From positions 1-64,000 of the forward strand of contig NZ_AZEA01000013.1 in the NCBI RefSeq assembly GCF_001435575.1: a stretch of 64,000 nt of DNA. The letters are read 5' to 3'. Shown here in pieces: positions 1-64,000 of this stretch. Each line of letters opens with the position of its first letter. The stretch's first letter is position 1. The notes under the pieces were generated by a model. It worked only from the letters and a program-made list of their open reading frames with translations, did no database searches and was not told the origin of the DNA. The position numbers were made by a program, and so were the translations under genes. The DNA comes from Lentilactobacillus sunkii DSM 19904. GTDB taxonomy: Bacteria; Bacillota; Bacilli; Lactobacillales; Lactobacillaceae.

Positions 1-257
1 GGATTCACCAACAACAGTTGACGAAGAGCCAAATTAATCGGATCGCTGGTTGATTTTATATCTGCCTGAAAGAAATATGCTTGAAGTATCCCTTCCATCC
101 CAGCAGATAATTCGTTACCTGTGTGCAACTACAAATCATATTGACGGAACAAGTGATTCCTTAAAGCGGACGGCCAAATCACTTTGGTCGACATTACATA
201 TTAAGTTTGTAGAGCTGGAATTGGTACAGATATGAACTATGCAAATACTAGCAGAGA
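1..257. other. intergenic sequence resembling an S-layer gene leader
   Basis: No convincing gene is seen here. The stretch shares two short blocks with the leader region upstream of Slp2: tatgcttgaagta (76-88, also 4059-4071) and actacaaatcatatt (128-142, also 4110-4124), spaced 52 and 51 bases apart. Since 4059-4124 lies 5' of Slp2 on the minus strand, this block probably belongs to the leader of a further S-layer gene just left of the window. That is an inference. Confidence 0.4.
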
Positions 258-1877
258 TTACTTAGCGATGTAATCAGTATTAGCGTTAGCGTCAGTTTGT
301 TGACCTGGTAATTGCAAACCAGTAGTAAATCTTTGCATTACAACTTTGACAGTGGCACCTTTGGTTTGTTGATCTGCGTTATTCTTCTTGGTAGCAGTAC
401 CATCAAATACGTAGAAGTATCGTTGGGTACCATTAGCGAGTGCTTGACCAAAGAATCCAGTCTTGTAAAGACCATTAGTCTGGTTATTGGTTGGATCAGT
501 CAATTGACCAGGAGCTGCAGTATAAGCGTTTGTAGCATCCTTGAACTGGTTGATAAACTTGGCATTTTGATTTCCACCAAGTAAATAATCATCAAAGTAA
601 TTAGATACATTAAATGTTGTTGTAGCTGTTGATGTATCTGGAAGTGCTTTTGATTGTTGATCAGGAGTCATAGCCGGATAGCCATAAGCAAAATCACTGG
701 CACTTAATGTTGAAATTGCTGAGCCTGAAGTAGTCTCATAATAGAAGGCAACCTTAGTCTGCGCAGCAGTTGGAGTAACATCAACGGTCAATGTATCGCC
801 AAACTTAGCGCTTGTAACTACTGGACTAATAGTCAAGTTAGATGCATCTGCAGCTGCTGATTTACCATCAGTAGTCTTGAATGCATAGCCAGAAGGAGCA
901 CCAGTAGTTGTCAGGTATTTGGCCAAATTATATCCACCGGCATTAACCAGCGCATTAACAGCATTGCCCTTCTTAGTACCAGTAGAAGCAGTAGTCCAAG
1001 TATTAGTCTTGTCCAAAGTCTTACCAGTCGTTACATCACGATAAGCAATCTTAACACTGGTATCAGCATTAAAGTTGTCAGTTGGTGTAACAGGTGTCGG
1101 GTTAGCTTGCTTCAAGCCACTGTACAGAATCCAGCCATTAGCTTTGCTGTTAGCTGCATCGGTAGCTTGGATCTTAACCCAAAGGTCACCTTCACGGGTA
1201 CGGGTTGTTTGATCAGTAATCGTGAAAGTAGCGTCCTTGTATGGAGTTGAGTCAGTGATTTGACGACCCTTCTTATATTGAGTCCATGCAGGGAAAGTAT
1301 AAGTTACTTCAGTACCGTCATTTGATGTACCAGGAGTAGCGATCTTGTAAGTTGCGGCTTTTTGAGTAGCGCTCAAGCCGTTAGTTTGGCCTTGAGTGTT
1401 AATTGAAGCACTTGAATTTACAGAACCGTTAGCGTCTGGATTGGCAGTTGGTGCAGTAGTTGTGTTGTATTGTGCAACACCACCACCAAAGGCATCAGCT
1501 GATTTACCACCATAGATCCAGCCACGGTAGTTGCCGTCAAATGAGACAACCTTGTAGTATACAGATCCACGATTGGTAGTTGCGACACGATAGGCACGAA
1601 CGTTGTGTTGTGAGCTCTTTGAGTTCGCAAAGCTGCCCAATACGGCTTTGCTGGCTTTAACTCGGGCACCGCGTAAAGTGCCGGCTTTCGTATACAAAGC
1701 ACTGTTACCTGTAAAGTTTACGTTACGATTAGTAGCGTCCCCACCAAGTGCTTTGTTGGAAGTAACCTTTGCGTAAGTTTTTGCGCTTGCTTGAGTAGCA
1801 TTAGCAGTACCAACTGCAGCAACTAATCCAAGGGCGGCAATACCTACGAAAAGGGACTTTTTCAAAGTATTTTTCAA
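258..1877 (-). CDS. S-layer protein (Slp1, group I)
   Basis: Secreted surface-layer subunit of about 539 residues. The start is taken as TTG at 1877 because GGAGG lies seven bases upstream and it begins the lysine-rich signal peptide MKNTLKKSLF; cleavage is likely after TQASA (residue 32). Residues 33-127 form wall-binding module 1 ending [10 protein letters not shown] Ser/Asn/Thr-rich linker follows, then module 2 (about 171-255, with [10 protein letters not shown] and [10 protein letters not shown]). From about 263 the sequence is the presumed self-assembly domain, ending NTDYIAK. In L. brevis SlpA the N-terminal part binds wall polysaccharide and the C-terminal part crystallises; the same split is inferred here. 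It is intact, in tandem with Slp2 and Slp3 of the same group. No sortase motif is seen. Confidence 0.9.
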   Translation of the reverse strand: MKNTLKKSLFVGIAALGLVAAVGTANATQASAKTYAKVTSNKALGGDATNRNVNFTGNSALYTKAGTLRGARVKASKAVLGSFANSKSSQHNVRAYRVATTNRGSVYYKVVSFDGNYRGWIYGGKSADAFGGGVAQYNTTTAPTANPDANGSVNSSASINTQGQTNGLSATQKAATYKIATPGTSNDGTEVTYTFPAWTQYKKGRQITDSTPYKDATFTITDQTTRTREGDLWVKIQATDAANSKANGWILYSGLKQANPTPVTPTDNFNADTSVKIAYRDVTTGKTLDKTNTWTTASTGTKKGNAVNALVNAGGYNLAKYLTTTGAPSGYAFKTTDGKSAAADASNLTISPVVTSAKFGDTLTVDVTPTAAQTKVAFYYETTSGSAISTLSASDFAYGYPAMTPDQQSKALPDTSTATTTFNVSNYFDDYLLGGNQNAKFINQFKDATNAYTAAPGQLTDPTNNQTNGLYKTGFFGQALANGTQRYFYVFDGTATKKNNADQQTKGATVKVVMQRFTTGLQLPGQQTDANANTDYIAK

Positions 1878-2170
1878 ATTACATTCCTCCAATATTGAAT
1901 TGTTATGATAAGTATGATCAGCGTGGTATAAGTCCTGATGTGATTCCAGAAATTACACACGTGATTAACCAACCTTTTTCAGTATATCATCTTTGAGCGA
2001 TCTTCCCAACCGAAACAAACGGACCAATAAAAATTGGTCCGTCTGTTTCAACTATTTAGTTCGGGAAAATATCGGATAAATATTGCACCTGCATCACATA
2101 AACCGCTTGATTGAATATGTGACAATCATTCAAATCAATATTGGAGGATATTAAGAATTAAATGAAATCG
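1878..2170. other. leader of Slp1 with conserved hairpin block
   Basis: Intergenic region between Slp2 and Slp1. It carries the Slp1 ribosome binding site and, at 2095-2121, a block with 23 identical bases also found at 4083-4109 upstream of Slp2. The flanking pairs differ in a compensatory way (CACATA..TATGTG here, CGCATA..TATGCG there), so a small stem-loop appears to be conserved. No gene is seen. Confidence 0.5.
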
Positions 2171-3808
2171 TTACTTTGAAACGTAATCCGTGTTGGCGTT
2201 CAAATCAGAATTCAATGAAGCAGGTGTTGTGTTGGTTGAATAACGATCGAACACGATATTAACAGTTGAACCGTTATTCATAGTTGATGCGTTGGCAGCC
2301 AATGTCTTGGTTGCGTTATATACATAGAAGTAGTGTGCTGGAGCGGATGTTGTGGACTTGGTTGAGTCAGTTTGTCCAAAGAATCCGGTTAAGCCGTTAG
2401 CAATCACGCTTGGTGTGATGATTTCATTACCGCTGGCATCCCAGATATCACTGTTCCGCTTGATCGTTTGAACACTGTTGGATGAGCTGGTGCTGTTCAA
2501 TGCTTTGGTGAAGGTCCCATCTGATCCAAAGTAACTTGAGACAGTGAATGTTCCGCTGGTTGATCCTCCGACTGGGAGTGATGAAGTCTGTGCTGACGCA
2601 GTCAATGCTGGGTAACCATATAGGAAGTCACTTGATGATAATGTTGAATTTGCATTCCCCGTGGTTGCGCTGGCAACTTCGTACTTAACTTTGGTCATTG
2701 AAGCAACAGGCGTCACATCAACGGTCAAAGTAGCACCAAACGTTGCGTTGGAAAGTGATGGCGTAACAGTAGCGTTGCTGCCGTCTGTAGCTAAATCTTT
2801 GCTGTCAGTCGTGGTGATCTTGTAACCGGATGGCGCACCCTTACTATAGATGTACTTACCAATTGTTTGACCGTCAGAGTTGGTATAGTTAACGGCACTG
2901 CCACCCTCTTTGGTGCTTGATGATGAAGTTGTCCATGTGTTGGTTGTTGAAAGTGTCTTACCGGTTGAAGTATCACGGTAGGCAATCTTCACACTGGTAT
3001 CCGCGTTAAATGTTGATACCGGTGTGGTTGTGTAGGTCGTCAAGCCACTGTACTTAATCCAGCCGTTCGCTTTACTGTTGGCTGAATCAGTCGCTTCAAT
3101 TTTGACCCACAAATCACCTTCACGGGTACGGGTGGTTTCATCAGTAATCTTAAAGGTTGCGTCCTTATATGGAGTTGAGTCGGTAATAACCCGGCCCTTC
3201 TTGTATTGTGTCCATGCAGGATAGCTGTATGTGACTTCAGTACCATCATTTGTTGTTCCTGGAGTGGCAATCTTATAAGTGGCAGCCTTTTGAGCAGTGG
3301 TTAATGCTGAAGTCTGGCTTGCCTGAGATGAGGTGGTTGAATATGAAGAAGCTGATGAACTGGTGTCAGTTGACGCCGTTGGATCAGTAGTTGTGTTATA
3401 GTCTTTCAACCCACCGGCATATGCTGAGGTTGACTTCCCACCGTAGATCCAGCCGCGGTATGTACCGTCAAACGATACAACCTTGTAGTAAACGGAACCG
3501 CGATTAGTCGTAGCGACCTTGTATGCCCGCCAGTTCTTCTCGCTGCTCTTGGAAGTTGAGAGGTTTGATAAAGTTGCTTTGGTGGCAACTGTCTTGGCCC
3601 CCTTCAAAGTTCCGGCTTTGGTATACAATGCATTGGTTCCGTTGACGTTCACGTTACGGGTCGTCCCGTCTGTCGTTAAGGTCTTGTTGCTGGTTACCTT
3701 AGCATATGACTTGGCACTCGCATTAGTTGCGTTGACCGTTCCGGCAATTGCGACAAAGCTTAATGCAGCAATTCCTGTATATATAGATCTTTTTAGATTT
3801 TTATTCAT
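2171..3808 (-). CDS. S-layer protein (Slp2, group I)
   Basis: About 545-residue S-layer subunit starting at ATG 3808 ([12 protein letters not shown]), nine bases after AAAGGAGG. It has a signal peptide cleaved near NASA/KSYAK, two conserved wall-binding modules ([28 protein letters not shown] motif; then [10 protein letters not shown] and [12 protein letters not shown]) and a Ser/Thr-rich linker. The C-terminal domain opens with [20 protein letters not shown] and ends NTDYVSK. Its architecture matches Slp1 but the assembly domain is clearly diverged, so the two would display different surfaces. The gene is intact. Confidence 0.9.
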
Positions 3809-4271
3809 TTTTGTTCCTCCTTTTAAAGAATACATATAGTATATCTTGTTTGAGGAACAGTGATATTACGGAGTTTAAACAAGTTTCTTAAGTTGTTACA
3901 CGAATATTGCATGTATAAAACAATGCAACAAAAGTGCATAGATATACTTAAATTTTGTATATTTTAAGGTTAGGTTAAGTTTGTGGGTTTCTGTACCAAA
4001 AAGGCGGATCGAAATTAATCGACCCGCCCCTTTGAACTCTAAATTTTTACGGATGAAGTATGCTTGAAGTACGTCATCCACTCGCATAAACCGCTTGATT
4101 GAATATGCGACTACAAATCATATTTTTATCATATTGGATTGAACAATTTTTAATTAACAAGGGGGCCGGCCGGCTACTACTCCGGTCGAACCCCCCTATT
4201 AACTTGTAGAGATATGCTGTGTTATGGAGCTTGGAATAGATGTGTTTGAAAATTGATGATCAGATTAAAAA
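3809..4271. other. Slp2 leader region and Slp3 3' region
   Basis: A 463-base gap without a convincing gene. It contains the Slp2 ribosome binding site, the leader block shared with 2095-2121 (at 4083-4109), the tatgcttgaagta / actacaaatcatatt blocks shared with the window start, and a GC-rich hairpin at 4161-4196 that is probably the 3' end of the Slp3 transcript. A 63-residue reading frame here (3896-4087) has no family character and is not called. Confidence 0.5.
4161..4196 (-). terminator. GC-rich hairpin downstream of Slp3
   Basis: GGGGG..CCCCC stem with a second GGCCGG/CCGGTC stem inside. The T-run on the minus strand is weak, so termination efficiency is uncertain. It contains a GGCCGGCC octamer that stands out from the AT-rich surroundings. 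Confidence 0.5.
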
Positions 4272-5835
4272 CTACTTTGCGATGTAATCAGTGTTTGCGT
4301 TAGCATCTTTAGTTGCTTCAGCAGGCAATTGAGTACTTGTTACATACTTTTGCAATACGACTTTGATTGTGTTGCCTTTTGCTTGGTTAGATGCGTTATT
4401 ACTCAAAGTATCTGCAGAGTTGTATACATAGAAGTAACGTTGAGTACCATTGTTAAGTGCTTGACCGAAGAAACCAGTCTTGTCCTTACCAGTAGTACTT
4501 GTTGTCTTAGAAGCATCAGCTAATGATCCGGCTTTTGCACCATAATTGTTAACAGCTTTGTTAAATGCTGTTTCAAATGGACCGTTCTCGTTAAAGAATT
4601 TAGTGGTAGTAAATGAAGTATCAGTTGACTTGCCAAGAGCAGTTGTTTGAGCATCACTTGTCAATGCTGGATAGCCGTATGCAAAGTCAGATGACTTCAA
4701 AGCAGTTAATGAACCGCCGGCAGTGTCTTCTGAGTAAAAGGCAACTTTAAGTGCTGCAGTTGCTGCAGGTGTAACGTCAACGGTGATCGTATCACCAAAT
4801 TTGGCATTATCGAATGATGGAACAGCAGTAGGATTGTCTTTGTTAGTCAAAGAATATCCTGATACAGAAGCACTCTTAACGAAGTCAGCTAAACCATAAC
4901 CGCCTGCGTTAACCTTGCTGGTGACACTGTCACCCTTCTTGGTATCAGTTGATGCTGTTGTCCAAGTGTTGGTCTTATCAAGTGTCTTACCAGTGGTAAC
5001 ATCACGATAAGCAATCTTAACACTCTTGTTAGCATCAAAGTTATCAGTTGGAGTGGTAGTTGCAGTAGTTAACCCACTGTACTTGATCCAGCCATTAGCT
5101 TTGCTGTTTGCGTTATCAGTTGCTTCAACCTTAACCCATAAGTCGCCTTCACGAGTACGAGTAGTTTGGTCGGTAATCTTGAATGTTGCGTCCTTGTATG
5201 GAGTTGAGTCGGTAATTACGCGGCCCTTCTTGTATTGAGTCCATGCAGGGAATGTGTAAGTTACTTCAGTACCATCATTTGATGTACCTGGAGTAGCAAT
5301 CTTGTAGGTTGCTGATTTTTGTGCATCAGTCAACGCAGTAGTTTGAGTACTGGTTGAAGTTGATGCAGCTGAGCTTGATGATGAACCGTTAGTGTTTGCA
5401 GCGGCTGCTTATGCCGGTTGTGTTGTATGAAGCAACACCACCGGCATAAGCAGATGCTGACTTACCACCATAAATCCAGCCACGGTATTGGCCGTCAAAA
5501 GAAACAACCTTGTAGTAAACTGATCCACGGTTAGTAGTAGCTACACGGTAAGCACGAACGTTGTTCTTTGAGTCCTTGCCTTGGCCAAAAGTAGCTAAAG
5601 TTGACTTGCCGGCTACCACTTGGGCACCCTTTAATGTACCTGCTTTAGTATATAAAGCAGCATTACCGTTAAAGTTAACGTTACGGTTAGTTGCATCGCC
5701 AGTCAAAGCTTTGTTAGAAGTGATCTTGGCATATGTCTTTGCACTTGCTTGAGTAGCATTTGCAGTTCCAGCAACGGCAACGAAGCTAAGAGCGGCAAGT
5801 CCTACGAAGAGTGACTTTTTCAATGATTTCTTCAA
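4272..5835 (-). pseudogene. S-layer protein Slp3, frameshifted (group I)
   Basis: A group I S-layer gene broken in the linker between its two wall-binding modules. The 5' part starts at TTG 5835 (GGAGG upstream, [12 protein letters not shown]) and runs in frame through module 1 to a stop at 5389, giving about 148 residues. The rest (module 2, YRDVTTGKTLDK.. assembly domain, ending NTDYIAK at 4272) continues in another frame. The whole span is 1564 bases, a multiple of three plus one. The break lies at the distal edge of a 21-base inverted repeat (5405-5453). The downstream part has no ribosome binding site of its own. It could be a true pseudogene, an OFF variant or an assembly error. Confidence 0.85.
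5405..5453. repeat. near-perfect inverted repeat at the Slp3 frameshift
   Basis: Arms 5405-5425 and 5433-5453 pair over 21 bases with one mismatch around the 7-base loop tatgaag. One arm encodes the conserved [12 protein letters not shown] segment. The other arm, just downstream in the gene, includes the bases that spoil the reading frame. Other group I paralogues lack the second arm. This is the pattern expected from a template-switch (quasipalindrome correction) mutation. Confidence 0.85.
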
Positions 5836-6294
5836 GTTAATTCCTCCAATTTGATCCAAATAGTTCTGTTAAGCGCGCATAACAAGACGTGATATTACTA
5901 AAAGTAGCCAAACTTTTTATTGGCAGTAATATTTCACTGGTAAGACTTTATCACATATTTGAAGAAAAATGTATATTTGTGGGAAACGTTCACAAAAAAG
6001 TCACATTTATACGGACAAATAAAACGGCTGTATGTCACTGATGACGTGAAGTAATTCGTATTACTAGTCAAAAATTTGTTATTTTAAATGTGCATATTTT
6101 GTGTATAAAGTGTGAAGATTTTGTGAACATGTTCGATTGGTTAATTAAATATGGGCAATTAATAACATAAGTCGTTATCTTTAGATAGAGTACGTTCTTT
6201 TTCTTTATAACCCGACATACCTATTTGGAGCAAAATAAAACGACCTTCAACATCCGCGAAGATGCTGAAGGTCGTTATTTAAGTTAATTCGTAA
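5836..6294. other. Slp3 leader region and Slp4 terminator
   Basis: A 459-base AT-rich gap. Near Slp3 it has an imperfect hairpin at 5889-5937 (GTGATATTACT.. pairing with AGTAATATTTCAC, plus GCCAA/TTGGC inside), which would lie in the Slp3 mRNA leader. Its far end carries the Slp4 terminator. No gene is seen. Confidence 0.5.
6239..6276 (-). terminator. terminator of Slp4
   Basis: Perfect outer stem AACGACCTTCA / TGAAGGTCGTT with an inner CATC/GATG pairing, followed on the minus strand by a T-rich run. It lies 18 bases beyond the Slp4 stop. Confidence 0.85.
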
Positions 6295-8154
6295 TTACTT
6301 TGCTGTAGAAGTTGCGTTTGGATCTGTAAATCCCGCAAATGAATATAATACATTAACAGGTGTACCATATTTTCCACCAATATTGGCTGGTAAGATATAG
6401 CTAATTCCATCGTATGTTTTGAGCTTCAAACTATCACCACTGCCAACAAATTGAACATACTTCGGTGACTTGAGTGACCCCAGTCCATTAGTATACATGT
6501 ATCCACTAAGGTCAGTCAGTGCGAAGCTTTGTCCAGCAGGACCAGAAAAGCCATCCAGCTTAACACCTGTTGAATTATACTGAGTTGCTGCGGCAAGGTA
6601 TAGTGCTTTATTAAGCGCCGTAACTTTGTCTGGTTGACTCTTAATTCGATTGATCAAAGCAGTAGCAGATGCTGAATCACTCTGAAGCGCGCTTGATGTA
6701 AAGGTCTTAGGGTCGTTTTGAAGATCAACTGATGCAGTTGCAGTACTGTATTCAGAGGTAGTCCCTTGCAGAGTAATCCAATTCGTAATACTTGAGAGTG
6801 ACGTAGCCATTGGCACAATCGTAGAAGTTGCTTTCTGTACAGCCACAACATAAACGTCAACTGAACCGCCAAATGATCCACGGGCAATTGTATCAACCTG
6901 AGCTGCAGTCAAAGCATTGTTGGCAAGTGAATAGCCGCTATTACTTAATGCTGAGTTAATCTGGTTGGTAATACTTGACTGGTCATTTGAATCCAATGTC
7001 CATAATGTACTGTTGGATACTGATGAGCCAACGTTCTTACCCTTGGTAGCACCATTCTTAACCCAGTCAGTTGACTTGAGGAATGTGCCATCCGGCTTGA
7101 GTAAGTTGATTCGAACAGTGTTGTCAGCGATTGCAGCAGTCTTATTAACCGCAATGTTAACTGAACCGCCAAATGTTGCTTGGGCGATTTGAGCGACTTG
7201 TGATGATGACAAGTTGCTTAAATTATAATTGGTTCCGCTGAGTTCACTTCTGATTTTAGCTTCAATAGCGGATTGATCGCTTGAAGGAATGGTCCAAGCG
7301 TTGTTGGTAAATGACCCAAATTGGCTGCCCTTTGCGGCACCGTTTCGAACGTAATCAAAGGTCTTCACAACTGTTGAATTGTTGCTTGGATCAACCAAGT
7401 TAATTCGAATTGCATTATCAGCGACCGGAGCCACTGGTGTTGATGTTGGAGTTAAGCCACTAAATAAAATCCAGCCATTTGCGGGTGAATTGGCATTAGT
7501 GGTATCCACGATGTGAACCCACTGATCTTTTTCACGGGTTCTGGTGCCCACCTTATCAATTTTGAATTGGCTGTTGGCATAAGGTGATGAATCGGTAATT
7601 GCCCGACCAACCTTATACTGAGTCCATGCTGGTTCTTTGTAAGTAACCGTCTTGCCATCGTTGGTAACCCCAGGATTGGCAATCTTATAGGTTGCGTTCT
7701 GCTGGGCAGTGGTCAACGTTGACAGGAATTGGTTGTCAAATGTGGTGTAGTTGGTTAATCCACCGGCAAAGTTTGATACGCTCTTGCCACCATAGATCCA
7801 ACCACGATACTGGCCATTAAAAGTCACAACTTTATAGTAGACCGAGCCACGATTAGTCTTGGCAACTTGATATGCCCGAACGTTATTTTGTGAAATGTTC
7901 GAGTTAGCCAAGCTCATTAAAGTAGATTGATTGGCAACTTTCTTGGCACCCTTCAAAGTACCGGCCTTGGTGTATAAAGCACTGCCTCCGGTAAAGTTAA
8001 CATTTCGCAATGTTGACGGAGTTGTCAGCTTGGTATTTGATACAACCTTGGCATAACTTTTGGCATTTGCCAATGTTGCGTTAACCGATCCGGCAACTGT
8101 CAGTGCGCCTAAAGCGGCGATCCCCAATAACAGTGATTTCTTAGTAAACTTCAT
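6295..8154 (-). CDS. S-layer protein (Slp4, group II)
   Basis: About 619-residue S-layer subunit. Two ATG codons are adjacent (8157, 8154); the second is better spaced from GGAGG. Signal peptide, then the two conserved wall-binding modules ([44 protein letters not shown]). The C-terminal part differs from group I: it has two tandem repeats of about 100 residues, each opening DNxxRINLxxPxG/N and closing FGGSV, then a unique end domain finishing in PVNVLYSF..TAK. Slp5 and Slp6 share this repeat pair and Slp7 has one copy. It is divergent from the nuclease gene at 8372. Confidence 0.9.
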   Translation of the reverse strand: MKFTKKSLLLGIAALGALTVAGSVNATLANAKSYAKVVSNTKLTTPSTLRNVNFTGGSALYTKAGTLKGAKKVANQSTLMSLANSNISQNNVRAYQVAKTNRGSVYYKVVTFNGQYRGWIYGGKSVSNFAGGLTNYTTFDNQFLSTLTTAQQNATYKIANPGVTNDGKTVTYKEPAWTQYKVGRAITDSSPYANSQFKIDKVGTRTREKDQWVHIVDTTNANSPANGWILFSGLTPTSTPVAPVADNAIRINLVDPSNNSTVVKTFDYVRNGAAKGSQFGSFTNNAWTIPSSDQSAIEAKIRSELSGTNYNLSNLSSSQVAQIAQATFGGSVNIAVNKTAAIADNTVRINLLKPDGTFLKSTDWVKNGATKGKNVGSSVSNSTLWTLDSNDQSSITNQINSALSNSGYSLANNALTAAQVDTIARGSFGGSVDVYVVAVQKATSTIVPMATSLSSITNWITLQGTTSEYSTATASVDLQNDPKTFTSSALQSDSASATALINRIKSQPDKVTALNKALYLAAATQYNSTGVKLDGFSGPAGQSFALTDLSGYMYTNGLGSLKSPKYVQFVGSGDSLKLKTYDGISYILPANIGGKYGTPVNVLYSFAGFTDPNATSTAK

Positions 8155-8371
8155 CATAATCCTCCTGTACCCCTCTATATTTACTGATTACCTTAATAAT
8201 ATATGACTATTAATAAGTAATCAACAGAAAAGCAAATTAGTATTGAAATCGGGTACAATTATGACAAATGTGTGCATGTGGTAGTTGCAAATCGTAAATT
8301 TATAATTATTGAAAATATCACTTTAATGATAAAATTATAAGCGTTCATAAAACCATATTGGAGGAGTATTT
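8155..8371. promoter_or_regulatory. divergent promoter region of Slp4 and nuclease
   Basis: A 217-base AT-rich spacer between divergently transcribed genes. It must hold both promoters. Several AT-rich hexamers could serve, but I cannot single out one convincing pair. GGAGGAGT precedes the nuclease ATG. Confidence 0.4.
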
Positions 8372-9241
8372 ATGAAGAAAATCATCTACTGCTTTTTACT
8401 GACGGTCATGATGGTCGGCGGTGTCAGTTATACGGCCCCAGATAACGCATCGGCCACCACATACGTATACATAACCAGGACGGGAAAGCATTATTTCTAC
8501 CACCGCCACAATCGCGGGTTGAATCGGGCCAAGAAAGTCTATCGCGTGCCCCTTTCGGAAGCTAAACAAAGGGGTTTGACGCTGGCAAAAACCGACTTCA
8601 ATCCTTACAAGGGAAGAAAGACCACGCGCAAGAAGGCAAACCGAACCAGGAAGAAGGCCCGGCGAGTCAGCAATAAGCCGATTAAGGTCAGTGGTCATCA
8701 GATTGTGATCATCAATCATAACCGGCCGAAGTTCTCCAAGAGCACCCTTTCACGGAAACACGGCTCATGGCAGCGATACGGAAACCTGGATTTCTTAAAC
8801 CGGGCAACCACTGCCAATGCCATGTTGAACAAACGATTGATGCCGACCGGCCAACGTGAACCGCTGTACGTCGACCCCACCGGCTGGCACAACAAGCGAA
8901 TTAATGGTGGCTGGCTGTACAACCGTTGTCACCTGATCGGTTACCAATTGACCGGCCAGAATAACAATCTCAAGAATTTGATTACCGGAACCCGGTCATT
9001 GAACACGCCATGCATGTTGAAGTATGAAAATCAGGTGGCCTATTACCTTCGTGGCAGTTACAAACACTACATCCGCTATCAGGTAAGACCAGTATTCAAA
9101 GGCCATGATCTATTAGCCCGCGGCGTTCAAATGCAGGGTAAATCGATCGGAAGCAATCGGGTTCATTTCAATGTATATATCAAAAATATTCAACCAGGCG
9201 TTAAACTCAATTACAAGACTGGAACAAGTCGCGTTGGTTAA
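8372..9241 (+). CDS. secreted DNA/RNA non-specific endonuclease (DNA-entry nuclease type)
   Basis: A 289-residue exported protein with a signal peptide (about 1-29) and a very basic region at 80-100 that could bind nucleic acid. The catalytic core has NRCHLIGYQL (His187 as general base) and the Asn-rich metal-site segment NNNLKNL (197-203) followed by GTR. These match the EndA / NUC1 beta-beta-alpha-metal family, in which the usual DRGH is varied to NRCH in many lactobacilli. Probable roles are degradation of extracellular DNA for nutrition, biofilm control or uptake; no competence gene adjoins it. It is the only plus-strand gene inside the left S-layer array. Confidence 0.85.
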   Translation: MKKIIYCFLLTVMMVGGVSYTAPDNASATTYVYITRTGKHYFYHRHNRGLNRAKKVYRVPLSEAKQRGLTLAKTDFNPYKGRKTTRKKANRTRKKARRVSNKPIKVSGHQIVIINHNRPKFSKSTLSRKHGSWQRYGNLDFLNRATTANAMLNKRLMPTGQREPLYVDPTGWHNKRINGGWLYNRCHLIGYQLTGQNNNLKNLITGTRSLNTPCMLKYENQVAYYLRGSYKHYIRYQVRPVFKGHDLLARGVQMQGKSIGSNRVHFNVYIKNIQPGVKLNYKTGTSRVG

Positions 9242-9259
9242 TTAAACAAATCTATAAAA

Positions 9260-9289
9260 CAAGGGCATCCCTCAATTGGGATGCCCTTG
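9260..9289. terminator. bidirectional terminator between nuclease and Slp5
   Basis: Perfect stem CAAGGGCATCCC / GGGATGCCCTTG flanked by A/T runs on both sides. It serves convergent genes ending at 9241 and 9302. Confidence 0.9.
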
Positions 9290-9301
9290 TTTGTTAATGA
9301 A

Positions 9302-11236
9302 TTATTTTAATTGATCGTAAGTGTAGTAAGCTTTGACAGGTGTGCCGAAGTGGCCGTCATCTGCTTTGTAAGCTGTAAATGTGTATTGTTTCCAATCATT
9401 CACATCGTTAACTGGTGTTGAAGTAAAATCACTAGTTGGTGTGAAAACAGGAATCTTAACTGAATGTAACGTTTTGACTGCTGAACCATTCACATAATTC
9501 AAAGCGTCCTCGCCCTTGAACGCTGCACCAGGTGTGCCACTATAACCATCGAAGTTGAGGCCATTCGAGATAAATTGGGTTTTTGCCTGATCCACGAACT
9601 TCATGGCAATTCCATTGTAAGTATCCTCGCGAACTTTGGCATCCTTAATTCCACTTAAGAAATTAGTTAACAGATCTTTCCCATCTGTCACAGCAAGTTG
9701 AGCAGCTGAAATGTTGAATGTCCGATTGGTTGGTGTTGCGGCACCTGTTGCGGTTGGATTATCCGCAAATTTATCTTTATCGACACTATCCGGAATCACA
9801 TACCCATTAGGTGTCGTGCTATAAGTCCCTGATAAGCCATGTAATGCCGTCAGATCCTTGTCGTCGCCATTCTTAACCTTGGCATATGGTGTGATTGTAC
9901 TAACCCCATCAGATACTGGGACCACATCCAGACTCACCTGACCGCCATACTGCCCGCGGGCAATCGTATTAATTTGACTGGCAGTTAACGTGTTGCCGTC
10001 AGGTAATTGATAGCCCGAGTTGGTCAAGGCTGTGTTGACCTGATTCTGAATGGTTGTCTTGTCGGTATCATTTAATGTCCAGTTGGTGCTGCCGCTGACA
10101 GGAGAACCAACGTTATTCCCCTTAGTCGCGCCACCCTTAACGAAATCAACCGTCTTGAGTGATGTGCCGTCCGGTTTCCGGAAATTGATCCGCAATGCGT
10201 TATCCGCGATATTGGCAACAGTTCCCACCGTGAAATTGACTGAACTACCAAATGTTGCCTGGCCAAGTTGCGCCATCTGAGCAGTTGTCAATGTATCAAG
10301 TGTGTATGGTGTGCCGCTAAGGGCATCTCGAATTTGATGCTCAACGCTGGTCTTGTCAGCCATGCTGATGGACCAAGCGCCATTAGTGTAGTAACCGAAG
10401 TTGGACCCCTTCTTGGCGCCAGTCCGAGTAATGGTTACCGATTTAACAACTTTGTTATTGGAATCGACCAAATTAATTTGAACCGCATTGTCAGCGATTG
10501 GCGCTTCTGCCTGTTTCAGGCCACTGTATAGAATCCAGCCGTTTGCCGGTGAATTAGCATCTGACGTGTTCGTGATATGAACCCATTGATCGCCTTCACG
10601 GGTTCTGGTTCCCACTTGATCCACCTTGAAAGTTGCCTTGGCATATGGAGTGGAATCGGTAATTGCCCGACCAACCTTATACTGGGTCCAAGCCGGTTGT
10701 TTGTAAGTTACGGTCTTGCCGTCGTTGGCCGTTCCCGGACTTGCAATTGTGTAAGTTGCCTTCTGCTGCGCATCGGTCAACGTCGATAAATTAGTGTTTT
10801 TAAACGTATCAAACGCTCTGACACCTCCGGCAAATGAGGATTCTGTTTGGCCGTTGTACGTCTTTCCGCCATAAATCCATCCCCGGTAGGCACCATCATA
10901 GGTAACCACCTTGTAGTAAACAGATCCCCGATTGGTAGTCGCCACTCGATATGCCCTGACATTGTCTTGTGAGCTACGAGAATTGGCAAGTTTCTTAGCG
11001 GTAGTCGTTGAAGCAACTTTCTTAGCTCCCCGAAGCGTCCCAGCCTTGGTATACAGGGCGTTTGAACCAGTGAAATTAACATTTCGGCTGGTTGGTGTGC
11101 TGGTGAGCTTTTCATTAGATGTCACCCGCGCGTAACTTTTGGCATCCGCGGAATGAGATGTAGCGGTTCCAGCCACAGCCAAAAAGCCAAGCGCAGCCAG
11201 TGATAGGAACAGTGATTTCTTGAGATTAGATTTCAT
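9302..11236 (-). CDS. S-layer protein (Slp5, group II)
   Basis: About 644-residue S-layer subunit. The start is ATG 11236 (MKSNLKKSLFLSLAALGF), preceded by AAGGAGG; an upstream in-frame extension of 53 codons lacks a signal peptide and is rejected. Cleavage is likely after SADA. Two wall-binding modules are present ([31 protein letters not shown]), then two repeats of about 100 residues (ADNAVQINLVD.. and ADNALRINFRKPDG..) and a C-terminal domain ending HFGTPVKAYYTYDQLK. It is the longest S-layer paralogue in the window and intact. Confidence 0.9.
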   Translation of the reverse strand: MKSNLKKSLFLSLAALGFLAVAGTATSHSADAKSYARVTSNEKLTSTPTSRNVNFTGSNALYTKAGTLRGAKKVASTTTAKKLANSRSSQDNVRAYRVATTNRGSVYYKVVTYDGAYRGWIYGGKTYNGQTESSFAGGVRAFDTFKNTNLSTLTDAQQKATYTIASPGTANDGKTVTYKQPAWTQYKVGRAITDSTPYAKATFKVDQVGTRTREGDQWVHITNTSDANSPANGWILYSGLKQAEAPIADNAVQINLVDSNNKVVKSVTITRTGAKKGSNFGYYTNGAWSISMADKTSVEHQIRDALSGTPYTLDTLTTAQMAQLGQATFGSSVNFTVGTVANIADNALRINFRKPDGTSLKTVDFVKGGATKGNNVGSPVSGSTNWTLNDTDKTTIQNQVNTALTNSGYQLPDGNTLTASQINTIARGQYGGQVSLDVVPVSDGVSTITPYAKVKNGDDKDLTALHGLSGTYSTTPNGYVIPDSVDKDKFADNPTATGAATPTNRTFNISAAQLAVTDGKDLLTNFLSGIKDAKVREDTYNGIAMKFVDQAKTQFISNGLNFDGYSGTPGAAFKGEDALNYVNGSAVKTLHSVKIPVFTPTSDFTSTPVNDVNDWKQYTFTAYKADDGHFGTPVKAYYTYDQLK

Positions 11237-11356
11237 AAACATCCTCCTTATATAAATCATAACGGTGTTCTTGTCATTGGTTATGGTGCAAGTATATCGA
11301 AGGGGGTGTCGGAACCTCAATTTTAAAGTCTCGAATCTCGCAAAAATTATGTATAC

Positions 11357-11387
11357 AAAAACAGCATCCCCGAAAGGACGCTGTTTT
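11357..11387 (-). terminator. terminator of Slp6
   Basis: Stem AAAAACAGC(AT)CC.. / GG(AC)GCTGTTTTT in the short gap between Slp6 and Slp5, oriented to end the Slp6 transcript. Slp5 therefore likely has its own promoter. Confidence 0.8.
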
Positions 11388-11417
11388 TGATTCAATTCAG
11401 ATTACAAAGATCTCATA

Positions 11418-13301
11418 TTAGTCATCAACTGGATAACTGTAAGTTACCTTAACTGGTGTACCAAATGTACCAGAATCGGCACCAGATGCAGTGAATGTGA
11501 TATTATCCATTGAAGCGAAGCTACCATCATCATTAAATCCTGGGAAGTCTGGAGAAGTCAATGGATTAAGAACTGATCCATGGATATAATCCATTACTTG
11601 CTGACTAGTAAACGATGTGCCGGCCGTGCCAGTAAATCCATTGAAGCTTAAAGCATTGTTGTTAAATTGGCTCTGAGCTAATGCTTCAAACTGATCATTA
11701 GCGGACTTAACAGCAGCCTTCTTAACATCGGTGGCATTAGTACCATTTATGCTACTCAACCAAGTACCAAGAATACCTTGATTAGCTTCAACTTGTGCAG
11801 CAGTCAATTTAATGGACAAGTTTGAAAGTGATGCTTGATTGCTGTTTGGATTACTGATAAATGACGTAGTTGAAGGTACGGACACTGTGATTGTTCCATT
11901 TACATACTGACTGTTAACACCGGTCAATGCATGACTGGTAGAACCGCCTGCAACACGTGCATAAGGAACAATCGTACTGTAGTTATTAGCTATAGGAACA
12001 ACGTTGATGTAAACTTGTCCACCAAATGTTCCCCGTGCAATGGTATCAATTTGAGCGGCAGTCAAAGTGTTACCAGCAATCTGATAACCTGAGTTGTTCA
12101 ATGCAGTAGTGATTGCACTTTGGATACCTGTTTGATCAGCAGAATTCAATGACCAGAGTGAACTGTTGTTAACAGCGTAACCAACGGCAGAGCCTTTAGC
12201 AACACCATTCTTAGTCCAGTCAACGGTCTTCAATGAAGTGCCGTCAGGCTTGATGAAGTTGATTCGGATTGCATTGTCAGCGATCGTAGAAATCTTGTTA
12301 ACTGCGATGTTTACTGAAGTACCGAACTTAGTTGCACCAAGTTGTGCGAGTTGTGCAGCGGTCAAACTATCAAGTCCGTAGCTGGTGCCGTTCAAAGCGG
12401 CTCGTGCTTGATTGAGAATTGATGTTTGATCGTTAGCAGTGATTGTCCAAACGTTGTTGGTGTAGTTACCGAAGTAGCTGCCCTTTTGAGCGTTTGTTCG
12501 TGCATAGTCAAATGACTTGATCACGTTATTGTTGTTAGTTGGATCAACCAAATTGATTCGAATTGCATTGTCAGCAACTGGTGCTTCTGCTTGAGTTAAT
12601 CCACTCATGAGAATCCAGCCATTTGCTGGTGATGTTGCGTTGGAGACGTCATAGATGTGTACCCATTGGTCTCCTTCACGGTTACGAGTACCTACTTGGT
12701 CAATCTTAAATACAGTATTGACATAAGGTGATGAATTAGTAATTGCACGCCCTACTTTGTATTGAGTCCATGCAGGCTGCTTGTATGTGACAGTCTTACC
12801 GTCATTTGCGGTACCTGGACTGGCAATCTTATAAGTAGCGTTCTGTTGTGCCTGGGTTAAAGTGCTGAGCGACTGATTATTGAATGTGGTGTATGAATCA
12901 ACACCGCCGCCAAAATCAGCTTGGCTCTTACCACCATAAATCCAGCCACGGTAGTTGCCATCAAAGGTAACAACCTTGTAGTATACGGATCCACGGTTAG
13001 TAGTGGCTACTCGGTATGCCCGAACGTTCTTTTGTGAAGTGTTAGAACTTGCGAGGTTGTTCAAAGTAGTTACAGTGGCTACTTTTCGTGCGCCTCTTAA
13101 AGTACCGGCCTTAGTATATAGAGCATTGTTTCCTGTAAAGGTGACGTTACGTGTAGTCGGGTCAGTCGTCATTTTCTGATTCGATGTAACACGCGCGTAT
13201 GACTTTGCACTAGCATTCTGTGCATTAACAGTCCCTGCGGCTGCTAAAAATCCTAATGCCGCCATAGAAACAAACAATGACTTCTTAAGATTCTTATTCA
13301 T
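11418..13301 (-). CDS. S-layer protein (Slp6, group II)
   Basis: About 627-residue S-layer subunit starting at ATG 13301 (MNKNLKKSLFVSMAALGF) after AAGGAGGGG. Signal peptide cleaved near NASA/KSYAR. The two wall-binding modules are followed by two tandem repeats (ADNAIRINLVDPTNNN.. and ADNAIRINFIKPDG..) and an end domain closing in DSGTFGTPVKVTYSYPVDD. The closest relatives by eye are Slp4 and Slp5. Intact, with no obvious transfer signature. Confidence 0.9.
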   Translation of the reverse strand: MNKNLKKSLFVSMAALGFLAAAGTVNAQNASAKSYARVTSNQKMTTDPTTRNVTFTGNNALYTKAGTLRGARKVATVTTLNNLASSNTSQKNVRAYRVATTNRGSVYYKVVTFDGNYRGWIYGGKSQADFGGGVDSYTTFNNQSLSTLTQAQQNATYKIASPGTANDGKTVTYKQPAWTQYKVGRAITNSSPYVNTVFKIDQVGTRNREGDQWVHIYDVSNATSPANGWILMSGLTQAEAPVADNAIRINLVDPTNNNNVIKSFDYARTNAQKGSYFGNYTNNVWTITANDQTSILNQARAALNGTSYGLDSLTAAQLAQLGATKFGTSVNIAVNKISTIADNAIRINFIKPDGTSLKTVDWTKNGVAKGSAVGYAVNNSSLWSLNSADQTGIQSAITTALNNSGYQIAGNTLTAAQIDTIARGTFGGQVYINVVPIANNYSTIVPYARVAGGSTSHALTGVNSQYVNGTITVSVPSTTSFISNPNSNQASLSNLSIKLTAAQVEANQGILGTWLSSINGTNATDVKKAAVKSANDQFEALAQSQFNNNALSFNGFTGTAGTSFTSQQVMDYIHGSVLNPLTSPDFPGFNDDGSFASMDNITFTASGADSGTFGTPVKVTYSYPVDD

Positions 13302-13425
13302 ATAAAACCCCTCCTTAACAAAAGTTAACAATATATCTTCTATCCAGCTACACCTTTATTATATATGAGTAATGTGTAATGTACAAAGAAAGAGCCCAGA
13401 TATTGCGCATTTTTCACAAAATTTT

Positions 13426-14058
13426 CTACTTATACCATTCGATAACCCTACCGTTACGCGGTTGTAGAGCACGGTAATCTTTGTGGAATTTTGACCTAAA
13501 CCAATTTAGTTGATCCCCGTCAACGGTTAACATTGTGTTATTAATCACAATCCACTCAACCCCTTCTTGGAGTGGCGGTGTCGTCAATGATCCCAAATAA
13601 TGGAACCCTTTGGACTCGGACGAAACCCAATTTGTGATATCAAAATCAACCCAGTCAATCATCCCGCTTTCAAAACGATCAATGATTTGTTGAAATTCCG
13701 GATTGGCTGGTCCCTCATTAACCATCAACGCAACCACAGCAAGTTGACCAATCTTGTTTTCGTGAACCAAATGAACTTCCATTGCTGCAGGTTTCCCGTC
13801 AATCACGTGCTCCGATTGGGAATGGAAATGAACCTGCTTAAAGTCAAAGGGACGGCCAAAGATATTGGCCTTTCCTCGGCCGGTCAACTTAATGGTTGTC
13901 AGCTCATCAACTTCTCGAATCAGAACATAGTGAGACTTGGGCTTGAATGCCAAATTCCCCTTTTTTGGTTTCAAGTCGTGGGTGTTGATCATAATGGGTG
14001 ATTGTTGATTTCCAAAGTTGTTAGTCCAGTTCTTTTGGCGATTATAATTTAGCATCAT
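13426..14058 (-). CDS. alpha-class carbonic anhydrase
   Basis: About 210 residues from ATG 14058 (MMLNYNRQKNWTNN). It interconverts CO2 and bicarbonate. The three zinc ligands are visible as HFH (His77, His79) in FKQVHFHSQSEH and His96 in MEVHLVHEN. The C-terminal LTTPPLQEGVEW is also diagnostic. No signal peptide is seen, so a cytoplasmic enzyme supplying bicarbonate is likely, whereas many bacterial alpha enzymes are exported. It lies downstream of, but is separated by a terminator from, the peptide operon at 14130-18890. Confidence 0.9.
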   Translation of the reverse strand: MMLNYNRQKNWTNNFGNQQSPIMINTHDLKPKKGNLAFKPKSHYVLIREVDELTTIKLTGRGKANIFGRPFDFKQVHFHSQSEHVIDGKPAAMEVHLVHENKIGQLAVVALMVNEGPANPEFQQIIDRFESGMIDWVDFDITNWVSSESKGFHYLGSLTTPPLQEGVEWIVINNTMLTVDGDQLNWFRSKFHKDYRALQPRNGRVIEWYK

Positions 14059-14096
14059 TAGTCTTCTTTCAATATTAATCTGGTTACTACACAGCA

Positions 14097-14126
14097 AAAA
14101 CAATCAGGAAAATACCTGATTGTTTT
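14097..14126 (-). terminator. terminator of the peptide operon
   Basis: Perfect 12-base stem AAAACAATCAGG / CCTGATTGTTTT directly after the hydrolase stop, followed by a T-run on the minus strand. It isolates the carbonic anhydrase gene. Confidence 0.9.
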
Positions 14127-14129
14127 AGA

Positions 14130-16184
14130 TTAATCGTTATCTGTATTAAATTCAACACAGGACGGATACTTTGGACCACCATAAATTGTCTGATGGGCAA
14201 TTACTGTATGATTGCCATCGGCGCCGACTTCGGTATTCGTATTGGGGAATACCAAATTATTGGCGGCGCTCGCAATGTCCAATCGTAATTGATGCCCAAC
14301 ATCCAACATGATGGATGTCTTTTGCGTCTCAATTTCAAATTGATAGACCTTGCCAGGTGTCAATAATTTGGGATGGCGGTAGTCCTCGTGGAAAATGGCA
14401 TTCATAACGCCGTCGTCAATGTTGATGGCCTCCCCGTCCGGGGTGACATCCGTTAGGCGAACAACCCAGTCTGTGTTGACGGCGGAAGATGAGGCGTAAA
14501 AGACGGCTTTAAACCAACCGGTGATGACGAGTGGTTTGGCTAATTGATTGCTGGTAAAGCTGACGACATCATCGCGCTTTTCAACTTCAGCGTAATCGTT
14601 CGGAAACTCCAATTCATTCTGGGAAATATCGATAAGATGTGGCGTTGGATGCTCAGGATTATAGTCAAAGGTTGCGGTACTATCTGTCTTGGGCTTATCT
14701 GGGGTTAATCGATCCTTATCCAGATACCATGAGGTTGCCTGCTGGTTTGGCGGAAAATGATCTGCCTGCCGCCATTTATCCATATTCACTGTGTAATATT
14801 CAACCGTCGACCCTTCCTCAATGCCATTGTCGACACCATTCAAAAAGTGCTCAAACCACATAACATGCAACAGATCGATATCAAATCGCAACGCATTTTG
14901 ACCCAAGTGAACCGGGCCAAGATCGTATTGAGAGTTTCCTGCATGAATCCATGGACCTAGGATAATTTTTCTTCGACCGTGCGGATATTGATCGGTTGCC
15001 CGAATGGCTTCGGTTGTCCCTACACCATTATCATCGTACCAGCCGCTTTGAATCAAAGCCGGCACAGTAATCTTATCGGCACGGGTTTTCCAATCCATGT
15101 TCTGAATAAAATCATCGTAAGTGGTATGGCGCCTGAACTCAGAGAAGCTGGGAATCTCATGGCCGAGGCCAACCGTTGGGACTTGGCTTAATGGCCGGAC
15201 TCTCATTAATTCATCCCAATCATCACGCATCATATTTTCCGGCTTGAATTTCCGTTCAGCCATCGCAAAGAACCAGGCTAGTCCACCAGACATCGGGGCA
15301 CCGCCTTTATAAATCGTGTCGTTGAACGGTCCGCCGGCGGTTACCATGCTGACTAGGGCTTTCAAATACGGAGTTCCGGATGAGGCAGCTGCCCATTGGA
15401 CATAACCGCCATATGATCCGCCGATCATCCCCACTTTTTGATTAGACCAGTCCTGCTTGGCAATCCACTCAATGGTGTCTTGGCCGTCATCACGTTCATA
15501 ATACATTGGCAGCCAATCACCTTCAGAGTCGTTTCGCCCACGAACATCTTGAAGAACAACGACAAATCCGCGTTGGATAAAGCGTTGATACCCCTGGTAG
15601 TACATCTGTCGCCCATATGGTGTTCGCTCCATGACCACACTGTGAGTTGGTTTGCCATCGTCAGGAATAAAGATTTCCGTGGCCAACCGAACACCATCTC
15701 GCATCGGAACCATGGCTGTAAAGTGTGGCTTAGCCGTTAATGGGTTGGAGACGAGCATGCCATGCTTCTGCCACTCCGCCAATACCGTCAACTCTTCCAA
15801 TCCCTGCTGAATCACAACTGTGCCAACATTGCGCGCGGCCACTTGAAAGCCGACGACTTGGTTGTCATTGACCACCAAGTTGACTGCCGGATTCTTTTCA
15901 CGTTGAATCCACAAGTGGGGATTATCAGTCGGCTCATAGACATCACCATATGGCGTGGAAAATTTCACGCCTTTTTCCAAATCATCAGTCACAGGACTGT
16001 TACCGAAAAATTTATAGAAGGCTTCCTTGACGTTGAAATGGACCTTAGAGGTATATTCTTCTTCAACATCGCCAAATAAGTCTTGCCACTGACTTCCGGC
16101 AACGTTGTCTTTAACCTTAACTTCTCCGTCTTCAACAGAGAAGGTTGCTTCCTTAATGCCTGTTTCATAATAATCAAGTTTCAA
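14130..16184 (-). CDS. CocE/NonD-family (peptidase S15-like) hydrolase
   Basis: 684-residue cytoplasmic alpha/beta hydrolase of the X-Pro dipeptidyl-peptidase/CocE family. The nucleophile elbow is GGSYGG (Ser257). A probable acid lies in SGWYDDNG (about 380) and the histidine in GPWIHAGN (about 415). The C-terminal third has the jelly-roll character of family S15 (DWVVRLTDVTPDG). The start is TTG; its ribosome binding site GGAAGTGA is the last codons and stop of the upstream gene, five bases away, which suggests translational coupling. It is the last gene of an operon with a peptide-binding protein and a dipeptide epimerase, so a peptide or peptide-ester substrate is more likely than the cocaine-type esters that name the family. 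Confidence 0.8.
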   Translation of the reverse strand: MKLDYYETGIKEATFSVEDGEVKVKDNVAGSQWQDLFGDVEEEYTSKVHFNVKEAFYKFFGNSPVTDDLEKGVKFSTPYGDVYEPTDNPHLWIQREKNPAVNLVVNDNQVVGFQVAARNVGTVVIQQGLEELTVLAEWQKHGMLVSNPLTAKPHFTAMVPMRDGVRLATEIFIPDDGKPTHSVVMERTPYGRQMYYQGYQRFIQRGFVVVLQDVRGRNDSEGDWLPMYYERDDGQDTIEWIAKQDWSNQKVGMIGGSYGGYVQWAAASSGTPYLKALVSMVTAGGPFNDTIYKGGAPMSGGLAWFFAMAERKFKPENMMRDDWDELMRVRPLSQVPTVGLGHEIPSFSEFRRHTTYDDFIQNMDWKTRADKITVPALIQSGWYDDNGVGTTEAIRATDQYPHGRRKIILGPWIHAGNSQYDLGPVHLGQNALRFDIDLLHVMWFEHFLNGVDNGIEEGSTVEYYTVNMDKWRQADHFPPNQQATSWYLDKDRLTPDKPKTDSTATFDYNPEHPTPHLIDISQNELEFPNDYAEVEKRDDVVSFTSNQLAKPLVITGWFKAVFYASSSAVNTDWVVRLTDVTPDGEAINIDDGVMNAIFHEDYRHPKLLTPGKVYQFEIETQKTSIMLDVGHQLRLDIASAANNLVFPNTNTEVGADGNHTVIAHQTIYGGPKYPSCVEFNTDND

Positions 16185-16189
16185 TCAAA

Positions 16190-17812
16190 TCACTTCCAGT
16201 ATGCAGTTGCGTATGTGAACGGAGCACCCACCATATGATTGGCAACCCCTTTGAGATCAGGGCTCTGCAGAATTGAGTAGACCTGTTGGTTAAGTGGAAT
16301 AATCGCTTTGTCGTTTTGCACCAACTGCTTTTCAGCGCTGTGTAATGCGGCAAATCGTTTGGCGGGATTGTTAACATAGGTTGTGTTGGCATCATTCATA
16401 TCTTTATCAAATTTCGGATCACTGAATTTTGTTCGACCACCGGATACGTAATTTGCCAAATACGTATTCGGATCCTGGTAGTCAGGCCCCCATTGTGCCA
16501 GGCACATCTGGAATTTACCCTGGGCTACCAAAGCAAGCTCCTGTTGAGTTGGCAATGAGCGAATTTCAATTTTCAATCCTTTCATCTGATTTTGCAGTTC
16601 AGACTGAAGGTACTGAGCGGTTGTCTTCTGCCAATCTTCGTCATCCACCAGCAGTTGAATGGTGGCAGACTTCTTGCCAGTTGCTTTCAAAGCTTTATTC
16701 CAGTCTGCTTGAACCTGTGTTTTATCTGAAGTCGACAATGCCCCGCCTTCTTTTCGGAAGTCTTGACCAGTGGCAGGATTCTTGACCAATTTTTGTGGAA
16801 CGTAGCCCGTCAGAGGAAGTGACTTGTCCTGGAGAACCTTTGAAGCCAGCTGCTTGGTATTAATCGCGTTCCCAATGGCTGATCGGAAATCTTTGTTGCG
16901 GAGAAACGGATTCTCACTCTTGTTAAAGTTAAATTGGAGATAGGTCACCATCGAATTGGGAATGGTCTTGAAACCGGCTTTCTTACTGTTGTTTTTAACC
17001 AGATTGCCAGTCAAAAAGGTCATATCCAACTTTTTGTCCTCATATTGACTCAGCCCGGTCTGTGGATTCTTCACAATGTTAAAGGTTATTGTATTGAGCT
17101 TTGCTTTAATTGGCCCCACGTATTTCTTGTTTTTAGTCAAAGTAATCGAAGTCGCACCCTGCTGATACTTTTTGAGTTTGAACGGCCCGTTATAAATCAT
17201 GGTTGACGGTGATGTTGCATACTTACTGCCCATCTTGTTAATGAATGCCTTGTTTTGTGGAAAGTACGGGTTAAATGATAATAACGAAGTGAAATACGGG
17301 GTTGGCTTCTGCAAAGTAACTTGCAGCTTGTATTTTCCAAGGGCTTTAACTGCCAACTTATTCGCATTCATTTTTCCGGCGGCAATCCTGTCACCATTCT
17401 TCACAATTGTTTGAATAATGTAAGCATAGTTGCTCTTGGTGGCTGGGTTGGCGCCACGCTTCCAAGCAAACACAAAATCACTGGCAGTCACGGACGTGCC
17501 GTTGGACCACTTGGCATTGTGCCTAAGGTTAATCGTATAGGTCTTGTTGCCATTGCTTTTCTTCGGCATCCCCGACGCCACATCCGGCTTCACCTGATCA
17601 TTGGCGTCCATTCGGTACAACCCGCTGATCAAAGTGTTTTGAACATCAAAGCTGTTTGGATCCTGGGCTTTGAGTGTATCCAATGAAGCAACTTCTGTAT
17701 TCAACCCAAAGCTGGCTTCCTTTTTATTCTGGCTGGTATTCTGCTTACCACAAGCTGCGAGTAACATGGTGGCAGCAACAGCCAACGTTAATGTCAATTT
17801 CTTATTCATCAT
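16190..17812 (-). CDS. peptide ABC transporter substrate-binding lipoprotein (OppA family)
   Basis: About 540 residues starting at ATG 17812 (MMNKKLTLTLA) after AAGGGGG. The lipobox LLAACG makes Cys the lipidated residue. The rest is a family 5 solute-binding fold: NLRHNAKWSNGTSVTASDFVFAWKR near residue 100 and DYQDPNTYL near the C-terminus are typical of OppA proteins. No permease or ATPase gene is adjacent, so it probably delivers peptides to an Opp system encoded elsewhere. It sits between the dipeptide epimerase and the S15-like hydrolase with gaps of 10 and 5 bases. Confidence 0.9.
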   Translation of the reverse strand: MMNKKLTLTLAVAATMLLAACGKQNTSQNKKEASFGLNTEVASLDTLKAQDPNSFDVQNTLISGLYRMDANDQVKPDVASGMPKKSNGNKTYTINLRHNAKWSNGTSVTASDFVFAWKRGANPATKSNYAYIIQTIVKNGDRIAAGKMNANKLAVKALGKYKLQVTLQKPTPYFTSLLSFNPYFPQNKAFINKMGSKYATSPSTMIYNGPFKLKKYQQGATSITLTKNKKYVGPIKAKLNTITFNIVKNPQTGLSQYEDKKLDMTFLTGNLVKNNSKKAGFKTIPNSMVTYLQFNFNKSENPFLRNKDFRSAIGNAINTKQLASKVLQDKSLPLTGYVPQKLVKNPATGQDFRKEGGALSTSDKTQVQADWNKALKATGKKSATIQLLVDDEDWQKTTAQYLQSELQNQMKGLKIEIRSLPTQQELALVAQGKFQMCLAQWGPDYQDPNTYLANYVSGGRTKFSDPKFDKDMNDANTTYVNNPAKRFAALHSAEKQLVQNDKAIIPLNQQVYSILQSPDLKGVANHMVGAPFTYATAYWK

Positions 17813-17822
17813 ATAATCCCCC

Positions 17823-18890
17823 TTAAAGATCAACTTCCATGCCCAAGCCCGGTTGATCAGATAGTGTCAGCAAGCCGCCTTCACTTGTGAATCCCCCCTT
17901 AAGCCAATCGGACTCTTTAAACATTAGGTAACTATCCAGATCACAATATGCCACATTCCGATGGGCGGCAGCAAAATGAGCTGCGGCACAAATTCCCAGC
18001 CGGCTTTCAGCCATACAGCCAATCATACAGGGAACACCGGCAGATTCAACGACCTTGTTGATGCCTTCCGCCCCAAATAATCCAGAAGACTTCATCAATT
18101 TGATATTAACCATGTCAGCTTCGCCGTTACTAATGACGTTGTAGGCATCACTTGGTGAATGGACACTTTCGTCCAGCATCAAATCCTGGGTGATGTTGCT
18201 TCGAATTAATTGGTTCTCTTCATGCTGCCAATATGGCAAAGGCTGTTCAACGATGTCTAATTGAGTATTTCGAAATTCATTCAAAATTCGGATTGTCTGC
18301 TTGGCTGTCCATCCCTGATTAGCGTCAATCTTAACAGTGGCTTTATCGCCAACTGCGTCAAGGATTTGTCGAATGGCAGCCTCATCAGTTGCCTGATCGA
18401 TCCCCGTCTTGACTTTAAGTTGGGTAAATCCTTGAGCGAGATAGTCGGTTGCTTCTTGAGCCATCTTTTCCGGCGTATCAATTGCGATTGTCACATCTGA
18501 GCGGACCTGATTGCTGACCCCGCCAAGCAGTTTGTATATGGGTAGGTCGGAAGCTTTGCCAAGCAAATCATACATGGCAATGTCAATTCCAGCTTTCAAA
18601 GCGGTGTGGCCGACAATCTTATCATCCATTAAATGATGAACCTGTTCGATGCAAAGCGGATCCTGGCCGATCAAAATATCTGTCAGGATATCCAAAGCCA
18701 CTTCCTCTGTCTGAATCGATTCCCCGGTAACCGGTTCGAACGGACATACCTCACCGTAGCCAATCAGGCCGGCATCGGTGACCACTTTAATGATCAACGA
18801 TTCGGTGGATGTCATCTCCCCAAAGGTGACCTTGATTGGATGGGTAAACTGATTGCTTACCTTTTTACTGACAATGTCCTTAATGTGCAT
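17823..18890 (-). CDS. dipeptide epimerase (L-Ala-D/L-Glu epimerase-like, enolase superfamily)
   Basis: 355 residues. It is expected to epimerise the alpha-carbon of a dipeptide residue, as YkfB does for L-Ala-D-Glu from murein. The catalytic set of the muconate-lactonising subgroup is visible: KVK (Lys159/Lys161), metal ligands Asp189 (KIDANQGW), Glu215 (VEQPLP) and Asp240 (LDES), and Lys267 (KLMKSS). It is the first gene of the operon, with ATG at 18890 after a GGAGGA. The pairing with a peptide-binding lipoprotein and a hydrolase suggests scavenging of murein or dietary dipeptides; the exact substrate cannot be read from sequence. Confidence 0.85.
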   Translation of the reverse strand: MHIKDIVSKKVSNQFTHPIKVTFGEMTSTESLIIKVVTDAGLIGYGEVCPFEPVTGESIQTEEVALDILTDILIGQDPLCIEQVHHLMDDKIVGHTALKAGIDIAMYDLLGKASDLPIYKLLGGVSNQVRSDVTIAIDTPEKMAQEATDYLAQGFTQLKVKTGIDQATDEAAIRQILDAVGDKATVKIDANQGWTAKQTIRILNEFRNTQLDIVEQPLPYWQHEENQLIRSNITQDLMLDESVHSPSDAYNVISNGEADMVNIKLMKSSGLFGAEGINKVVESAGVPCMIGCMAESRLGICAAAHFAAAHRNVAYCDLDSYLMFKESDWLKGGFTSEGGLLTLSDQPGLGMEVDL

Positions 18891-18977
18891 AATTCATCCT
18901 CCAAAATGATAAAAACGTTAATTTTATTAAAGTGTATCCGTTTTAATGAACAAACGCAACAAGATGTTCATACATTA

Positions 18978-19009
18978 AAAGGGCGTCTCTCGAATAAGAA
19001 ACGCCCTTT
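18978..19009 (-). terminator. terminator of Slp7
   Basis: Stem AAAGGGCGT / ACGCCCTTT with an interior partly paired loop, then TTTT on the minus strand. Confidence 0.85.
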
Positions 19010-19046
19010 CAACATATAACCCAGTAAACAAAATCAGTTAAATTTA

Positions 19047-20630
19047 TTAATTCGAATAATTGTAGTAAACATTAACCGGCTGACCAATCGTTCCATTCAA
19101 TGTTGACGTTGCGGTGTAATTGATTGTCTCCCAGCTAAGTTGAATATTGGTTCCACCATAACTGCCTGCCGGTACTGTAAATACCGGGTATTTAGGTGAC
19201 TGAAGGGTGAATAAGCTTGGATTGCTTCTGATGTAACCCATCAGTTGATCAGCGGTAAACGTGGTTCCCGTGTTGGCATTATTGTTGGTGAAATTCAATC
19301 CACTTGGAACAACGTATTGATTTTGAGCTGCCTGCTTGAATGTTGCGTTGATTGAACTCAGAATCTGAGCCCCGTTAGCCTGTGGATCTCTGTACGCATT
19401 GGTTAACGCACTCAAAATAATATTCAATTGCGTGCTTGAGAATCCATTAAGCGTGGTTGCGGTCAAATATCCCGGTTGAAAACCACTGGTGTTCGGATCA
19501 GCGTCTGGGAAGTTGGCTCCTGCATCAACAATTCCTTGTGTTGTTCCAGTCAGTGCGTGAGCTTGTGTCCCAGTTGATGAACCGTAAGGTGTAATCGTAC
19601 TAAACGCTGTGTTGGTAGCTGTGCTGACTACTGAAATATCAACGGTTCCAGTTCCAAATTTTGCTGCGGCGAGAGCGGCTTTTTGAGCAGTCGTCAGATC
19701 GGCACTTCCCAACTTATAGCCACTGTTATTAAGGGCTGCGTTCATGCCGGCAATCAAGCTGCTGGCAGTGCTGTCATTCAATACCCAAAGAGCAGAAGTC
19801 TGAGAATACTGACCAAGGGTGTTGCCCTTAACAGCATTGGCAACCGTGTAATCATAAGTCTTAACAATCTTGCCATTTGGATCAGTAAAGTTAATCCGAA
19901 CTGCGTTGTCAGCCTGTGGAGTCTGAACGGCAGTTAAGCTGCTAAGCTTGATCCAGCCGTTAACCCCCATTTGTGAGTTGTTGGTATTCAGAATATGAAC
20001 CCAAACATCACTGCTGCCTTCACGGGTCCGGTAGCCAATCTGGTCAATTGTAAAAGTTGCGTTGGCATATGGTGTGGTGTCGGTAACCTGCTTTCCAACC
20101 TTGTATTGCGTGTTTTGTGGAGAAATCCAGGTAACCGAATCATCACCGGTACCGGGGGTTGTTATCTTGTAAGTGGAAGTCTTTTGAGTATCGCTCAAAG
20201 TCGTTGAAGTAAACGTGTTGTAATCCGCAAGACCGCCGCCAAATGAAGCCTGACTCTTGCCACCATAAATCCAGCCACGGAAATTGCCGTCAAATGACAC
20301 AACCTTGTAGTAAACGGAACCACGGTTGGTCGTAGCGACCCTGTATGCACGGAAGTTGGCTGTTGAAACAGTCGCGTTAGCTAAAGTTTTGGCGGTTGCG
20401 GTATTAGCCAAAACTCTGGCTCCCCGTAGTGTGCCTGCTTTGTTATAAATAGCATTGCTGCCGTTAAGTGTCACGTTACGGGTTGTTGGGTCAGTGGTCA
20501 TTTTCTGATTCGAAGTAACCGATGCATAAGATTTTGCACTAACGTTTTGACCTTTAGCTGCCCCCACAGCAGCAACAAAACCCAGTGCAGTCATTGAGAT
20601 AAACAATGACTTTTTAAGATTTCTATTCAT
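19047..20630 (-). CDS. S-layer protein (Slp7, group II, single repeat)
   Basis: About 527 residues from ATG 20630 (MNRNLKKSLFISMTALGF), preceded by GGGAGG. Signal peptide cleaved near NVSA/KSYAS. The two wall-binding modules are present, but the second is diverged (WISPQNTQYKVGKQVTD; YRTREGSSDVWVHI). Only one copy of the repeat of about 100 residues is seen (ADNAVRINFTDPNGK..FGTGTVDISVV), against two in Slp4-Slp6. The C-terminus ends TIGQPVNVYYNYSN. Intact. Confidence 0.88.
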   Translation of the reverse strand: MNRNLKKSLFISMTALGFVAAVGAAKGQNVSAKSYASVTSNQKMTTDPTTRNVTLNGSNAIYNKAGTLRGARVLANTATAKTLANATVSTANFRAYRVATTNRGSVYYKVVSFDGNFRGWIYGGKSQASFGGGLADYNTFTSTTLSDTQKTSTYKITTPGTGDDSVTWISPQNTQYKVGKQVTDTTPYANATFTIDQIGYRTREGSSDVWVHILNTNNSQMGVNGWIKLSSLTAVQTPQADNAVRINFTDPNGKIVKTYDYTVANAVKGNTLGQYSQTSALWVLNDSTASSLIAGMNAALNNSGYKLGSADLTTAQKAALAAAKFGTGTVDISVVSTATNTAFSTITPYGSSTGTQAHALTGTTQGIVDAGANFPDADPNTSGFQPGYLTATTLNGFSSTQLNIILSALTNAYRDPQANGAQILSSINATFKQAAQNQYVVPSGLNFTNNNANTGTTFTADQLMGYIRSNPSLFTLQSPKYPVFTVPAGSYGGTNIQLSWETINYTATSTLNGTIGQPVNVYYNYSN

Positions 20631-20730
20631 ATGGATCGCCTCCCAATAATATGTTCCCTGATTCACCTATATTTTACGACACGCAATATAGTTAACCTAG
20701 CAAACAGACTTTTCAAGTTAGACAAAAAAA

Positions 20731-20760
20731 TCCTCGAATCAGCCGAAGCTAATTCGAGGA
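20731..20760 (-). terminator. terminator of Slp8
   Basis: Stem TCCTCGAAT / ATTCGAGGA followed by a run of seven T on the minus strand, 15 bases after the Slp8 stop. Its presence right after the short gene argues that Slp8 is not simply a recently truncated longer gene. Confidence 0.9.
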
Positions 20761-20775
20761 AATTAAATATTTGAA

Positions 20776-21507
20776 TTATTGAATTGTACCTGTTGCAGTT
20801 AAGCCTGAAAGCTTAATCCAGCCGTTGGCAACGGTGTATGCAGGTTGAGTAGCAACGATGTATACCCATGTGTCGCCTTCTTGAGTACGAGTTCCAATTC
20901 TGTCAAGACGGAATCGTGCTTCACCATAATTGGTAGTGTTATCAACTTGGCGATCATCATGATCCAACTTGTATTGTGTATACATTGGATCTTCATAAGT
21001 AGCACTCTTACCATCATTGGCAATCCCTGGAGTAGTGATTCGGTAAACAGTGGTCTTTTGTGTTGGAGTCAAAGTACCTTCAGTGAAGGTGTTGGTTGAC
21101 TTAATACCACCGGCAAAACCGCCACGATCTGCAGTCATCTTACCACCGTAAATCCAGCCACGGTATGTGCCGTCAAATGAGACAACCTTGTAGTATACAG
21201 AGTTGCGGCTGGTTGTCGCAATTCGATATGCACGAAGATTATTCTTTGATTGACGTTCGTTGATCAGGTCCTTGATGGTTGAAGTAGTTGCAACAACCCG
21301 GGCACTCTTCAATGTACCAGCCTTGTTATAAAGAGCGTTAGATCCGGTAAATACAACATTTCTGTTGTATGGATTAGTCTTTAAAACTTCGTTCATCGTA
21401 ATGTGTGGATAAGACTTCTTGGCGCTGGCATTGGTTGTCCCTGCAACCGCAAACAAGCCAAGTGCTGCAACTGAAACAAATAATGATTTCTTCAAATTTA
21501 ATTTCAT
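20776..21507 (-). CDS. anchor-only S-layer-like protein (Slp8)
   Basis: 243 residues from ATG 21507 (MKLNLKKSLFVSVAALGLF), after GGGAGGGG. It has a signal peptide and both wall-binding modules ([67 protein letters not shown] in segments), then stops at WIKLSGLTATGTIQ. That is exactly where the assembly domain begins in the paralogues, and a proper terminator follows. The modules are more diverged than those of the full-length genes. It may cap, space or compete for wall sites, but that is inference. Confidence 0.85.
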   Translation of the reverse strand: MKLNLKKSLFVSVAALGLFAVAGTTNASAKKSYPHITMNEVLKTNPYNRNVVFTGSNALYNKAGTLKSARVVATTSTIKDLINERQSKNNLRAYRIATTSRNSVYYKVVSFDGTYRGWIYGGKMTADRGGFAGGIKSTNTFTEGTLTPTQKTTVYRITTPGIANDGKSATYEDPMYTQYKLDHDDRQVDNTTNYGEARFRLDRIGTRTQEGDTWVYIVATQPAYTVANGWIKLSGLTATGTIQ

Positions 21508-21604
21508 ACTTGTACCCCTCCCAGTTAATATTTAGTACAGTTCTATTATACCGTAAATGTGGGTAGGATTGATAATTACGCAGATTAAGATATTGTGACA
21601 AATT

Positions 21605-21639
21605 AAATGAGTCGTTTGTGAAAACAAAACGACTCATTT
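21605..21639 (-). terminator. terminator of the 21696 lipoprotein gene
   Basis: Stem AAATGAGTCGTTT / AAACGACTCATTT around a nine-base loop, in the gap between the lipoprotein stop and Slp8. Confidence 0.75.
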
Positions 21640-21695
21640 GAATTTGTGTAGACATATTAATTTAATTGAATATCAAACGTCGTGAAGAATAATGC

Positions 21696-22454
21696 TTATT
21701 TGGTCTTAAATGTCTTTGCTTGTGATTTTACACTTGCTGGAACATCAAAAGCTTTAACCTTGTTGACATTCGAATATTTGCCCTTTATATCGGAATTTGC
21801 AGTTTGACCAGAAGCACTATCACTATATTTCATCTGAATTGAAGACTTAACAGGTAAATATGATTTCTTGTTAATCGTATACTTAAAACTAAAATGACTA
21901 ACCGTAACACCCTTTAACAATTTATTAACAGCCGCTTCGGGAACATTGGAATTCATCTGCTTTCTTAAAATACTTTTAACTGCTTTAGAAGCATATTTGC
22001 CCTTACCACTATATGAAAGTACATAAGTGGATTTGTTTGTCTTCAGAGAAACATGATCCTTAATGGCTTGTAATGTTTCTACAGATTGGGAAACATTCAT
22101 CTGCTTTAGCATAGCTTCACCGGTTTGTTCACTAGTAGATCCTGTTTGTTTATACCATTTTTTTGTATTATTCATATAAGCAGTGTTTCCTTTAATGTAA
22201 TATCCACCAAATGGATTTCCATCGGAAGTCTGAGTAACCTTAATAATTGTGGGATTAGTTCGGAATTTGCCAACAACCCCATTTTTAGATGTTGTGCCAC
22301 CGCTAGTACTATTAACTTTCAGATCAACATGGGCGCTTTTAACTGACTTACCGGCTTTTATAGCATGTGATGAAACATCGGCAGCATTAGGCCCTGCACA
22401 ACCTGCAACAACCATACTCAAAAGAACCGCACCAATAACTATACTTTTTTTCAT
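21696..22454 (-). CDS. secreted lipoprotein, LppX/LprG-like fold (DUF6612-type)
   Basis: About 252 residues from ATG 22454 (MKKSIVIGAVLL) after GAGGAGA. The lipobox VVAGC predicts lipidation at Cys near residue 19. The mature part looks like the DUF6612/LolA-like lipoproteins of Firmicutes: an alpha segment (AIKAGKSVKSAHVDLKV), then a beta-rich body with paired aromatic strands (GGYYIKGNTAYMNNTKKWYKQ) and DVPASVKSQAKTF at the end. Role unknown; related folds bind lipids. It is flanked by S-layer genes but has its own terminator. Confidence 0.65.
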   Translation of the reverse strand: MKKSIVIGAVLLSMVVAGCAGPNAADVSSHAIKAGKSVKSAHVDLKVNSTSGGTTSKNGVVGKFRTNPTIIKVTQTSDGNPFGGYYIKGNTAYMNNTKKWYKQTGSTSEQTGEAMLKQMNVSQSVETLQAIKDHVSLKTNKSTYVLSYSGKGKYASKAVKSILRKQMNSNVPEAAVNKLLKGVTVSHFSFKYTINKKSYLPVKSSIQMKYSDSASGQTANSDIKGKYSNVNKVKAFDVPASVKSQAKTFKTK

Positions 22455-22654
22455 CTTAATCTCCTCATACAATTTTTAATAACCATTATTAGCATATCAC
22501 GGATAGATAATCGCTACGAGTAATTTATAAAATGTTTGAGAAAAACTTGGGCAAGCTTAAAAACCATCAATATTAATAAGTTTGCAGTCATAACCGAAAT
22601 AAATTAAATCAGCAATGCGGATCGGAAACCACAATTTTCATAACCAACACAAAA

Positions 22655-22680
22655 AGGGCTGAACATAAAGTTCAGCCCTT
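22655..22680 (-). terminator. terminator of Slp9
   Basis: Stem AAGGGCTGAAC / GTTCAGCCCTT region followed by T residues on the minus strand, 35 bases beyond the end of the Slp9 frame. Confidence 0.85.
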
Positions 22681-22714
22681 CAGATTCAAGTTAAATCTCA
22701 ACTAAAAGTTGAAA

Positions 22715-24418
22715 TTATCCTTGAACACCGTTCCACATATCCTTCAAACTCTTAGCAGCATAAGCGGCTGAGTCATCAGTAATAGTGTATTCGTGACGTG
22801 ATCCATTTGAACTACCTTGGATAGCACCGGCACGGCCTTCATCTTGGATAGCTACACCAGGAACATTGAAGATAGGTGCCCAGCTGTTACCAAGACCTGA
22901 ACCGTTAACAACATTCTTAGTTAAGTCACTAAATGTGATCTGGTAAACGTTAACTTTGTGGCCAACCATGTTCTGGCTAAGAATACCACCCTTGTTGTTA
23001 CCATTACCATTCAAGTCGTTTTGGCTCAAACGGTTAGTCATGTTAAGCAAGTCATACCAGTTACCATCAGTAGCGTAGTAAATAGTATTCAAGCTGTTGT
23101 CATCCAATGCGGATTGAACATTCTTGATGCTTACAATCTTACCAGTGTTACCACTCAAAGCAGGGTTAGTAACGATTTGTTGTGCCCAAGCATCGGCAGG
23201 AGCACCAACACCCTTAGAGTTTTCGAAGTATACTAGTGGAGTCTACTTAGCATGCAAGTTAGCGTTATCAAGGAACTTGAAGCTCTTGAAGAAGTGTTGA
23301 CCTTCCTCTTTGTTCAAAGTGATAGTAATGGTTTGACCATAACTAGCACCCTTGATAGCTGCGTTGTTAGCATCATTTTGTGCATTAGTAATACCAGTCC
23401 AGTTGTAACCAGTGATACCAGCTGCTTCAGTAAGGTATTGATATGCAAGACCTTGAATTGTAGCAACAGGTGAAGTAAGTTCATGGTTACCGGCAAGCTT
23501 GTTAAGGGTTGCCCATGGATTTGCATCAGTAGTACCCTTTGTCCAAACAACAGTCTTAAGTTCTTTACCGTTTTGGTCTACAAACTTAACACCAATTTGG
23601 TTAGCGCCAACTTTAGTAGTTGGTGTAACTGGAGTAGTTGGTGTAGCTTGCTTCAATGCACTGTACTTGATCCAGCCATTTGCTTTAGCATTGGCAGCGT
23701 CAGTAGCAGCGATCTTAACCCAAAGGTCACCTTCACGGGTACGAGTAGTAGCGTCGGTTACCTTGAAAGTAGCGTCCTTGTATGGAGTTGAGTCAGTGAT
23801 TACACGGCCCTTTTTGTATTGTGTCCATGCAGGGTAGCTGTAAGTTACTTGAGTACCATCATTGGCAGTACCAGTGGTAGCAATCTTGTAAGTAGCAGCC
23901 TTTTGAGTGGCACTTAAACCATTAGATTGGTTTGCAGTGTTAATTGAAGCTGATGAGTTTACTGAACCGTTTGCATCTGGGTTAGCTGCAGGTGCTGTAA
24001 CAGTGTTGTATGAATCAATTCCACCAGCAAAGGCTGATTGACTCTTACCACCATAGATCCAGCCACGGTAGGTCTTATCGAATGATACGATCTTGTAGTA
24101 AACTGATCCACGGTTAGTAGTAGCAACACGGTATACACGCCAGTTCTTTTGGCCAGTCTTGTTATCCTTTAAGTTAGCCAAAGTACTCTTGGTAGCAACG
24201 GTCTTGGCACCTTTCAAGGTACCTGCCTTAGTATAAAGTGCGTTTGAGCCATTAACATTAACGTTACGAGTAGTAGCGTCGGTAGTTAATGCCTTGTTTG
24301 ATGTAACCTTAGCATAGCTCTTTGCTGATGCAGTGTTAGCGTTAGCTGAACCTGCAACTGCGACGAAGCCTAATGCTGCTAAGCCTACAAATAATGATTT
24401 CTTCAAGCTTGATTTCAT
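22715..24418 (-). pseudogene. S-layer protein Slp9, interrupted by an in-frame TAG
   Basis: The gene starts at ATG 24418 ([18 protein letters not shown]) after GGAGGAG. It encodes a signal peptide, both wall-binding modules and the opening of an assembly domain unlike those of groups I and II (TKVGANQIGVKFVDQNGKEL). After 391 residues a TAG at 23243-23245 stops translation (NLHAK-stop-TPLVYFENSKGV). The frame then stays open for another 175 codons to TAA at 22715, with a proper terminator beyond, so a single base change separates it from a protein of about 567 residues. The N-terminal half is group I by its linker (PDANGSVNSSASIN). The truncated 391-residue product may still be made and exported. 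No start site for the 3' part is evident. Confidence 0.85.
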
Positions 24419-24801
24419 TATTGCGTCTCCTCCAATATGATAAAAAATTTTGTAGTTCACTAGGTTTATGTAACCCGTACTCATAGTGTACCCCATTACT
24501 GAGAACGCTTCAAGTAGAGCTGACCTAAACTTTCTACAACATTAATAATAGCTTCTTATTACTTATATCGCAAGATAATTGAACTGATAACTTGGAATTG
24601 AAACACTTGCAACGATTTTGTAACACAGTGTTCCCATTGGGCGTCATGATGGCGTTAGTTACTGCCTTTTTGTAAGTGATTTGTTCGGGATTTGAGGTCA
24701 TTTTTGATAATGCATGCATTATGGCATAGCAAAAGGGCCAACAATGGAATTGCTTCCATTGTTGGCCCTTTATCGTAGCTGTAGCTAATTACCCTTATGA
24801 A
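24419..24801. other. Slp9 leader region and DUF2922 terminator
   Basis: A 383-base gap. The Slp9 ribosome binding site is at its left edge. The middle is AT-rich with no convincing gene; a 61-residue minus-strand frame at 24534-24719 lacks a ribosome binding site and is not called. The terminator at 24733-24770 closes the right end. Confidence 0.5.
24733..24770 (-). terminator. terminator of the sigma/DUF1659/DUF2922 group
   Basis: Perfect 16-base stem AAGGGCCAACAATGGA / TCCATTGTTGGCCCTT, oriented to end the minus-strand transcript coming from 24802. Confidence 0.92.
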
Positions 24802-25029
24802 TTATTCGCCGCGGGTATCGAACAATTTGTTGATTTCAGTCTTTCGATATTGAGCAGCGATTGGTGTGGCGTATGGATCAACGCCGTCACGATCGAACAT
24901 CTTTAACTTAGAGATGTCTTCCATGGCTTTGGTAACAGTTTCTGCACTCAAGTCCCCGTTGGCATAGTTGATTGACAGAGTCTTAAGCTTTTCGTCTGAT
25001 GATTTGAATACCAATTCTAATTTACGCAT
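24802..25029 (-). CDS. DUF2922 family protein
   Basis: 75 residues, starting MRKLELVFKSSDEK with GAGGAAAC upstream. The LxLxFKSxxxKxxTLSI opening and the closing AQYRKTEIxxLF match the small DUF2922 family of lactobacilli and bacilli, whose function is unknown. It lies 29 bases after the DUF1659 gene and shares its terminator, so the two are co-transcribed. Confidence 0.75.
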   Translation of the reverse strand: MRKLELVFKSSDEKLKTLSINYANGDLSAETVTKAMEDISKLKMFDRDGVDPYATPIAAQYRKTEINKLFDTRGE

Positions 25030-25058
25030 GTGTGTTTCCTCCTATTAATTAGTTATAA

Positions 25059-25307
25059 TTACGCTTGTGGTGCGGCTGGTGCAGTCTGAGCTTTTGGTGC
25101 ATCGCTTAATTCAACGTGATCAGTTGAAGATACGGCTGCGTCAGTGATGTTGCCATCAATGAGGTCTTCAAGGATCTTACCGAATGCGGCGATCTTTTCT
25201 GCAGTTACATTTTGAGCAACGTACGCAAAAGAATGCTTAACACCCTTCTTATGATCCTCATTGACCAACGTAAAGCTAACATTTGATTTCATCCAATCTT
25301 TTTGCAT
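25059..25307 (-). CDS. DUF1659 family protein
   Basis: About 82 residues from ATG 25307 (MQKDWMKSNVSF), which has AAGGAGA at better spacing than the ATG six bases earlier. The body is KxSFxYVAQNVTAEKIAAFGKILEDLIDG, typical of the DUF1659 family; an Ala/Pro-rich tail (APKAQTAPAAPQA) is unusual. Function unknown. It lies about 100 bases after the sigma factor gene and is paired with DUF2922. Confidence 0.7.
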   Translation of the reverse strand: MQKDWMKSNVSFTLVNEDHKKGVKHSFAYVAQNVTAEKIAAFGKILEDLIDGNITDAAVSSTDHVELSDAPKAQTAPAAPQA

Positions 25308-25408
25308 GTTCATTCTCCTTTTGACTTTTTAATTTGTAAGTCGTTGGCGCCAACCCTTACATATACTAGTAACGAAATGAGGGGGCCAAAGTGTTCAGAT
25401 TATTTTGA

Positions 25409-25945
25409 TTATTTTTGGAATTTCTTGATCACACCCCGCCGCCACTGGTATACGGTGGTTCTGGACGCTTCACACTCCCGGGCAATTTCTGAGATATTCA
25501 TGCCATAATCATATGCCAGTGTGAGATAGCGAGTCTCATCGGATGTCAGCTGCTTCATTAACTCATCGGAAAGAATGTGAGTGTCATAGTAGCCGACAGA
25601 CTTCTTCTTATCCTCAAGTTCTTCCATCAAGTTGGTTTTATCATCAGGTTCTTCTATGCCTGCGCGGTGGCGCATTTCTTTTCGGAGGTAATCCAACAGG
25701 TACCAATAGACACCCTGGTAGATGAAGACCAGATAGGAGTCGGGTTCTTTGTTGAGACCGATCGCCTGGATATACTTCTCGACGAACGCCACCATCCCCT
25801 CTTGCACCAGGTCATCATAGTAGGGATTGTCCCGGCGGATATATAGCTTCTTCAGCACGCCGTACACCACCAGTTCATGGTCGCCGTCCAGCAGAAAGTT
25901 GAATGCGTCTTGGTACAGTTCGATTTGCTTCTTGTCGTGTGTCAT
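25409..25945 (-). CDS. small sigma-70 family RNA polymerase sigma factor
   Basis: 178 residues from ATG 25945. Region 2-like helices are at about 30-90 (YYDDLVQEGMVAFVEKYI; VFIYQGVYWYLLDYLRKEMRH). A region 4 helix-turn-helix occupies the last 45 residues (LTSDETRYLTLAYDYGMNISEIARECEASRTTVYQWRRGV). Length and layout resemble ComX/SigH-like factors of lactobacilli, but competence control is not shown by the sequence. The DUF1659/DUF2922 pair just downstream may be part of the same unit or under its control. Confidence 0.75.
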   Translation of the reverse strand: MTHDKKQIELYQDAFNFLLDGDHELVVYGVLKKLYIRRDNPYYDDLVQEGMVAFVEKYIQAIGLNKEPDSYLVFIYQGVYWYLLDYLRKEMRHRAGIEEPDDKTNLMEELEDKKKSVGYYDTHILSDELMKQLTSDETRYLTLAYDYGMNISEIARECEASRTTVYQWRRGVIKKFQK

Positions 25946-25976
25946 TATGAATCCACCTTGTCTTTTTTAGTGATCC

Positions 25977-26028
25977 ATTGGCCAATGTCACAAGAAAGAA
26001 GTATATATAGGAAGAAGTAGGCGAACAA
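25977..26028 (-). promoter_or_regulatory. promoter of the sigma factor gene with ATTGGCCAAT palindrome
   Basis: On the minus strand a -35 TTGTTC (26023-26028), a 17-base spacer and a -10 TATACT (26000-26005) lie 55-83 bases before the ATG. The perfect palindrome ATTGGCCAAT (25977-25986) sits just after the expected transcription start and could be an operator. Confidence 0.55.
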
Positions 26029-26290
26029 CGGGACAGTTTTGGCGTTGAAAATGCGTGAAAACACTGGGATTGGCGGTTTTCAGTGAGGTGGATGCTGGCG
26101 ATTTTTTTGAAATTTGAATATTTTTCAGAGTTCTTACGTATATATGCGGTTATCCGCGCATCCCTCGTTTTCATCGAGGCTCCATTGCCAGGTTATCTGA
26201 ATTCTGGTGTAAGATTGAAAGAGGCAATATCATTTGGAGCATCATAATGATGACTGCTGGAGTTTGTTTACTAATATAGGAGGTTCACAT

Positions 26291-26707
26291 ATGGCAACTT
26301 TAAGTAACGAACAAAAACAACTGGTAAAAGACGCATTCGGCTTTGTGGCAACCGTTGATGAAAACGGCAATCCACAGATCGGCCCCAAGGGAACACTGCG
26401 GGTACTGGATGATGAACATTTAATTTACAACGAAGAGACCGGCCATCAATCATGGCATAACGTTCAGGTCAATCCAAAGATTGCGGCCGCATTTCATCCC
26501 TTCCCTGGAATGAAAGGTTTCCGGGTCGAAGGTCGAGCTACGATTCATCAAGATGATGATATCTTTAAGGAAGCACAAGAATGGGCTTCAGAGAAGAAGC
26601 TGCCTAAAGCACTCGCTGCCGTGGTCATCTCAGTTGACCGCACGGTTAGCTTGGATGCCGGCAAGAACGCAGGTATCGAAATTGAGAACAAACCTGTAAA
26701 AGACTAA
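26291..26707 (+). CDS. pyridoxamine 5'-phosphate oxidase-like flavoprotein
   Basis: About 138 residues from ATG 26291, which follows AGGAGG at good spacing; an upstream in-frame extension is rejected. The fold is the FMN-binding split barrel (FGFVATVDENGNPQIGPKGTLRVLDDEHLIYNE in segments). The family contains oxidases and reductases of unknown substrate. Nothing around it points to a pathway. Confidence 0.75.
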   Translation: MATLSNEQKQLVKDAFGFVATVDENGNPQIGPKGTLRVLDDEHLIYNEETGHQSWHNVQVNPKIAAAFHPFPGMKGFRVEGRATIHQDDDIFKEAQEWASEKKLPKALAAVVISVDRTVSLDAGKNAGIEIENKPVKD

Positions 26708-26734
26708 TTAACAGAATATATTTTAAATAAGCAG

Positions 26735-26768
26735 GCCCCTTGAATTGGATTTCTCCAGTTCAAGGGGC
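26735..26768 (+). terminator. terminator of the PPOX-like gene (copy 1 of a duplicated element)
   Basis: Stem GCCCCTTGAA / TTCAAGGGGC with an inner TGGA/TCCA pairing and TTTTT after it. The bases tgtttttgcgtataat follow, exactly as at 28849-28864. See the finding on the flanked cassette. Confidence 0.88.
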
Positions 26769-26840
26769 TGTTTTTGCGTATAATCCTGAACACCCTCCTT
26801 CATTGCTGACTACCGCAACAGCTATTTTTCAAAGCAAAAA

Positions 26841-26868
26841 AAGCCAGCCAATAGATATTGGCCAGCTT
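26841..26868 (-). terminator. terminator of the 26916-28515 operon
   Basis: Stem GCCAATA / TATTGGC extended by AAGC/GCTT, then seven T residues on the minus strand. Confidence 0.8.
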
Positions 26869-26915
26869 CTTAATAACAATTTTCCCAAACTTATTTATCC
26901 AAGAGATAGTGTTGT

Positions 26916-27833
26916 TTAGTTGTTAGTTGGTACGCTGCTGACATGAATGTCAACGCTCCACAAATTGAGATTTGCCCCCAGATCAGGATCATTCGGATCA
27001 TCTCGTAATAGTGGACTTGGTGCAACTGCATCCAGGTAAATAGTCGTATCGGCTTGTGCCTTAAAAGAAATGTTGTTTATGGTGACGCCTGCAATTTTAG
27101 AATCGGCTTTCAAGTCTGAAACCTTTTCCGAACCAACATCACTCATCGTTGTTGCCGAACTTGAAAGGCCGACTTCCAGCTGAGTTGGGAAAGGTTTCTG
27201 CAGTGCTGCAGTGTGGAGATTGTCAGCACGTGTTTGAATCGTATAGGTTCTGCCCTTTTCAATATCGATTTTTTTCGACAAATCAACAGTTGTCCCGTCA
27301 TCCAACGTCTGACTATATTTAATGAGCTTAGGATTTGTATTGTCGGTCGGCGACTTGATCGCTGTATCAGCTTGAACTGCGGAACTAGGGAACAATCCAA
27401 GTCCCAGCGCAATCACGCCTCCAATGATACCTCCGATAATTGGGAAAATCAGTGAACCCGCGAAAAATAAAGTAGTAACCCCTAGAAGCAATAATGCTAC
27501 GGCACTCCCTATGATATTCAAGCCAGCGCCAAGAACTGCGGCTGGTACAAATATGAGTCCAAAAATTGTGAGTGCAAAAAGCACCGCCCCCACACTGTAT
27601 ATTCCTGTGTAGCTTAGGAATACTGCTAGTAATGCAACGTTTCCTGTAAAGATAGTTGATGTCATCGTAACTACCGGTAAGCCAACAACAAGTGCTCCTA
27701 CAGCAATACCGTTCAGGATGCTTTCAAGCCAGGTATCCTTATTATTACGGTTCACGCCAGTGCGTGCATCGGCATCTTCTCGAGAGTACAAATATTTCTG
27801 CTCAGACAGCTTAAGTGTCTTCGCCCTTTGCAT
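26916..27833 (-). CDS. polytopic membrane protein with extracytoplasmic C-terminal domain (unrecognised)
   Basis: 305 residues. A charged N-terminus (1-32) is followed by about five hydrophobic segments between 38 and 150 with many Gly residues. After that comes a soluble region (about 155-305) that includes a beta-rich stretch (GRTYTIQTRADNLHTAAL; TIYLDAVAPSPLL). No family is recognised. Its start overlaps the end of the upstream secreted-protein gene by 23 bases, so the two are translationally coupled and probably act together at the membrane. Confidence 0.65.
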   Translation of the reverse strand: MQRAKTLKLSEQKYLYSREDADARTGVNRNNKDTWLESILNGIAVGALVVGLPVVTMTSTIFTGNVALLAVFLSYTGIYSVGAVLFALTIFGLIFVPAAVLGAGLNIIGSAVALLLLGVTTLFFAGSLIFPIIGGIIGGVIALGLGLFPSSAVQADTAIKSPTDNTNPKLIKYSQTLDDGTTVDLSKKIDIEKGRTYTIQTRADNLHTAALQKPFPTQLEVGLSSSATTMSDVGSEKVSDLKADSKIAGVTINNISFKAQADTTIYLDAVAPSPLLRDDPNDPDLGANLNLWSVDIHVSSVPTNN

Positions 27834-28515
27834 GACTCAGTGAATCGATTTGATCGTTAAGCTTTTGCTTCTGCAAAGGAATGTCTTTGATTGCTTGATT
27901 GGCAGTATTTGTCAGATCTTGTAGTTCATCTTTGGCCATTCCATTAACATAATCACGATATTGGGCTTGAGTCAGACTCTGCAGTTTATCCAAGAAATCA
28001 TTTAAATCATTCAATTCTTGTTTTTGTGCTTCATCATCCAAGCCACTCCCGTTTACCTTGTTAATGATCGAATCCTTTTCGTCATTAAGTGCATCCCTTA
28101 CCTCACTAACATTTAGGCTTAGCAATGCAGACTTGATGTCTTGCGTTGAGACTTCCGAGGTTAATGCGTTCTTCAATGAATCCAACCGCTGTTCATCAGA
28201 TGCGATCATTTTATCTTTGACATTAGATAGTTGACTATTGTCCATCTTCTGAATATCCATCTTTAATCTGGTGTAGTCTATGGAATTGCTTTGTTGAGAT
28301 ATTCCGTTGTAAAGATCGTCCTCAGATGAACTTGAGAAAGCCTTAAAAGCGGTGGCCTTTTTCAGTGGTGCTGGGTCATCTTTAACAACCTTTACTATTT
28401 GAGCACGTTGATTACCTATCTCAGACGCGTACGATACAGGTGTCCCTATTGCAGCAAGTAATAACGCCGCCAATAACGTCAAGGATATCCCCTTAACAAT
28501 CCCCGATAAATGCAT
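27811..28515 (-). CDS. secreted helical protein (unrecognised)
   Basis: About 234 residues from ATG 28515 (MHLSGIVKGISLTLL), preceded by TGGAGGAGA. A signal peptide ends near VSYA/SEIG. The mature part is almost entirely charged helix with heptad-like spacing (LKNALTSEVSTQDIKSALLSL; LNDLNDFLDKLQSLTQAQYRDYV in segments), so a coiled-coil or helical bundle is likely. No family recognised. It is the first gene of a two-gene unit with the membrane protein at 26916. Confidence 0.65.
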   Translation of the reverse strand: MHLSGIVKGISLTLLAALLLAAIGTPVSYASEIGNQRAQIVKVVKDDPAPLKKATAFKAFSSSSEDDLYNGISQQSNSIDYTRLKMDIQKMDNSQLSNVKDKMIASDEQRLDSLKNALTSEVSTQDIKSALLSLNVSEVRDALNDEKDSIINKVNGSGLDDEAQKQELNDLNDFLDKLQSLTQAQYRDYVNGMAKDELQDLTNTANQAIKDIPLQKQKLNDQIDSLSHAKGEDT

Positions 28516-28886
28516 AATATCTCCTCCAATGAAATTAGAATAGGTCACATTTTTCAATGCTTGTGAAAAATCATATCATAACGTTTATTAGTTTGCTTAG
28601 ATTTACATCTTTTGAGTTACAATTTGAAGATGCCGTTATCAAAGCATTTCTGATACGTTATTGATTAACGTAATTGTCATATTTTTCATTTATAACTATG
28701 TATAATATTAGTAACACCTAATTTATATTGGCCGTTTTCACAAAGTGATTTCTAATATTTACATTTATTAAGTGATGGATTAATCATTTTCTGCGTTGAT
28801 GCTAAATAAATAGGCCCCATGGATTGGATTTCGCCGATTCATGGGGCCTGTTTTTGCGTATAATATGTACTTAACGAGGTGATTCG
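28516..28886. other. divergent intergenic region with a second terminator-like element
   Basis: A 371-base AT-rich gap between the 28515 gene and the YbaK-like gene. It should contain the promoters of both. The notable item is the hairpin at 28813-28848 followed by TTTTT and TATAAT. No gene is seen. Confidence 0.5.
28813..28864 (+). repeat. terminator/-10 element, copy 2
   Basis: Hairpin GGCCCCATG / CATGGGGCC, then cctgtttttgcgtataat. It matches 26735-26784 in layout and in most bases, with compensatory changes in the stem. No plus-strand gene ends just before it, so as a terminator it is an orphan. Its TATAAT (28859-28864) is well placed to be the -10 of the gene at 28887. Confidence 0.75.
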
Positions 28887-29372
28887 ATGAAGATGGCAAC
28901 AGAACAAGAAGCCCTGGATCTGCTGGATTCGGTGAGCATTACATATCGGCGGGTCGACCACCCTGCCATTTGGACGATGGATGATCCAAACGCACCAAAG
29001 GGACTGCCCGAGGTGAAGAATTTACTATTGAAAGATAAAAAGAGTGATCAGTTCTACTTGTATCTGACTGACAATCACCGGGTGAATTTTAAATCACTAA
29101 CCGACCAGCTCGGCTTGGCTCACAGCCGGCTGAAGTTCGCCAGCGAGGAAGAATTGGAAGCGCATCTCGGCGTGGTGTCGGGCATGGTGACGCCCCTGGC
29201 ATTGATGCATGACAAGGACGACCAGGTGAAGGTGCTGTTGAACAAGTCACTGGAAAGTATGCCGGAAATTTCCACGCATCCTAATGTGAATACCGCAACG
29301 ATATTGATGTCGTATGGGGATTTGTTGAAGGTGCTGGCGGCGATGGGGAAAGTTCCCACGATTATTAATTAA
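28887..29372 (+). CDS. YbaK/ProX-type aminoacyl-tRNA deacylase
   Basis: 161 residues from ATG 28887 after GAGGTG. The protein is a single YbaK/EbsC domain: VDHPAIWTMDD, VKNLLLKDKKSDQFYLYLT, LGLAHSRLKFASEEEL and GxVTPLALMHD. In this family such freestanding domains hydrolyse mischarged tRNA(Pro), most often Ala-tRNA(Pro) for the ProX group. It is cytoplasmic and monocistronic or co-transcribed with the 55-residue gene at 29428. Confidence 0.82.
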   Translation: MKMATEQEALDLLDSVSITYRRVDHPAIWTMDDPNAPKGLPEVKNLLLKDKKSDQFYLYLTDNHRVNFKSLTDQLGLAHSRLKFASEEELEAHLGVVSGMVTPLALMHDKDDQVKVLLNKSLESMPEISTHPNVNTATILMSYGDLLKVLAAMGKVPTIIN

Positions 29373-29427
29373 ATTAAATAACAAAAATCAAGTTGTTTTC
29401 ACGTATCTAATTATTGAGGTGATTAGG

Positions 29428-29595
29428 ATGGAACAACATGTATTTCGAGAAAGCACATTTTATTTGGAATTTAACAACGGCCGGATCTATTATTGTGACA
29501 AAGATGGCGTCAAGGTTCGATGCAATCAGGAACTTGATGACTACTATGGATTGATTGAATACTATATTTTCTCAAAGGAACCAATGGTGTTTTAA
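29428..29595 (+). CDS. small conserved-looking protein, 55 residues
   Basis: ATG at 29428 follows GAGGTGATTAGG. The product begins MEQHVFRESTFYLEFNNG and ends SKEPMVF; it is rich in Tyr and acidic residues, with two Cys. It lies 55 bases after the YbaK-like gene and before a shared terminator. Codon use and ribosome binding site favour a real gene. Function unknown. Confidence 0.6.
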   Translation: MEQHVFRESTFYLEFNNGRIYYCDKDGVKVRCNQELDDYYGLIEYYIFSKEPMVF

Positions 29596-29641
29596 GGTTA
29601 GCTTCCCTTAACTGAATATCAGCTTAAGTGTATTAGGCACG

Positions 29642-29682
29642 AAAAAGCTGGCAACCGGATTTTTTCGGTTGCCAGCTTTTTT
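29642..29682. terminator. bidirectional terminator
   Basis: Perfect stem AAAAAGCTGGCAACCG / CGGTTGCCAGCTTTTT between convergent genes ending at 29595 and 29702. Confidence 0.92.
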
Positions 29683-29701
29683 GCATGTTAATTTCAAATC
29701 A

Positions 29702-30442
29702 TTATTGTGCGGTATATCCACCATCAACCACGAATTCTGAACCGGTTGAGAATGATGACTCATCCGAAGCCAGATACAATGCCATGTTGGCGATTTCTTT
29801 TGGATCTGCCAAACGGCCAACTGGATGAAGCTTCTCCAAAGTTTCTTTGAGTTCAGGATAAGCATCCACCATTGGGGTATGGGCATACCCTGGGTGAATG
29901 GAGTTAACCCGGATTGGATAGTGCTCTTTAGCAGCATACAGAGCGGCGGATTTTGTTAACAAACGAACGCCACCCTTGGCTGCATTGTATGAATAGAGAT
30001 TATCGATTCCGATCAGGCCGGCGATCGATGACAGGTTGATGATCGATCCGCCCTTGTCCTTCATATACTTGATGCCATACTTCGTTCCCAGCATTACCCC
30101 ATCCAAATCAACGGATAATATCTGGTGCCACTTCTCGAGACTTACGTGTTCTGCATCATCGAAGACTAAGATTCCCGCATTGTTAAGCAGGACGTTAACC
30201 GGGCCAAATGCCTCAACGGTCTTTTGGAATACCGGCTCCCAATCTTCTTCTTTGGAAACATCTTGTTTAACGAATATTGCGCTGTCCTTACCAATTTCTT
30301 CCAAAGCACCTTCCGCTTTGGAATCATTGACATCAGTAATTGTAACTTTGGCACCTTCTTGTACAAACAGCTTCGCAGCTGCCAAACCAAATCCACTAAC
30401 CCCACCAGTAACAATTGCAACCTTACCATCTAAACGACTCAT
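29702..30442 (-). CDS. short-chain dehydrogenase/reductase (R-specific alcohol dehydrogenase-like)
   Basis: 246 residues. Cofactor motif TGGVSGFG (12-19), NNAG (87-90), catalytic Ser138/139, Tyr152 and Lys156 (SYNAAK). The C-terminus SEFVVDGGYTAQ is the same as in the R-specific alcohol dehydrogenases of L. brevis and L. kefiri. Asp37 at the end of the second strand favours NAD(H), whereas those enzymes prefer NADP(H). Substrate is probably a ketone, alcohol or diacetyl/acetoin-like compound. A perfect cre-like palindrome upstream predicts CcpA control. Confidence 0.85.
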   Translation of the reverse strand: MSRLDGKVAIVTGGVSGFGLAAAKLFVQEGAKVTITDVNDSKAEGALEEIGKDSAIFVKQDVSKEEDWEPVFQKTVEAFGPVNVLLNNAGILVFDDAEHVSLEKWHQILSVDLDGVMLGTKYGIKYMKDKGGSIINLSSIAGLIGIDNLYSYNAAKGGVRLLTKSAALYAAKEHYPIRVNSIHPGYAHTPMVDAYPELKETLEKLHPVGRLADPKEIANMALYLASDESSFSTGSEFVVDGGYTAQ

Positions 30443-30468
30443 AGCTAGGGCCTCCTTTAATTACTTTT

Positions 30469-30482
30469 AGTAAGCGCTTACT
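30469..30482 (-). promoter_or_regulatory. cre-like site upstream of the SDR gene
   Basis: AGTAAGCGCTTACT is a perfect 14-base palindrome with the core of the CcpA cre consensus (TGTAAGCGCTTACA). It lies 27 bases before the ATG, downstream of the likely promoter, where CcpA binding would block transcription. Confidence 0.75.
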
Positions 30483-30605
30483 TTTATGATGCAAGCATAC
30501 GCCATACTTTATAGTTTGTACAACAAATAGACGTTCGAGTTTTGTTGGGCTTATTAGTGCAACATATGAACATGGAATGCCACAGCACATATATAAACAT
30601 AGTTG

Positions 30606-30634
30606 TTGAAAGCTTTATACCAATTTGGTATAAT
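30606..30634 (+). promoter_or_regulatory. higBA promoter with operator palindrome
   Basis: -35 TTGAAA (30606-30611), 17-base spacer, -10 TATAAT (30629-30634). The perfect inverted repeat TTATACCAA-T-TTGGTATAA (30615-30633) covers the spacer and -10. This is the expected place for autorepression by the HigA antitoxin. Confidence 0.8.
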
Positions 30635-30652
30635 AACTTCGAGGTAAGAGAA

Positions 30653-30976
30653 ATGGAATACTTTGCTGAAACTAGGAAACTCGCTAAAACTTTAAACAAT
30701 CCACGACTACTAGTAAAAAGTTTTGGAACTGATCGTGCCAAAAGAATCCAAGCTCGTCTTGATGAATTTGACGGCGCACAAACTTTACAACAAATTCCTT
30801 CAGATCCCCCACCCCGCTGTCACCGATTACATAACAATTTAGAAGGTAAATTTGCAGTTGATGTAAGTCGTAATTTCCGCATAATTTTTGAAGGGTATGA
30901 TAAAAATGACCGGTTGTCAGTTATCAAGACTGACATTGTGACCATTCAAATATTATCGATTGAGGATTACCATTGA
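30653..30976 (+). CDS. HigB-type toxin (RelE/ParE superfamily)
   Basis: 107 residues from ATG 30653, after GAGGTAAGAG. The fold is that of the plasmid-maintenance killer family: AKRIQARLDEFDGAQTL, CHRLHNNLEGKFAVDVSRNFRIIFE, ending with VTIQILSIEDYH. HigB toxins cleave mRNA at the ribosome. The antitoxin gene follows after 14 bases (toxin first, the usual hig order). Confidence 0.88.
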   Translation: MEYFAETRKLAKTLNNPRLLVKSFGTDRAKRIQARLDEFDGAQTLQQIPSDPPPRCHRLHNNLEGKFAVDVSRNFRIIFEGYDKNDRLSVIKTDIVTIQILSIEDYH

Positions 30977-30990
30977 AGGAGTTGATTGAC

Positions 30991-31332
30991 ATGTTGCATC
31001 GAGAAAATCGAATTCGCCAATATCACACCAGTTCAGCTGCTGATTTGATTAAGGAAACAATGGACTTCTACCACATTACTCAAACCGATCTGGCTGGACG
31101 TCTTGGCGTTAGTCAAAAGCATATTTCTGAGATTCTCCAGCGTAAACGATTTATTAACGAAGTCTTGGCCTTACGAATTGAAAAGGTGATGGGAATTTCC
31201 AGCCAACTGTTGCTTAATTTAGATTCCAGCTTTAAGCTTCGTCGAGCAAAAGACGAAGAACTAGCCAACGATGATGAACAGCATAAATCAGACAACTTCC
31301 TTAAGAGATATGATTGGGTCAATATTGGCTAG
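30991..31332 (+). CDS. HigA-type antitoxin, XRE helix-turn-helix
   Basis: About 113 residues from ATG 30991, with AAGGAG nine bases upstream; an earlier TTG overlaps that ribosome binding site. The helix-turn-helix is ITQTDLAGRLGVSQKHISEILQRKR (in two parts, about residues 29-53). The C-terminal charged tail is longer than in the shortest HigA proteins. It should neutralise HigB and repress the promoter at 30606-30634. Confidence 0.88.
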   Translation: MLHRENRIRQYHTSSAADLIKETMDFYHITQTDLAGRLGVSQKHISEILQRKRFINEVLALRIEKVMGISSQLLLNLDSSFKLRRAKDEELANDDEQHKSDNFLKRYDWVNIG

Positions 31333-31347
31333 ATTCTAAAATCACTT

Positions 31348-31413
31348 ATTTAAACACATAAGACCGTTTCCCGTGCTGTTGACAGCACGGGAAACGGTCT
31401 TATGTGTTTAAAT
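31348..31413. terminator. 66-base perfect palindrome, bidirectional terminator
   Basis: Arms 31348-31379 and 31382-31413 are perfectly complementary over 32 bases with only TG between them. It separates higA (+) from the gene ending at 31414 (-), and the right arm abuts that stop codon. It is far longer and more perfect than the other terminators here. Confidence 0.85.
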
Positions 31414-31836
31414 TTAATATTCACCTGGATACTCAGTGTGCAGTCCCGGTACGCCCAACGTATTGAGCATATCGACCTTGAGATAGTCCAGAATATTCTC
31501 GGGAATCTCTGGATCGATCAGGACAGCGGCGTCTCTGGATGCCACAATGCCCTTGACCAGCTTGCGGTCATTGCCTTCAACTTGGAAGTGCTCCTCGTCG
31601 ACTGGTTCGTATTTGTAACCGAGACCACTTGAAACTCCTTGATTCAATACATCTTCAATAGCCGTGTCCGGATAGTCCTTGTGATGCTGGACAATGCCGA
31701 TAATCTCACCATGACCCCAGTCAAAGATGGAAAAGTTGCCATCCGGATCACTGATCATTCGCGTTAATGTTGGTACGATGTCGTCTAAGTTCTCACGACT
31801 AACTTTTTTGATTTGTTCGTTATTTTCGTCTGCCAT
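31414..31836 (-). CDS. conserved hypothetical cytoplasmic protein, paralogue of 34626
   Basis: 140 residues, acidic, no membrane segment. FSIFDWGHGEIIGIVQHHKDYPDT.. aligns by eye with YHIFDFDNGDVLGLTKTVANTPMD.. of the protein at 34626-35030. A second matching stretch is HFQVEGNDRKLVKGIVASRDAAVLIDPEIPENILDYL against VFKVDDVVKDTIFATHDDCTVFMLVPVTMPDKLRLYV. They form a small family I cannot name. Upstream lies a triple palindrome (31945-32042). Confidence 0.6.
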   Translation of the reverse strand: MADENNEQIKKVSRENLDDIVPTLTRMISDPDGNFSIFDWGHGEIIGIVQHHKDYPDTAIEDVLNQGVSSGLGYKYEPVDEEHFQVEGNDRKLVKGIVASRDAAVLIDPEIPENILDYLKVDMLNTLGVPGLHTEYPGEY

Positions 31837-31944
31837 ATTCTCATCCCATGTCTATAAGTTTTTGCTTTCATGATAAATGCTACAACATTTTGAAGGCGCT
31901 ATCAACTGATGGGATGCCTTGGGTTAATCAGAGATACTTGTGAG

Positions 31945-32042
31945 ATTTTCAGTTCATTGAAAATATTGAGCAAAAATGCCAAAATTTTCAGTCAACTGAA
32001 AATTTAAGCATTTTTCGTTCTAATTTTCACTTCATAGAAAAA
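31945..32042. repeat. three operator-like palindromes at exact 39-base spacing
   Basis: attttcagttcattgaaaat (31945-31964), attttcagtcaactgaaaat (31984-32003) and attttcacttcatagaaaaa (32023-32042). The first two are near-perfect palindromes; the third is degenerate. The spacers differ from each other. The middle copy is embedded in a longer palindrome (AAAAATGC .. GCATTTTT). They lie between the HPr-like gene and the start of the 31414 gene. Confidence 0.75.
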
Positions 32043-32043
32043 A

Positions 32044-32068
32044 GGACGCAGTCAATCTGACCGCATCC
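32044..32068 (-). terminator. terminator of the HPr-like gene
   Basis: Stem GGACGCAGTC / GACCGCATCC (one mismatch) followed by six T on the minus strand; the T-run runs into the third palindrome copy. Confidence 0.8.
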
Positions 32069-32095
32069 CCACTCTACATATTCAGTAATGCCAGA

Positions 32096-32383
32096 CTAAT
32101 CGGCGTCAACCGTAACTTCCTGGACAACGCCATCTTTTTCCAAATGTTCCTTGATCCCGGCAATGGCTTCTTTTTCGTCATCACCACTGGTTGATATTTC
32201 GATGTAGCTGCCCTGCGGAATCCCCAACGACATCACACCCATAATGGACTTTAGATTAACTGTCTTGCCATTATAAGTCACAGTGACGGCCGATACGTAA
32301 TTTTGTGCTGCCATGACCAGGCGGGTTGCCGGCCGTGACATGATACCCGTTTCTGCTAGAACCTTGAATTTGTTCGTCTCCAT
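32096..32383 (-). CDS. HPr-like protein lacking the catalytic histidine (Crh-like)
   Basis: 95 residues. The protein aligns along its whole length with HPr: ETGIMSRPATRLV at the active-site loop and NLKSIMGVMSLGI at the regulatory site. HPr carries His15 in GIHARPAT; here residue 15 is Met (codon ATG) while Arg17 is kept. Ser46, the HPr kinase target, is retained at exactly position 46. That pattern is that of Bacillus Crh, which has Gln15 and acts only as a CcpA co-regulator. It therefore should not carry phosphate for sugar uptake. No ptsI follows it. The C-terminal extension (DGVVQEVTVDAD) is somewhat longer than in HPr. A cre-like site lies upstream. Confidence 0.85.
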   Translation of the reverse strand: METNKFKVLAETGIMSRPATRLVMAAQNYVSAVTVTYNGKTVNLKSIMGVMSLGIPQGSYIEISTSGDDEKEAIAGIKEHLEKDGVVQEVTVDAD

Positions 32384-32734
32384 ATGAATTCGCCTCTTAG
32401 ATTGATTGTGAGTAAAAGTTCAACTAATATATTAAAATGTATTGTAAGCGTTTTCTAAAAAATAATCAATAGGTCTAGCCCATATTTAGTAAACTTAGAG
32501 GAAAAATATAAGAGGTTCGTGAAATTTCATAAAGATTTTTCTGATTTTATCGAACAATCAACATTTTGATTGTTCTTGTCAACCGTTCCAAGGGAATCTT
32601 TAGGCTTCCCATACCAAATCTTTAACACTATTTCAGTCTGAAATCTTTCGTCATTGGATCACAAATTCACTGTAACCGTCCTGCAAAGTTCATCCATTAT
32701 GATGCAGTCACCAAATAAAAAATGAGGTGTTCTT
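32384..32734. other. divergent intergenic region, HPr-like gene / NlpC-P60 gene
   Basis: A 351-base gap. It holds a cre-like site (32442-32456), AT-rich promoter candidates, and a small hairpin AACAATCA / TGATTGTT at about 32554-32575 in the NlpC/P60 leader. No gene is seen. Confidence 0.5.
32442..32456 (+). promoter_or_regulatory. cre-like site upstream of the HPr-like gene
   Basis: TTGTAAGCGTTTTCT fits the cre consensus WTGNAANCGNWNNCW. It lies about 60-75 bases before the HPr-like ATG. Confidence 0.6.
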
Positions 32735-33376
32735 TTGAAACTTAGCAAGACAATTTTGAGCTTCGCCGTTGCCGGTGCCATCATGGGTGGCGCGGTCACA
32801 ACTGCAAGTGCCGATACGTACAACAATGCCGGACAGAATTCTTATAATACCAGCTACAATCAAAGCTACAATGACCAGAATTCTTACAACACCGGGTACA
32901 ACCAGAACTATAATGGTCAAACTTCAAGCAACAACACTTACAACCAGAACTACAGTGGTCAGACAACGACCACCGCTTCAACAACGACTGCCAACAGCAC
33001 AACTTCATCAAAGGCAGACGCAGTGGTCAGCTTAGCCAAACAGCTGGCAACTCAAAACATCCCCTACGTTTGGGGTGGCGAGTCGCTCAACGGAATGGAC
33101 TGCTCCGGTTTGACTGATTATGTCTACCAGAAAGCCGCCGGCATCAGCCTCGGCCACTACACTGTGACTCAGGAAAGCCACGTCACCAAAAAGGCTGTCT
33201 CAGCCGCTCAACCCGGCGACCTGCTGTTCTGGGGCAATGAAGGCGCATCGTACCACGTTGCCATTTATATCGGCAATAACCAGTACGTTGCCGCACCACA
33301 ACCAGGACAAAACGTTGAAGTTGAAACCATCAACTCGGCATTTATGCCAAGCTTTGCCGGCCACGTCAACGGATAA
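32735..33376 (+). CDS. secreted NlpC/P60 cell-wall peptidase
   Basis: 213 residues from a TTG start (AATGAGGTG upstream; MKLSKTILSFAVAGAIMGG). A signal peptide ends near ASA/DTY. Residues 28-78 are a low-complexity Tyr-Asn-Gln repeat (YNTSYNQSYN type), then a Thr-rich linker to about 92. The NlpC/P60 domain has catalytic Cys123 in MDCSG and His174 in SYHVAIYIG. It should hydrolyse D-Glu-gamma-L-dibasic or related bonds in peptidoglycan stem peptides. No SH3 or LysM wall-binding domain is present; the Tyr/Asn repeat may substitute. Confidence 0.88.
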   Translation: MKLSKTILSFAVAGAIMGGAVTTASADTYNNAGQNSYNTSYNQSYNDQNSYNTGYNQNYNGQTSSNNTYNQNYSGQTTTTASTTTANSTTSSKADAVVSLAKQLATQNIPYVWGGESLNGMDCSGLTDYVYQKAAGISLGHYTVTQESHVTKKAVSAAQPGDLLFWGNEGASYHVAIYIGNNQYVAAPQPGQNVEVETINSAFMPSFAGHVNG

Positions 33377-33397
33377 TTCATTTTATGGAACGCAAAT

Positions 33398-33439
33398 AAG
33401 AGGTGCCCTTCCCGATCGATTTCGGAAAGGACACCTCTT
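33398..33439. terminator. terminator between NlpC/P60 gene and tenA
   Basis: Stem AAGAGGTG(C)CCTT / AAGG(A)CACCTCTT with an inner CCGA/TCGG pairing, between convergent genes. Confidence 0.85.
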
Positions 33440-33453
33440 TAATTTGTCGTTGA

Positions 33454-34167
33454 TTAAAGCATTGGCCCGCCCTTGCCATCCAAGGCAACAGCTTTCCAGT
33501 TATCCCAGGTGATTTGCTTGTAGGCAGCATCCCAGAAATACCACTCCAGCAGGCAGCTCTTTAAGAACGTCTGCTTAGCCTGTTCCTGCTCGCGTGGGGT
33601 GGCGGATTCAGCTTCGTGGTCAATGATGTTGAAGAACTGCTGGATGTAGCCATGAGGGCCTTCGAAGTCACCATTTCCCATCGTGAGGAAGGACTTGAAC
33701 GGTTCATCCTGAACTCTGGTTTGAGACTTCATCCATTTACCCAGTTCAATGTACATCCACTCTCCAGCGGCGAATGACGGCAGAATCTGCAGAACACTGT
33801 GGGTTTGAATGGTTGCGGCCATGTGCTGGCGGTACATCTGGTTAATCGGCTGAATCGGTGTCTGCTTGAGGGTCTCCCAATCATGAGGCATTGTTTCAGG
33901 TTCACGGGCCAGCCAGTCACGTAACATGGTTAACTGAAGATCCTGGCGTTTGTGGAATAATAACGCCTGCTCGGTGTTGGTACTGTAGTTGACAAGCGCG
34001 TTGATGATGCCGACTTCGTTGTATTCAAAGGCGATGTCCTGCTCATCGTAGTAGCGGAGCTGGTCCGGGGATAATTCACCATGGATGATTCCCTGGACGA
34101 ATGGGTGCTTTTCATTGGCGATCAGGTACGGCTGGGCTTCAAATAGAATATCTTGTGATAGTGACAT
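33454..34167 (-). CDS. TenA family thiaminase/aminopyrimidine aminohydrolase
   Basis: About 237 residues from ATG 34167 (MSLSQDILFEAQPYLI), after CCAGGAGGA. TenA recycles the pyrimidine moiety of thiamine. The fold markers are FVQGIIHGELSPDQLRYYDEQD near the N-terminus and SCLLEWYFWDAAY near the C-terminus. The position of the catalytic Cys of Bacillus TenA appears to be Ser here (ILPSFAAGEWMYIELG), which would place it nearer the TenA_E subgroup; this rests on alignment by eye. Control by the TPP riboswitch upstream supports the thiamine role. Confidence 0.82.
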   Translation of the reverse strand: MSLSQDILFEAQPYLIANEKHPFVQGIIHGELSPDQLRYYDEQDIAFEYNEVGIINALVNYSTNTEQALLFHKRQDLQLTMLRDWLAREPETMPHDWETLKQTPIQPINQMYRQHMAATIQTHSVLQILPSFAAGEWMYIELGKWMKSQTRVQDEPFKSFLTMGNGDFEGPHGYIQQFFNIIDHEAESATPREQEQAKQTFLKSCLLEWYFWDAAYKQITWDNWKAVALDGKGGPML

Positions 34168-34202
34168 GTTTGTTCCTCCTGGTGTGGCGGGGACTTTGAG
34201 GC

Positions 34203-34244
34203 TAAAAAAATAACATTGGCTTTCTTTTTTGAGCGCCAATGTTA
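34203..34244 (-). terminator. riboswitch expression-platform terminator of tenA
   Basis: Perfect ten-base stem (34211-34220 with 34235-34244) followed by seven T on the minus strand, located between the TPP aptamer and the tenA start. It is an attenuator, not a gene-end terminator. Confidence 0.85.
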
Positions 34245-34363
34245 CTTTGATTAAACGTGCTCGGAGCAACTGACGCTTACTTCTAAGTCAAAATTGATTT
34301 AAATCCAAAACCTGGATTTTAATCAATTCCGCTTTAGAAAACACGTCACCCGTTGCTCCTCGC

Positions 34364-34439
34364 ACTCTGGCACTTCTTTCGGCAGCATCACCTGCATCAA
34401 GTTCAATGGGTATTTCTCAGCCTTTCGGCACCCCAGACC
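34364..34439 (-). ncRNA. TPP riboswitch (THI element)
   Basis: Reading the minus strand: TCTGGGGTGCC, GGCTGAGAAATACCC, TTGAACTTGATGCAGGTGATGC, then GAAGTGCCAGA (each quoted in part). These are the conserved THI-box blocks in the right order, and TCTGG/CCAGA close helix P1. A second interaction is visible: GGAGCAAC just 3' of the aptamer (34352-34359) is complementary to GTTGCTCC at 34263-34270, a likely part of the switching helix. Confidence 0.92.
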
Positions 34440-34465
34440 ACGGTTTATTTTGTTTTACACCATTG

Positions 34466-34494
34466 ATTATATGTGGGGTGATTAGAAAAGACAA
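34466..34494 (-). promoter_or_regulatory. promoter of the tenA riboswitch transcript
   Basis: On the minus strand -35 TTGTCT (34489-34494), 17-base spacer, -10 TATAAT (34466-34471), placing the start just upstream of the aptamer. Confidence 0.75.
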
Positions 34495-34625
34495 CTAAAA
34501 TTGGTGATTGAGATAATTCAATTTGAATTGTGCTCGCTTGGTGAATGTTGTATGCTATAACCAATTTATTTGGAATCACGAAGCCCCCTGGTAATCAATG
34601 AACACATGTTAGGAGTTTTTAAATA

Positions 34626-35030
34626 GTGAATGCCGCAAAATTGAAGCAATTTAAGAAGAAATACAAGCAGGAGTCGCACCACCATTACAGAGCGATTGTT
34701 AAAACATTTGCTCCAAACGACAGACGTTATCATATTTTTGATTTTGATAATGGTGATGTGTTGGGGCTGACTAAGACCGTTGCAAACACACCCATGGATG
34801 AAATGAGTGATGCCATTGGATACACTGCATCTGAGCTTGGACATGATGTTTATCGTTCAGTGGATGGCGTCTTCAAAGTTGATGACGTTGTAAAAGATAC
34901 GATATTTGCAACCCACGATGATTGCACGGTCTTCATGTTGGTTCCCGTGACAATGCCTGATAAGCTCAGACTTTATGTAGAAAATCTGGTATTTGAGCAT
35001 CGAAACGACACCTTCCAACAACAGGACTGA
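34626..35030 (+). CDS. conserved hypothetical protein, paralogue of 31414
   Basis: 134 residues from a GTG start at 34626, with TAGGAG eleven bases upstream. A basic N-terminus (AKLKQFKKKYKQESHHHY) precedes a domain shared with the 31414 protein (IFDFDNGDVLG; KLRLYVENL). No signal peptide or membrane segment. Family and function are not recognised. Confidence 0.6.
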   Translation: MNAAKLKQFKKKYKQESHHHYRAIVKTFAPNDRRYHIFDFDNGDVLGLTKTVANTPMDEMSDAIGYTASELGHDVYRSVDGVFKVDDVVKDTIFATHDDCTVFMLVPVTMPDKLRLYVENLVFEHRNDTFQQQD

Positions 35031-35038
35031 AAGAATGG

Positions 35039-35082
35039 AAAAGCGTTCGCTGTTACCTCAACGGTAAGGGCGAACGCTTTTT
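35039..35082 (+). terminator. terminator of the 34626 gene
   Basis: Stem AAAAGCGTTCGC / GCGAACGCTTTT with an inner TTACC/GGTAA pairing and trailing T-run. Confidence 0.9.
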
Positions 35083-35209
35083 TAACTGAGGTAATTATGG
35101 GCTTCTGGCATCCCTATCAATTCCGACTATCTATTGAATAACTAAAATTACCCTCTGACCTTCGTATTGAATTATAATGGAGTACTAATGAATGTCTGGG
35201 GGGATCATA

Positions 35210-35629
35210 ATGAATTCGTATGGACTATTGTTCATGATTGCAATCGGCTGTTTTGGCATTGCCCTGGTCTGCTTCAGTATGATCAGCGGAGACGGCGATC
35301 CAATGCAGGAAGCTGAGAAGCCGGAACCCCGCTTATATGAGGGGCAAACGCCCCAATATGACGTGGAAGTCGAACCCGGCACCTATCAATACGATCCGAT
35401 CACCGGCAAAACCAACATCCCCGAAAATGAATTTGATCTATACATGCTGTATACGATCGATAATCTCCCCCGCGGACAGCAGCTGCAATTAAATGACCTG
35501 GATCTAAAAGCAACCAAAAAGTTAAAGAGTCCGGAAGGCCACTGGCGGATGTTTCCAGAAGCCGTTCAGCAGATGCCGGTTCTGTGGACGATTACCGGGC
35601 ATGGATTAGTATTATTGAGAATTAAATAG
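35210..35629 (+). CDS. single-pass membrane protein (unrecognised)
   Basis: About 139 residues from ATG 35210 (MNSYGLLFMIAIGCFG) after GGGGGGATC. One N-terminal membrane helix (5-24) is followed by a soluble domain rich in Tyr and acidic residues (PGTYQYDPITGKTNIPENEF). The end is compact (VLWTITGHGLVLLRIK). The preceding in-frame codons lack a ribosome binding site. No family recognised. Confidence 0.6.
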   Translation: MNSYGLLFMIAIGCFGIALVCFSMISGDGDPMQEAEKPEPRLYEGQTPQYDVEVEPGTYQYDPITGKTNIPENEFDLYMLYTIDNLPRGQQLQLNDLDLKATKKLKSPEGHWRMFPEAVQQMPVLWTITGHGLVLLRIK

Positions 35630-35637
35630 AAATCAAC

Positions 35638-35673
35638 AAAGTGTTTGAAGTTTTTTAACTTCGAACACTTTTT
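35638..35673. terminator. bidirectional terminator
   Basis: Stem AAAGTGTTTGAAGTT / AACTTCGAACACTTT between convergent genes ending at 35629 and 35689. Confidence 0.85.
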
Positions 35674-35688
35674 ATGTCTGTACCATGA

Positions 35689-36456
35689 TTATTTCAACGA
35701 TTTCTTATTCAAAACTGCTACACTGCCTGCCACAAGGACAAGCGCAGCGACTACTGCAATGGTAATCGCCGGCGCTAACTTTGCCAAATCCTTGGTGTCC
35801 TGCAGGATCGCCATGTTATCCCCAATTAGAGACACCGGATTGTAGTTTTGAGCTTGTTTGAACAAATTAATCATGTACAGCACTGCCATGATCAAAATTG
35901 TGAACAACAGACCACCATAATTATTGCGAGCCATTGTTGAGCCAAACAAAATGACTGCGAGAAAGAACACGCCAAAGATCAGCAGCGGCACAAAAGCAGC
36001 AAACACATCGGGACTCTTACTGTCTGGAAAGTAGTACGCCGTATATCCCCAAGTGACCAGGAATGCACCGGTTGTGACAACCAGCCACTGGCATAGCAAC
36101 ACCAGATACTTCGCGCCAATCACCGTCCAGCGAGGCAGGCCTTTGGTGACCAGATTGACCAGCGTCCCCTTCGACATCTCCTGGCTCATGGTGCCGCCGA
36201 ACATGATGGCGACCACATAGATGCCCATTTGAGCGATGTTCTTATAAAATTGGGTCCAGGAATCCACTGAAGTCGGAGCAGGAATCTTAATGCCAATTGT
36301 CTTGCCAAAGCTCATTTTCATGATTTCCGGGGTCAGTTTGGCGATCAAGGGGCTCATCAATGCAAACACCAGAAAGACTACAGCCAGGATCAAGAAACGA
36401 TACGTCCGCCATGTTTCGAGAAGTTCTTTTTTGAAAAATACCGGTAAATCTCTCAT
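35689..36456 (-). CDS. ABC-2 type transporter permease
   Basis: 255 residues with six predicted membrane segments (e.g. FLILAVVFLVFALMSPL; LLFTILIMAVLYMINLF; ITIAVVAALVLVAGSVAVL in part). A large segment between TM1 and TM2 (about 40-75) is typical of ABC-2 permeases. It overlaps the ATPase gene by four bases (ATGA). As with related operons it probably exports a peptide, lipid or antimicrobial, but the substrate is not known. Confidence 0.82.
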   Translation of the reverse strand: MRDLPVFFKKELLETWRTYRFLILAVVFLVFALMSPLIAKLTPEIMKMSFGKTIGIKIPAPTSVDSWTQFYKNIAQMGIYVVAIMFGGTMSQEMSKGTLVNLVTKGLPRWTVIGAKYLVLLCQWLVVTTGAFLVTWGYTAYYFPDSKSPDVFAAFVPLLIFGVFFLAVILFGSTMARNNYGGLLFTILIMAVLYMINLFKQAQNYNPVSLIGDNMAILQDTKDLAKLAPAITIAVVAALVLVAGSVAVLNKKSLK

Positions 36457-37352
36457 TTCTTGATCACCTCCATGAAGATTTGGTCCAGGGTTGGATCTGC
36501 TTTACGCAGACTCACTGGCGTTAGGTTGGCAGCTAATAATTTTTGCAGGGTGCTTTTCATCATTGGGGCATATTCGCCATGATAAGTCAGAGTGACTGCT
36601 TCTTCATGCTGAGTTCCCTGGAATAGTTCGGCGCATTTCTGGGCTTCGGCCGTGGTGGCAAAAGTCATGACAACCTGTCGATGGCCATATGATGCGTGCA
36701 GGTTAGCCAAGGTGTCACAGGCTTGGACCCGACCGTCATGGAGAATACCCACCCAGTCGCTGATCCGCTCAACATCGCTAAGAATATGGGTGGAAAACAG
36801 CACAGTTACTTTATCCTTTAAGGAATACAATAGATCTAAAAATTCCGCACGGCCTGCCGGGTCCAATGCACTGGTTGGTTCATCGCAGATTAGCAGTTGC
36901 GGATCATTCAGCAGTGCCTGGGCAATCCCCAGTCGCTGGCGCATCCCCCGTGAAAAGCCGTGAATCCGGTGTTTGTCATTTTTTAGCCCCACCAATTGGA
37001 GCATTTGATCAATCTTCTCATTGGCGTTCGGCACTGCTGCGATGTCGGCACACAAGCGTAAGTACTCGGCTGGCGTCATGTAATCATAGAATGCCGGCAC
37101 ATCTGGCAGATATCCGGTAATCCGATTGGTCTTGGTTTCACCGAATCTGACCTTGTCGCCATTTACCAGAATGGTTCCGGCATCTGCCTTTCCCAAGCCC
37201 AAGATCAAGCGCATGGTCGTCGTCTTACCAGCACCGTTTTCCCCAACAAAGCCAAAGATTGAGCCGCGGGGAATACTAAAGCTCAAGTCTTGGAGGACAT
37301 GCTTGGTGCCAAAGCTTTTCTGCACGTGTTCCAGCGTCAATATGTCGCTCAT
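36453..37352 (-). CDS. ABC transporter ATP-binding protein
   Basis: About 299 residues from ATG 37352 (MSDILTLEHVQKSFG), after GAGGAGAG; a longer upstream frame is rejected. Walker A GENGAGKTT, signature FSRGMRQRLG, Walker B LLICDEP, and H-loop FSTHIL. The C-terminal part is the regulatory extension typical of ABC-2 exporters (CcmA type). Start overlaps the stop of the PLDc_N-like gene. Confidence 0.88.
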   Translation of the reverse strand: MSDILTLEHVQKSFGTKHVLQDLSFSIPRGSIFGFVGENGAGKTTTMRLILGLGKADAGTILVNGDKVRFGETKTNRITGYLPDVPAFYDYMTPAEYLRLCADIAAVPNANEKIDQMLQLVGLKNDKHRIHGFSRGMRQRLGIAQALLNDPQLLICDEPTSALDPAGRAEFLDLLYSLKDKVTVLFSTHILSDVERISDWVGILHDGRVQACDTLANLHASYGHRQVVMTFATTAEAQKCAELFQGTQHEEAVTLTYHGEYAPMMKSTLQKLLAANLTPVSLRKADPTLDQIFMEVIKK

Positions 37353-37570
37353 TGATCGGACTCTCCTCTCCCAAAGACGAAGTAAACAACTGGCCCGATA
37401 ATTTGAAATACCACGACGATTACAAGCCATAATAGTTTATTACCAAACCGATAATGGGGGTGGCGCAAGACATGAACCACCGCGGCGATCATCAAACCAA
37501 ATTCGAGTAGAACAACCGGCAGCAAGATTGGCCAATAGTCAATCAGTATTTGAACATTATTCGTGTGCAT
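37349..37570 (-). CDS. small PLDc_N-like membrane protein
   Basis: 73 residues with two membrane helices (IDYWPILLPVVLLEFGLMIAAVV; LLWLVIVVVFQIIGPVVYFVFG in part) and the closing GPVVYFVFGR that marks the phospholipase D nuclease N-terminal family of short proteins. Overlaps the upstream regulator gene by 14 bases and the ATPase start by four. It probably assists or regulates the transporter. Confidence 0.75.
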   Translation of the reverse strand: MHTNNVQILIDYWPILLPVVLLEFGLMIAAVVHVLRHPHYRFGNKLLWLVIVVVFQIIGPVVYFVFGRGESDQ

Positions 37571-38684
37571 TTTGATTAATCTCCTTTAATTTATCAGCAA
37601 GCGGCGCCCAACGCTCATCGTTTCGGAAAGGCGCTAAAGTAGGATCATTGAGTACAATCCCGATCAATTGCTGCTCGACCATCTCGGAATTACGCGGTGT
37701 TTCACTGCCGATATCCAAGTGGTCCAACCAACTGTCGATTTTGTCGAAATACGCGTCGCCGTGGAGGACGAGTGGGAACTTCGTATCGGCTAGCGTATCT
37801 GTGTAGTCGGTTAAGACGGCGAAGACTTCATCTGCTTTCTGTTGGTGGGCAAATCCCATCACCGCAGAAAGCAGAAAGTTGAGATACACGGCGGGATTGA
37901 GGGATGCTAATGCAAACACATCAGCATATGCCCGACCCCGTTGATAGGTTTCTCCAAATCTGTCTGGATCATCGTTCAGCAATACCAGATAATTGGTGAA
38001 GTAGGACATCCCCACACTGGATGCCTGATACATCGCGCTTTGATAAACTGCCTGAGCCTGTTCGGTTTTCCCCTGCATTTGATACGCACTGGCAATCAGG
38101 TTCTCCGTCGGGATATATTCCGGTGTCGTCGTTCCTAACAGTGAAAGCACCTCTGTTGGTTTGTTGAGCAGAAGCAGCGAATAAGCTTCCATGTTTCGCG
38201 CTCTTAGTTTCAACTCGGTATCATCCGAATTCTTTCGTACGCGAATAAACAGTTGTTGGGCTTCCGATACATATTTGGCCGTTTTGTCCTGCATGTCTTT
38301 TCCCGGCAATAAATCAAAATGATTCAGCAGAAGCATCCCCATTTGCTGAAGAAATGGGTAACAGGCATAGTAGCGGCGAACGAAACTCCGCATGGTTGTG
38401 AGCACCTTGTCTCCTGGCTCGGTGGTAAAAGACTTCTTCAACGAACGATATATATTTTGAATTTCTTTAGCGGATAATTGAGGTTCATAATCCATCAAGT
38501 CATCAATCCGCAAATCGAAGTAACTCGCTAACGCCGGCAGTAATGAAATATCCGGATATGACTGTCCGGTTTCCCATTTGGATACCGCGCCCTTGGATAC
38601 ACCGATAAAATCTGCCAACTGCTGTTGGGTGATCCCCCGTTTCTTCCGCTGGCTGACCAGCACTGGTCCAATATTGACCCGCAT
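37557..38684 (-). CDS. XRE-family transcriptional regulator with TPR-like C-terminus
   Basis: About 375 residues from ATG 38684 (MRVNIGPVLVSQRKKRG), GAGGAG eleven bases upstream. Helix-turn-helix ITQQQLADFIGVSKGAVSKWETG at about 18-40. The remaining 300 residues are helical with tetratricopeptide character (ASAYQMQGKTEQAQAVYQSAMYQASS in parts), as in Rgg/PlcR-like sensors. It is the first gene of the PLDc_N-ABC operon and probably controls it, perhaps in response to a small peptide. Confidence 0.8.
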   Translation of the reverse strand: MRVNIGPVLVSQRKKRGITQQQLADFIGVSKGAVSKWETGQSYPDISLLPALASYFDLRIDDLMDYEPQLSAKEIQNIYRSLKKSFTTEPGDKVLTTMRSFVRRYYACYPFLQQMGMLLLNHFDLLPGKDMQDKTAKYVSEAQQLFIRVRKNSDDTELKLRARNMEAYSLLLLNKPTEVLSLLGTTTPEYIPTENLIASAYQMQGKTEQAQAVYQSAMYQASSVGMSYFTNYLVLLNDDPDRFGETYQRGRAYADVFALASLNPAVYLNFLLSAVMGFAHQQKADEVFAVLTDYTDTLADTKFPLVLHGDAYFDKIDSWLDHLDIGSETPRNSEMVEQQLIGIVLNDPTLAPFRNDERWAPLADKLKEINQNAHE

Positions 38685-38856
38685 ATGCGCCAACTCCTCT
38701 CTTTACTGATAATTATAGGTGGGTTTGTTAGCAAAGTATATGGAGTGGTTGTCGATTAATGATGGCAAAAGTCAACCAATAGGATACATGGCATAAAGTG
38801 ACAAAAAAATGCTCGGAGCTTGTGGGCTCTGGGCACTCTTGGTATTTCACATGATA

Positions 38857-39264
38857 TTATGCTGTGGGTTTGGGTGTTTTCTCTTTAACTTGAATTTCAA
38901 AGTATGATTGAATGAAATCACATATATTCTGATCCTCATCCATTAGGGTGACGCTGAACTGATACGATCCTGCTTTGGGTTTTAGGAGCTCAGGAGCATA
39001 TGAAGCACACATCGATAAGTATGGATCATCCGTCTCCATTTTTTCTACCGGAATCATTTGCTCATTGATCAGCATTTCTTCCCCATCGCGATTCATGCTC
39101 ACATCGACAAAATAGGACTTGTCCAGCTGCAGGTTGAAATACCACCATTCAATATTCAATTTGATGTTTGACTGATCGGGATCAATTTGGAAAAAGGCAC
39201 TGCCAGACTTGTGATTCACTTGGTTTTCAATGTATATATGCGCAATCTTTTCGAGATACGTCAC
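38857..39264 (-). CDS. hypothetical cytoplasmic protein
   Basis: 135 residues, acidic, starting MTYLEKIAHIYIENQ with GAGGAG upstream. It looks beta-rich (FFQIDPDQSNIKLNIEWWYFNLQL; YQFSVTLMDEDQNICDF in segments), without signal peptide or membrane helix. No family recognised. It is flanked by unrelated genes on the same strand. Confidence 0.55.
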   Translation of the reverse strand: MTYLEKIAHIYIENQVNHKSGSAFFQIDPDQSNIKLNIEWWYFNLQLDKSYFVDVSMNRDGEEMLINEQMIPVEKMETDDPYLSMCASYAPELLKPKAGSYQFSVTLMDEDQNICDFIQSYFEIQVKEKTPKPTA

Positions 39265-39377
39265 TTGAACTCCTCCTCATTGGGTATTAACGATTGGATT
39301 TCATATTTATGGATTAAGTATACGCGTTATGAACTTTGGGCAGAACGAATTCTTGAAATTTAATCGTCGTTATAAAA

Positions 39378-39409
39378 AAGAACTCGGAGCATTTCGCTTC
39401 GAGTCCTTT
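39378..39409 (-). terminator. terminator of the 39426 gene
   Basis: Stem AAAGAACTCGGAGC / GCTTCGAGTCCTTT (two mismatches) with T-run on the minus strand. It resembles the terminator of the neighbouring paralogue (40911-40943), as expected for a gene duplication. Confidence 0.8.
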
Positions 39410-39425
39410 GATCTTACCATCTTAA

Positions 39426-40793
39426 TTAATAGTTTCCTTGAATAACCAGCGTCTTATTAGCTGATACATAACGGCCATTAGTCAATTGATAACGCGTGGT
39501 CAAATTATGTTTAACCAGCTTCTTAACGTGAAGCCGGGTGCCCTTCTTGTAATGGGCAGTCTTGCCGGTTAAGCTGGTTGTCTTGTACGCGTTGACGCCA
39601 CCTTTGGCAATCACTGTGATCTTGTTGTTCTTAGGCATTGAACGGTAATACAGATTCAGCACATAGGCCCGTCTAGCTGTGATATAGCCAGTCTTGCCAT
39701 AGTTCCTCGAACCCTGGTTGGCATCACGAACTTTATATCGGAGTGTGCCGGTATTGGAACGGGCATAGCCAGTCACAATAAACATTGGGCGGTTAACCCG
39801 CTTTTGTTTGTTGTATTTGGCAACCCGATTATGCTTCGTAAAGTTTGGTGAGCTGTACATGTAGATTGACTTAACCGCATAAACTGCCGTCTTCTTTACA
39901 TTGGCATATTCCGGCAGGCCGGTCTTGCCATCTGCTGGTTTGTTGGTGGTTGGATTCCAGTATGGATTGGTAGGGGTCGTTGGTGTCTGTGTTGACGTTG
40001 GGGTTGGAGTTGGTGTAACAGGGGTTACAGGAATTGGCACAAGGTGAATCGTCATCTTAGCATTGGCCTTACTACTTAAGTCATACCTGACTGGTGAGTT
40101 AGTGACCAATTGATAACCGGATGGCGCAACTGGAGTGTACGCTCCCTTTTCGCCGAGAAATCCTTTAATCGTATCAGTTTTGATAAGGGAACCATTGTTA
40201 TCGTTGACGTATTCGACGGGGATGGTGGCTTCCTGGTAGTCGTAGACAACAGTGAAGGAGGTTGGAACTCCCCCACTGGCTAAGTAGGACAATGAAACCG
40301 CATTGGAACGATAGAAGGTAATTCCGTATCTCATAAAGTCAAAAAATTTTGCCAGACCATCACTCATGCTAGTAATGGTGACACCAAGTTTCTTTTGGAG
40401 ATCTTTCTTACTTTCTGAATTAGTTGTTGGCACACGATTGTCTATATAAGTTTGATAGGCATCAACCGTTTGATCTTTTTCATTTACTGTAAACTTTCTT
40501 GATTTGTAGACCGGTGACAAGTCAGAATTGTCATACTGCAATACAACGTTATTTAAAGTGTCCGCAACCGGATACCCCGGAACAGTTACATTCACATTCT
40601 TAACACCAGTATTGTATGTAATGGTTTGTGCTTCCTTTAATACATTTCCTTGAGTATCGATAATGTTAATGGTTGCTTTAGCCCCAATTGGATCAACATT
40701 GGCTTGTGCATTCGAACCGCTAACCAAAAATGCCAGTAGCACAGCCCCCACGGCCAGCACCATCAAACTGAATTTATTAAGTCGTTTAATCAT
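39426..40793 (-). CDS. secreted MucBP-like/DUF5776 surface protein
   Basis: 455 residues. Signal peptide about 1-31 (ends NAQA). Residues 33-190 are an N-terminal domain of unknown type, followed by a MucBP-like segment (VEYVNDNNGSLIKTDTIKGFLGEKG..YTPVAPSGYQLV). A Pro/Thr spacer (TPVTPTPTPTSTQTPTTP) comes next, and the C-terminal 150 residues are DUF5776 (RYKVRDANQG..KTGYITARRAYV; AHYKKGTRLHVKKLVKHNLTTRYQL). It has no LPXTG; the very basic DUF5776 end probably binds the wall or teichoic acid. Tandem paralogue at 40956. Confidence 0.82.
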   Translation of the reverse strand: MIKRLNKFSLMVLAVGAVLLAFLVSGSNAQANVDPIGAKATINIIDTQGNVLKEAQTITYNTGVKNVNVTVPGYPVADTLNNVVLQYDNSDLSPVYKSRKFTVNEKDQTVDAYQTYIDNRVPTTNSESKKDLQKKLGVTITSMSDGLAKFFDFMRYGITFYRSNAVSLSYLASGGVPTSFTVVYDYQEATIPVEYVNDNNGSLIKTDTIKGFLGEKGAYTPVAPSGYQLVTNSPVRYDLSSKANAKMTIHLVPIPVTPVTPTPTPTSTQTPTTPTNPYWNPTTNKPADGKTGLPEYANVKKTAVYAVKSIYMYSSPNFTKHNRVAKYNKQKRVNRPMFIVTGYARSNTGTLRYKVRDANQGSRNYGKTGYITARRAYVLNLYYRSMPKNNKITVIAKGGVNAYKTTSLTGKTAHYKKGTRLHVKKLVKHNLTTRYQLTNGRYVSANKTLVIQGNY

Positions 40794-40910
40794 TCAAATC
40801 CCCCCATAATCAATGCACGATCAATTATTTAGTTTAAGCATACAAATAAGTGTTTAGGAATATTTTAACAAATTATGGCATCAAAATAAAAATTATGGTT
40901 TGTAAACGAA

Positions 40911-40943
40911 AAAGGACTCGCAGCAAAATGCTCCGAGTCCTTT
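40911..40943 (-). terminator. terminator of the 40956 gene
   Basis: Stem AAAGGACTCG.AGC / GCT.CGAGTCCTTT with T-run on the minus strand. Confidence 0.85.
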
Positions 40944-40955
40944 GGTTTCACTATC

Positions 40956-42308
40956 TTAATAATTTCCTTGAATAACCAGCGTCTTATTAGCTGATACATA
41001 ACGGCCATTAGTCAACTGATAACGAGTGGTCAAATTATGTTTAACGAGCTTCTTAACGTGAAGCCGACTGCCCTTCTTGTAGTGGGCAGTCTTACCGGTT
41101 AAGCTGGCCGTCTTGTATGAGTTGACGCCACCTTTGGCAATAACGGTGATCTTGTTGTTCTTGGGCATTGAACGGTAATATAGGTTCAATACGTAGGCAC
41201 GCTTAGCAGTGATATACCCAGTCTTGCCATAGTTCTTGGTACCTTCATTGATATCACGAACTTTGAATCGCAATGCACCATTATTGGAGCGATTGTAACC
41301 GGTGATGACAAACATTGGCCGGTTAATCCGCTTCTGTTTTGGATACTTAGCAATCCGGTCATTCTTGTTAAATGTCGGTGAACTGTACATATAAATTGGC
41401 TTTACGGCATAAACGGCAGTCTTCTTCACATTTGCATATTCCGGCAGGCCGGTCTTGCCATCAGCCGGTTTGTTGGTAGTTGGATTCCAATATGGATTAG
41501 TTGGAGTTACCGGTGTTGGAGTTGGTGTCGGTGTGACTGGTGTTACAGGAATCGGCACGATGTGAATTGTCATCTTGGCATTACTCTTGCTGTTCAAGTC
41601 ATAACTGACTGGTGAGCTGGTAACCAACTGATAGCCGGATGGAACAACTGGTGTGTATGTCCCCTTTTTGCCGAGGAAGCCTTTAATCGTATCCGTTTTG
41701 ACAACTGCACCATTGTTGTCGTTGATGTATTCAACGGGCATTGTAGCTTCTTGGTAGTCGTAAACGACATTGATGGTCTCAGGAACACCCATAGAAGCTG
41801 CTGCAGCAAATGGGTCGCCCGGGTTGGATGCGAATGTAATTCCCAACCCGTATACTTCAACGATTTTTGCAAGTCCCTCATTAACCGTGGCCAAGCTTCC
41901 AAATTGTGCTTCAAGTGTAGCCTTAGAAAGTTCTTGGTGGTCGGATGATGACACATAGGTTTGGGTGCTGTCCAAGTTACCCGTTTTGTCATTAACCTCG
42001 TAGATACTGGTCTTGTAGTTTGGAGATAATTTGGAATTAAACAAGAAATCAACTTCATGTAATGTGGTATTTACATCATATCCAGGAATCTTTACATCCA
42101 CATTCTTCAAACCAGGCTTGTATGTATTTACCTGTGGATCCCTTAACTTATTCCCTTTTGTATCAACAATATTAATGGTAGCTTCGGCTCCAGTTGGATC
42201 AACTATCCCAGATGCAGCTTGTGCATTCGAACCACCAACCAAAAATGCCAGCAGCACAGCCCCCAACGCCAACATCATCAAACTAAATTTATTTAGTCGT
42301 TTAATCAT
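40956..42308 (-). CDS. secreted MucBP-like/DUF5776 surface protein (paralogue)
   Basis: 450 residues, with the same layout as the 39426 protein: signal peptide ending NAQA, N-terminal domain, MucBP-like segment (VEYINDNNGAVVKTDTIKGFLG), Pro/Thr spacer, then DUF5776. The C-terminal 160 residues are almost identical between the two, the N-terminal domains much less so, which suggests duplication followed by selection or exchange at the exposed end. Intact. Confidence 0.82.
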   Translation of the reverse strand: MIKRLNKFSLMMLALGAVLLAFLVGGSNAQAASGIVDPTGAEATINIVDTKGNKLRDPQVNTYKPGLKNVDVKIPGYDVNTTLHEVDFLFNSKLSPNYKTSIYEVNDKTGNLDSTQTYVSSSDHQELSKATLEAQFGSLATVNEGLAKIVEVYGLGITFASNPGDPFAAAASMGVPETINVVYDYQEATMPVEYINDNNGAVVKTDTIKGFLGKKGTYTPVVPSGYQLVTSSPVSYDLNSKSNAKMTIHIVPIPVTPVTPTPTPTPVTPTNPYWNPTTNKPADGKTGLPEYANVKKTAVYAVKPIYMYSSPTFNKNDRIAKYPKQKRINRPMFVITGYNRSNNGALRFKVRDINEGTKNYGKTGYITAKRAYVLNLYYRSMPKNNKITVIAKGGVNSYKTASLTGKTAHYKKGSRLHVKKLVKHNLTTRYQLTNGRYVSANKTLVIQGNY

Positions 42309-42428
42309 TCAAATCCCTCCCATAATCGATGCATCATTAATTCTTTAACTTAATTATACAATGAATGTTTGGGAATATTTTAACAAATTGAGAAGTAAAA
42401 ATACAAATCAGGGTTTGGAATGCAAAAA

Positions 42429-42460
42429 AGCAGTGACAGATTAATTTTCTGTCGCTGCTT
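42429..42460 (-). terminator. terminator overlapping the end of the DUF1836 gene
   Basis: Stem AAGCAGTGACAGA / TCTGTCGCTGCTT (one mismatch) plus T-run; the stem contains the last codons and stop of the gene. Confidence 0.85.
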
Positions 42461-42965
42461 CTTCTTGTTCATTATCCATTAAGTCGTTCAATCGATACTT
42501 GGCCAATAACCAAAATAGAATTGACTGAACAGCGTCGTATTGCATCAATGTCGCCTGATTGGCGGATTTCAGTTCCAAACTGGTGGGATCCGAAATCTCC
42601 GTGCCCACCTTGGCTGCCTGTTCGTTGAACATAACCACAAAGTTGTTGTAGCCGGCTTTGGGTGAACCGGTTCCCAGCATCGTGATCAATCCTGCTTTGA
42701 CTTCACTTAACGTGAAGATATTTTTAAGCAGACCAACTACAATTGAACCGGCCAGCTGAGTCCGGTAATAGCGTTTCTTAACCGGCGGCACTAAAATTTT
42801 ATCTTTAAAGTAATTATGGAGCATCGTTTTGGTGACTTTATCGCCTGTGATTGGCTCCAAAACACCATTTGTCAGGTCCAACAATTGATCCAAGTGGAGA
42901 GAGAATGTCGGCAGTTCATCCCACATTGGCAATCTGACTTCAAGCTCCGTGGTCTTCTTTGGCAT
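42441..42965 (-). CDS. DUF1836 family protein (probable regulator)
   Basis: 174 residues. DUF1836 features: LDQLLDLTNGVLEPITGDKVTKTMLHNYFKDKILVPPVKKRYYRTQLA in part, a MerR-like winged helix region at about 25-75. The family is often next to degV, as here, where the two genes are 18 bases apart. Its role is probably regulatory, but that is inference. It ends inside its own terminator. Confidence 0.78.
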   Translation of the reverse strand: MPKKTTELEVRLPMWDELPTFSLHLDQLLDLTNGVLEPITGDKVTKTMLHNYFKDKILVPPVKKRYYRTQLAGSIVVGLLKNIFTLSEVKAGLITMLGTGSPKAGYNNFVVMFNEQAAKVGTEISDPTSLELKSANQATLMQYDAVQSILFWLLAKYRLNDLMDNEQEEAATEN

Positions 42966-42982
42966 CCAACCACCCCTTTGTA

Positions 42983-43849
42983 TTATTCGCGTTCGCCAAC
43001 TTGGACACCAACGCCGACAAGGCCGGGACCAGTGTGAACACCCAGTGCAGGTGAAATGCTGCCGCGATAGATCTTTAATTGTGGGAAAGTTGCGTGCAGA
43101 CGGTCATAAACTTTTTCTTGCAGTGGTACATCGGCACCATTGGCAACCCCGACCCTGACACTCTTATTATCTGAAATTAATTTTTCGACTAATGCCACCA
43201 TTTTGGAAATGGCTTTTTGCTCAGAGCGGGCTTTGGCAACTGGGAAATAAATGCCATCTGAATCAGTGGCGATCACCGGCTTGATGTTCAATACGGAACC
43301 AATCAAACCAGCCACTCGACCAATTCGACCACCGGCACGCAAATATTTTAAACTTGGAATGTAGAAGAATGTGCGACTGTTTTTGACGGACTGTTTGAGG
43401 AATTTAATCGTTTCGTCAAAGGTTTGGCCGCAATCAATCATTTCTTCGGCGTAGACAGCAAATAGACCGCTGCCGATACCAATGTTTTTGGTATTAATTA
43501 CTTCCATTTTAAAATCGCTTAATTCATTGGCCACGTTGGTAAAAATCCCAAAAGTGGTCGAAAGATGGGCCGACACGGTAATGCCGATGATGTGATCAAA
43601 GCCGCGTTTTCTCAGCTCATCAACCTTTGCTTCAACACTTCCGCGGGTGGGAGCGGCAGTCTTGGGGAATTGATCGGCCTTATCAAGACGAGCATAGAAT
43701 TCTTCAGGCGTGATGTCGACGTTATCGCGATACTCCTTGCCTGCCATGGTAACAAGCATCGGGGCAACGGCGATATTATCGTATTTATTTAACAGTTCTG
43801 CAGGTACATCAGAACCGGAATCAGCTAGAATCGCAATCTTCTCAGACAT
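42983..43849 (-). CDS. DegV family fatty-acid-binding protein
   Basis: 288 residues. Markers: ILADSGSDVP at the N-terminus, VTISAHLSTTFG-type loop (here GITVSAHLSTTFGIF), and YLRAGGRIGRVAGLIGSVLNIKPV. Such proteins (FakB type) bind fatty acids for the FakA kinase in phospholipid synthesis. Cytoplasmic. First gene of a pair with DUF1836. Confidence 0.88.
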   Translation of the reverse strand: MSEKIAILADSGSDVPAELLNKYDNIAVAPMLVTMAGKEYRDNVDITPEEFYARLDKADQFPKTAAPTRGSVEAKVDELRKRGFDHIIGITVSAHLSTTFGIFTNVANELSDFKMEVINTKNIGIGSGLFAVYAEEMIDCGQTFDETIKFLKQSVKNSRTFFYIPSLKYLRAGGRIGRVAGLIGSVLNIKPVIATDSDGIYFPVAKARSEQKAISKMVALVEKLISDNKSVRVGVANGADVPLQEKVYDRLHATFPQLKIYRGSISPALGVHTGPGLVGVGVQVGERE

Positions 43850-43940
43850 TGAAAGTCTCCTTATTATTTGTACGTAGTTTTAATTACCATTTATGTAGTA
43901 TTGTATACCACATATGTGGGTTGTCAATGCTATTAAAAAA

Positions 43941-43963
43941 GACCATGCAGAAATTGCATGATC
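43941..43963 (-). terminator. terminator of the 45-residue gene
   Basis: Stem GACCATGCA / TGCATGATC followed by six T on the minus strand. Confidence 0.7.
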
Positions 43964-43970
43964 CTCGTTG

Positions 43971-44108
43971 TTATTTGTGCCAACCGTATTTCCCGAACCG
44001 TTTTTCCATGTCTTCTTCGGTTAATAACTTACCTTCATCAATATCCTTGAAAGCATCTTCGATTATTTTTCGGTCATGCTGTAGTTGTTGCTCGCTTAAC
44101 TCTGTCAT
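43971..44108 (-). CDS. small acidic protein, 45 residues
   Basis: ATG at 44108 (MTELSEQQLQHDRKIIEDA), stop TAA at 43971, with GGGGGCC upstream and a good terminator just after. The product is acidic and helical and ends EEDMEKRFGKYGWHK. The shape resembles the small antitoxin-like proteins common in lactobacilli, but no toxin gene adjoins it. Function unknown. Confidence 0.55.
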   Translation of the reverse strand: MTELSEQQLQHDRKIIEDAFKDIDEGKLLTEEDMEKRFGKYGWHK

Positions 44109-44263
44109 TGTCTGGCCCCCAAAACGTTATTTATGTATCAGCATATCATGATTTTGGGAATTATTTTTTATCTTGGGATATTTTTTAAGGGTTGAAGCAT
44201 TTATTTTGCTTACTGCTGCCTTCTGCCTCTGAGCTATGCTCCGACACCCCTGACCCCTGCTAC

Positions 44264-44322
44264 ACAAGTAAAAAATGTCATCGATGAACAAGAACCATTC
44301 ATCAATGACATTTTTCACTTGT
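44264..44322 (-). terminator. terminator of the MacB-type transporter gene
   Basis: Long stem CAAGTAAAAAATGTCATCGA.. / ..TCAATGACATTTTTCACTTG with three mismatches and a small loop. Confidence 0.8.
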
Positions 44323-44357
44323 GCTCCGGGGTCACCCGGGGCTCGTCGCACACTTAT

Positions 44358-46295
44358 TTATTCATAACTCAAACTCTCAATTGGATCCAATCGGGCAGCC
44401 GATGCCGCTGGCGCCAATGCTGCCAACAGCGAGATGAAGATGGCGACCACGAAACCGAAGATAATGTTTCCCGGCGTGATCTGCATAATTGAATAATTGA
44501 TACCTCGTTGGGCAATGTTATTGGCGACAACCTGCAGGAGTTCTGCCAAGCCAATGGCCAAAGCTGATGAGAATAGTCCGATGAAGAAGGCTTCAGAGAA
44601 GAACAGGTTTCTGATACTGCCCTTTGATGAGCCCAATGCTCGAAGAATTCCGATTTCCTTGGTCCGTTCCGACACACTGATGTAGAGCACCACGATAATC
44701 ATGATAGCAGATACCAACAGTGAAATTCCGGCAATGGTTGCCAACACGTTGACGGCCAATGTAATGTAGGTGTTCAACGTATCAACCATCCCACCAACAC
44801 CGGTAATTTGGTAAGTCGCCTTCTTCTTATCATTCTTGAAGGACTTGATCTTATTTTGAACCGGCTTAACGTTCTTGACGTCACCCTTAATCACAACGGT
44901 CACAAACGTCGGCTGGATCTTGATGCCCTTTGATTTGTAAATTGATTTGATTGTGTCGTAAGTAACTGAAGTAGCTCCGGTATTTGCCTTGGCAATCCCA
45001 CTGACTTTCAGTGTTTTGCTCAGCATAACCGGGTGCTTTTGTTTATTCAACGCGTTCTGGTAGAAAGTCACTTTCTTGCCAACCAATGAATAAGGATGCT
45101 TCTTGTTCAACTTCTGGGCATACTCCTTGGTCAGCATGATCTCGCCGTTCTTAGGCGCATGACCCTTGGTTATACTCTTGGTCAACATAGTCGGGTTGTA
45201 TGTCTGCATAAATGAAATGGATGCATTCTTCCGGCCCATCCGAAGCTGCGTCCCGCCTTGAACAAAGTAACCGTCTTGAACGTGCTTCACATTCTTGATG
45301 TCCTTCAATCGGTTTTGATCTTTGGTTTTCATGACGATCTTGCTTGGATCTTGGCTGGAATCCGACACGTTTTGAGTGACCTGAACAGCATTCGGGTTAA
45401 CCTGCGAATAAATTTCGTGGTTAATATACCCCTGAACACCATTACCAAGTCCCAGCATAACAATCACACTGAAGATTCCGATAGCGGCCCCAAAGACGAT
45501 CAGCAGATTCCGTTTCAAGTTATAGCGCATGTTCTCCAGCGCCATCTTCAAAGTTGCCCCGAATCTCAGGGTATGGGTTGAAAGCTCATTGGCCTGGGAT
45601 TTTTCATAACCCTGCTTGATGGATTTGTCCTCACTGATTTTTCCGTCAGCCAGACGAACAATCCGGGTACCGTGATTAGCCACCGTTTCGGAGTGGGTAA
45701 CCGTAATGACCAGCTTGCCGTCTTTGGCGATTTCATCCAGTAATGCCAAAATTTCCTGAGTATTTTGGCTGTCCAATGCACCGGTTGGTTCATCGGCAAT
45801 AATAATTTCCGGATCAGATGCCAAAGCTCTGGCAATAGCCACCCGCTGCTTTTGACCACCAGACAACTGGTTGGGATATTTGCGCATATGATCTTTTAAG
45901 CCGACCTGCTCAAGCAATTGGCGGGCGCGGGCTTCCTGCTGCTTATGGCTCAGCTTGGTCATCTGCAGGGAAACCATAACGTTGTTAAAGACGGTCAGGT
46001 GACTGATCAGATCGAAGTTTTGAAAAATAAAGCCAATGGTTTGGCGCCGGTATGCGTCCAACTGCTTGGCGGTATCGTGGCGAAGCGACTTGCCGTTTAG
46101 GACAACGTCTCCGGAATAATTACTGTCCAACCCACCAATGATATTCATCAAAGTGGTCTTTCCACCGCCGGATTCACCGACGATTGAGACAAATTCGCCC
46201 TGGTCAAATGACAGGTCGATACCGGTCAAGACTGGGAATTCTTCATTTTCGAGATAATAGGATTTTTTAATATTATGCAGCTCTAAGTAGCTCAT
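44358..46295 (-). CDS. MacB-type ABC transporter (ATPase fused to FtsX permease)
   Basis: About 645 residues from ATG 46295 (MSYLELHNIKKSYYL), after GGAGGACC. ATPase: Walker A GESGGGKTT, signature LSGGQKQR, Walker B IIIADEP (residues 1-225). Permease: TM1 near 260-285, then a periplasmic-type domain to about 520, then three helices ending in the FtsX motif region (ERTKEIGILRALGSSKGSIRNLF in part). It probably acts in export or envelope stress/antimicrobial resistance. No partner membrane-fusion protein is adjacent. Confidence 0.9.
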   Translation of the reverse strand: MSYLELHNIKKSYYLENEEFPVLTGIDLSFDQGEFVSIVGESGGGKTTLMNIIGGLDSNYSGDVVLNGKSLRHDTAKQLDAYRRQTIGFIFQNFDLISHLTVFNNVMVSLQMTKLSHKQQEARARQLLEQVGLKDHMRKYPNQLSGGQKQRVAIARALASDPEIIIADEPTGALDSQNTQEILALLDEIAKDGKLVITVTHSETVANHGTRIVRLADGKISEDKSIKQGYEKSQANELSTHTLRFGATLKMALENMRYNLKRNLLIVFGAAIGIFSVIVMLGLGNGVQGYINHEIYSQVNPNAVQVTQNVSDSSQDPSKIVMKTKDQNRLKDIKNVKHVQDGYFVQGGTQLRMGRKNASISFMQTYNPTMLTKSITKGHAPKNGEIMLTKEYAQKLNKKHPYSLVGKKVTFYQNALNKQKHPVMLSKTLKVSGIAKANTGATSVTYDTIKSIYKSKGIKIQPTFVTVVIKGDVKNVKPVQNKIKSFKNDKKKATYQITGVGGMVDTLNTYITLAVNVLATIAGISLLVSAIMIIVVLYISVSERTKEIGILRALGSSKGSIRNLFFSEAFFIGLFSSALAIGLAELLQVVANNIAQRGINYSIMQITPGNIIFGFVVAIFISLLAALAPAASAARLDPIESLSYE

Positions 46296-46396
46296 GTGGT
46301 CCTCCATTCGTGATGCTTTGCGATTAGCATATTGGTTAAGTTTAACGCAGTTTGGTGGGTTTGGGTACTATCGAATTTGAATTTTGACAATTCAAA

Positions 46397-46426
46397 AAGC
46401 CCCGATCATTGGGTTGACCAGAGCTT
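46397..46426 (-). terminator. terminator of the 46486 gene
   Basis: Imperfect stem AAGCCCCGATC / GACCAGAGCTT then T-run on the minus strand. Confidence 0.65.
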
Positions 46427-46485
46427 CATATTTTAAATCGTATTCGCTGGCCGGCTTAAAACCTGCGGACAGACACGCGATTATT

Positions 46486-46935
46486 TTATTGTTTAGCACC
46501 AAACAATGTGTCAATCAATTGTTCACGTTTCAAGATGGTTGGTGTTCCAAAGGCTTTCAATGTCAAGTCGGCCAATGTTGAAACCAGGTAATCGACAACT
46601 GGTTGAGCAAAGCTGTCACGCAGGTTCTTGTCGCCATCAATTGTCTTTTGAATGTCATCAGTACTGGTGAAGCTGCCGGGAACTTGATAAACGCCGGCAA
46701 TTTTTGCGGTGAAGTAGCTCTTAGCTAATTCATCATCATACAATTTAAATGTTGAAACCACTTGAACAACTGACATCGTTGACTTGTCGTCAAGGTTGTT
46801 AGGTAATGCCAATTGAGTTTCCGCATTGATTTGAGGACCCTTTTGTGGGTTAAAGTTCGTACGATCAAAGTTCAAGCCATCCAAACGAACAGCCATTAAC
46901 TGCCAATTATTATTTTCTGCCAATTTATTTACCAC
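46486..46935 (-). CDS. conserved cytoplasmic protein, possibly SecB-like/DUF1149
   Basis: 149 residues, GTG/ATG start region MVNKLAENNNWQLMAVRLDG. The middle is beta-rich (QINAETQLALPNN; MSVVQVVSTFKLYDDELAKSYFTAKIAGVYQVPG in parts), the end helical (QPVVDYLVSTLADLTLKAFG). That pattern suits SecB/DUF1149-type proteins of lactobacilli, but the assignment is by eye only. Function not established. Confidence 0.5.
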   Translation of the reverse strand: MVNKLAENNNWQLMAVRLDGLNFDRTNFNPQKGPQINAETQLALPNNLDDKSTMSVVQVVSTFKLYDDELAKSYFTAKIAGVYQVPGSFTSTDDIQKTIDGDKNLRDSFAQPVVDYLVSTLADLTLKAFGTPTILKREQLIDTLFGAKQ

Positions 46936-47084
46936 CTTATGTTTGTTCGAATATGCTACATATTTATCGTATCACACTCAGGATTACATTTATATGGATT
47001 ATGGACATTTACATTCGAAACTGTAAGCGCTATATTAATGACAAACATTATTTTACTAAAATTTTCAAAAAGGAGAATTCAACT
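46936..47084. promoter_or_regulatory. divergent promoter region of the 46486 and GH43 genes
   Basis: AT-rich region of about 150 bases. It has a half-matched cre-like motif TGTAAGCGCTATAT (47022-47035), identical over its first ten bases to the sites upstream of the giant surface proteins. It lies 50 bases before the GH43 start, consistent with catabolite repression. Confidence 0.5.
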
Positions 47085-48011
47085 TTGAATAATCAACCAA
47101 CAAACGGCGGCTATCTGTTCGTTTTCTTCACTGGAACCGAAGACAGTCCCGAAGCAGAACAACTGTACTTTGCCCTTAGTAAGGATGGCCTTCACTGGAC
47201 TGACATCAATCACGATCAGCCAGTCCTCACCTCAACCATTGGTGAAAAAGGTGTCCGGGATCCCTTTATCATTAGAAAGCAGAATGGCACTGGCTTTGCA
47301 ATCATGGCCACAGAGCTGTCGATTTATCATCGTGGTGGCTGGCATAACACCGATGCGACCACCACCGGCTCACAAGATTTGATCTTCTGGGATTCCAGGG
47401 ATCTGATTGATTGGTCCGATCCCCGGGCGGTCCAGATGGTCGATCAGCATACCGGCTGTGTCTGGGCACCTGAAGCCGTTTATGATCCGGATACCGAAAA
47501 ATATTTTGTCTTCTGGTCATCCCCAAACAAAGAAACCCATGAAATGGAAATCTGGTCGGCCTATACTGAAGACTTCATTCACTTTGAAGACGCCAAAACA
47601 TATGCGAAATACCCCGGTCATGAATTGATTGACATGACCATGGTTCAGGACGGCGATCAATTTGTCCGGGCATCTCGTGATGGCACAATTCCAATCGAAA
47701 AGTCGGCTTCCCTTGCCGGACCATGGGAAAAGGTGACGGCCCTTCAGGATTTGGGTTTGGGGATTCATGGCGATACTGTTGAAGGCCCGGAAATTGTCTG
47801 GCTGGCTGATGCACACAAATGGTGTGTCTACGTTGACCAATTTGATAACGGCCGTGGCTATCTGCCGATTTTAACCGGTGACTTAACCAGTGCCAACCCA
47901 GATGACTGGGAGGTAGCCCCTGATTACGACTTCGGCACGCTCAAGAAACGGCACGGCTCGATCATGGCTTTAACCCTGGCCGAATACACTGCCCTTCAGG
48001 CTCGATATTAA
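47085..48011 (+). CDS. glycoside hydrolase family 43 enzyme (arabinosidase/xylosidase-like)
   Basis: About 308 residues from TTG 47085, directly after AAAGGAGAATTC; the longer upstream frame is leader sequence. The five-bladed propeller family is shown by RDP (58-60, catalytic Asp), WAPEAVYD (E130/D134) and VEGPEIVW (general acid at about E233/E236), plus LSKDGLHWTD repeats. No signal peptide, so it should act on imported short arabino- or xylo-oligosaccharides. The linkage cannot be read from sequence. Confidence 0.8.
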   Translation: MNNQPTNGGYLFVFFTGTEDSPEAEQLYFALSKDGLHWTDINHDQPVLTSTIGEKGVRDPFIIRKQNGTGFAIMATELSIYHRGGWHNTDATTTGSQDLIFWDSRDLIDWSDPRAVQMVDQHTGCVWAPEAVYDPDTEKYFVFWSSPNKETHEMEIWSAYTEDFIHFEDAKTYAKYPGHELIDMTMVQDGDQFVRASRDGTIPIEKSASLAGPWEKVTALQDLGLGIHGDTVEGPEIVWLADAHKWCVYVDQFDNGRGYLPILTGDLTSANPDDWEVAPDYDFGTLKKRHGSIMALTLAEYTALQARY

Positions 48012-48085
48012 TTCAATTAGAAATCTCCGTTGATTTGTCATATTATAGATAAGAAGATTTTAAAATAATGCAATGGAGTTAGACG

Positions 48086-48457
48086 ATGACAATTAATGAA
48101 ATGCTCACCAAAATTGAATCATATCAAGAGAAATTGAACCTGGCCGACGATTACCTGTTCAACATTGTCGAGTTGGACCCTGAAGAAATCAAGGCATACC
48201 GTGATAAGACGGCGCCAAAAAGTATGTATGAAGGAACGCTGACCCAAATTCAACGTCTGTACCTGTTGAGCTTGTCCCCAACGGAACTTCTCGAACGAAT
48301 CAGTGGAATCCAGAGGCAAGCAGAACTATCCGATGAACAGGTCATTGCGGCAAGTGGTCTCGAGCCTGATTTGTTGGCTGACTTCAAAGACGGTCGGCTA
48401 CCAACAATGAATTATGTGACAGCATTAAATGCCCTGCAAAGTCAATATTCCAAATAA
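48086..48457 (+). CDS. hypothetical protein with two tandem HTH-like repeats
   Basis: 123 residues from ATG 48086 after TGGAG. It is an internal duplication: residues 3-59 (INEMLTKIESYQEKLNLADDYLFNIVEL..) align with 66-121 (PTELLERISGIQRQAELSDEQVIAASGL..). Each half looks like a small four-helix HTH-type domain (LSDEQVIAASGLEPDLLADFKDG). DNA binding is possible but basic residues are few. No family recognised. Confidence 0.6.
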   Translation: MTINEMLTKIESYQEKLNLADDYLFNIVELDPEEIKAYRDKTAPKSMYEGTLTQIQRLYLLSLSPTELLERISGIQRQAELSDEQVIAASGLEPDLLADFKDGRLPTMNYVTALNALQSQYSK

Positions 48458-48458
48458 C

Positions 48459-48510
48459 AAAACCATCACAACTGTTGGAGAATCGAATTCCCAACTGATT
48501 GTGATGGTTT
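48459..48510. terminator. bidirectional terminator
   Basis: Stem AAAACCATCACAA / TTGTGATGGTTTT plus inner GTTGG/CCAAC pairing, between convergent genes ending at 48457 and 48526. Confidence 0.88.
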
Positions 48511-48525
48511 TTAGTATGCACGATT

Positions 48526-49173
48526 TTATTTTTTAGCGAACGAAACAGCTTCGATAATCGCCGACAAATCCTTATTAATCTTTTTGGTAACATCCGAAAT
48601 CAAATGATACTGGTCTGATTTCATGACTTCCTTCAGCCGTAATTCAACGGTTTGAGCTTCTTCTTTAGGAAAGATTTGGTGGATCAAGCCGGAGTTGACC
48701 AGCAGGATGGCCAACATCGAGTTTTTCTCTGAAGGCTCTTTTTTAGCCGTTGCATCATTGTAGAGTTGCGTCAAAATCCGATCCGTCACCGTTTGATTAT
48801 CATAATAGGTTTTGTGATCTTCCTCTAAGTATCCAGCTTTTACCAAATCATCGCAGGCTGCCTGAGCAATTTTGGTCACTTTGTGTCGGCGAATCGACAG
48901 CACTGTGTCTCGAACGTAATTGCTGACGGACTGTGGCTGACTTCCCTTGATGTCCTCAGTAATCGGTGTGAGATAATCATTTGGCGATTTGGTAACCGGG
49001 GCGATGACCATCCGATTGGCCGGTGTCAGCTCCATCGCCCCATCCCTCAGCAATTCGACAATTTCAGATACCAACAAGCACGCGGCCACTTTCCGATCTT
49101 TAAACGCACTTACCTTTGGCTTTTGATTCAATACGCATAACACAAATTCCTGTGTATAAGTTAACCCATCCAT
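48526..49173 (-). CDS. GPP34 (GOLPH3/VPS74)-like protein
   Basis: About 215 residues from ATG 49173 (MDGLTYTQEFVLCVL), after AAGGGGG. The opening LTxxQEFVLCVL and ACLLVSEIVELLRDGAMEL resemble the GPP34 domain, in which such proteins bind membranes or phosphoinositides in eukaryotes and are uncharacterised in bacteria. Helical, cytoplasmic. The assignment is tentative. Confidence 0.5.
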   Translation of the reverse strand: MDGLTYTQEFVLCVLNQKPKVSAFKDRKVAACLLVSEIVELLRDGAMELTPANRMVIAPVTKSPNDYLTPITEDIKGSQPQSVSNYVRDTVLSIRRHKVTKIAQAACDDLVKAGYLEEDHKTYYDNQTVTDRILTQLYNDATAKKEPSEKNSMLAILLVNSGLIHQIFPKEEAQTVELRLKEVMKSDQYHLISDVTKKINKDLSAIIEAVSFAKK

Positions 49174-49320
49174 GATCAATACCCCCTTGAATTCGAGTTC
49201 CGTTACCTCAAAAATAGCCCATCTGAAAACGCTTAGCAAGAAATATGTCCTTTAAGTATTTGTACATGGGGAATAGATGATACTATACTGAAAACATAGA
49301 AATATTAGGAGGCAATTATT

Positions 49321-49671
49321 TTGATTTGGGTAAACATTCATTTAATTTCATGGCTTTTATTAATTGTGACAGTCCTCTTGTCATTCGCCCTCAAAGACAA
49401 ACTGGCAACGATCTTTATGATGATCACCAGAGTCCTGTACATCCCCATCCTGGCATCCGGCTTCATGCTGGCACTGTTCCGAGTCCCACGAGACCCGGTA
49501 CTGGGCAGCTTGAAGGTCATCTTGGGATTGGCAGTCATCGCATTATTGGAAATCGGCTTTGCGAGAAAGAACCGCAATAACCTGTCAGCCAATATCTTGT
49601 GGACACTGGGCATTGTGTTCGTGGCAACCAGTCTGCTGGGGTTGGTATTGGCGGGATGGTATTTCTTTTAG
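49321..49671 (+). CDS. DUF1516 (YisL-like) membrane protein
   Basis: 116 residues from TTG 49321, seven bases after AGGAGG. Four membrane helices: WLLLIVTVLLSFAL, VLYIPILASGFMLALF, VILGLAVIALLEIGFA and WTLGIVFVATSLLGLVLA. The family is widespread in Firmicutes and of unknown function. The structured repeat at 49680-49780 follows the stop at once. Confidence 0.8.
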   Translation: MIWVNIHLISWLLLIVTVLLSFALKDKLATIFMMITRVLYIPILASGFMLALFRVPRDPVLGSLKVILGLAVIALLEIGFARKNRNNLSANILWTLGIVFVATSLLGLVLAGWYFF

Positions 49672-49679
49672 GAGAGTGT

Positions 49680-49780
49680 GACGAGGGCTGGGTGGCACGG
49701 TTTCTAAGGGTACTTTGATTGAAGTTCCCGGTCTTGGAACTTTAATTAAAGTACCCTTAGAAGTTAGCGCCAGGCCCGTC
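49680..49780 (+). repeat. long structured inverted repeat
   Basis: Inner arms 49704-49728 and 49736-49760 pair over 25 bases; the two exceptions are G-T pairs that would be G-U in a plus-strand RNA. Outer arms (GACGAGGGCTGG.. and ..CCAGGCCCGTC) also pair with one bulge. No T-run follows, so it is not a simple terminator. Confidence 0.7.
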
Positions 49781-49848
49781 GAAACACGTTTACGCTAGAT
49801 AACAGTCGAGCAACCACAAACTAAAACAAATATCGAAATCATAAAAAA

Positions 49849-49876
49849 GGCTTCGGGAAAATAAATTTCCGAAGCC
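49849..49876 (-). terminator. terminator of the methyltransferase gene
   Basis: Stem GGCTTCGG / CCGAAGCC with AAAAAA flank giving a T-run on the minus strand. Confidence 0.85.
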
Positions 49877-49906
49877 ATTTGTTATTTTCAAATTTTCAAC
49901 AAGTCA

Positions 49907-50623
49907 TCAGTTCTTTTGCTTGTGCGCAATAATTGCCACATAACCGCCCTTATTATAACCAGAAATCGTCTCTTCAACCGCTTGATCCGTATAGACTGGA
50001 TTGGCCAGCAACGTTTGGTAGTACGACACATCAACAAACCCCAAGTCTTGAGTCAATACTTTTGCCTTCTCTTGAGTGGTGTGCCAATTCGATAATTTTA
50101 AGAATTCTTCCGGATATGGAACCGTTGGTAATACCCCGGATAATTGCTGATTCTGGTAGCCGCCAAGTGCATCTGCCAGCATATACAGCATCCCATAGGC
50201 ACTTTCTTTGGGTACGTCCAACAAGATCAATCGGCCACCAGGTTTCAGTGCCCTTGCAATATTTCCATAGGCAAATTTCAAATCGACAATGTAACTTGAG
50301 CTGCCATTAAAATAAATTGTGTCGTACGTGTCAGCTGGTAGCTCGGCAGTTTCTGCAGTTGCAATTCTGACCTGCATCCCCCGCTTTTCGGCAATTGCTG
50401 CCATATCTTTGGAAGGCTCCACACCTTCACGGACATCAATGTTGGTCTGCTGGCGAAGAGCCTGCTCGAACAAACCACTACCACTACCGATGGATAAAGT
50501 TCTGCCAGGATTATCGCCCAAGCTTGTCTTCAATAAATCCAACTCACTCAAAAATACCTTCTCATTGGCAACGAACCACTCATCGTAGTCCTGGGCATAA
50601 CCGTCAAACAATGCTTCTTTCAT
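49907..50623 (-). CDS. class I SAM-dependent methyltransferase
   Basis: About 238 residues from ATG 50623 (MKEALFDGYAQDYDEWF), AAGGTGG upstream. SAM motif LSIGSGSGLFEQAL at about residues 43-56, acidic motif II VEPSKDMA, and the post-I region DTIYFNGSSSYI. ALKPGGRLILLD is typical of UbiE-like enzymes. Substrate unknown. Confidence 0.82.
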   Translation of the reverse strand: MKEALFDGYAQDYDEWFVANEKVFLSELDLLKTSLGDNPGRTLSIGSGSGLFEQALRQQTNIDVREGVEPSKDMAAIAEKRGMQVRIATAETAELPADTYDTIYFNGSSSYIVDLKFAYGNIARALKPGGRLILLDVPKESAYGMLYMLADALGGYQNQQLSGVLPTVPYPEEFLKLSNWHTTQEKAKVLTQDLGFVDVSYYQTLLANPVYTDQAVEETISGYNKGGYVAIIAHKQKN

Positions 50624-50966
50624 CACAAAAAACCACCTTATAAGTTTTTTGCTAGTAATCCTTATTCAATTAAAGCTTCCCTACGCGAGTATTGACTCAC
50701 AGGTTCAAAGGGTTTGGTCTCAGCTACTGAATTAGCACCCCTAGCTTGTTCATAGTACCATATCTGACGACATAAGTGGCAATGCCAGTGAAGATCTCAG
50801 AACGAAAAACGAGGCAAAAGTGTAGCATGCCGTGTTGATTTATCACTTAATTGTTATATACTCATTGTTTATTGATAATATGATGCTATAATTAAGTAAG
50901 TAAGTATCTCCTTTGCACAGCATGTGCAGAGCATATTTGCTAAAAATACTTTCATGGAGACCGTTT
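50624..50966. other. intergenic region before the matrixin gene
   Basis: A 343-base gap between divergent genes. It holds both promoters; AT-rich stretches near 50870-50910 could serve the protease gene. No gene, terminator or known RNA is recognised. Confidence 0.4.
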
Positions 50967-51668
50967 ATGAAGCAAATCCTAAAATTCCTCGCAACCGGAT
51001 TGACCGTTTTAGTGATGTCTGGAGTTGGCCTGTTGGCAGACACGACACCTGCAAGTGCTGAATCGCAGCTGAATATTATCAATCCATACGTCAAAAAGGG
51101 CAGATCACACCACATTCAAAGGTTCCACAGTACTCCATCTGTGCCGGTTAAAGAACGTACTGCCGACCAATCAACTCGATCACAGCCACAGCAGGCTCAG
51201 ACAGCACTTCCCACACCTGCCAAATACCGTTGGCCAACCACGACCATTACATACCATATCAACCAGACTTCGGATTATTATCAGAATATTTGGCAACAGG
51301 CAGTTACTGCATGGAACAATACCCAGCAGGTCAACCTTGTGGCCACTAGTGATCCTCATCCAGATATCACCCTTCAAGTCGGCACGACTGATAATTTGAA
51401 CAATGCCGGCTTGACCTTTGTCTCATATTTTCCAACCATCGTTAATGGGCTACACATTCTGGGCCCAACCACGGCTAATATCTATTCGAACAACTTTAAC
51501 ATTTATAAATACACCACGACAGAACGCATCCACGTTGCCGAGCACGAACTTGGACATGCACTTGGGTTGGGACATTCCGCCGATCCAAACAGTGTCATGT
51601 ATCCCAGCGTCTGTGATAATAACATTTCTGCCGGCGACATTGTCGGCTTGGCTCAAGCATATCAATAA
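50967..51668 (+). CDS. secreted matrixin-family zinc metalloprotease
   Basis: 233 residues from ATG 50967 (MKQILKFLATGLTVL) after TGGAGA. Signal peptide ends near PASA/ESQ. A basic/Gln-rich propeptide-like stretch (about 33-85) precedes the catalytic domain, which opens WPTTTITYHI. The zinc site HELGHALGLGH is at 193-203 and the Met-turn SVMYP at 209-213, as in metzincins of the M10 type. It ends soon after, with no C-terminal wall-binding module. Targets could be surface or host proteins. Confidence 0.85.
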   Translation: MKQILKFLATGLTVLVMSGVGLLADTTPASAESQLNIINPYVKKGRSHHIQRFHSTPSVPVKERTADQSTRSQPQQAQTALPTPAKYRWPTTTITYHINQTSDYYQNIWQQAVTAWNNTQQVNLVATSDPHPDITLQVGTTDNLNNAGLTFVSYFPTIVNGLHILGPTTANIYSNNFNIYKYTTTERIHVAEHELGHALGLGHSADPNSVMYPSVCDNNISAGDIVGLAQAYQ

Positions 51669-51678
51669 TTAACAAGAA

Positions 51679-51713
51679 AAATCCGCGAACAATTTAATTG
51701 CTCGCGGATTTTT
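51679..51713. terminator. bidirectional terminator
   Basis: Stem AAAATCCGCGA / TCGCGGATTTT with inner CAATT/AATTG pairing, between convergent genes ending at 51668 and 51727. Confidence 0.88.
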
Positions 51714-51726
51714 GTATCCATTTAGA

Positions 51727-54700
51727 CTATTTAACAGTCTTCATAAATTTCGAGTTAGCAGTAATGTATCCACCTGCTACTTGATATCGCATCGCGCCAT
51801 GCTTGGTAACGCTGTTGGCGTGTGAGAAATCAACTCGGTAAACTTTAAAGACTTTGCCCTTCTTAAAGTGCTTATTCTTATGAGTCAAGTTGACTGTCTT
51901 GTATCGGTTAACAGCTTTCTTGGCTTTCACATACTTAGGGAAGTGGGTCTTGCCCATCCGGATCAACTTCCGATTCCCAGTGATGTAATGGCCGTTGGTC
52001 AAAACGTATCTAGTCGTTAGATTATGATGAACAAACTTCTTTACTCTGAGCACTTGTCCCTGCTTGAAGTTACGAACCTTCTTGGTCAAGTTGGCTCTCT
52101 TGTACTCGTTGACACCGCGTGGATTGATCACGGTAATCGTCTTGTGCTTACTCTGATAATAGACTGGTCGGATGTAAGCCCAGCGTGCCGTGATGTACCC
52201 GGTCTTGTGACGATTCTTGGTCAAATGGTTGACGTCTCGAACTTTGTAGCGAAGCGCACCGTTTGTCGAACGGGCATACCCGGTTACCACAAACATTGGT
52301 CGGTAAACCCTTGGTTTGGAAACATAAGCTGCTTTACGCTGTGACTTCTTGAAGGTTGGCTTCTGATAGAGGTAAACCTTCTTCAAAGCGTATACAGCTT
52401 CGTTAATACTTGCAGCATAGTTTGGTAATTGCGGTGTAGGAGTTGGTGTCGGTGTTGGGTTAGGCGTTGGTGTGGGAGTTGGAGTCGGTGTTGGGTTAGG
52501 CTTAGGTTTTGGATTTGGTGTTGGTGGAATAGGTGTAATTGACTTATCATACTTGAAAATGATTGTCAGTGGTTTGCCTAAAGCAAAGATTCCTGCTGGT
52601 TCACCAACAGTGGCTGATAACGTGTAACCTTCCCCAAGAATCTTCTGACTGGCTTTCTTAACGTCATCAATTGTATTGACATCGTATCGGTATCCACTAA
52701 TTCCGCTGAATGAAACGTCTGGATTAAGCGAATTTCCATTCAGATCCTGGAACTTAACAACTCCTTTGACTGTGGCATCATCAGGCTTGGCCTTATACCA
52801 TAATTTCAACACGTTGTTGTTGGCAGTCCGACTAACCTTGATGGAATGATCATTGCTATCCACCGGAATGTAATGGTCGATTGGAAAATCAGCAGCATTT
52901 TTAGTGAATGTTGACCCAATCTTTTGGTCGGCAAATTCCTTAGCATTAGTAATCTGATGTTCCGTGCCATCTTGATCTTTAGTCCAGAACTGCAAACTTA
53001 CAGGAACGTAAGGTTGCTTGGCGTGAACAGCAGCAGGCTTTGATTCCAGCAAATTGACATCATTGCCACTGGTTCTGACAAGGAACGTGTTAATTCCCGT
53101 GGCAGTCTTGGCTAGCGGACTATCTTTTGCGATGTTTGGAACAAGGGATGGATAAGTGAAGTTGATGGTTTGATTAGTCTGCAACACCGTTCCAGGCTTT
53201 GAAGTAATTCGAATCATCGTGACCTTGCTCCAGTCAGATTCAGTTGGTTCAAATTTAGCTTTATAGTTATTCAATAACGTTTTATCCGGCTTGTCGATTG
53301 AATAAGAAATCGAGTAGCCGTCTGAATCTACCGTGATTGGGCCCGTCAAGTGTATCTGCATGTTAGAACCCCGATTACCGGTTATCTTTTGATCCCCAGG
53401 ATATGGCAGGATTCCAACAACATCCAAATACGAGTACGGTGTTAGCCCGTCGTTAGACATGGTATCCACATATTGTAATTTATCACCAACAAAAGCATTG
53501 TCACCAGTGTCGGCAACCGGCTGACTCCACTCATTGGTTTCAGGATTAAAGACTTTGACTTTGTTAATATTAACTAACTTACGATCCGGCAAATAAGTAA
53601 AGTTTGCCGAGTCGGAAATGACCTTATCCTTATTATCAGTTGATGAATAAATTCCATACGTATCAGGGACACGCTTTGCATTTTCATTAACTTGGAAATC
53701 AGTCTTATTGCCAACTTTTCCATTATTGTTGGTAAACACAAAGAATGACTCAATCTTGTACGGCCCTGAGGTCATTGATCCATCATCGATTAACGGCAAC
53801 TGATAATAGATTCCGGCACCATTTGTCTCAAAGGCACTCGGGTTGGATATTTCACCAATTACCGCAGTCTTCCCAGAACCAGCATAGTTCTTTTCAACTT
53901 TAATATTCTTCAAGTTGCTAACCTGCGAAGCATCTTCCGTATCGTAAGTCAGACCATCCGGAACGATGAAGACAACTTTTCCGTCTTTGGGTTGGAGCTT
54001 GTCATTGCTATTGTTCCAAGCATGAACACCCATTTTAGCAATCAGCGGTTGGCCGCCAAGCATGCCGACTTTACCATCCTGATCTTGGTGTCCTGATAGT
54101 CCCAATCCATTACCATCTAGATATGTGGTGTCAAAGCCAATAGTTGGCATATCCATGTTTAATATGACATACCCACTTGAACTTATCGAAGAATCATAGT
54201 TTGAAGTCTGCGTCTTTGCAAATTCTGTAGATATCTCATTGTAATAATATTGTTGCGTTGCCGTGCTCTTCTTAAAGGCATTAATTGTATCATCAGTCAT
54301 GTGACCGGTAATTTGTAACTGCAAGTTCTTCAATTCAGACAGTCCGAAATCGATTGGCGAATCAAAAGTCACTTTAATGCTTTTATAGTTTCGTTCGGGA
54401 TACTTCAGCGGTGTTCCAAACTTAACAGTCCCAAGATTTTCAGTCGTCCCATCCATGTGTGTTCCAACGACCTTGTTTTTGTTGAGCAATGCTTGTTTAC
54501 TGGAAGTGATACCTGAACTATCCGTGAATGAAATTTGATTGGTCAGGTAATCAAAGTTTGGCTTGTCATCAATACTACTCAACGATACTGAGTTAACCGG
54601 CTGGCCGTTATAATCAGAACCATAGTAGTAAGACAATGGCTTAATTGTTGAAGTGATTGGAGTTGAAGAATTGATCCGATTGACATCGGTTGTTGAACCA

Positions 54701-55875
54701 ATATCTTTAAAACTCATCGACTTGCTGGGATATGCATAAAAGTAATCCGGTGTCGGCGTGTATTTATTAAGTTGTAAATAATAACTGTTTGTTGTGACAG
54801 CACCATTTGGACCTGTCGTTGAGGTTGGAAGATTAATCTCAGTTCCATTTTTATAACCTTTTGGAACAGTCAATGTAAAACTTCCTAGGGATCGACTAGT
54901 CTGATAATTTGAAGCAGAGGTTGTATCAAGTGTCATCTTTTGAGTGAGTGTATTTTTACTTGAATCATATGTCCAGTTTCCGCTTCCATTTGCGGGCACC
55001 TTATAATTGGCCGGAAGTTGAACAGTTACAGTGTAATCTCCCGGTTCAGTTTCTCTGGAATAGAAAAGACTAGAGAGGGTAGAATAGTAAAAGCCGGAAC
55101 CGTCAACTGAAATATCAGTTGGGGCTTTCAATGCGTCGTTTGTGTCCCATTGCTGGGCATCGATGCTTTTTTTGACTCCAGGCCCTGAAGCAGTCGGATT
55201 ATCAGTTTTGGTATGAACTGCAAACTGGTCTGTCTTGAACACTAAGTCATTCTTACTGTCATAGTACTCGCTCGGAACTTTATAGTCTTTATTATTGTGA
55301 ATTTTACCAGGCTTTAAAGTGGCGATAAGTGGGATTCCAATGTGAGCCCCACTGGGAACGGTGTTCAAATCTAAATTGACAACCCAGTCAGTATCGGTTT
55401 CAGTTACGTGAGCTGGCTTTGACAAGAAGTTACTGGTCGAAATGTCATTGTCAGTTATTTGGCGAAACACATCTTTGCTCAAATAAATTTTTACATGACC
55501 ATTCACATAATCCTGACCAGTACCCTGAGCTTCAATCAAAGCAAGCATATTAACCGTGTCGCCAGGATAAAAGTTATTCTGATTGTTTGGATCATTATAA
55601 ATAGCTGGATCCAACTCAACGGTACTATTTTTAAGAATCACCCCGGATTGGCTCACGCCAGAACCAGGATTTGAAGTTGGATCATTTGGAATTGCCTTAT
55701 CCCAATTATTGGTCGCGTTCGACAACGTGTTTTGAATTGCCGGAAGCGTCGGTGATCCGTTAACTGTCTGAGCACCTGCATTTGGTGACCCAGACAAAAA
55801 GACAACCGAAAGAAGAATTGCGATGAACGCAAAAATTGACTTCTTCAAGTTGCGCAAAAAGACACTGTATTTCAT
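51727..55875 (-). CDS. giant secreted DUF5776 surface protein 1
   Basis: 1382 residues from ATG 55875 after AAGGGGG. Signal peptide about 1-36 (ends NAGA). The bulk (40-990) is a long beta-rich region with repeated LPANYKVP.. and GSFTLTVPKGY-type segments that suggest stacked Ig-like domains. MucBP-like modules follow (DDATVKGVVKFQDLNGNSL; GYRYDVNTIDDVKKASQ), then a Pro/Thr/Asn spacer (TPTPTPNPTPTPTP). The C-terminal 200 residues are basic DUF5776 repeats (RYKVRDVNH..HKTGYITARWAYI; HNLTTRYVLTNGHYITGN). There is no LPXTG. Likely a wall-bound adhesin. Confidence 0.82.
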   Translation of the reverse strand: MKYSVFLRNLKKSIFAFIAILLSVVFLSGSPNAGAQTVNGSPTLPAIQNTLSNATNNWDKAIPNDPTSNPGSGVSQSGVILKNSTVELDPAIYNDPNNQNNFYPGDTVNMLALIEAQGTGQDYVNGHVKIYLSKDVFRQITDNDISTSNFLSKPAHVTETDTDWVVNLDLNTVPSGAHIGIPLIATLKPGKIHNNKDYKVPSEYYDSKNDLVFKTDQFAVHTKTDNPTASGPGVKKSIDAQQWDTNDALKAPTDISVDGSGFYYSTLSSLFYSRETEPGDYTVTVQLPANYKVPANGSGNWTYDSSKNTLTQKMTLDTTSASNYQTSRSLGSFTLTVPKGYKNGTEINLPTSTTGPNGAVTTNSYYLQLNKYTPTPDYFYAYPSKSMSFKDIGSTTDVNRINSSTPITSTIKPLSYYYGSDYNGQPVNSVSLSSIDDKPNFDYLTNQISFTDSSGITSSKQALLNKNKVVGTHMDGTTENLGTVKFGTPLKYPERNYKSIKVTFDSPIDFGLSELKNLQLQITGHMTDDTINAFKKSTATQQYYYNEISTEFAKTQTSNYDSSISSSGYVILNMDMPTIGFDTTYLDGNGLGLSGHQDQDGKVGMLGGQPLIAKMGVHAWNNSNDKLQPKDGKVVFIVPDGLTYDTEDASQVSNLKNIKVEKNYAGSGKTAVIGEISNPSAFETNGAGIYYQLPLIDDGSMTSGPYKIESFFVFTNNNGKVGNKTDFQVNENAKRVPDTYGIYSSTDNKDKVISDSANFTYLPDRKLVNINKVKVFNPETNEWSQPVADTGDNAFVGDKLQYVDTMSNDGLTPYSYLDVVGILPYPGDQKITGNRGSNMQIHLTGPITVDSDGYSISYSIDKPDKTLLNNYKAKFEPTESDWSKVTMIRITSKPGTVLQTNQTINFTYPSLVPNIAKDSPLAKTATGINTFLVRTSGNDVNLLESKPAAVHAKQPYVPVSLQFWTKDQDGTEHQITNAKEFADQKIGSTFTKNAADFPIDHYIPVDSNDHSIKVSRTANNNVLKLWYKAKPDDATVKGVVKFQDLNGNSLNPDVSFSGISGYRYDVNTIDDVKKASQKILGEGYTLSATVGEPAGIFALGKPLTIIFKYDKSITPIPPTPNPKPKPNPTPTPTPTPTPNPTPTPTPTPQLPNYAASINEAVYALKKVYLYQKPTFKKSQRKAAYVSKPRVYRPMFVVTGYARSTNGALRYKVRDVNHLTKNRHKTGYITARWAYIRPVYYQSKHKTITVINPRGVNEYKRANLTKKVRNFKQGQVLRVKKFVHHNLTTRYVLTNGHYITGNRKLIRMGKTHFPKYVKAKKAVNRYKTVNLTHKNKHFKKGKVFKVYRVDFSHANSVTKHGAMRYQVAGGYITANSKFMKTVK

Positions 55876-55963
55876 AATTTATTCCCCCTTAGAACAAATG
55901 TGTTATTGATGTTTCCCTGATGGCTTATCTTGAAATAGTTAATGTATACACTATATATGCGAC

Positions 55964-55978
55964 ATTTAGCGCTTACAT
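55964..55978 (-). promoter_or_regulatory. cre-like site upstream of giant protein 1
   Basis: ATGTAAGCGCTAAAT on the minus strand, 89 bases before the ATG. It shares its first 14 bases with the site before giant protein 2. It fits cre except at the last C. Confidence 0.55.
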
Positions 55979-56090
55979 ACCCCGGACTATTTCACACAGC
56001 TAATCTAACAAATTAGTTATCTTTGCGTCAAGGTATTAAAAGTAAGTAAGTAATGAAATCCATTACTAATCAAGCATTTAGAGGCAATAA

Positions 56091-56125
56091 AAAAATTCAA
56101 ACTCATCGATCGAGTTTGAATTTTT
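56091..56125 (-). terminator. terminator of giant protein 2 gene
   Basis: Stem AAAAATTCAAACTC / GAGTTTGAATTTTT directly after the stop. Confidence 0.9.
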
Positions 56126-56131
56126 CTTTAA

Positions 56132-59100
56132 TTATTTGATTGTTTTTACGAATGTTGCATTAGCGGTAATGTATCCACCAGCTACTTGATAACGCATTGC
56201 ACCGTGTTTGGTAACGCTGTTGGCGTGTGAGAAATCAACTTTGTAGACTTTGAATACATGTCCTTTCTTGTAATGCTTGTTCTTATGAGTCAGGTTAACT
56301 GTCTTGTAACGGTTGAAAGCCTTTTTGGCTTTTACATATTTAGGGAAACTTGCTTTGCCCATCTTAACCAACTTACGGTTACCCGTAATGTAGTGTCTAT
56401 TCGTTAAAAGATAACGGGTGGTTAGGTTATGATGAACAAACTTCTTAACTTTGAGCACTCTACCCTGCTTGAAATTTTGAACTTTCCCAGTCAGGTTAAC
56501 ATTCTTGTACTCATTGACACCGCGCGGATTAATCACTGTCAGAGTGGTGTGTTTGCTTTGATAGTAAACAGGACGGATATGGGACCAACGTGCAGTAACG
56601 TAACCTGTCTTATGACGGTTCTTAGTCAAATGGTTGACGTCACGAACCTTGTAACGAAGAGCACCATTGGCTGAGCGGGCATATCCGGTAACCACAAACA
56701 TTGGGCGGTAAACCCGTGGTTTCGATACATAAGCAGCCTTACGCTGAGATTTGTTGAAAGTTGGTTTCTGGTACAGGTAAACCTTCTTCAAAGCGTATAC
56801 GGCTTCATTTTTCTTTGCCACATAATCCGGCTCATCTGGCCCGGGAGCTGGCTGTGGTGTTGGGGTTGGCGTTGGATTTGGTCTTGGATCGGGATTTGGC
56901 GTTGGCTTCGGATCTGGTTTCGGTGTTGGCGGTGTCGGTGGAGTTGGTGGAACCGGTGGGGTTGGTTTGTCAAATTTGTAAATGACCGTCACCGGTTTGC
57001 CAACCGCAAAGATCCCAGTTGGCTGACCTTCAGTTGAAGATAACTTATATCCTTCTCCAAGGATTTTCTTGGTAGCTTGTTTCACGCTGTCCATCGTGGT
57101 GATATCGTAACGATAGCCACTGATACCGCTGAATGGGATATCCTTCTCCAGTGTCTTACCTGATAAATCTTGGAACTTAACGACACCTTTGACTGTCGCA
57201 TCATCAGGATTTGCTTTGTACCACAGCTTAAGCACGTTATTATTGGCAACCCGGCTGACTTTCACAGAATGATCCTGACTATCTGCCGGTGAGTAATGAA
57301 GAATTGGGAAATCAGCTGCGTTCTTGGTAAATGTGGAACCAATCTTTTGATCGGCAAAGCTCTTGGCATCCGCAATCTGATGCTCAGTCCCGTCTTGATC
57401 CTTGGTCCAGAATTGAAGATTTACCGGAACATAAGGCTGTTTTGCCAATACTGATGCTGGCGTAGATTCCAACAAGTTGACATCGTGATCACTGGTACGA
57501 ACGATGAAGGTGCTGATTCCCTGCGCCTTGTTTGCAATCGCATCATCTTTGGCAACGTTTGGAACCAGGGATGGATAAGTGAAGTGAATGGATTGTTCAG
57601 TATTCAACACCGTTCCATCTTTGGAGCTGATTCGAATCATTGTCACCTTGCTCCAGTCGGTTTCGGTTGCATCAAATTTCGCCTCGTAATTCTTGAGGAG
57701 GTCGTTATCAGGTTTGGCAGTTGAATATGAAACCGTGTAGCCATCCGTGTCAACCTGGATTGGCCCTGTCAAATGCATTTGGACATTTGAGCCACGGGCA
57801 CCATTGATCTTCTGGTCACCAGGGTGCGGTAGAATTCCAATCACATCCAAGTAAGTGTATGGTGACAGCCCATCATTGGCCATTGTGTCGACGAATTCGA
57901 GCTTATCACCGATAAAGGCATTATCGCCAGTATCTTTGACTGGCTGACTCCATTCCCCGGTTTCAGAGTCAAAAACTTTTACTTTGTTTGTACTGATCAA
58001 TTTTCGATCCGGTAGGTAGGTGAAATCTTCGGAGTCTGATACTACCTTAGTTTTATTATTCGTTGATGTGTACAGGCCATAAGTATCAGCCACCAGCCCA
58101 GAATTGTCGGCAACCTGAAAATCAGTCTTATTGCCGGGTTTACCATTATTGTTGGTAAAAACAAAGAACGATTGAATATTGTAAGAACCGGAAATCATTG
58201 AGCCGTCGTCAATCAATGGGACTTGATAGTAAATAAGTCTGCTTGAAGTTTCAAATTCGGCTGCATTGTTAATATCACCAACTACGGCAGTCTTCCCCGA
58301 ACCTGCATAGTTTTGGTACACTTTAATATTTGTTAGGTTCTGAACGTCTGCAGTATTGGATTTGTCGAAAGATACCCCATCAGGAACGATGAAGACCACT
58401 TTGCCATCTTTAGGATGGAGTTTATCATTGTTATTGTTAGAAGCCCGAATACTCATACTGGCACGTAGCGGTTTGCCACCAAGCATTTGAGCATCCCCAT
58501 CCTGATCATTTTGGCCAAATAGAGTCAAACCGCTAAGCTGAATCGTCGGCAAATCTTTGGTCAGGTATGCATAGGCATACGCACTGACTGCCCCTCCAAA
58601 AGCAGAATCCTCCGTCTTGGAAAACTGTGCGATTACCCCGTTAGCGTATGATTGATATGAATCATTTGAAGCTTTAAATGCATTAATTACAGCATCCGTC
58701 ATATGACCATTAATCTGGAGCTTAATACTCTCCGCCTCAGCTTTACTCAAGTTAATTAGGGAATCAAAATTCACTTTGATACTCGTATAGTACCGGTCAG
58801 AATACTTCAGCGGTGTTCCAAATTTCACCGTACCCAGTTCTTCTGTCTTTGTGGAACCATTGTTGGTATACGTGCCGACGACTTTGTTCTTATTCAGTTC
58901 CCCTTGTTTGGCAGCCGACAGATTTGAACTGTCGAGGAATGAAATTTGGTTGGTTAAATATTCAAACCTTGGCCGATCTTCGATACTACTTAGTGATAGT
59001 GTGTCAATTAATTGACCATCATTATCGCCGGGATGGAATTTACTTATCGGTGTCAAAACCGAATTTAGGGGCGTCGAAGAAGTGACTGCACTCACATCTA

Positions 59101-60292
59101 CGCTCGCACCGGCATCCGTGAAACTGATGTTTTTGGATCCATAAATAGACATATAATCTGGGGCAACAGTCGTTTTACCCAGCTTTAAATAATAGTTATT
59201 TGAGTTAACATCTCCCATTGGCCCTTTAGTTGTGACCGGAAGATTGACTGTAGTGCCAACTTTATAACCGGATGGAACCGTCAGGGTAAAACTTCCTAAT
59301 GTCCTGTTTGATAAGTCATTTGTTGTTGAGCCTGTATAGATCGCTACTTTTTGCGTAACAGTGTTTTCAGCTGCATTATATGTCCAATTGCCAACACCGG
59401 CGGCAGGAACTTTATAACCTGTCGGAAGATTAACCGTCACTGTATAATCGCCGGGTTCGGTCTGGTTTGAGTAATATATATTGGATGGGGATTTGTTGTA
59501 TGAATATAAGCCTGATCCATCAACAGAAACATCTGTTGCCTCCTTCAAGCTATTATTTGAATCCCATTTATTCATATCCAAATCTTTTGAGACTCCTGGA
59601 CCATAAGGAGTCGGGGCATTAGTTTTGGTATGAACCGTAAAGGTGTCTGTTTTCAACAGTAAAGCATCTCTACTATCATAATATTCACTTGGCACTTTGT
59701 AGTCCTTGTTGTTATGAATTCTACCCGGTTTTAGAGTGGTGAGGAAAGGGATTCCAATGTGAGCACCACTTGGAACCGTTGTCAGACTCAAATTGATAAT
59801 CCAGTCATCCGGGGTTTCAGACACTGTGGCTGGAGACGACAAGAATTGGCTGGATGATACATCATTGCCCTTTACTTGTTCGAAGATATCCTTGCTCAAA
59901 TAAATTTTGACATGACCATTGATATAATCCTGCCCAGTTCCCTGAGCCTCAATCAATGCCATCATATTAACCGTTTTGCCAGGATAAAAATTGTTCTGAG
60001 TCGCCGGGTCACTATAGATTGCCGGGTCAAGTTGAACCGTGCTGTTGGTCAAATTAACCGTGGAATCCTTCAAAGTGGGCTCGGTGGGTAAAAGTGTCTC
60101 AACAAGGATTCCCTGATTTTGGCTGTGGCCAGCTTGTACCAAGCCATTCTCAATGGCGGGAATCGCAGCGGTCTTACCGAGTTCTTGTGCATTTACAGTC
60201 GACATTGCCGTTAGAAAAAGAACTGAAAGAAAGGTCACAATAAAGCCAAAGATCACTTTCTGAAAGTTGCATATAGAGGCTCTAAATTTCAT
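56132..60292 (-). CDS. giant secreted DUF5776 surface protein 2
   Basis: About 1386 residues from ATG 60292 (MKFRASICNFQKVIFG) after AGGGGG; 15 upstream codons are rejected. It is co-linear with giant protein 1 along its whole length: signal peptide (ends VNAQ), long beta-rich stalk, MucBP-like modules, a Pro-rich spacer with a different repeat (PTPPTPPTPKPDPKPTPNP), and C-terminal DUF5776 nearly identical to its neighbour. The tandem pair arose by duplication. Wall binding by DUF5776 is inferred. Confidence 0.82.
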   Translation of the reverse strand: MKFRASICNFQKVIFGFIVTFLSVLFLTAMSTVNAQELGKTAAIPAIENGLVQAGHSQNQGILVETLLPTEPTLKDSTVNLTNSTVQLDPAIYSDPATQNNFYPGKTVNMMALIEAQGTGQDYINGHVKIYLSKDIFEQVKGNDVSSSQFLSSPATVSETPDDWIINLSLTTVPSGAHIGIPFLTTLKPGRIHNNKDYKVPSEYYDSRDALLLKTDTFTVHTKTNAPTPYGPGVSKDLDMNKWDSNNSLKEATDVSVDGSGLYSYNKSPSNIYYSNQTEPGDYTVTVNLPTGYKVPAAGVGNWTYNAAENTVTQKVAIYTGSTTNDLSNRTLGSFTLTVPSGYKVGTTVNLPVTTKGPMGDVNSNNYYLKLGKTTVAPDYMSIYGSKNISFTDAGASVDVSAVTSSTPLNSVLTPISKFHPGDNDGQLIDTLSLSSIEDRPRFEYLTNQISFLDSSNLSAAKQGELNKNKVVGTYTNNGSTKTEELGTVKFGTPLKYSDRYYTSIKVNFDSLINLSKAEAESIKLQINGHMTDAVINAFKASNDSYQSYANGVIAQFSKTEDSAFGGAVSAYAYAYLTKDLPTIQLSGLTLFGQNDQDGDAQMLGGKPLRASMSIRASNNNNDKLHPKDGKVVFIVPDGVSFDKSNTADVQNLTNIKVYQNYAGSGKTAVVGDINNAAEFETSSRLIYYQVPLIDDGSMISGSYNIQSFFVFTNNNGKPGNKTDFQVADNSGLVADTYGLYTSTNNKTKVVSDSEDFTYLPDRKLISTNKVKVFDSETGEWSQPVKDTGDNAFIGDKLEFVDTMANDGLSPYTYLDVIGILPHPGDQKINGARGSNVQMHLTGPIQVDTDGYTVSYSTAKPDNDLLKNYEAKFDATETDWSKVTMIRISSKDGTVLNTEQSIHFTYPSLVPNVAKDDAIANKAQGISTFIVRTSDHDVNLLESTPASVLAKQPYVPVNLQFWTKDQDGTEHQIADAKSFADQKIGSTFTKNAADFPILHYSPADSQDHSVKVSRVANNNVLKLWYKANPDDATVKGVVKFQDLSGKTLEKDIPFSGISGYRYDITTMDSVKQATKKILGEGYKLSSTEGQPTGIFAVGKPVTVIYKFDKPTPPVPPTPPTPPTPKPDPKPTPNPDPRPNPTPTPTPQPAPGPDEPDYVAKKNEAVYALKKVYLYQKPTFNKSQRKAAYVSKPRVYRPMFVVTGYARSANGALRYKVRDVNHLTKNRHKTGYVTARWSHIRPVYYQSKHTTLTVINPRGVNEYKNVNLTGKVQNFKQGRVLKVKKFVHHNLTTRYLLTNRHYITGNRKLVKMGKASFPKYVKAKKAFNRYKTVNLTHKNKHYKKGHVFKVYKVDFSHANSVTKHGAMRYQVAGGYITANATFVKTIK

Positions 60293-60381
60293 TGTTAATT
60301 CCCCCTCTAGAACCATATCGTTATGAAAGCTCACCATCTTCTTACGGTATCGGAATTAATATAACCGTTGTGCGGCATGCC

Positions 60382-60396
60382 GTTTAGCGCTTACAT
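60382..60396 (-). promoter_or_regulatory. cre-like site upstream of giant protein 2
   Basis: ATGTAAGCGCTAAAC on the minus strand, 90 bases before the ATG, one base different in position from the site before giant protein 1. Confidence 0.55.
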
Positions 60397-60498
60397 TTAG
60401 CCCTTACCTTACAGGCATAACTTAACAGATAAGTTATCAATCAGTCAACTGATTTGACCTATTAATTTGAGAACGTTATCGCATCAATGAATACAAAA

Positions 60499-60528
60499 AA
60501 GCAACTCCATCATCTGACGGAGTTGCTT
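60499..60528 (-). terminator. terminator of the dehydrogenase gene
   Basis: Stem AAGCAACTCC / GGAGTTGCTT with an inner CATC-containing loop and T-run on the minus strand. Confidence 0.88.
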
Positions 60529-60561
60529 ACTATTTAAATTTCAATTAGTTGGATCCTACTG

Positions 60562-61521
60562 TTAATCCACGATATTTTGAGGCTTGCCATCCACATAAGC
60601 TTTCAAATTATCAACCGCAATGCTCATCAGCCGTTCTCGAATCTCAGTCGCAGCCCAGGCAATGTGCGGCGTTAGAAATGCATTTTTGGCGTGCAACAAT
60701 GGATTATTGGCCACAATTGGTTCCTCTGAGACAACATCGGCACCCAGCGCATAAATCTTTCCGGAGTTCAATGCATCTGTCACATCTTGCTCGTTTAGTA
60801 AGCCACCACGGGCAGTGTTGATCAGAATGACGCCATCCTTCATCTTGGAAATGGACTGGCTATTGATCATGTCGCCCGTTTCGGAAGTTTGAGGGGTGTG
60901 TAAGCTGATCACATCAGACATCGCATATAGTTCTTCCAAGGTGACCTGTTTAGCCCAATCCTGATCTGTAATTTTTGGATGGTGATTGTAAAAGACAACC
61001 TTCATGCCGAATGCGTGGGCAACTTGAGAGACTGCTTGGCCAATTCGACCAAACCCAATGATGCCAAGCGTTTTTCCGGTTAAAGATATTAATGGTGTCT
61101 TCCAGAAAGTAAAATCTTTGGCAGAAGTCCACTCTCCTTGGTGAACGGCCCTGTTGTGAAGGCCGACTTGATTGGTAATTTCGAGTAATAAAGCAAATGT
61201 GTGTTGAGCGACCGTATCGGTGCCATAACTTGGAATGTTGGTGACAATCACATTGTTGGCTTTGGCCGCATCAATATCGACCACATTATACCCAGTTGCC
61301 AGAACCCCAATATACTTGAGATTAGGTGCCCCTTCGATCACTGCTTTATCCAAAGCAGTCTTGTTTGTTAGAACGATTTCTGCATCGCCAATTCTGTCTA
61401 AAATCGTTGAATCATCGTCACTCGTGCGTTCATAGTTTGTAAAGTCACCAAATTGCTTAAAACCATCCCAGCTCAAATCACCGGGATTTAGTGCATAACC
61501 GTCCAAATCGACAATTTTCAT
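60562..61521 (-). CDS. D-2-hydroxyacid dehydrogenase
   Basis: 319 residues. NAD-binding motif LGIIGFGRIGQAV, catalytic Arg in NTARGGLLNE, Glu in DVVSEEP and His in TPHIAWAA. The overall sequence (AKANNVIVTNIPSYGTDTVAQHTFALLLE in part) resembles glycerate/hydroxypyruvate-type members. It reduces a 2-oxoacid to the D-hydroxyacid in the cytoplasm; the exact acid is unknown. Monocistronic. Confidence 0.88.
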   Translation of the reverse strand: MKIVDLDGYALNPGDLSWDGFKQFGDFTNYERTSDDDSTILDRIGDAEIVLTNKTALDKAVIEGAPNLKYIGVLATGYNVVDIDAAKANNVIVTNIPSYGTDTVAQHTFALLLEITNQVGLHNRAVHQGEWTSAKDFTFWKTPLISLTGKTLGIIGFGRIGQAVSQVAHAFGMKVVFYNHHPKITDQDWAKQVTLEELYAMSDVISLHTPQTSETGDMINSQSISKMKDGVILINTARGGLLNEQDVTDALNSGKIYALGADVVSEEPIVANNPLLHAKNAFLTPHIAWAATEIRERLMSIAVDNLKAYVDGKPQNIVD

Positions 61522-61616
61522 CAGCCAACCTCCGTCAATAATTTATTTACATAATACCCCAATTGACTTTGTAATTCAGCGTCCAGGCTTTAATTTTATC
61601 ATCCCTCATACAAGCA

Positions 61617-61656
61617 AAAAAGTTGAGACAAAATTTTCATTTCGTCTCAACTTTTT
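61617..61656 (-). terminator. terminator of the 61697 gene
   Basis: Stem AAAAAGTTGAGAC / GTCTCAACTTTTT around a 14-base loop. Confidence 0.9.
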
Positions 61657-61696
61657 CAATTTAGTGAATCCAATTATTCAAATAAAACGTTCTTTA

Positions 61697-63271
61697 TTAG
61701 TTCAAAGGTTCAGTTGATTGCATCAACTCAGGTGGCCACAATACCATCAAGTAGCCGTAACCATCTTGGTCAAATGCCAAGCTTTCGAACTCACGGCCTG
61801 AATCAAATGCTTGATAATGGATATCGTCTGCTGAGAAGTTTCCACTTTGAATACCTGATGTAGGTACTGAAGTCAAAATATCATCAGAAACGAAGTACAA
61901 ACGGTTATTGGCAGGGTTGACTGCAACCCCTTGGTTAGTTGAACCGCCACGTTTGCCGACCATTGATGATGAAGCCTGGAAGCTGACACCATTTTGATCA
62001 AGACGTCCGTAGAAGAACATGTAACCGCCGTTTAACTTACGGCCCCAATATGCGTTACCATCCTTATCAAATGCCAATGTATGCAATTGAAGGTTGGCGC
62101 TATCGCCATGATACATCTTGAAGTTGTATTCACGAATTGGCTTCAAAGTGTTTGGATCCATTTCAAGAACTGTGTTGTTGTCATCACGTGATGCAAGGTC
62201 AGACAAAGTATTATCTTCAGCTAAGTAGATATGCTTGTTCTGAGGGTTGTATGACAATGTTTGTCCGTGACCAATATCAACTTCTGGTGATAATTGGGCA
62301 GTTTGGGCAATATCAACATATTTGAACATGTCAGGATTTTGAGCCTTGGCATCGTCAATTTGTCCTTGATAAGTATCAATCTGTGATTGAATACCGCTGA
62401 TCTTAGTGTTGTACTTGGCAATCTTAGCCTTGTGCATCTGGTAAGACTTCATCCAGCGAGCCATCTTGGAGGTTGCTGTCTTCACAGTCTTCTTGGCTTT
62501 AGCACGAGTATTGTACGAGTACTTGTATGACTTGGAAATCTTTTGATACTTGGCTTTCTTAGTCTTCCAGCTGTAATACCACTTTTGTGCATTCTTCATG
62601 TAGTTGTTCTGGTTATTCTGCCAGGACTTGTTCTGGTTCAAAGTGGTCGTCAAAGTCTGAACTTTATCAAATGCACCCTGTAATTGAGCGTTGATTTGAT
62701 TGTATTCATCGTTATGAGCCTGCCCATCTGTGGTGTATGGGTTAAAGTAATCAAATGCCCGCCATAACAGTAAAACATCAGAGCCGACACCTAATTGCTG
62801 GAGCTTGGCCATGTTGAACTTAACGATGGCACCTTGGTTAGTATTCGTTCCGTTGGATTCGATAAAGTAGATATTACCGTCACCATCGAGTGTGACACTT
62901 TGGAAGTTACCATGTTGGAAGTTGGAAACGTTAAAACCATCTGGTAGGAAAAACTTGGTCTTAAACGTGTTGGATTGTGAACTGCCGGCAATTGTGTTGT
63001 ATGAATTACCGTAGTTGTATCCAGTTGGATCCAATGAATATTTCTTATACTTTTTACTTACGTTCCCCTGTGGCGTCGAGTTATTGACTACATTGAGAGC
63101 ATTCTCGTTGTAATCTTTAAGTACGTTTCCAGAATTAACTTGCGGAATTGACCCTGCAGTACCAGGATTAGTAATCACATCCGCATTGGCACTCGGTGCA
63201 GCGATACCGAAAATTCCGGCTGATGCAAACAAGAACGCTGCCGCGAGAGCTAATTTAAAATGTCCTTTCAT
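61697..63271 (-). CDS. secreted propeller-like protein with lysine-rich coiled insertion (unrecognised)
   Basis: 524 residues. Signal peptide about 1-30 (ends SANA). Residues about 110-170 and 320-524 have the short beta-blade pattern DGDGNIYFIESN, DKDGNAYWGRKLNG, NPANNRLYFVSDD and FDQDGYGYLMVLW, suggesting one beta-propeller. It is split by residues about 185-320, which are helical and rich in Lys and Tyr (YKYSYNTRAKAKKTVKTAT; MHKAKIAKYNTKI). The insert could bind wall polymer or DNA. No family recognised. ATG at 63271 follows GGGGTGAG. Confidence 0.6.
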   Translation of the reverse strand: MKGHFKLALAAAFLFASAGIFGIAAPSANADVITNPGTAGSIPQVNSGNVLKDYNENALNVVNNSTPQGNVSKKYKKYSLDPTGYNYGNSYNTIAGSSQSNTFKTKFFLPDGFNVSNFQHGNFQSVTLDGDGNIYFIESNGTNTNQGAIVKFNMAKLQQLGVGSDVLLLWRAFDYFNPYTTDGQAHNDEYNQINAQLQGAFDKVQTLTTTLNQNKSWQNNQNNYMKNAQKWYYSWKTKKAKYQKISKSYKYSYNTRAKAKKTVKTATSKMARWMKSYQMHKAKIAKYNTKISGIQSQIDTYQGQIDDAKAQNPDMFKYVDIAQTAQLSPEVDIGHGQTLSYNPQNKHIYLAEDNTLSDLASRDDNNTVLEMDPNTLKPIREYNFKMYHGDSANLQLHTLAFDKDGNAYWGRKLNGGYMFFYGRLDQNGVSFQASSSMVGKRGGSTNQGVAVNPANNRLYFVSDDILTSVPTSGIQSGNFSADDIHYQAFDSGREFESLAFDQDGYGYLMVLWPPELMQSTEPLN

Positions 63272-63520
63272 TCAATCTCACCCCAATTAAATTTTTACAG
63301 ATTTGAAAATGTGTTCATACTCTATTAAAACGGCTTTTGCCAAAAATCACAAGTTTTATGCATGGATTTCACGCAAACCTAATAATTGTAACTTGCAGGT
63401 AATCTTCGAGTAACAGGCAATATTGTACATATTTGATACCCAATATTTACACTTAATTTACATTGTCGCGGTACCCTTAAGGTGTTGATAAATATGACTT
63501 ATTCCGAGGAGCGGGTAATC

Positions 63521-64000
63521 ATGAAAAAGTCTACAATTACGATTATTTTGACGTTAATCTTTGTGGGAACCATCGGAATTTCAGGAATCGTGTCCCACCA
63601 TCGAAATGATGCTTCGGCGTCGAATCCAAGCGAAGTTTCCAAATCATTTCGAGGAGCCTGGTATGGTAATAAGGCCGATATTTATTTCGGCAAGCATAGT
63701 GTCAGCTATCATTCAGATCAGACCTTTTATGAACGGTCGGGCAATTACTTTGTCTTCGGCCCCACTTCGACTAAAAGCTGGAAAGCATTCGGAACCCCAA
63801 ACACCAGTGATGTCAGTCTGGCAAGGGTAGCAAACATCAACGTGGCGGGATTCACCCAACCGGTACTGGAAACATACAAGGGAAAGGCAAATGCCTCGGC
63901 CCCGTACAAGGTTTACTATTACACCAGAAACAATACCGATGTCATGAAGACGATGACTGGTGAGGTTAATAGCCTGCCTAAGGCGAATGTGGAGGGGTTT
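63521..64000 (+). CDS. membrane-anchored or secreted protein, partial (runs off the window)
   Basis: ATG 63521 follows GAGGAGCGGG. At least 160 residues, open to the edge. An N-terminal hydrophobic segment (TIIILTLIFVGTIGISGIV-like, about 4-24) is a signal peptide or anchor. The rest has FRGAWYGNKADIYFGKHSVSYHSDQ, which resembles the one-domain secreted proteins of lactobacilli that begin with WYG/WRGxW. Function unknown. Confidence 0.65.
   Translation, partial: MKKSTITIILTLIFVGTIGISGIVSHHRNDASASNPSEVSKSFRGAWYGNKADIYFGKHSVSYHSDQTFYERSGNYFVFGPTSTKSWKAFGTPNTSDVSLARVANINVAGFTQPVLETYKGKANASAPYKVYYYTRNNTDVMKTMTGEVNSLPKANVEGF

Follow-up and report, generated by a model that had tools for sequence, protein, structure and literature searches.

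The window analyzed here, a stretch of 64,000 nucleotides from Lentilactobacillus sunkii DSM 19904, carries a gene for an HPr paralog in which residue 15 is methionine (Table 1). The codons at residues 15 and 46 and a match to the HPr-fold family PF00381 (86 bits; cut-off 23) bear out the HPr-like frame with Met15 and an intact Ser46 that had been described in the initial annotation. The alignment with solved HPr structures was gap-free over residues 1-88, as had also been claimed, and Ser46 lies within LKSIMGVMS, a context unaltered compared to HPr. An AlphaFold2 model with a mean pLDDT of 87.6 superposed on Bacillus subtilis HPr (1sph) with a Z of 17.9 and an rmsd of 0.7 A over 87 residues. 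With 116 bits, the paralog passed the NCBIfam HPr equivalog model NF010352, whose cut-off is 110, and by this score it would receive a plain HPr annotation and thus be hidden from view.

Table 1. Features of the paralog gene and other genes discussed, in coordinates of the window
Feature	Position	Strand	Remarks
CDS, His15-less HPr paralog	32096..32383	-	95 aa, ATG start
Met15 codon ATG	32341-32339	-	HPr has His at residue 15
Ser46 codon TCC	32248-32246	-	read from sequence
Ribosome-binding site TAAGAGG	32393..32399	-	upstream of the paralog CDS, read from sequence
-10 hexamer TACAAT	32441..32446	-	TACA(A/C)T in 11/11 orthologs
-35 hexamer TTGATT	32464..32469	-	TTGA(T/A)T in 11/11 orthologs
Cre-like candidate CcpA operator TAGAAAACGCTTACAA	32442..32457	-	in spacer, overlaps the -10 box
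Intrinsic terminator	32042..32070	-	directly 3' of the gene; 13-bp stem, T run
HigB-like toxin and HigA-like antitoxin genes	30542-31332	+	4-base overlap
Sigma factor-like gene	25409-25945	-	178 aa
Two adjacent genes for secreted proteins	39426-42308	-	~450 aa each

A search for a separate ptsH with His15, which the initial annotation had proposed as a check, located a canonical gene (GIHARPAT) in the same genome (G000:C29:7547-7813), followed directly by a ptsI of 574 aa that looks complete. The paralog is hence not the only HPr gene of the genome; that it might be the only one had been named as the circumstance that would speak against a Crh-like role. No ptsI adjoins the paralog in its own gene neighborhood. 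The genes hprK (contig C1) and ccpA (contig C23) are present in one copy each, HprK and CcpA were found in all 24 Lentilactobacillus genomes, and the CcpA segment YDIGAV[AS]MR, which we take to be the part touching HPr(Ser-P), is intact. No PF02378 (PTS_EIIC) permease was found in this genome and only a single EIID, while ptsH, ptsI, and hprK are intact. The PTS is retained here with very few permeases, and with no PF02378 permease and one EIID, HPr in this organism probably serves regulation more than transport. No clear correlation was seen between the presence of the paralog and the loss of PTS permeases.

His15 within GIHARPA, the mark of a functional PTS phosphocarrier HPr, is absent from the paralog, and Met15 was found in 11 of 11 orthologs. 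No histidine is common to all Met15 orthologs, six of them have none at all, and cysteine is absent from every one. With methionine at residue 15 and no conserved histidine in the family, normal phosphate uptake from enzyme I is impossible, and the PTS phosphorylation site is missing as initially annotated. The lack of a shared histidine and of any cysteine also leaves enzyme I without a plausible alternative target on the paralog. While the intact HPr fold would suit a protein that still carries PTS phosphate via another residue, the same two observations make such a carrier highly improbable.

Met15 orthologs occurred in 11 of the 24 Lentilactobacillus genomes, with identities of 69-80% in one subgroup and 48-54% in the other. 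They form a monophyletic clade in the HPr tree (97% UFBoot), which a profile search of 398 Lactobacillaceae genomes found confined to Lentilactobacillus. The pattern GIM[SA]RPAT, searched as an exact DNA-level match that overlooks serines encoded by AGY, was not found in 398 other genomes of the class. Plasmid-borne horizontal spread was considered and rejected, as no plasmid record matched at >=60% identity.

Selection on the paralog is purifying. The reading frame is open in every carrier, omega is about 0.04-0.14 between orthologs where dS is unsaturated, and pN/pS is 0.11-0.24 for the remaining comparisons. The alignment of Met15 orthologs holds 36 invariant columns, including Met15, Arg17, and Ser46. 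Synonymous divergence is higher in the paralog than in ptsH. Eleven of the 24 genomes of the genus lack any second HPr, so the function of the paralog is not essential to catabolite control. This absence and the variation of residue 15 among the paralogs of the genus (Met, Arg, Thr) would agree with a decaying or functionless HPr duplicate, but open frames, low dN/dS, the invariant columns, and the conserved promoter and operator described below already contradict decay, which is scarcely credible.

The segment LKSIMGVMS (residues 44-52) is invariant in all 11 Met15 orthologs. These orthologs and the 24 HPrs of the genus agree at residues 44-52, 17-20, 22, 23, and 54, with Arg17, Pro18, Ala19, Thr20, and Val23 identical throughout, whereas positions 15, 21, 24, 25, 27, 56, and 59 are altered in the Met15 orthologs. 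Based on CcpA-HPr and HprK-HPr structures, we take residues 44-52, 17-20, and 23 to be the HprK/CcpA contact area, while His15 and helix 1 presumably form the enzyme I face, as in enzyme I-HPr structures. The pattern of kept and altered residues is that which would be expected if contacts to HprK and CcpA were retained and the enzyme I face were freed. A decoy or buffer that vies with HPr for HprK/P and does not bind CcpA would tune the share of true HPr that is Ser-phosphorylated and withheld from the PTS. The Ser46 segment identical to that of HPr, the lack of a conserved histidine, and an expression predicted to follow the CcpA state would all fit such a protein. However, Arg17, Thr20, and Met48/Met51, which are presumably also CcpA contacts, are kept without exception, and a synonymous divergence above that of ptsH points to less biased codon usage and to a lower expression, which would be unfavourable for titration. 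The decoy is therefore regarded as unlikely.

All 11 ortholog promoters share the arrangement TTGA(T/A)T-N17-TACA(A/C)T with a spacer of exactly 17 bases. A cre-like sequence fills the spacer and the -10 box, its core CGCTTACA is invariant in 11 of 11 orthologs, and the mean information from -21 to +10 is 1.50 bits per position compared to 0.64 in the flanks (11 orthologs). This combination of promoter and cre occurs once in the whole genome. The site in L. sunkii differs from WTGNNARCGNWWWCAW by one mismatch. Within the window, 11 matches with at most one mismatch to WTGNNARCGNWWWCAW were counted against 7.6 +/- 3.4 expected, which is chance level, and an argument for CcpA regulation from the window alone was accordingly dropped; the site is convincing because it is conserved in 11/11 orthologs. 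Of the four cre-like sites initially listed, only the one at 32442 holds, while those at 30469, 55964, and 60382 deviate from the consensus by more than one mismatch. The suggested link to CcpA thus keeps its conserved cre-like operator at the promoter and loses the three other sites as support. A regulation shared with ptsH was rejected, as the best cre-like sites upstream of Lentilactobacillus ptsH genes have 2-3 mismatches. A cre inside the core promoter normally means repression by CcpA, and its position here predicts CcpA repression of the paralog gene. The tie to CcpA is predicted to be a feedback link, going beyond simple membership of the CcpA pathway.

The terminator (-23.9 kcal/mol for a 66-nt stretch, z -4.3) makes the gene probably monocistronic. 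Its neighbors are NlpC/P60 and TenA genes or, in the other subgroup, sbcCD-like genes. An operon partner was therefore ruled out, since the neighbors differ between the two subgroups and the terminator follows directly, and gene order names no partner. Other genes of the window include the toxin-antitoxin pair, whose HigB-like and HigA-like family scores are both just under the curated cut-offs. The 178-aa protein resembles, by eye, a ComX/SigH-type sigma factor with a C-terminal HTH and is conserved in the same neighborhood of five genomes. The two secreted proteins are closely similar and probably a tandem duplication, with MucBP-like and C-terminal repeats recognized by eye.

The reading favored here, with moderate confidence, is that the paralog is a regulatory-only HPr which is phosphorylated at Ser46 by HprK and acts as a second CcpA co-repressor under CcpA feedback. 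HPr kinase/phosphorylase would most likely phosphorylate Ser46 at high levels of glycolytic intermediates, and the Ser-phosphorylated paralog would most likely bind CcpA beside HPr(Ser-P). Such a co-repressor would be immune to competition from His15 phosphorylation and unaffected by the PTS state. CcpA may in turn repress the paralog gene via the core-promoter cre; the paralog would then be produced mostly under relaxed repression, and negative feedback would limit its supply. The binding to HprK and CcpA is predicted from conserved residues, and these same residues would also suit other partners of HPr(Ser-P), which weighs against the co-repressor role. It is also odd for a main co-repressor that CcpA repression would lower the paralog exactly when Ser46 phosphorylation peaks. 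A role of HPr position 15 in CcpA signaling is reported by Horstmann et al. 2007 (title as cited in PMC4591507), which is another point against a co-repressor with Met15.

Given the predicted CcpA feedback, it is attractive to read the paralog as active in its unphosphorylated form in poor sugar. It may be a Ser46-switched effector of a non-CcpA target (an enzyme or, in inducer exclusion, a sugar permease) and would be most active when unphosphorylated and abundant, i.e., with CcpA repression off. The cre embedded in the promoter predicts high expression in poor sugar, and a genus poor in PTS permeases would benefit from an HPr-type control of its non-PTS uptake. A precedent is given by Crh, which in Bacillus inhibits methylglyoxal synthase (MgsA) when unphosphorylated (PMC9631020). 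However, no conserved neighbor points to a partner, and the whole CcpA/HprK contact area is conserved, so that an effector role is considered possible but rather doubtful.

Further HPr paralogs without His15 were found in two other Lentilactobacillus species. One carries Arg15 (genome G013, L167:7479-7760) and the other Thr15 with a TTG start (genome G019, L168:7703-7966), both with Ser46 kept. The Thr15 gene has a consensus cre without mismatch between TTGAAA and TACAAT. In a species tree of HprK and CcpA, the genomes with a second copy all cluster within a single part of the genus, where the Arg15 species is basal and the copy appears to have been lost several times. One old duplication with later changes of residue 15 is possible for the Met15, Arg15, and Thr15 forms; the HPr tree does not unite them, so that independent origins are possible as well. 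A divergent HPr-like protein without His15 occurred in 13 of 15 Secundilactobacillus genomes (L184-L196), reading GGLTGDxVNQLTNEL ... ANSSLGVMSLGVP or close to it, with the Ser46 segment present. No consistent cre was found upstream of these genes with the start codon as chosen, and their products are a separate, uncharacterised family. A second HPr copy in one other genus (G193) was discounted as a further case: with His15 retained, it is a paralog of the ordinary type.

Counting the three Lentilactobacillus forms and the Secundilactobacillus family as Ser46-only forms, a wider reading is put forward tentatively, in which HPr was repeatedly duplicated into Ser46-only signallers in PTS-poor heterofermentative lactobacilli. 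In Lentilactobacillus the gene would be repressed by CcpA itself, and its product would accumulate in poor sugar and act unphosphorylated, with a timing opposite to that of HPr(Ser-P). Crh has so far been treated as a Bacillus-type oddity. If a conserved Ser46-only HPr evolved separately in lactobacilli, the transport and regulation duties of HPr were split more than once, also where PTS transport is nearly gone. It is also relevant to the relaxed catabolite control seen in heterofermentative lactobacilli, a trait of importance in silage and in the fermentation of mixed sugars.

The initial annotation had stated that no such protein is commonly described in lactobacilli, and searches of the open-access literature indeed turned up no account of an HPr without His15 from these bacteria. 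Compared to the HPr of Lactobacillaceae (ptsH), the paralog has an identity of 50% and shares the fold, an identical Ser46 region, and the passed equivalog model. It differs from HPr by the absence of His15, an altered enzyme I face (positions 21, 24, 25, and 27), a C-terminal tail that is 7-10 residues longer, the lack of a ptsI partner, a cre-embedded promoter, and faster evolution. With NPr and other regulatory HPr paralogs it has in common that a second HPr is given over to regulation. However, NPr keeps the active-site histidine and works in a parallel phosphorelay, and the paralog reached only 30.6 bits on the NPr model against a cut-off of 119.

Crh of Bacillus and Geobacillus likewise has the HPr fold, a residue 15 other than histidine, and an authentic HPr alongside, and it retains Arg17 and Ser46 with KSIMG. 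In contrast, residue 15 is glutamine in Crh and methionine in the paralog, which is 36% identical to Crh in the fold alignment compared to about 51-53% to HPr; the B. subtilis Crh reference sequence was confirmed against the PDB. On NF010354/PRK13782, which we take to be the Crh model, the paralog scored 69.8 bits and failed the cut-off of 123. The gene order around crh in Bacillus is yvcJ-yvcK-yvcL-crh, while the paralog gene stands alone without a yvc operon, has its own promoter with a conserved cre, and was seen solely in Lentilactobacillus among the genomes searched. In the tree, which is based on a protein of 88 residues, short for deep ancestry, the Met15 clade and B. subtilis Crh are not placed together. 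The label Crh-like, as given in the initial annotation, therefore stands for a non-His residue 15 combined with Ser46, while membership of the Crh family is not supported, given the failed cut-off and the lack of a shared gene order. The Crh-like paralog of Lentilactobacillus probably arose independently of Bacillus Crh.
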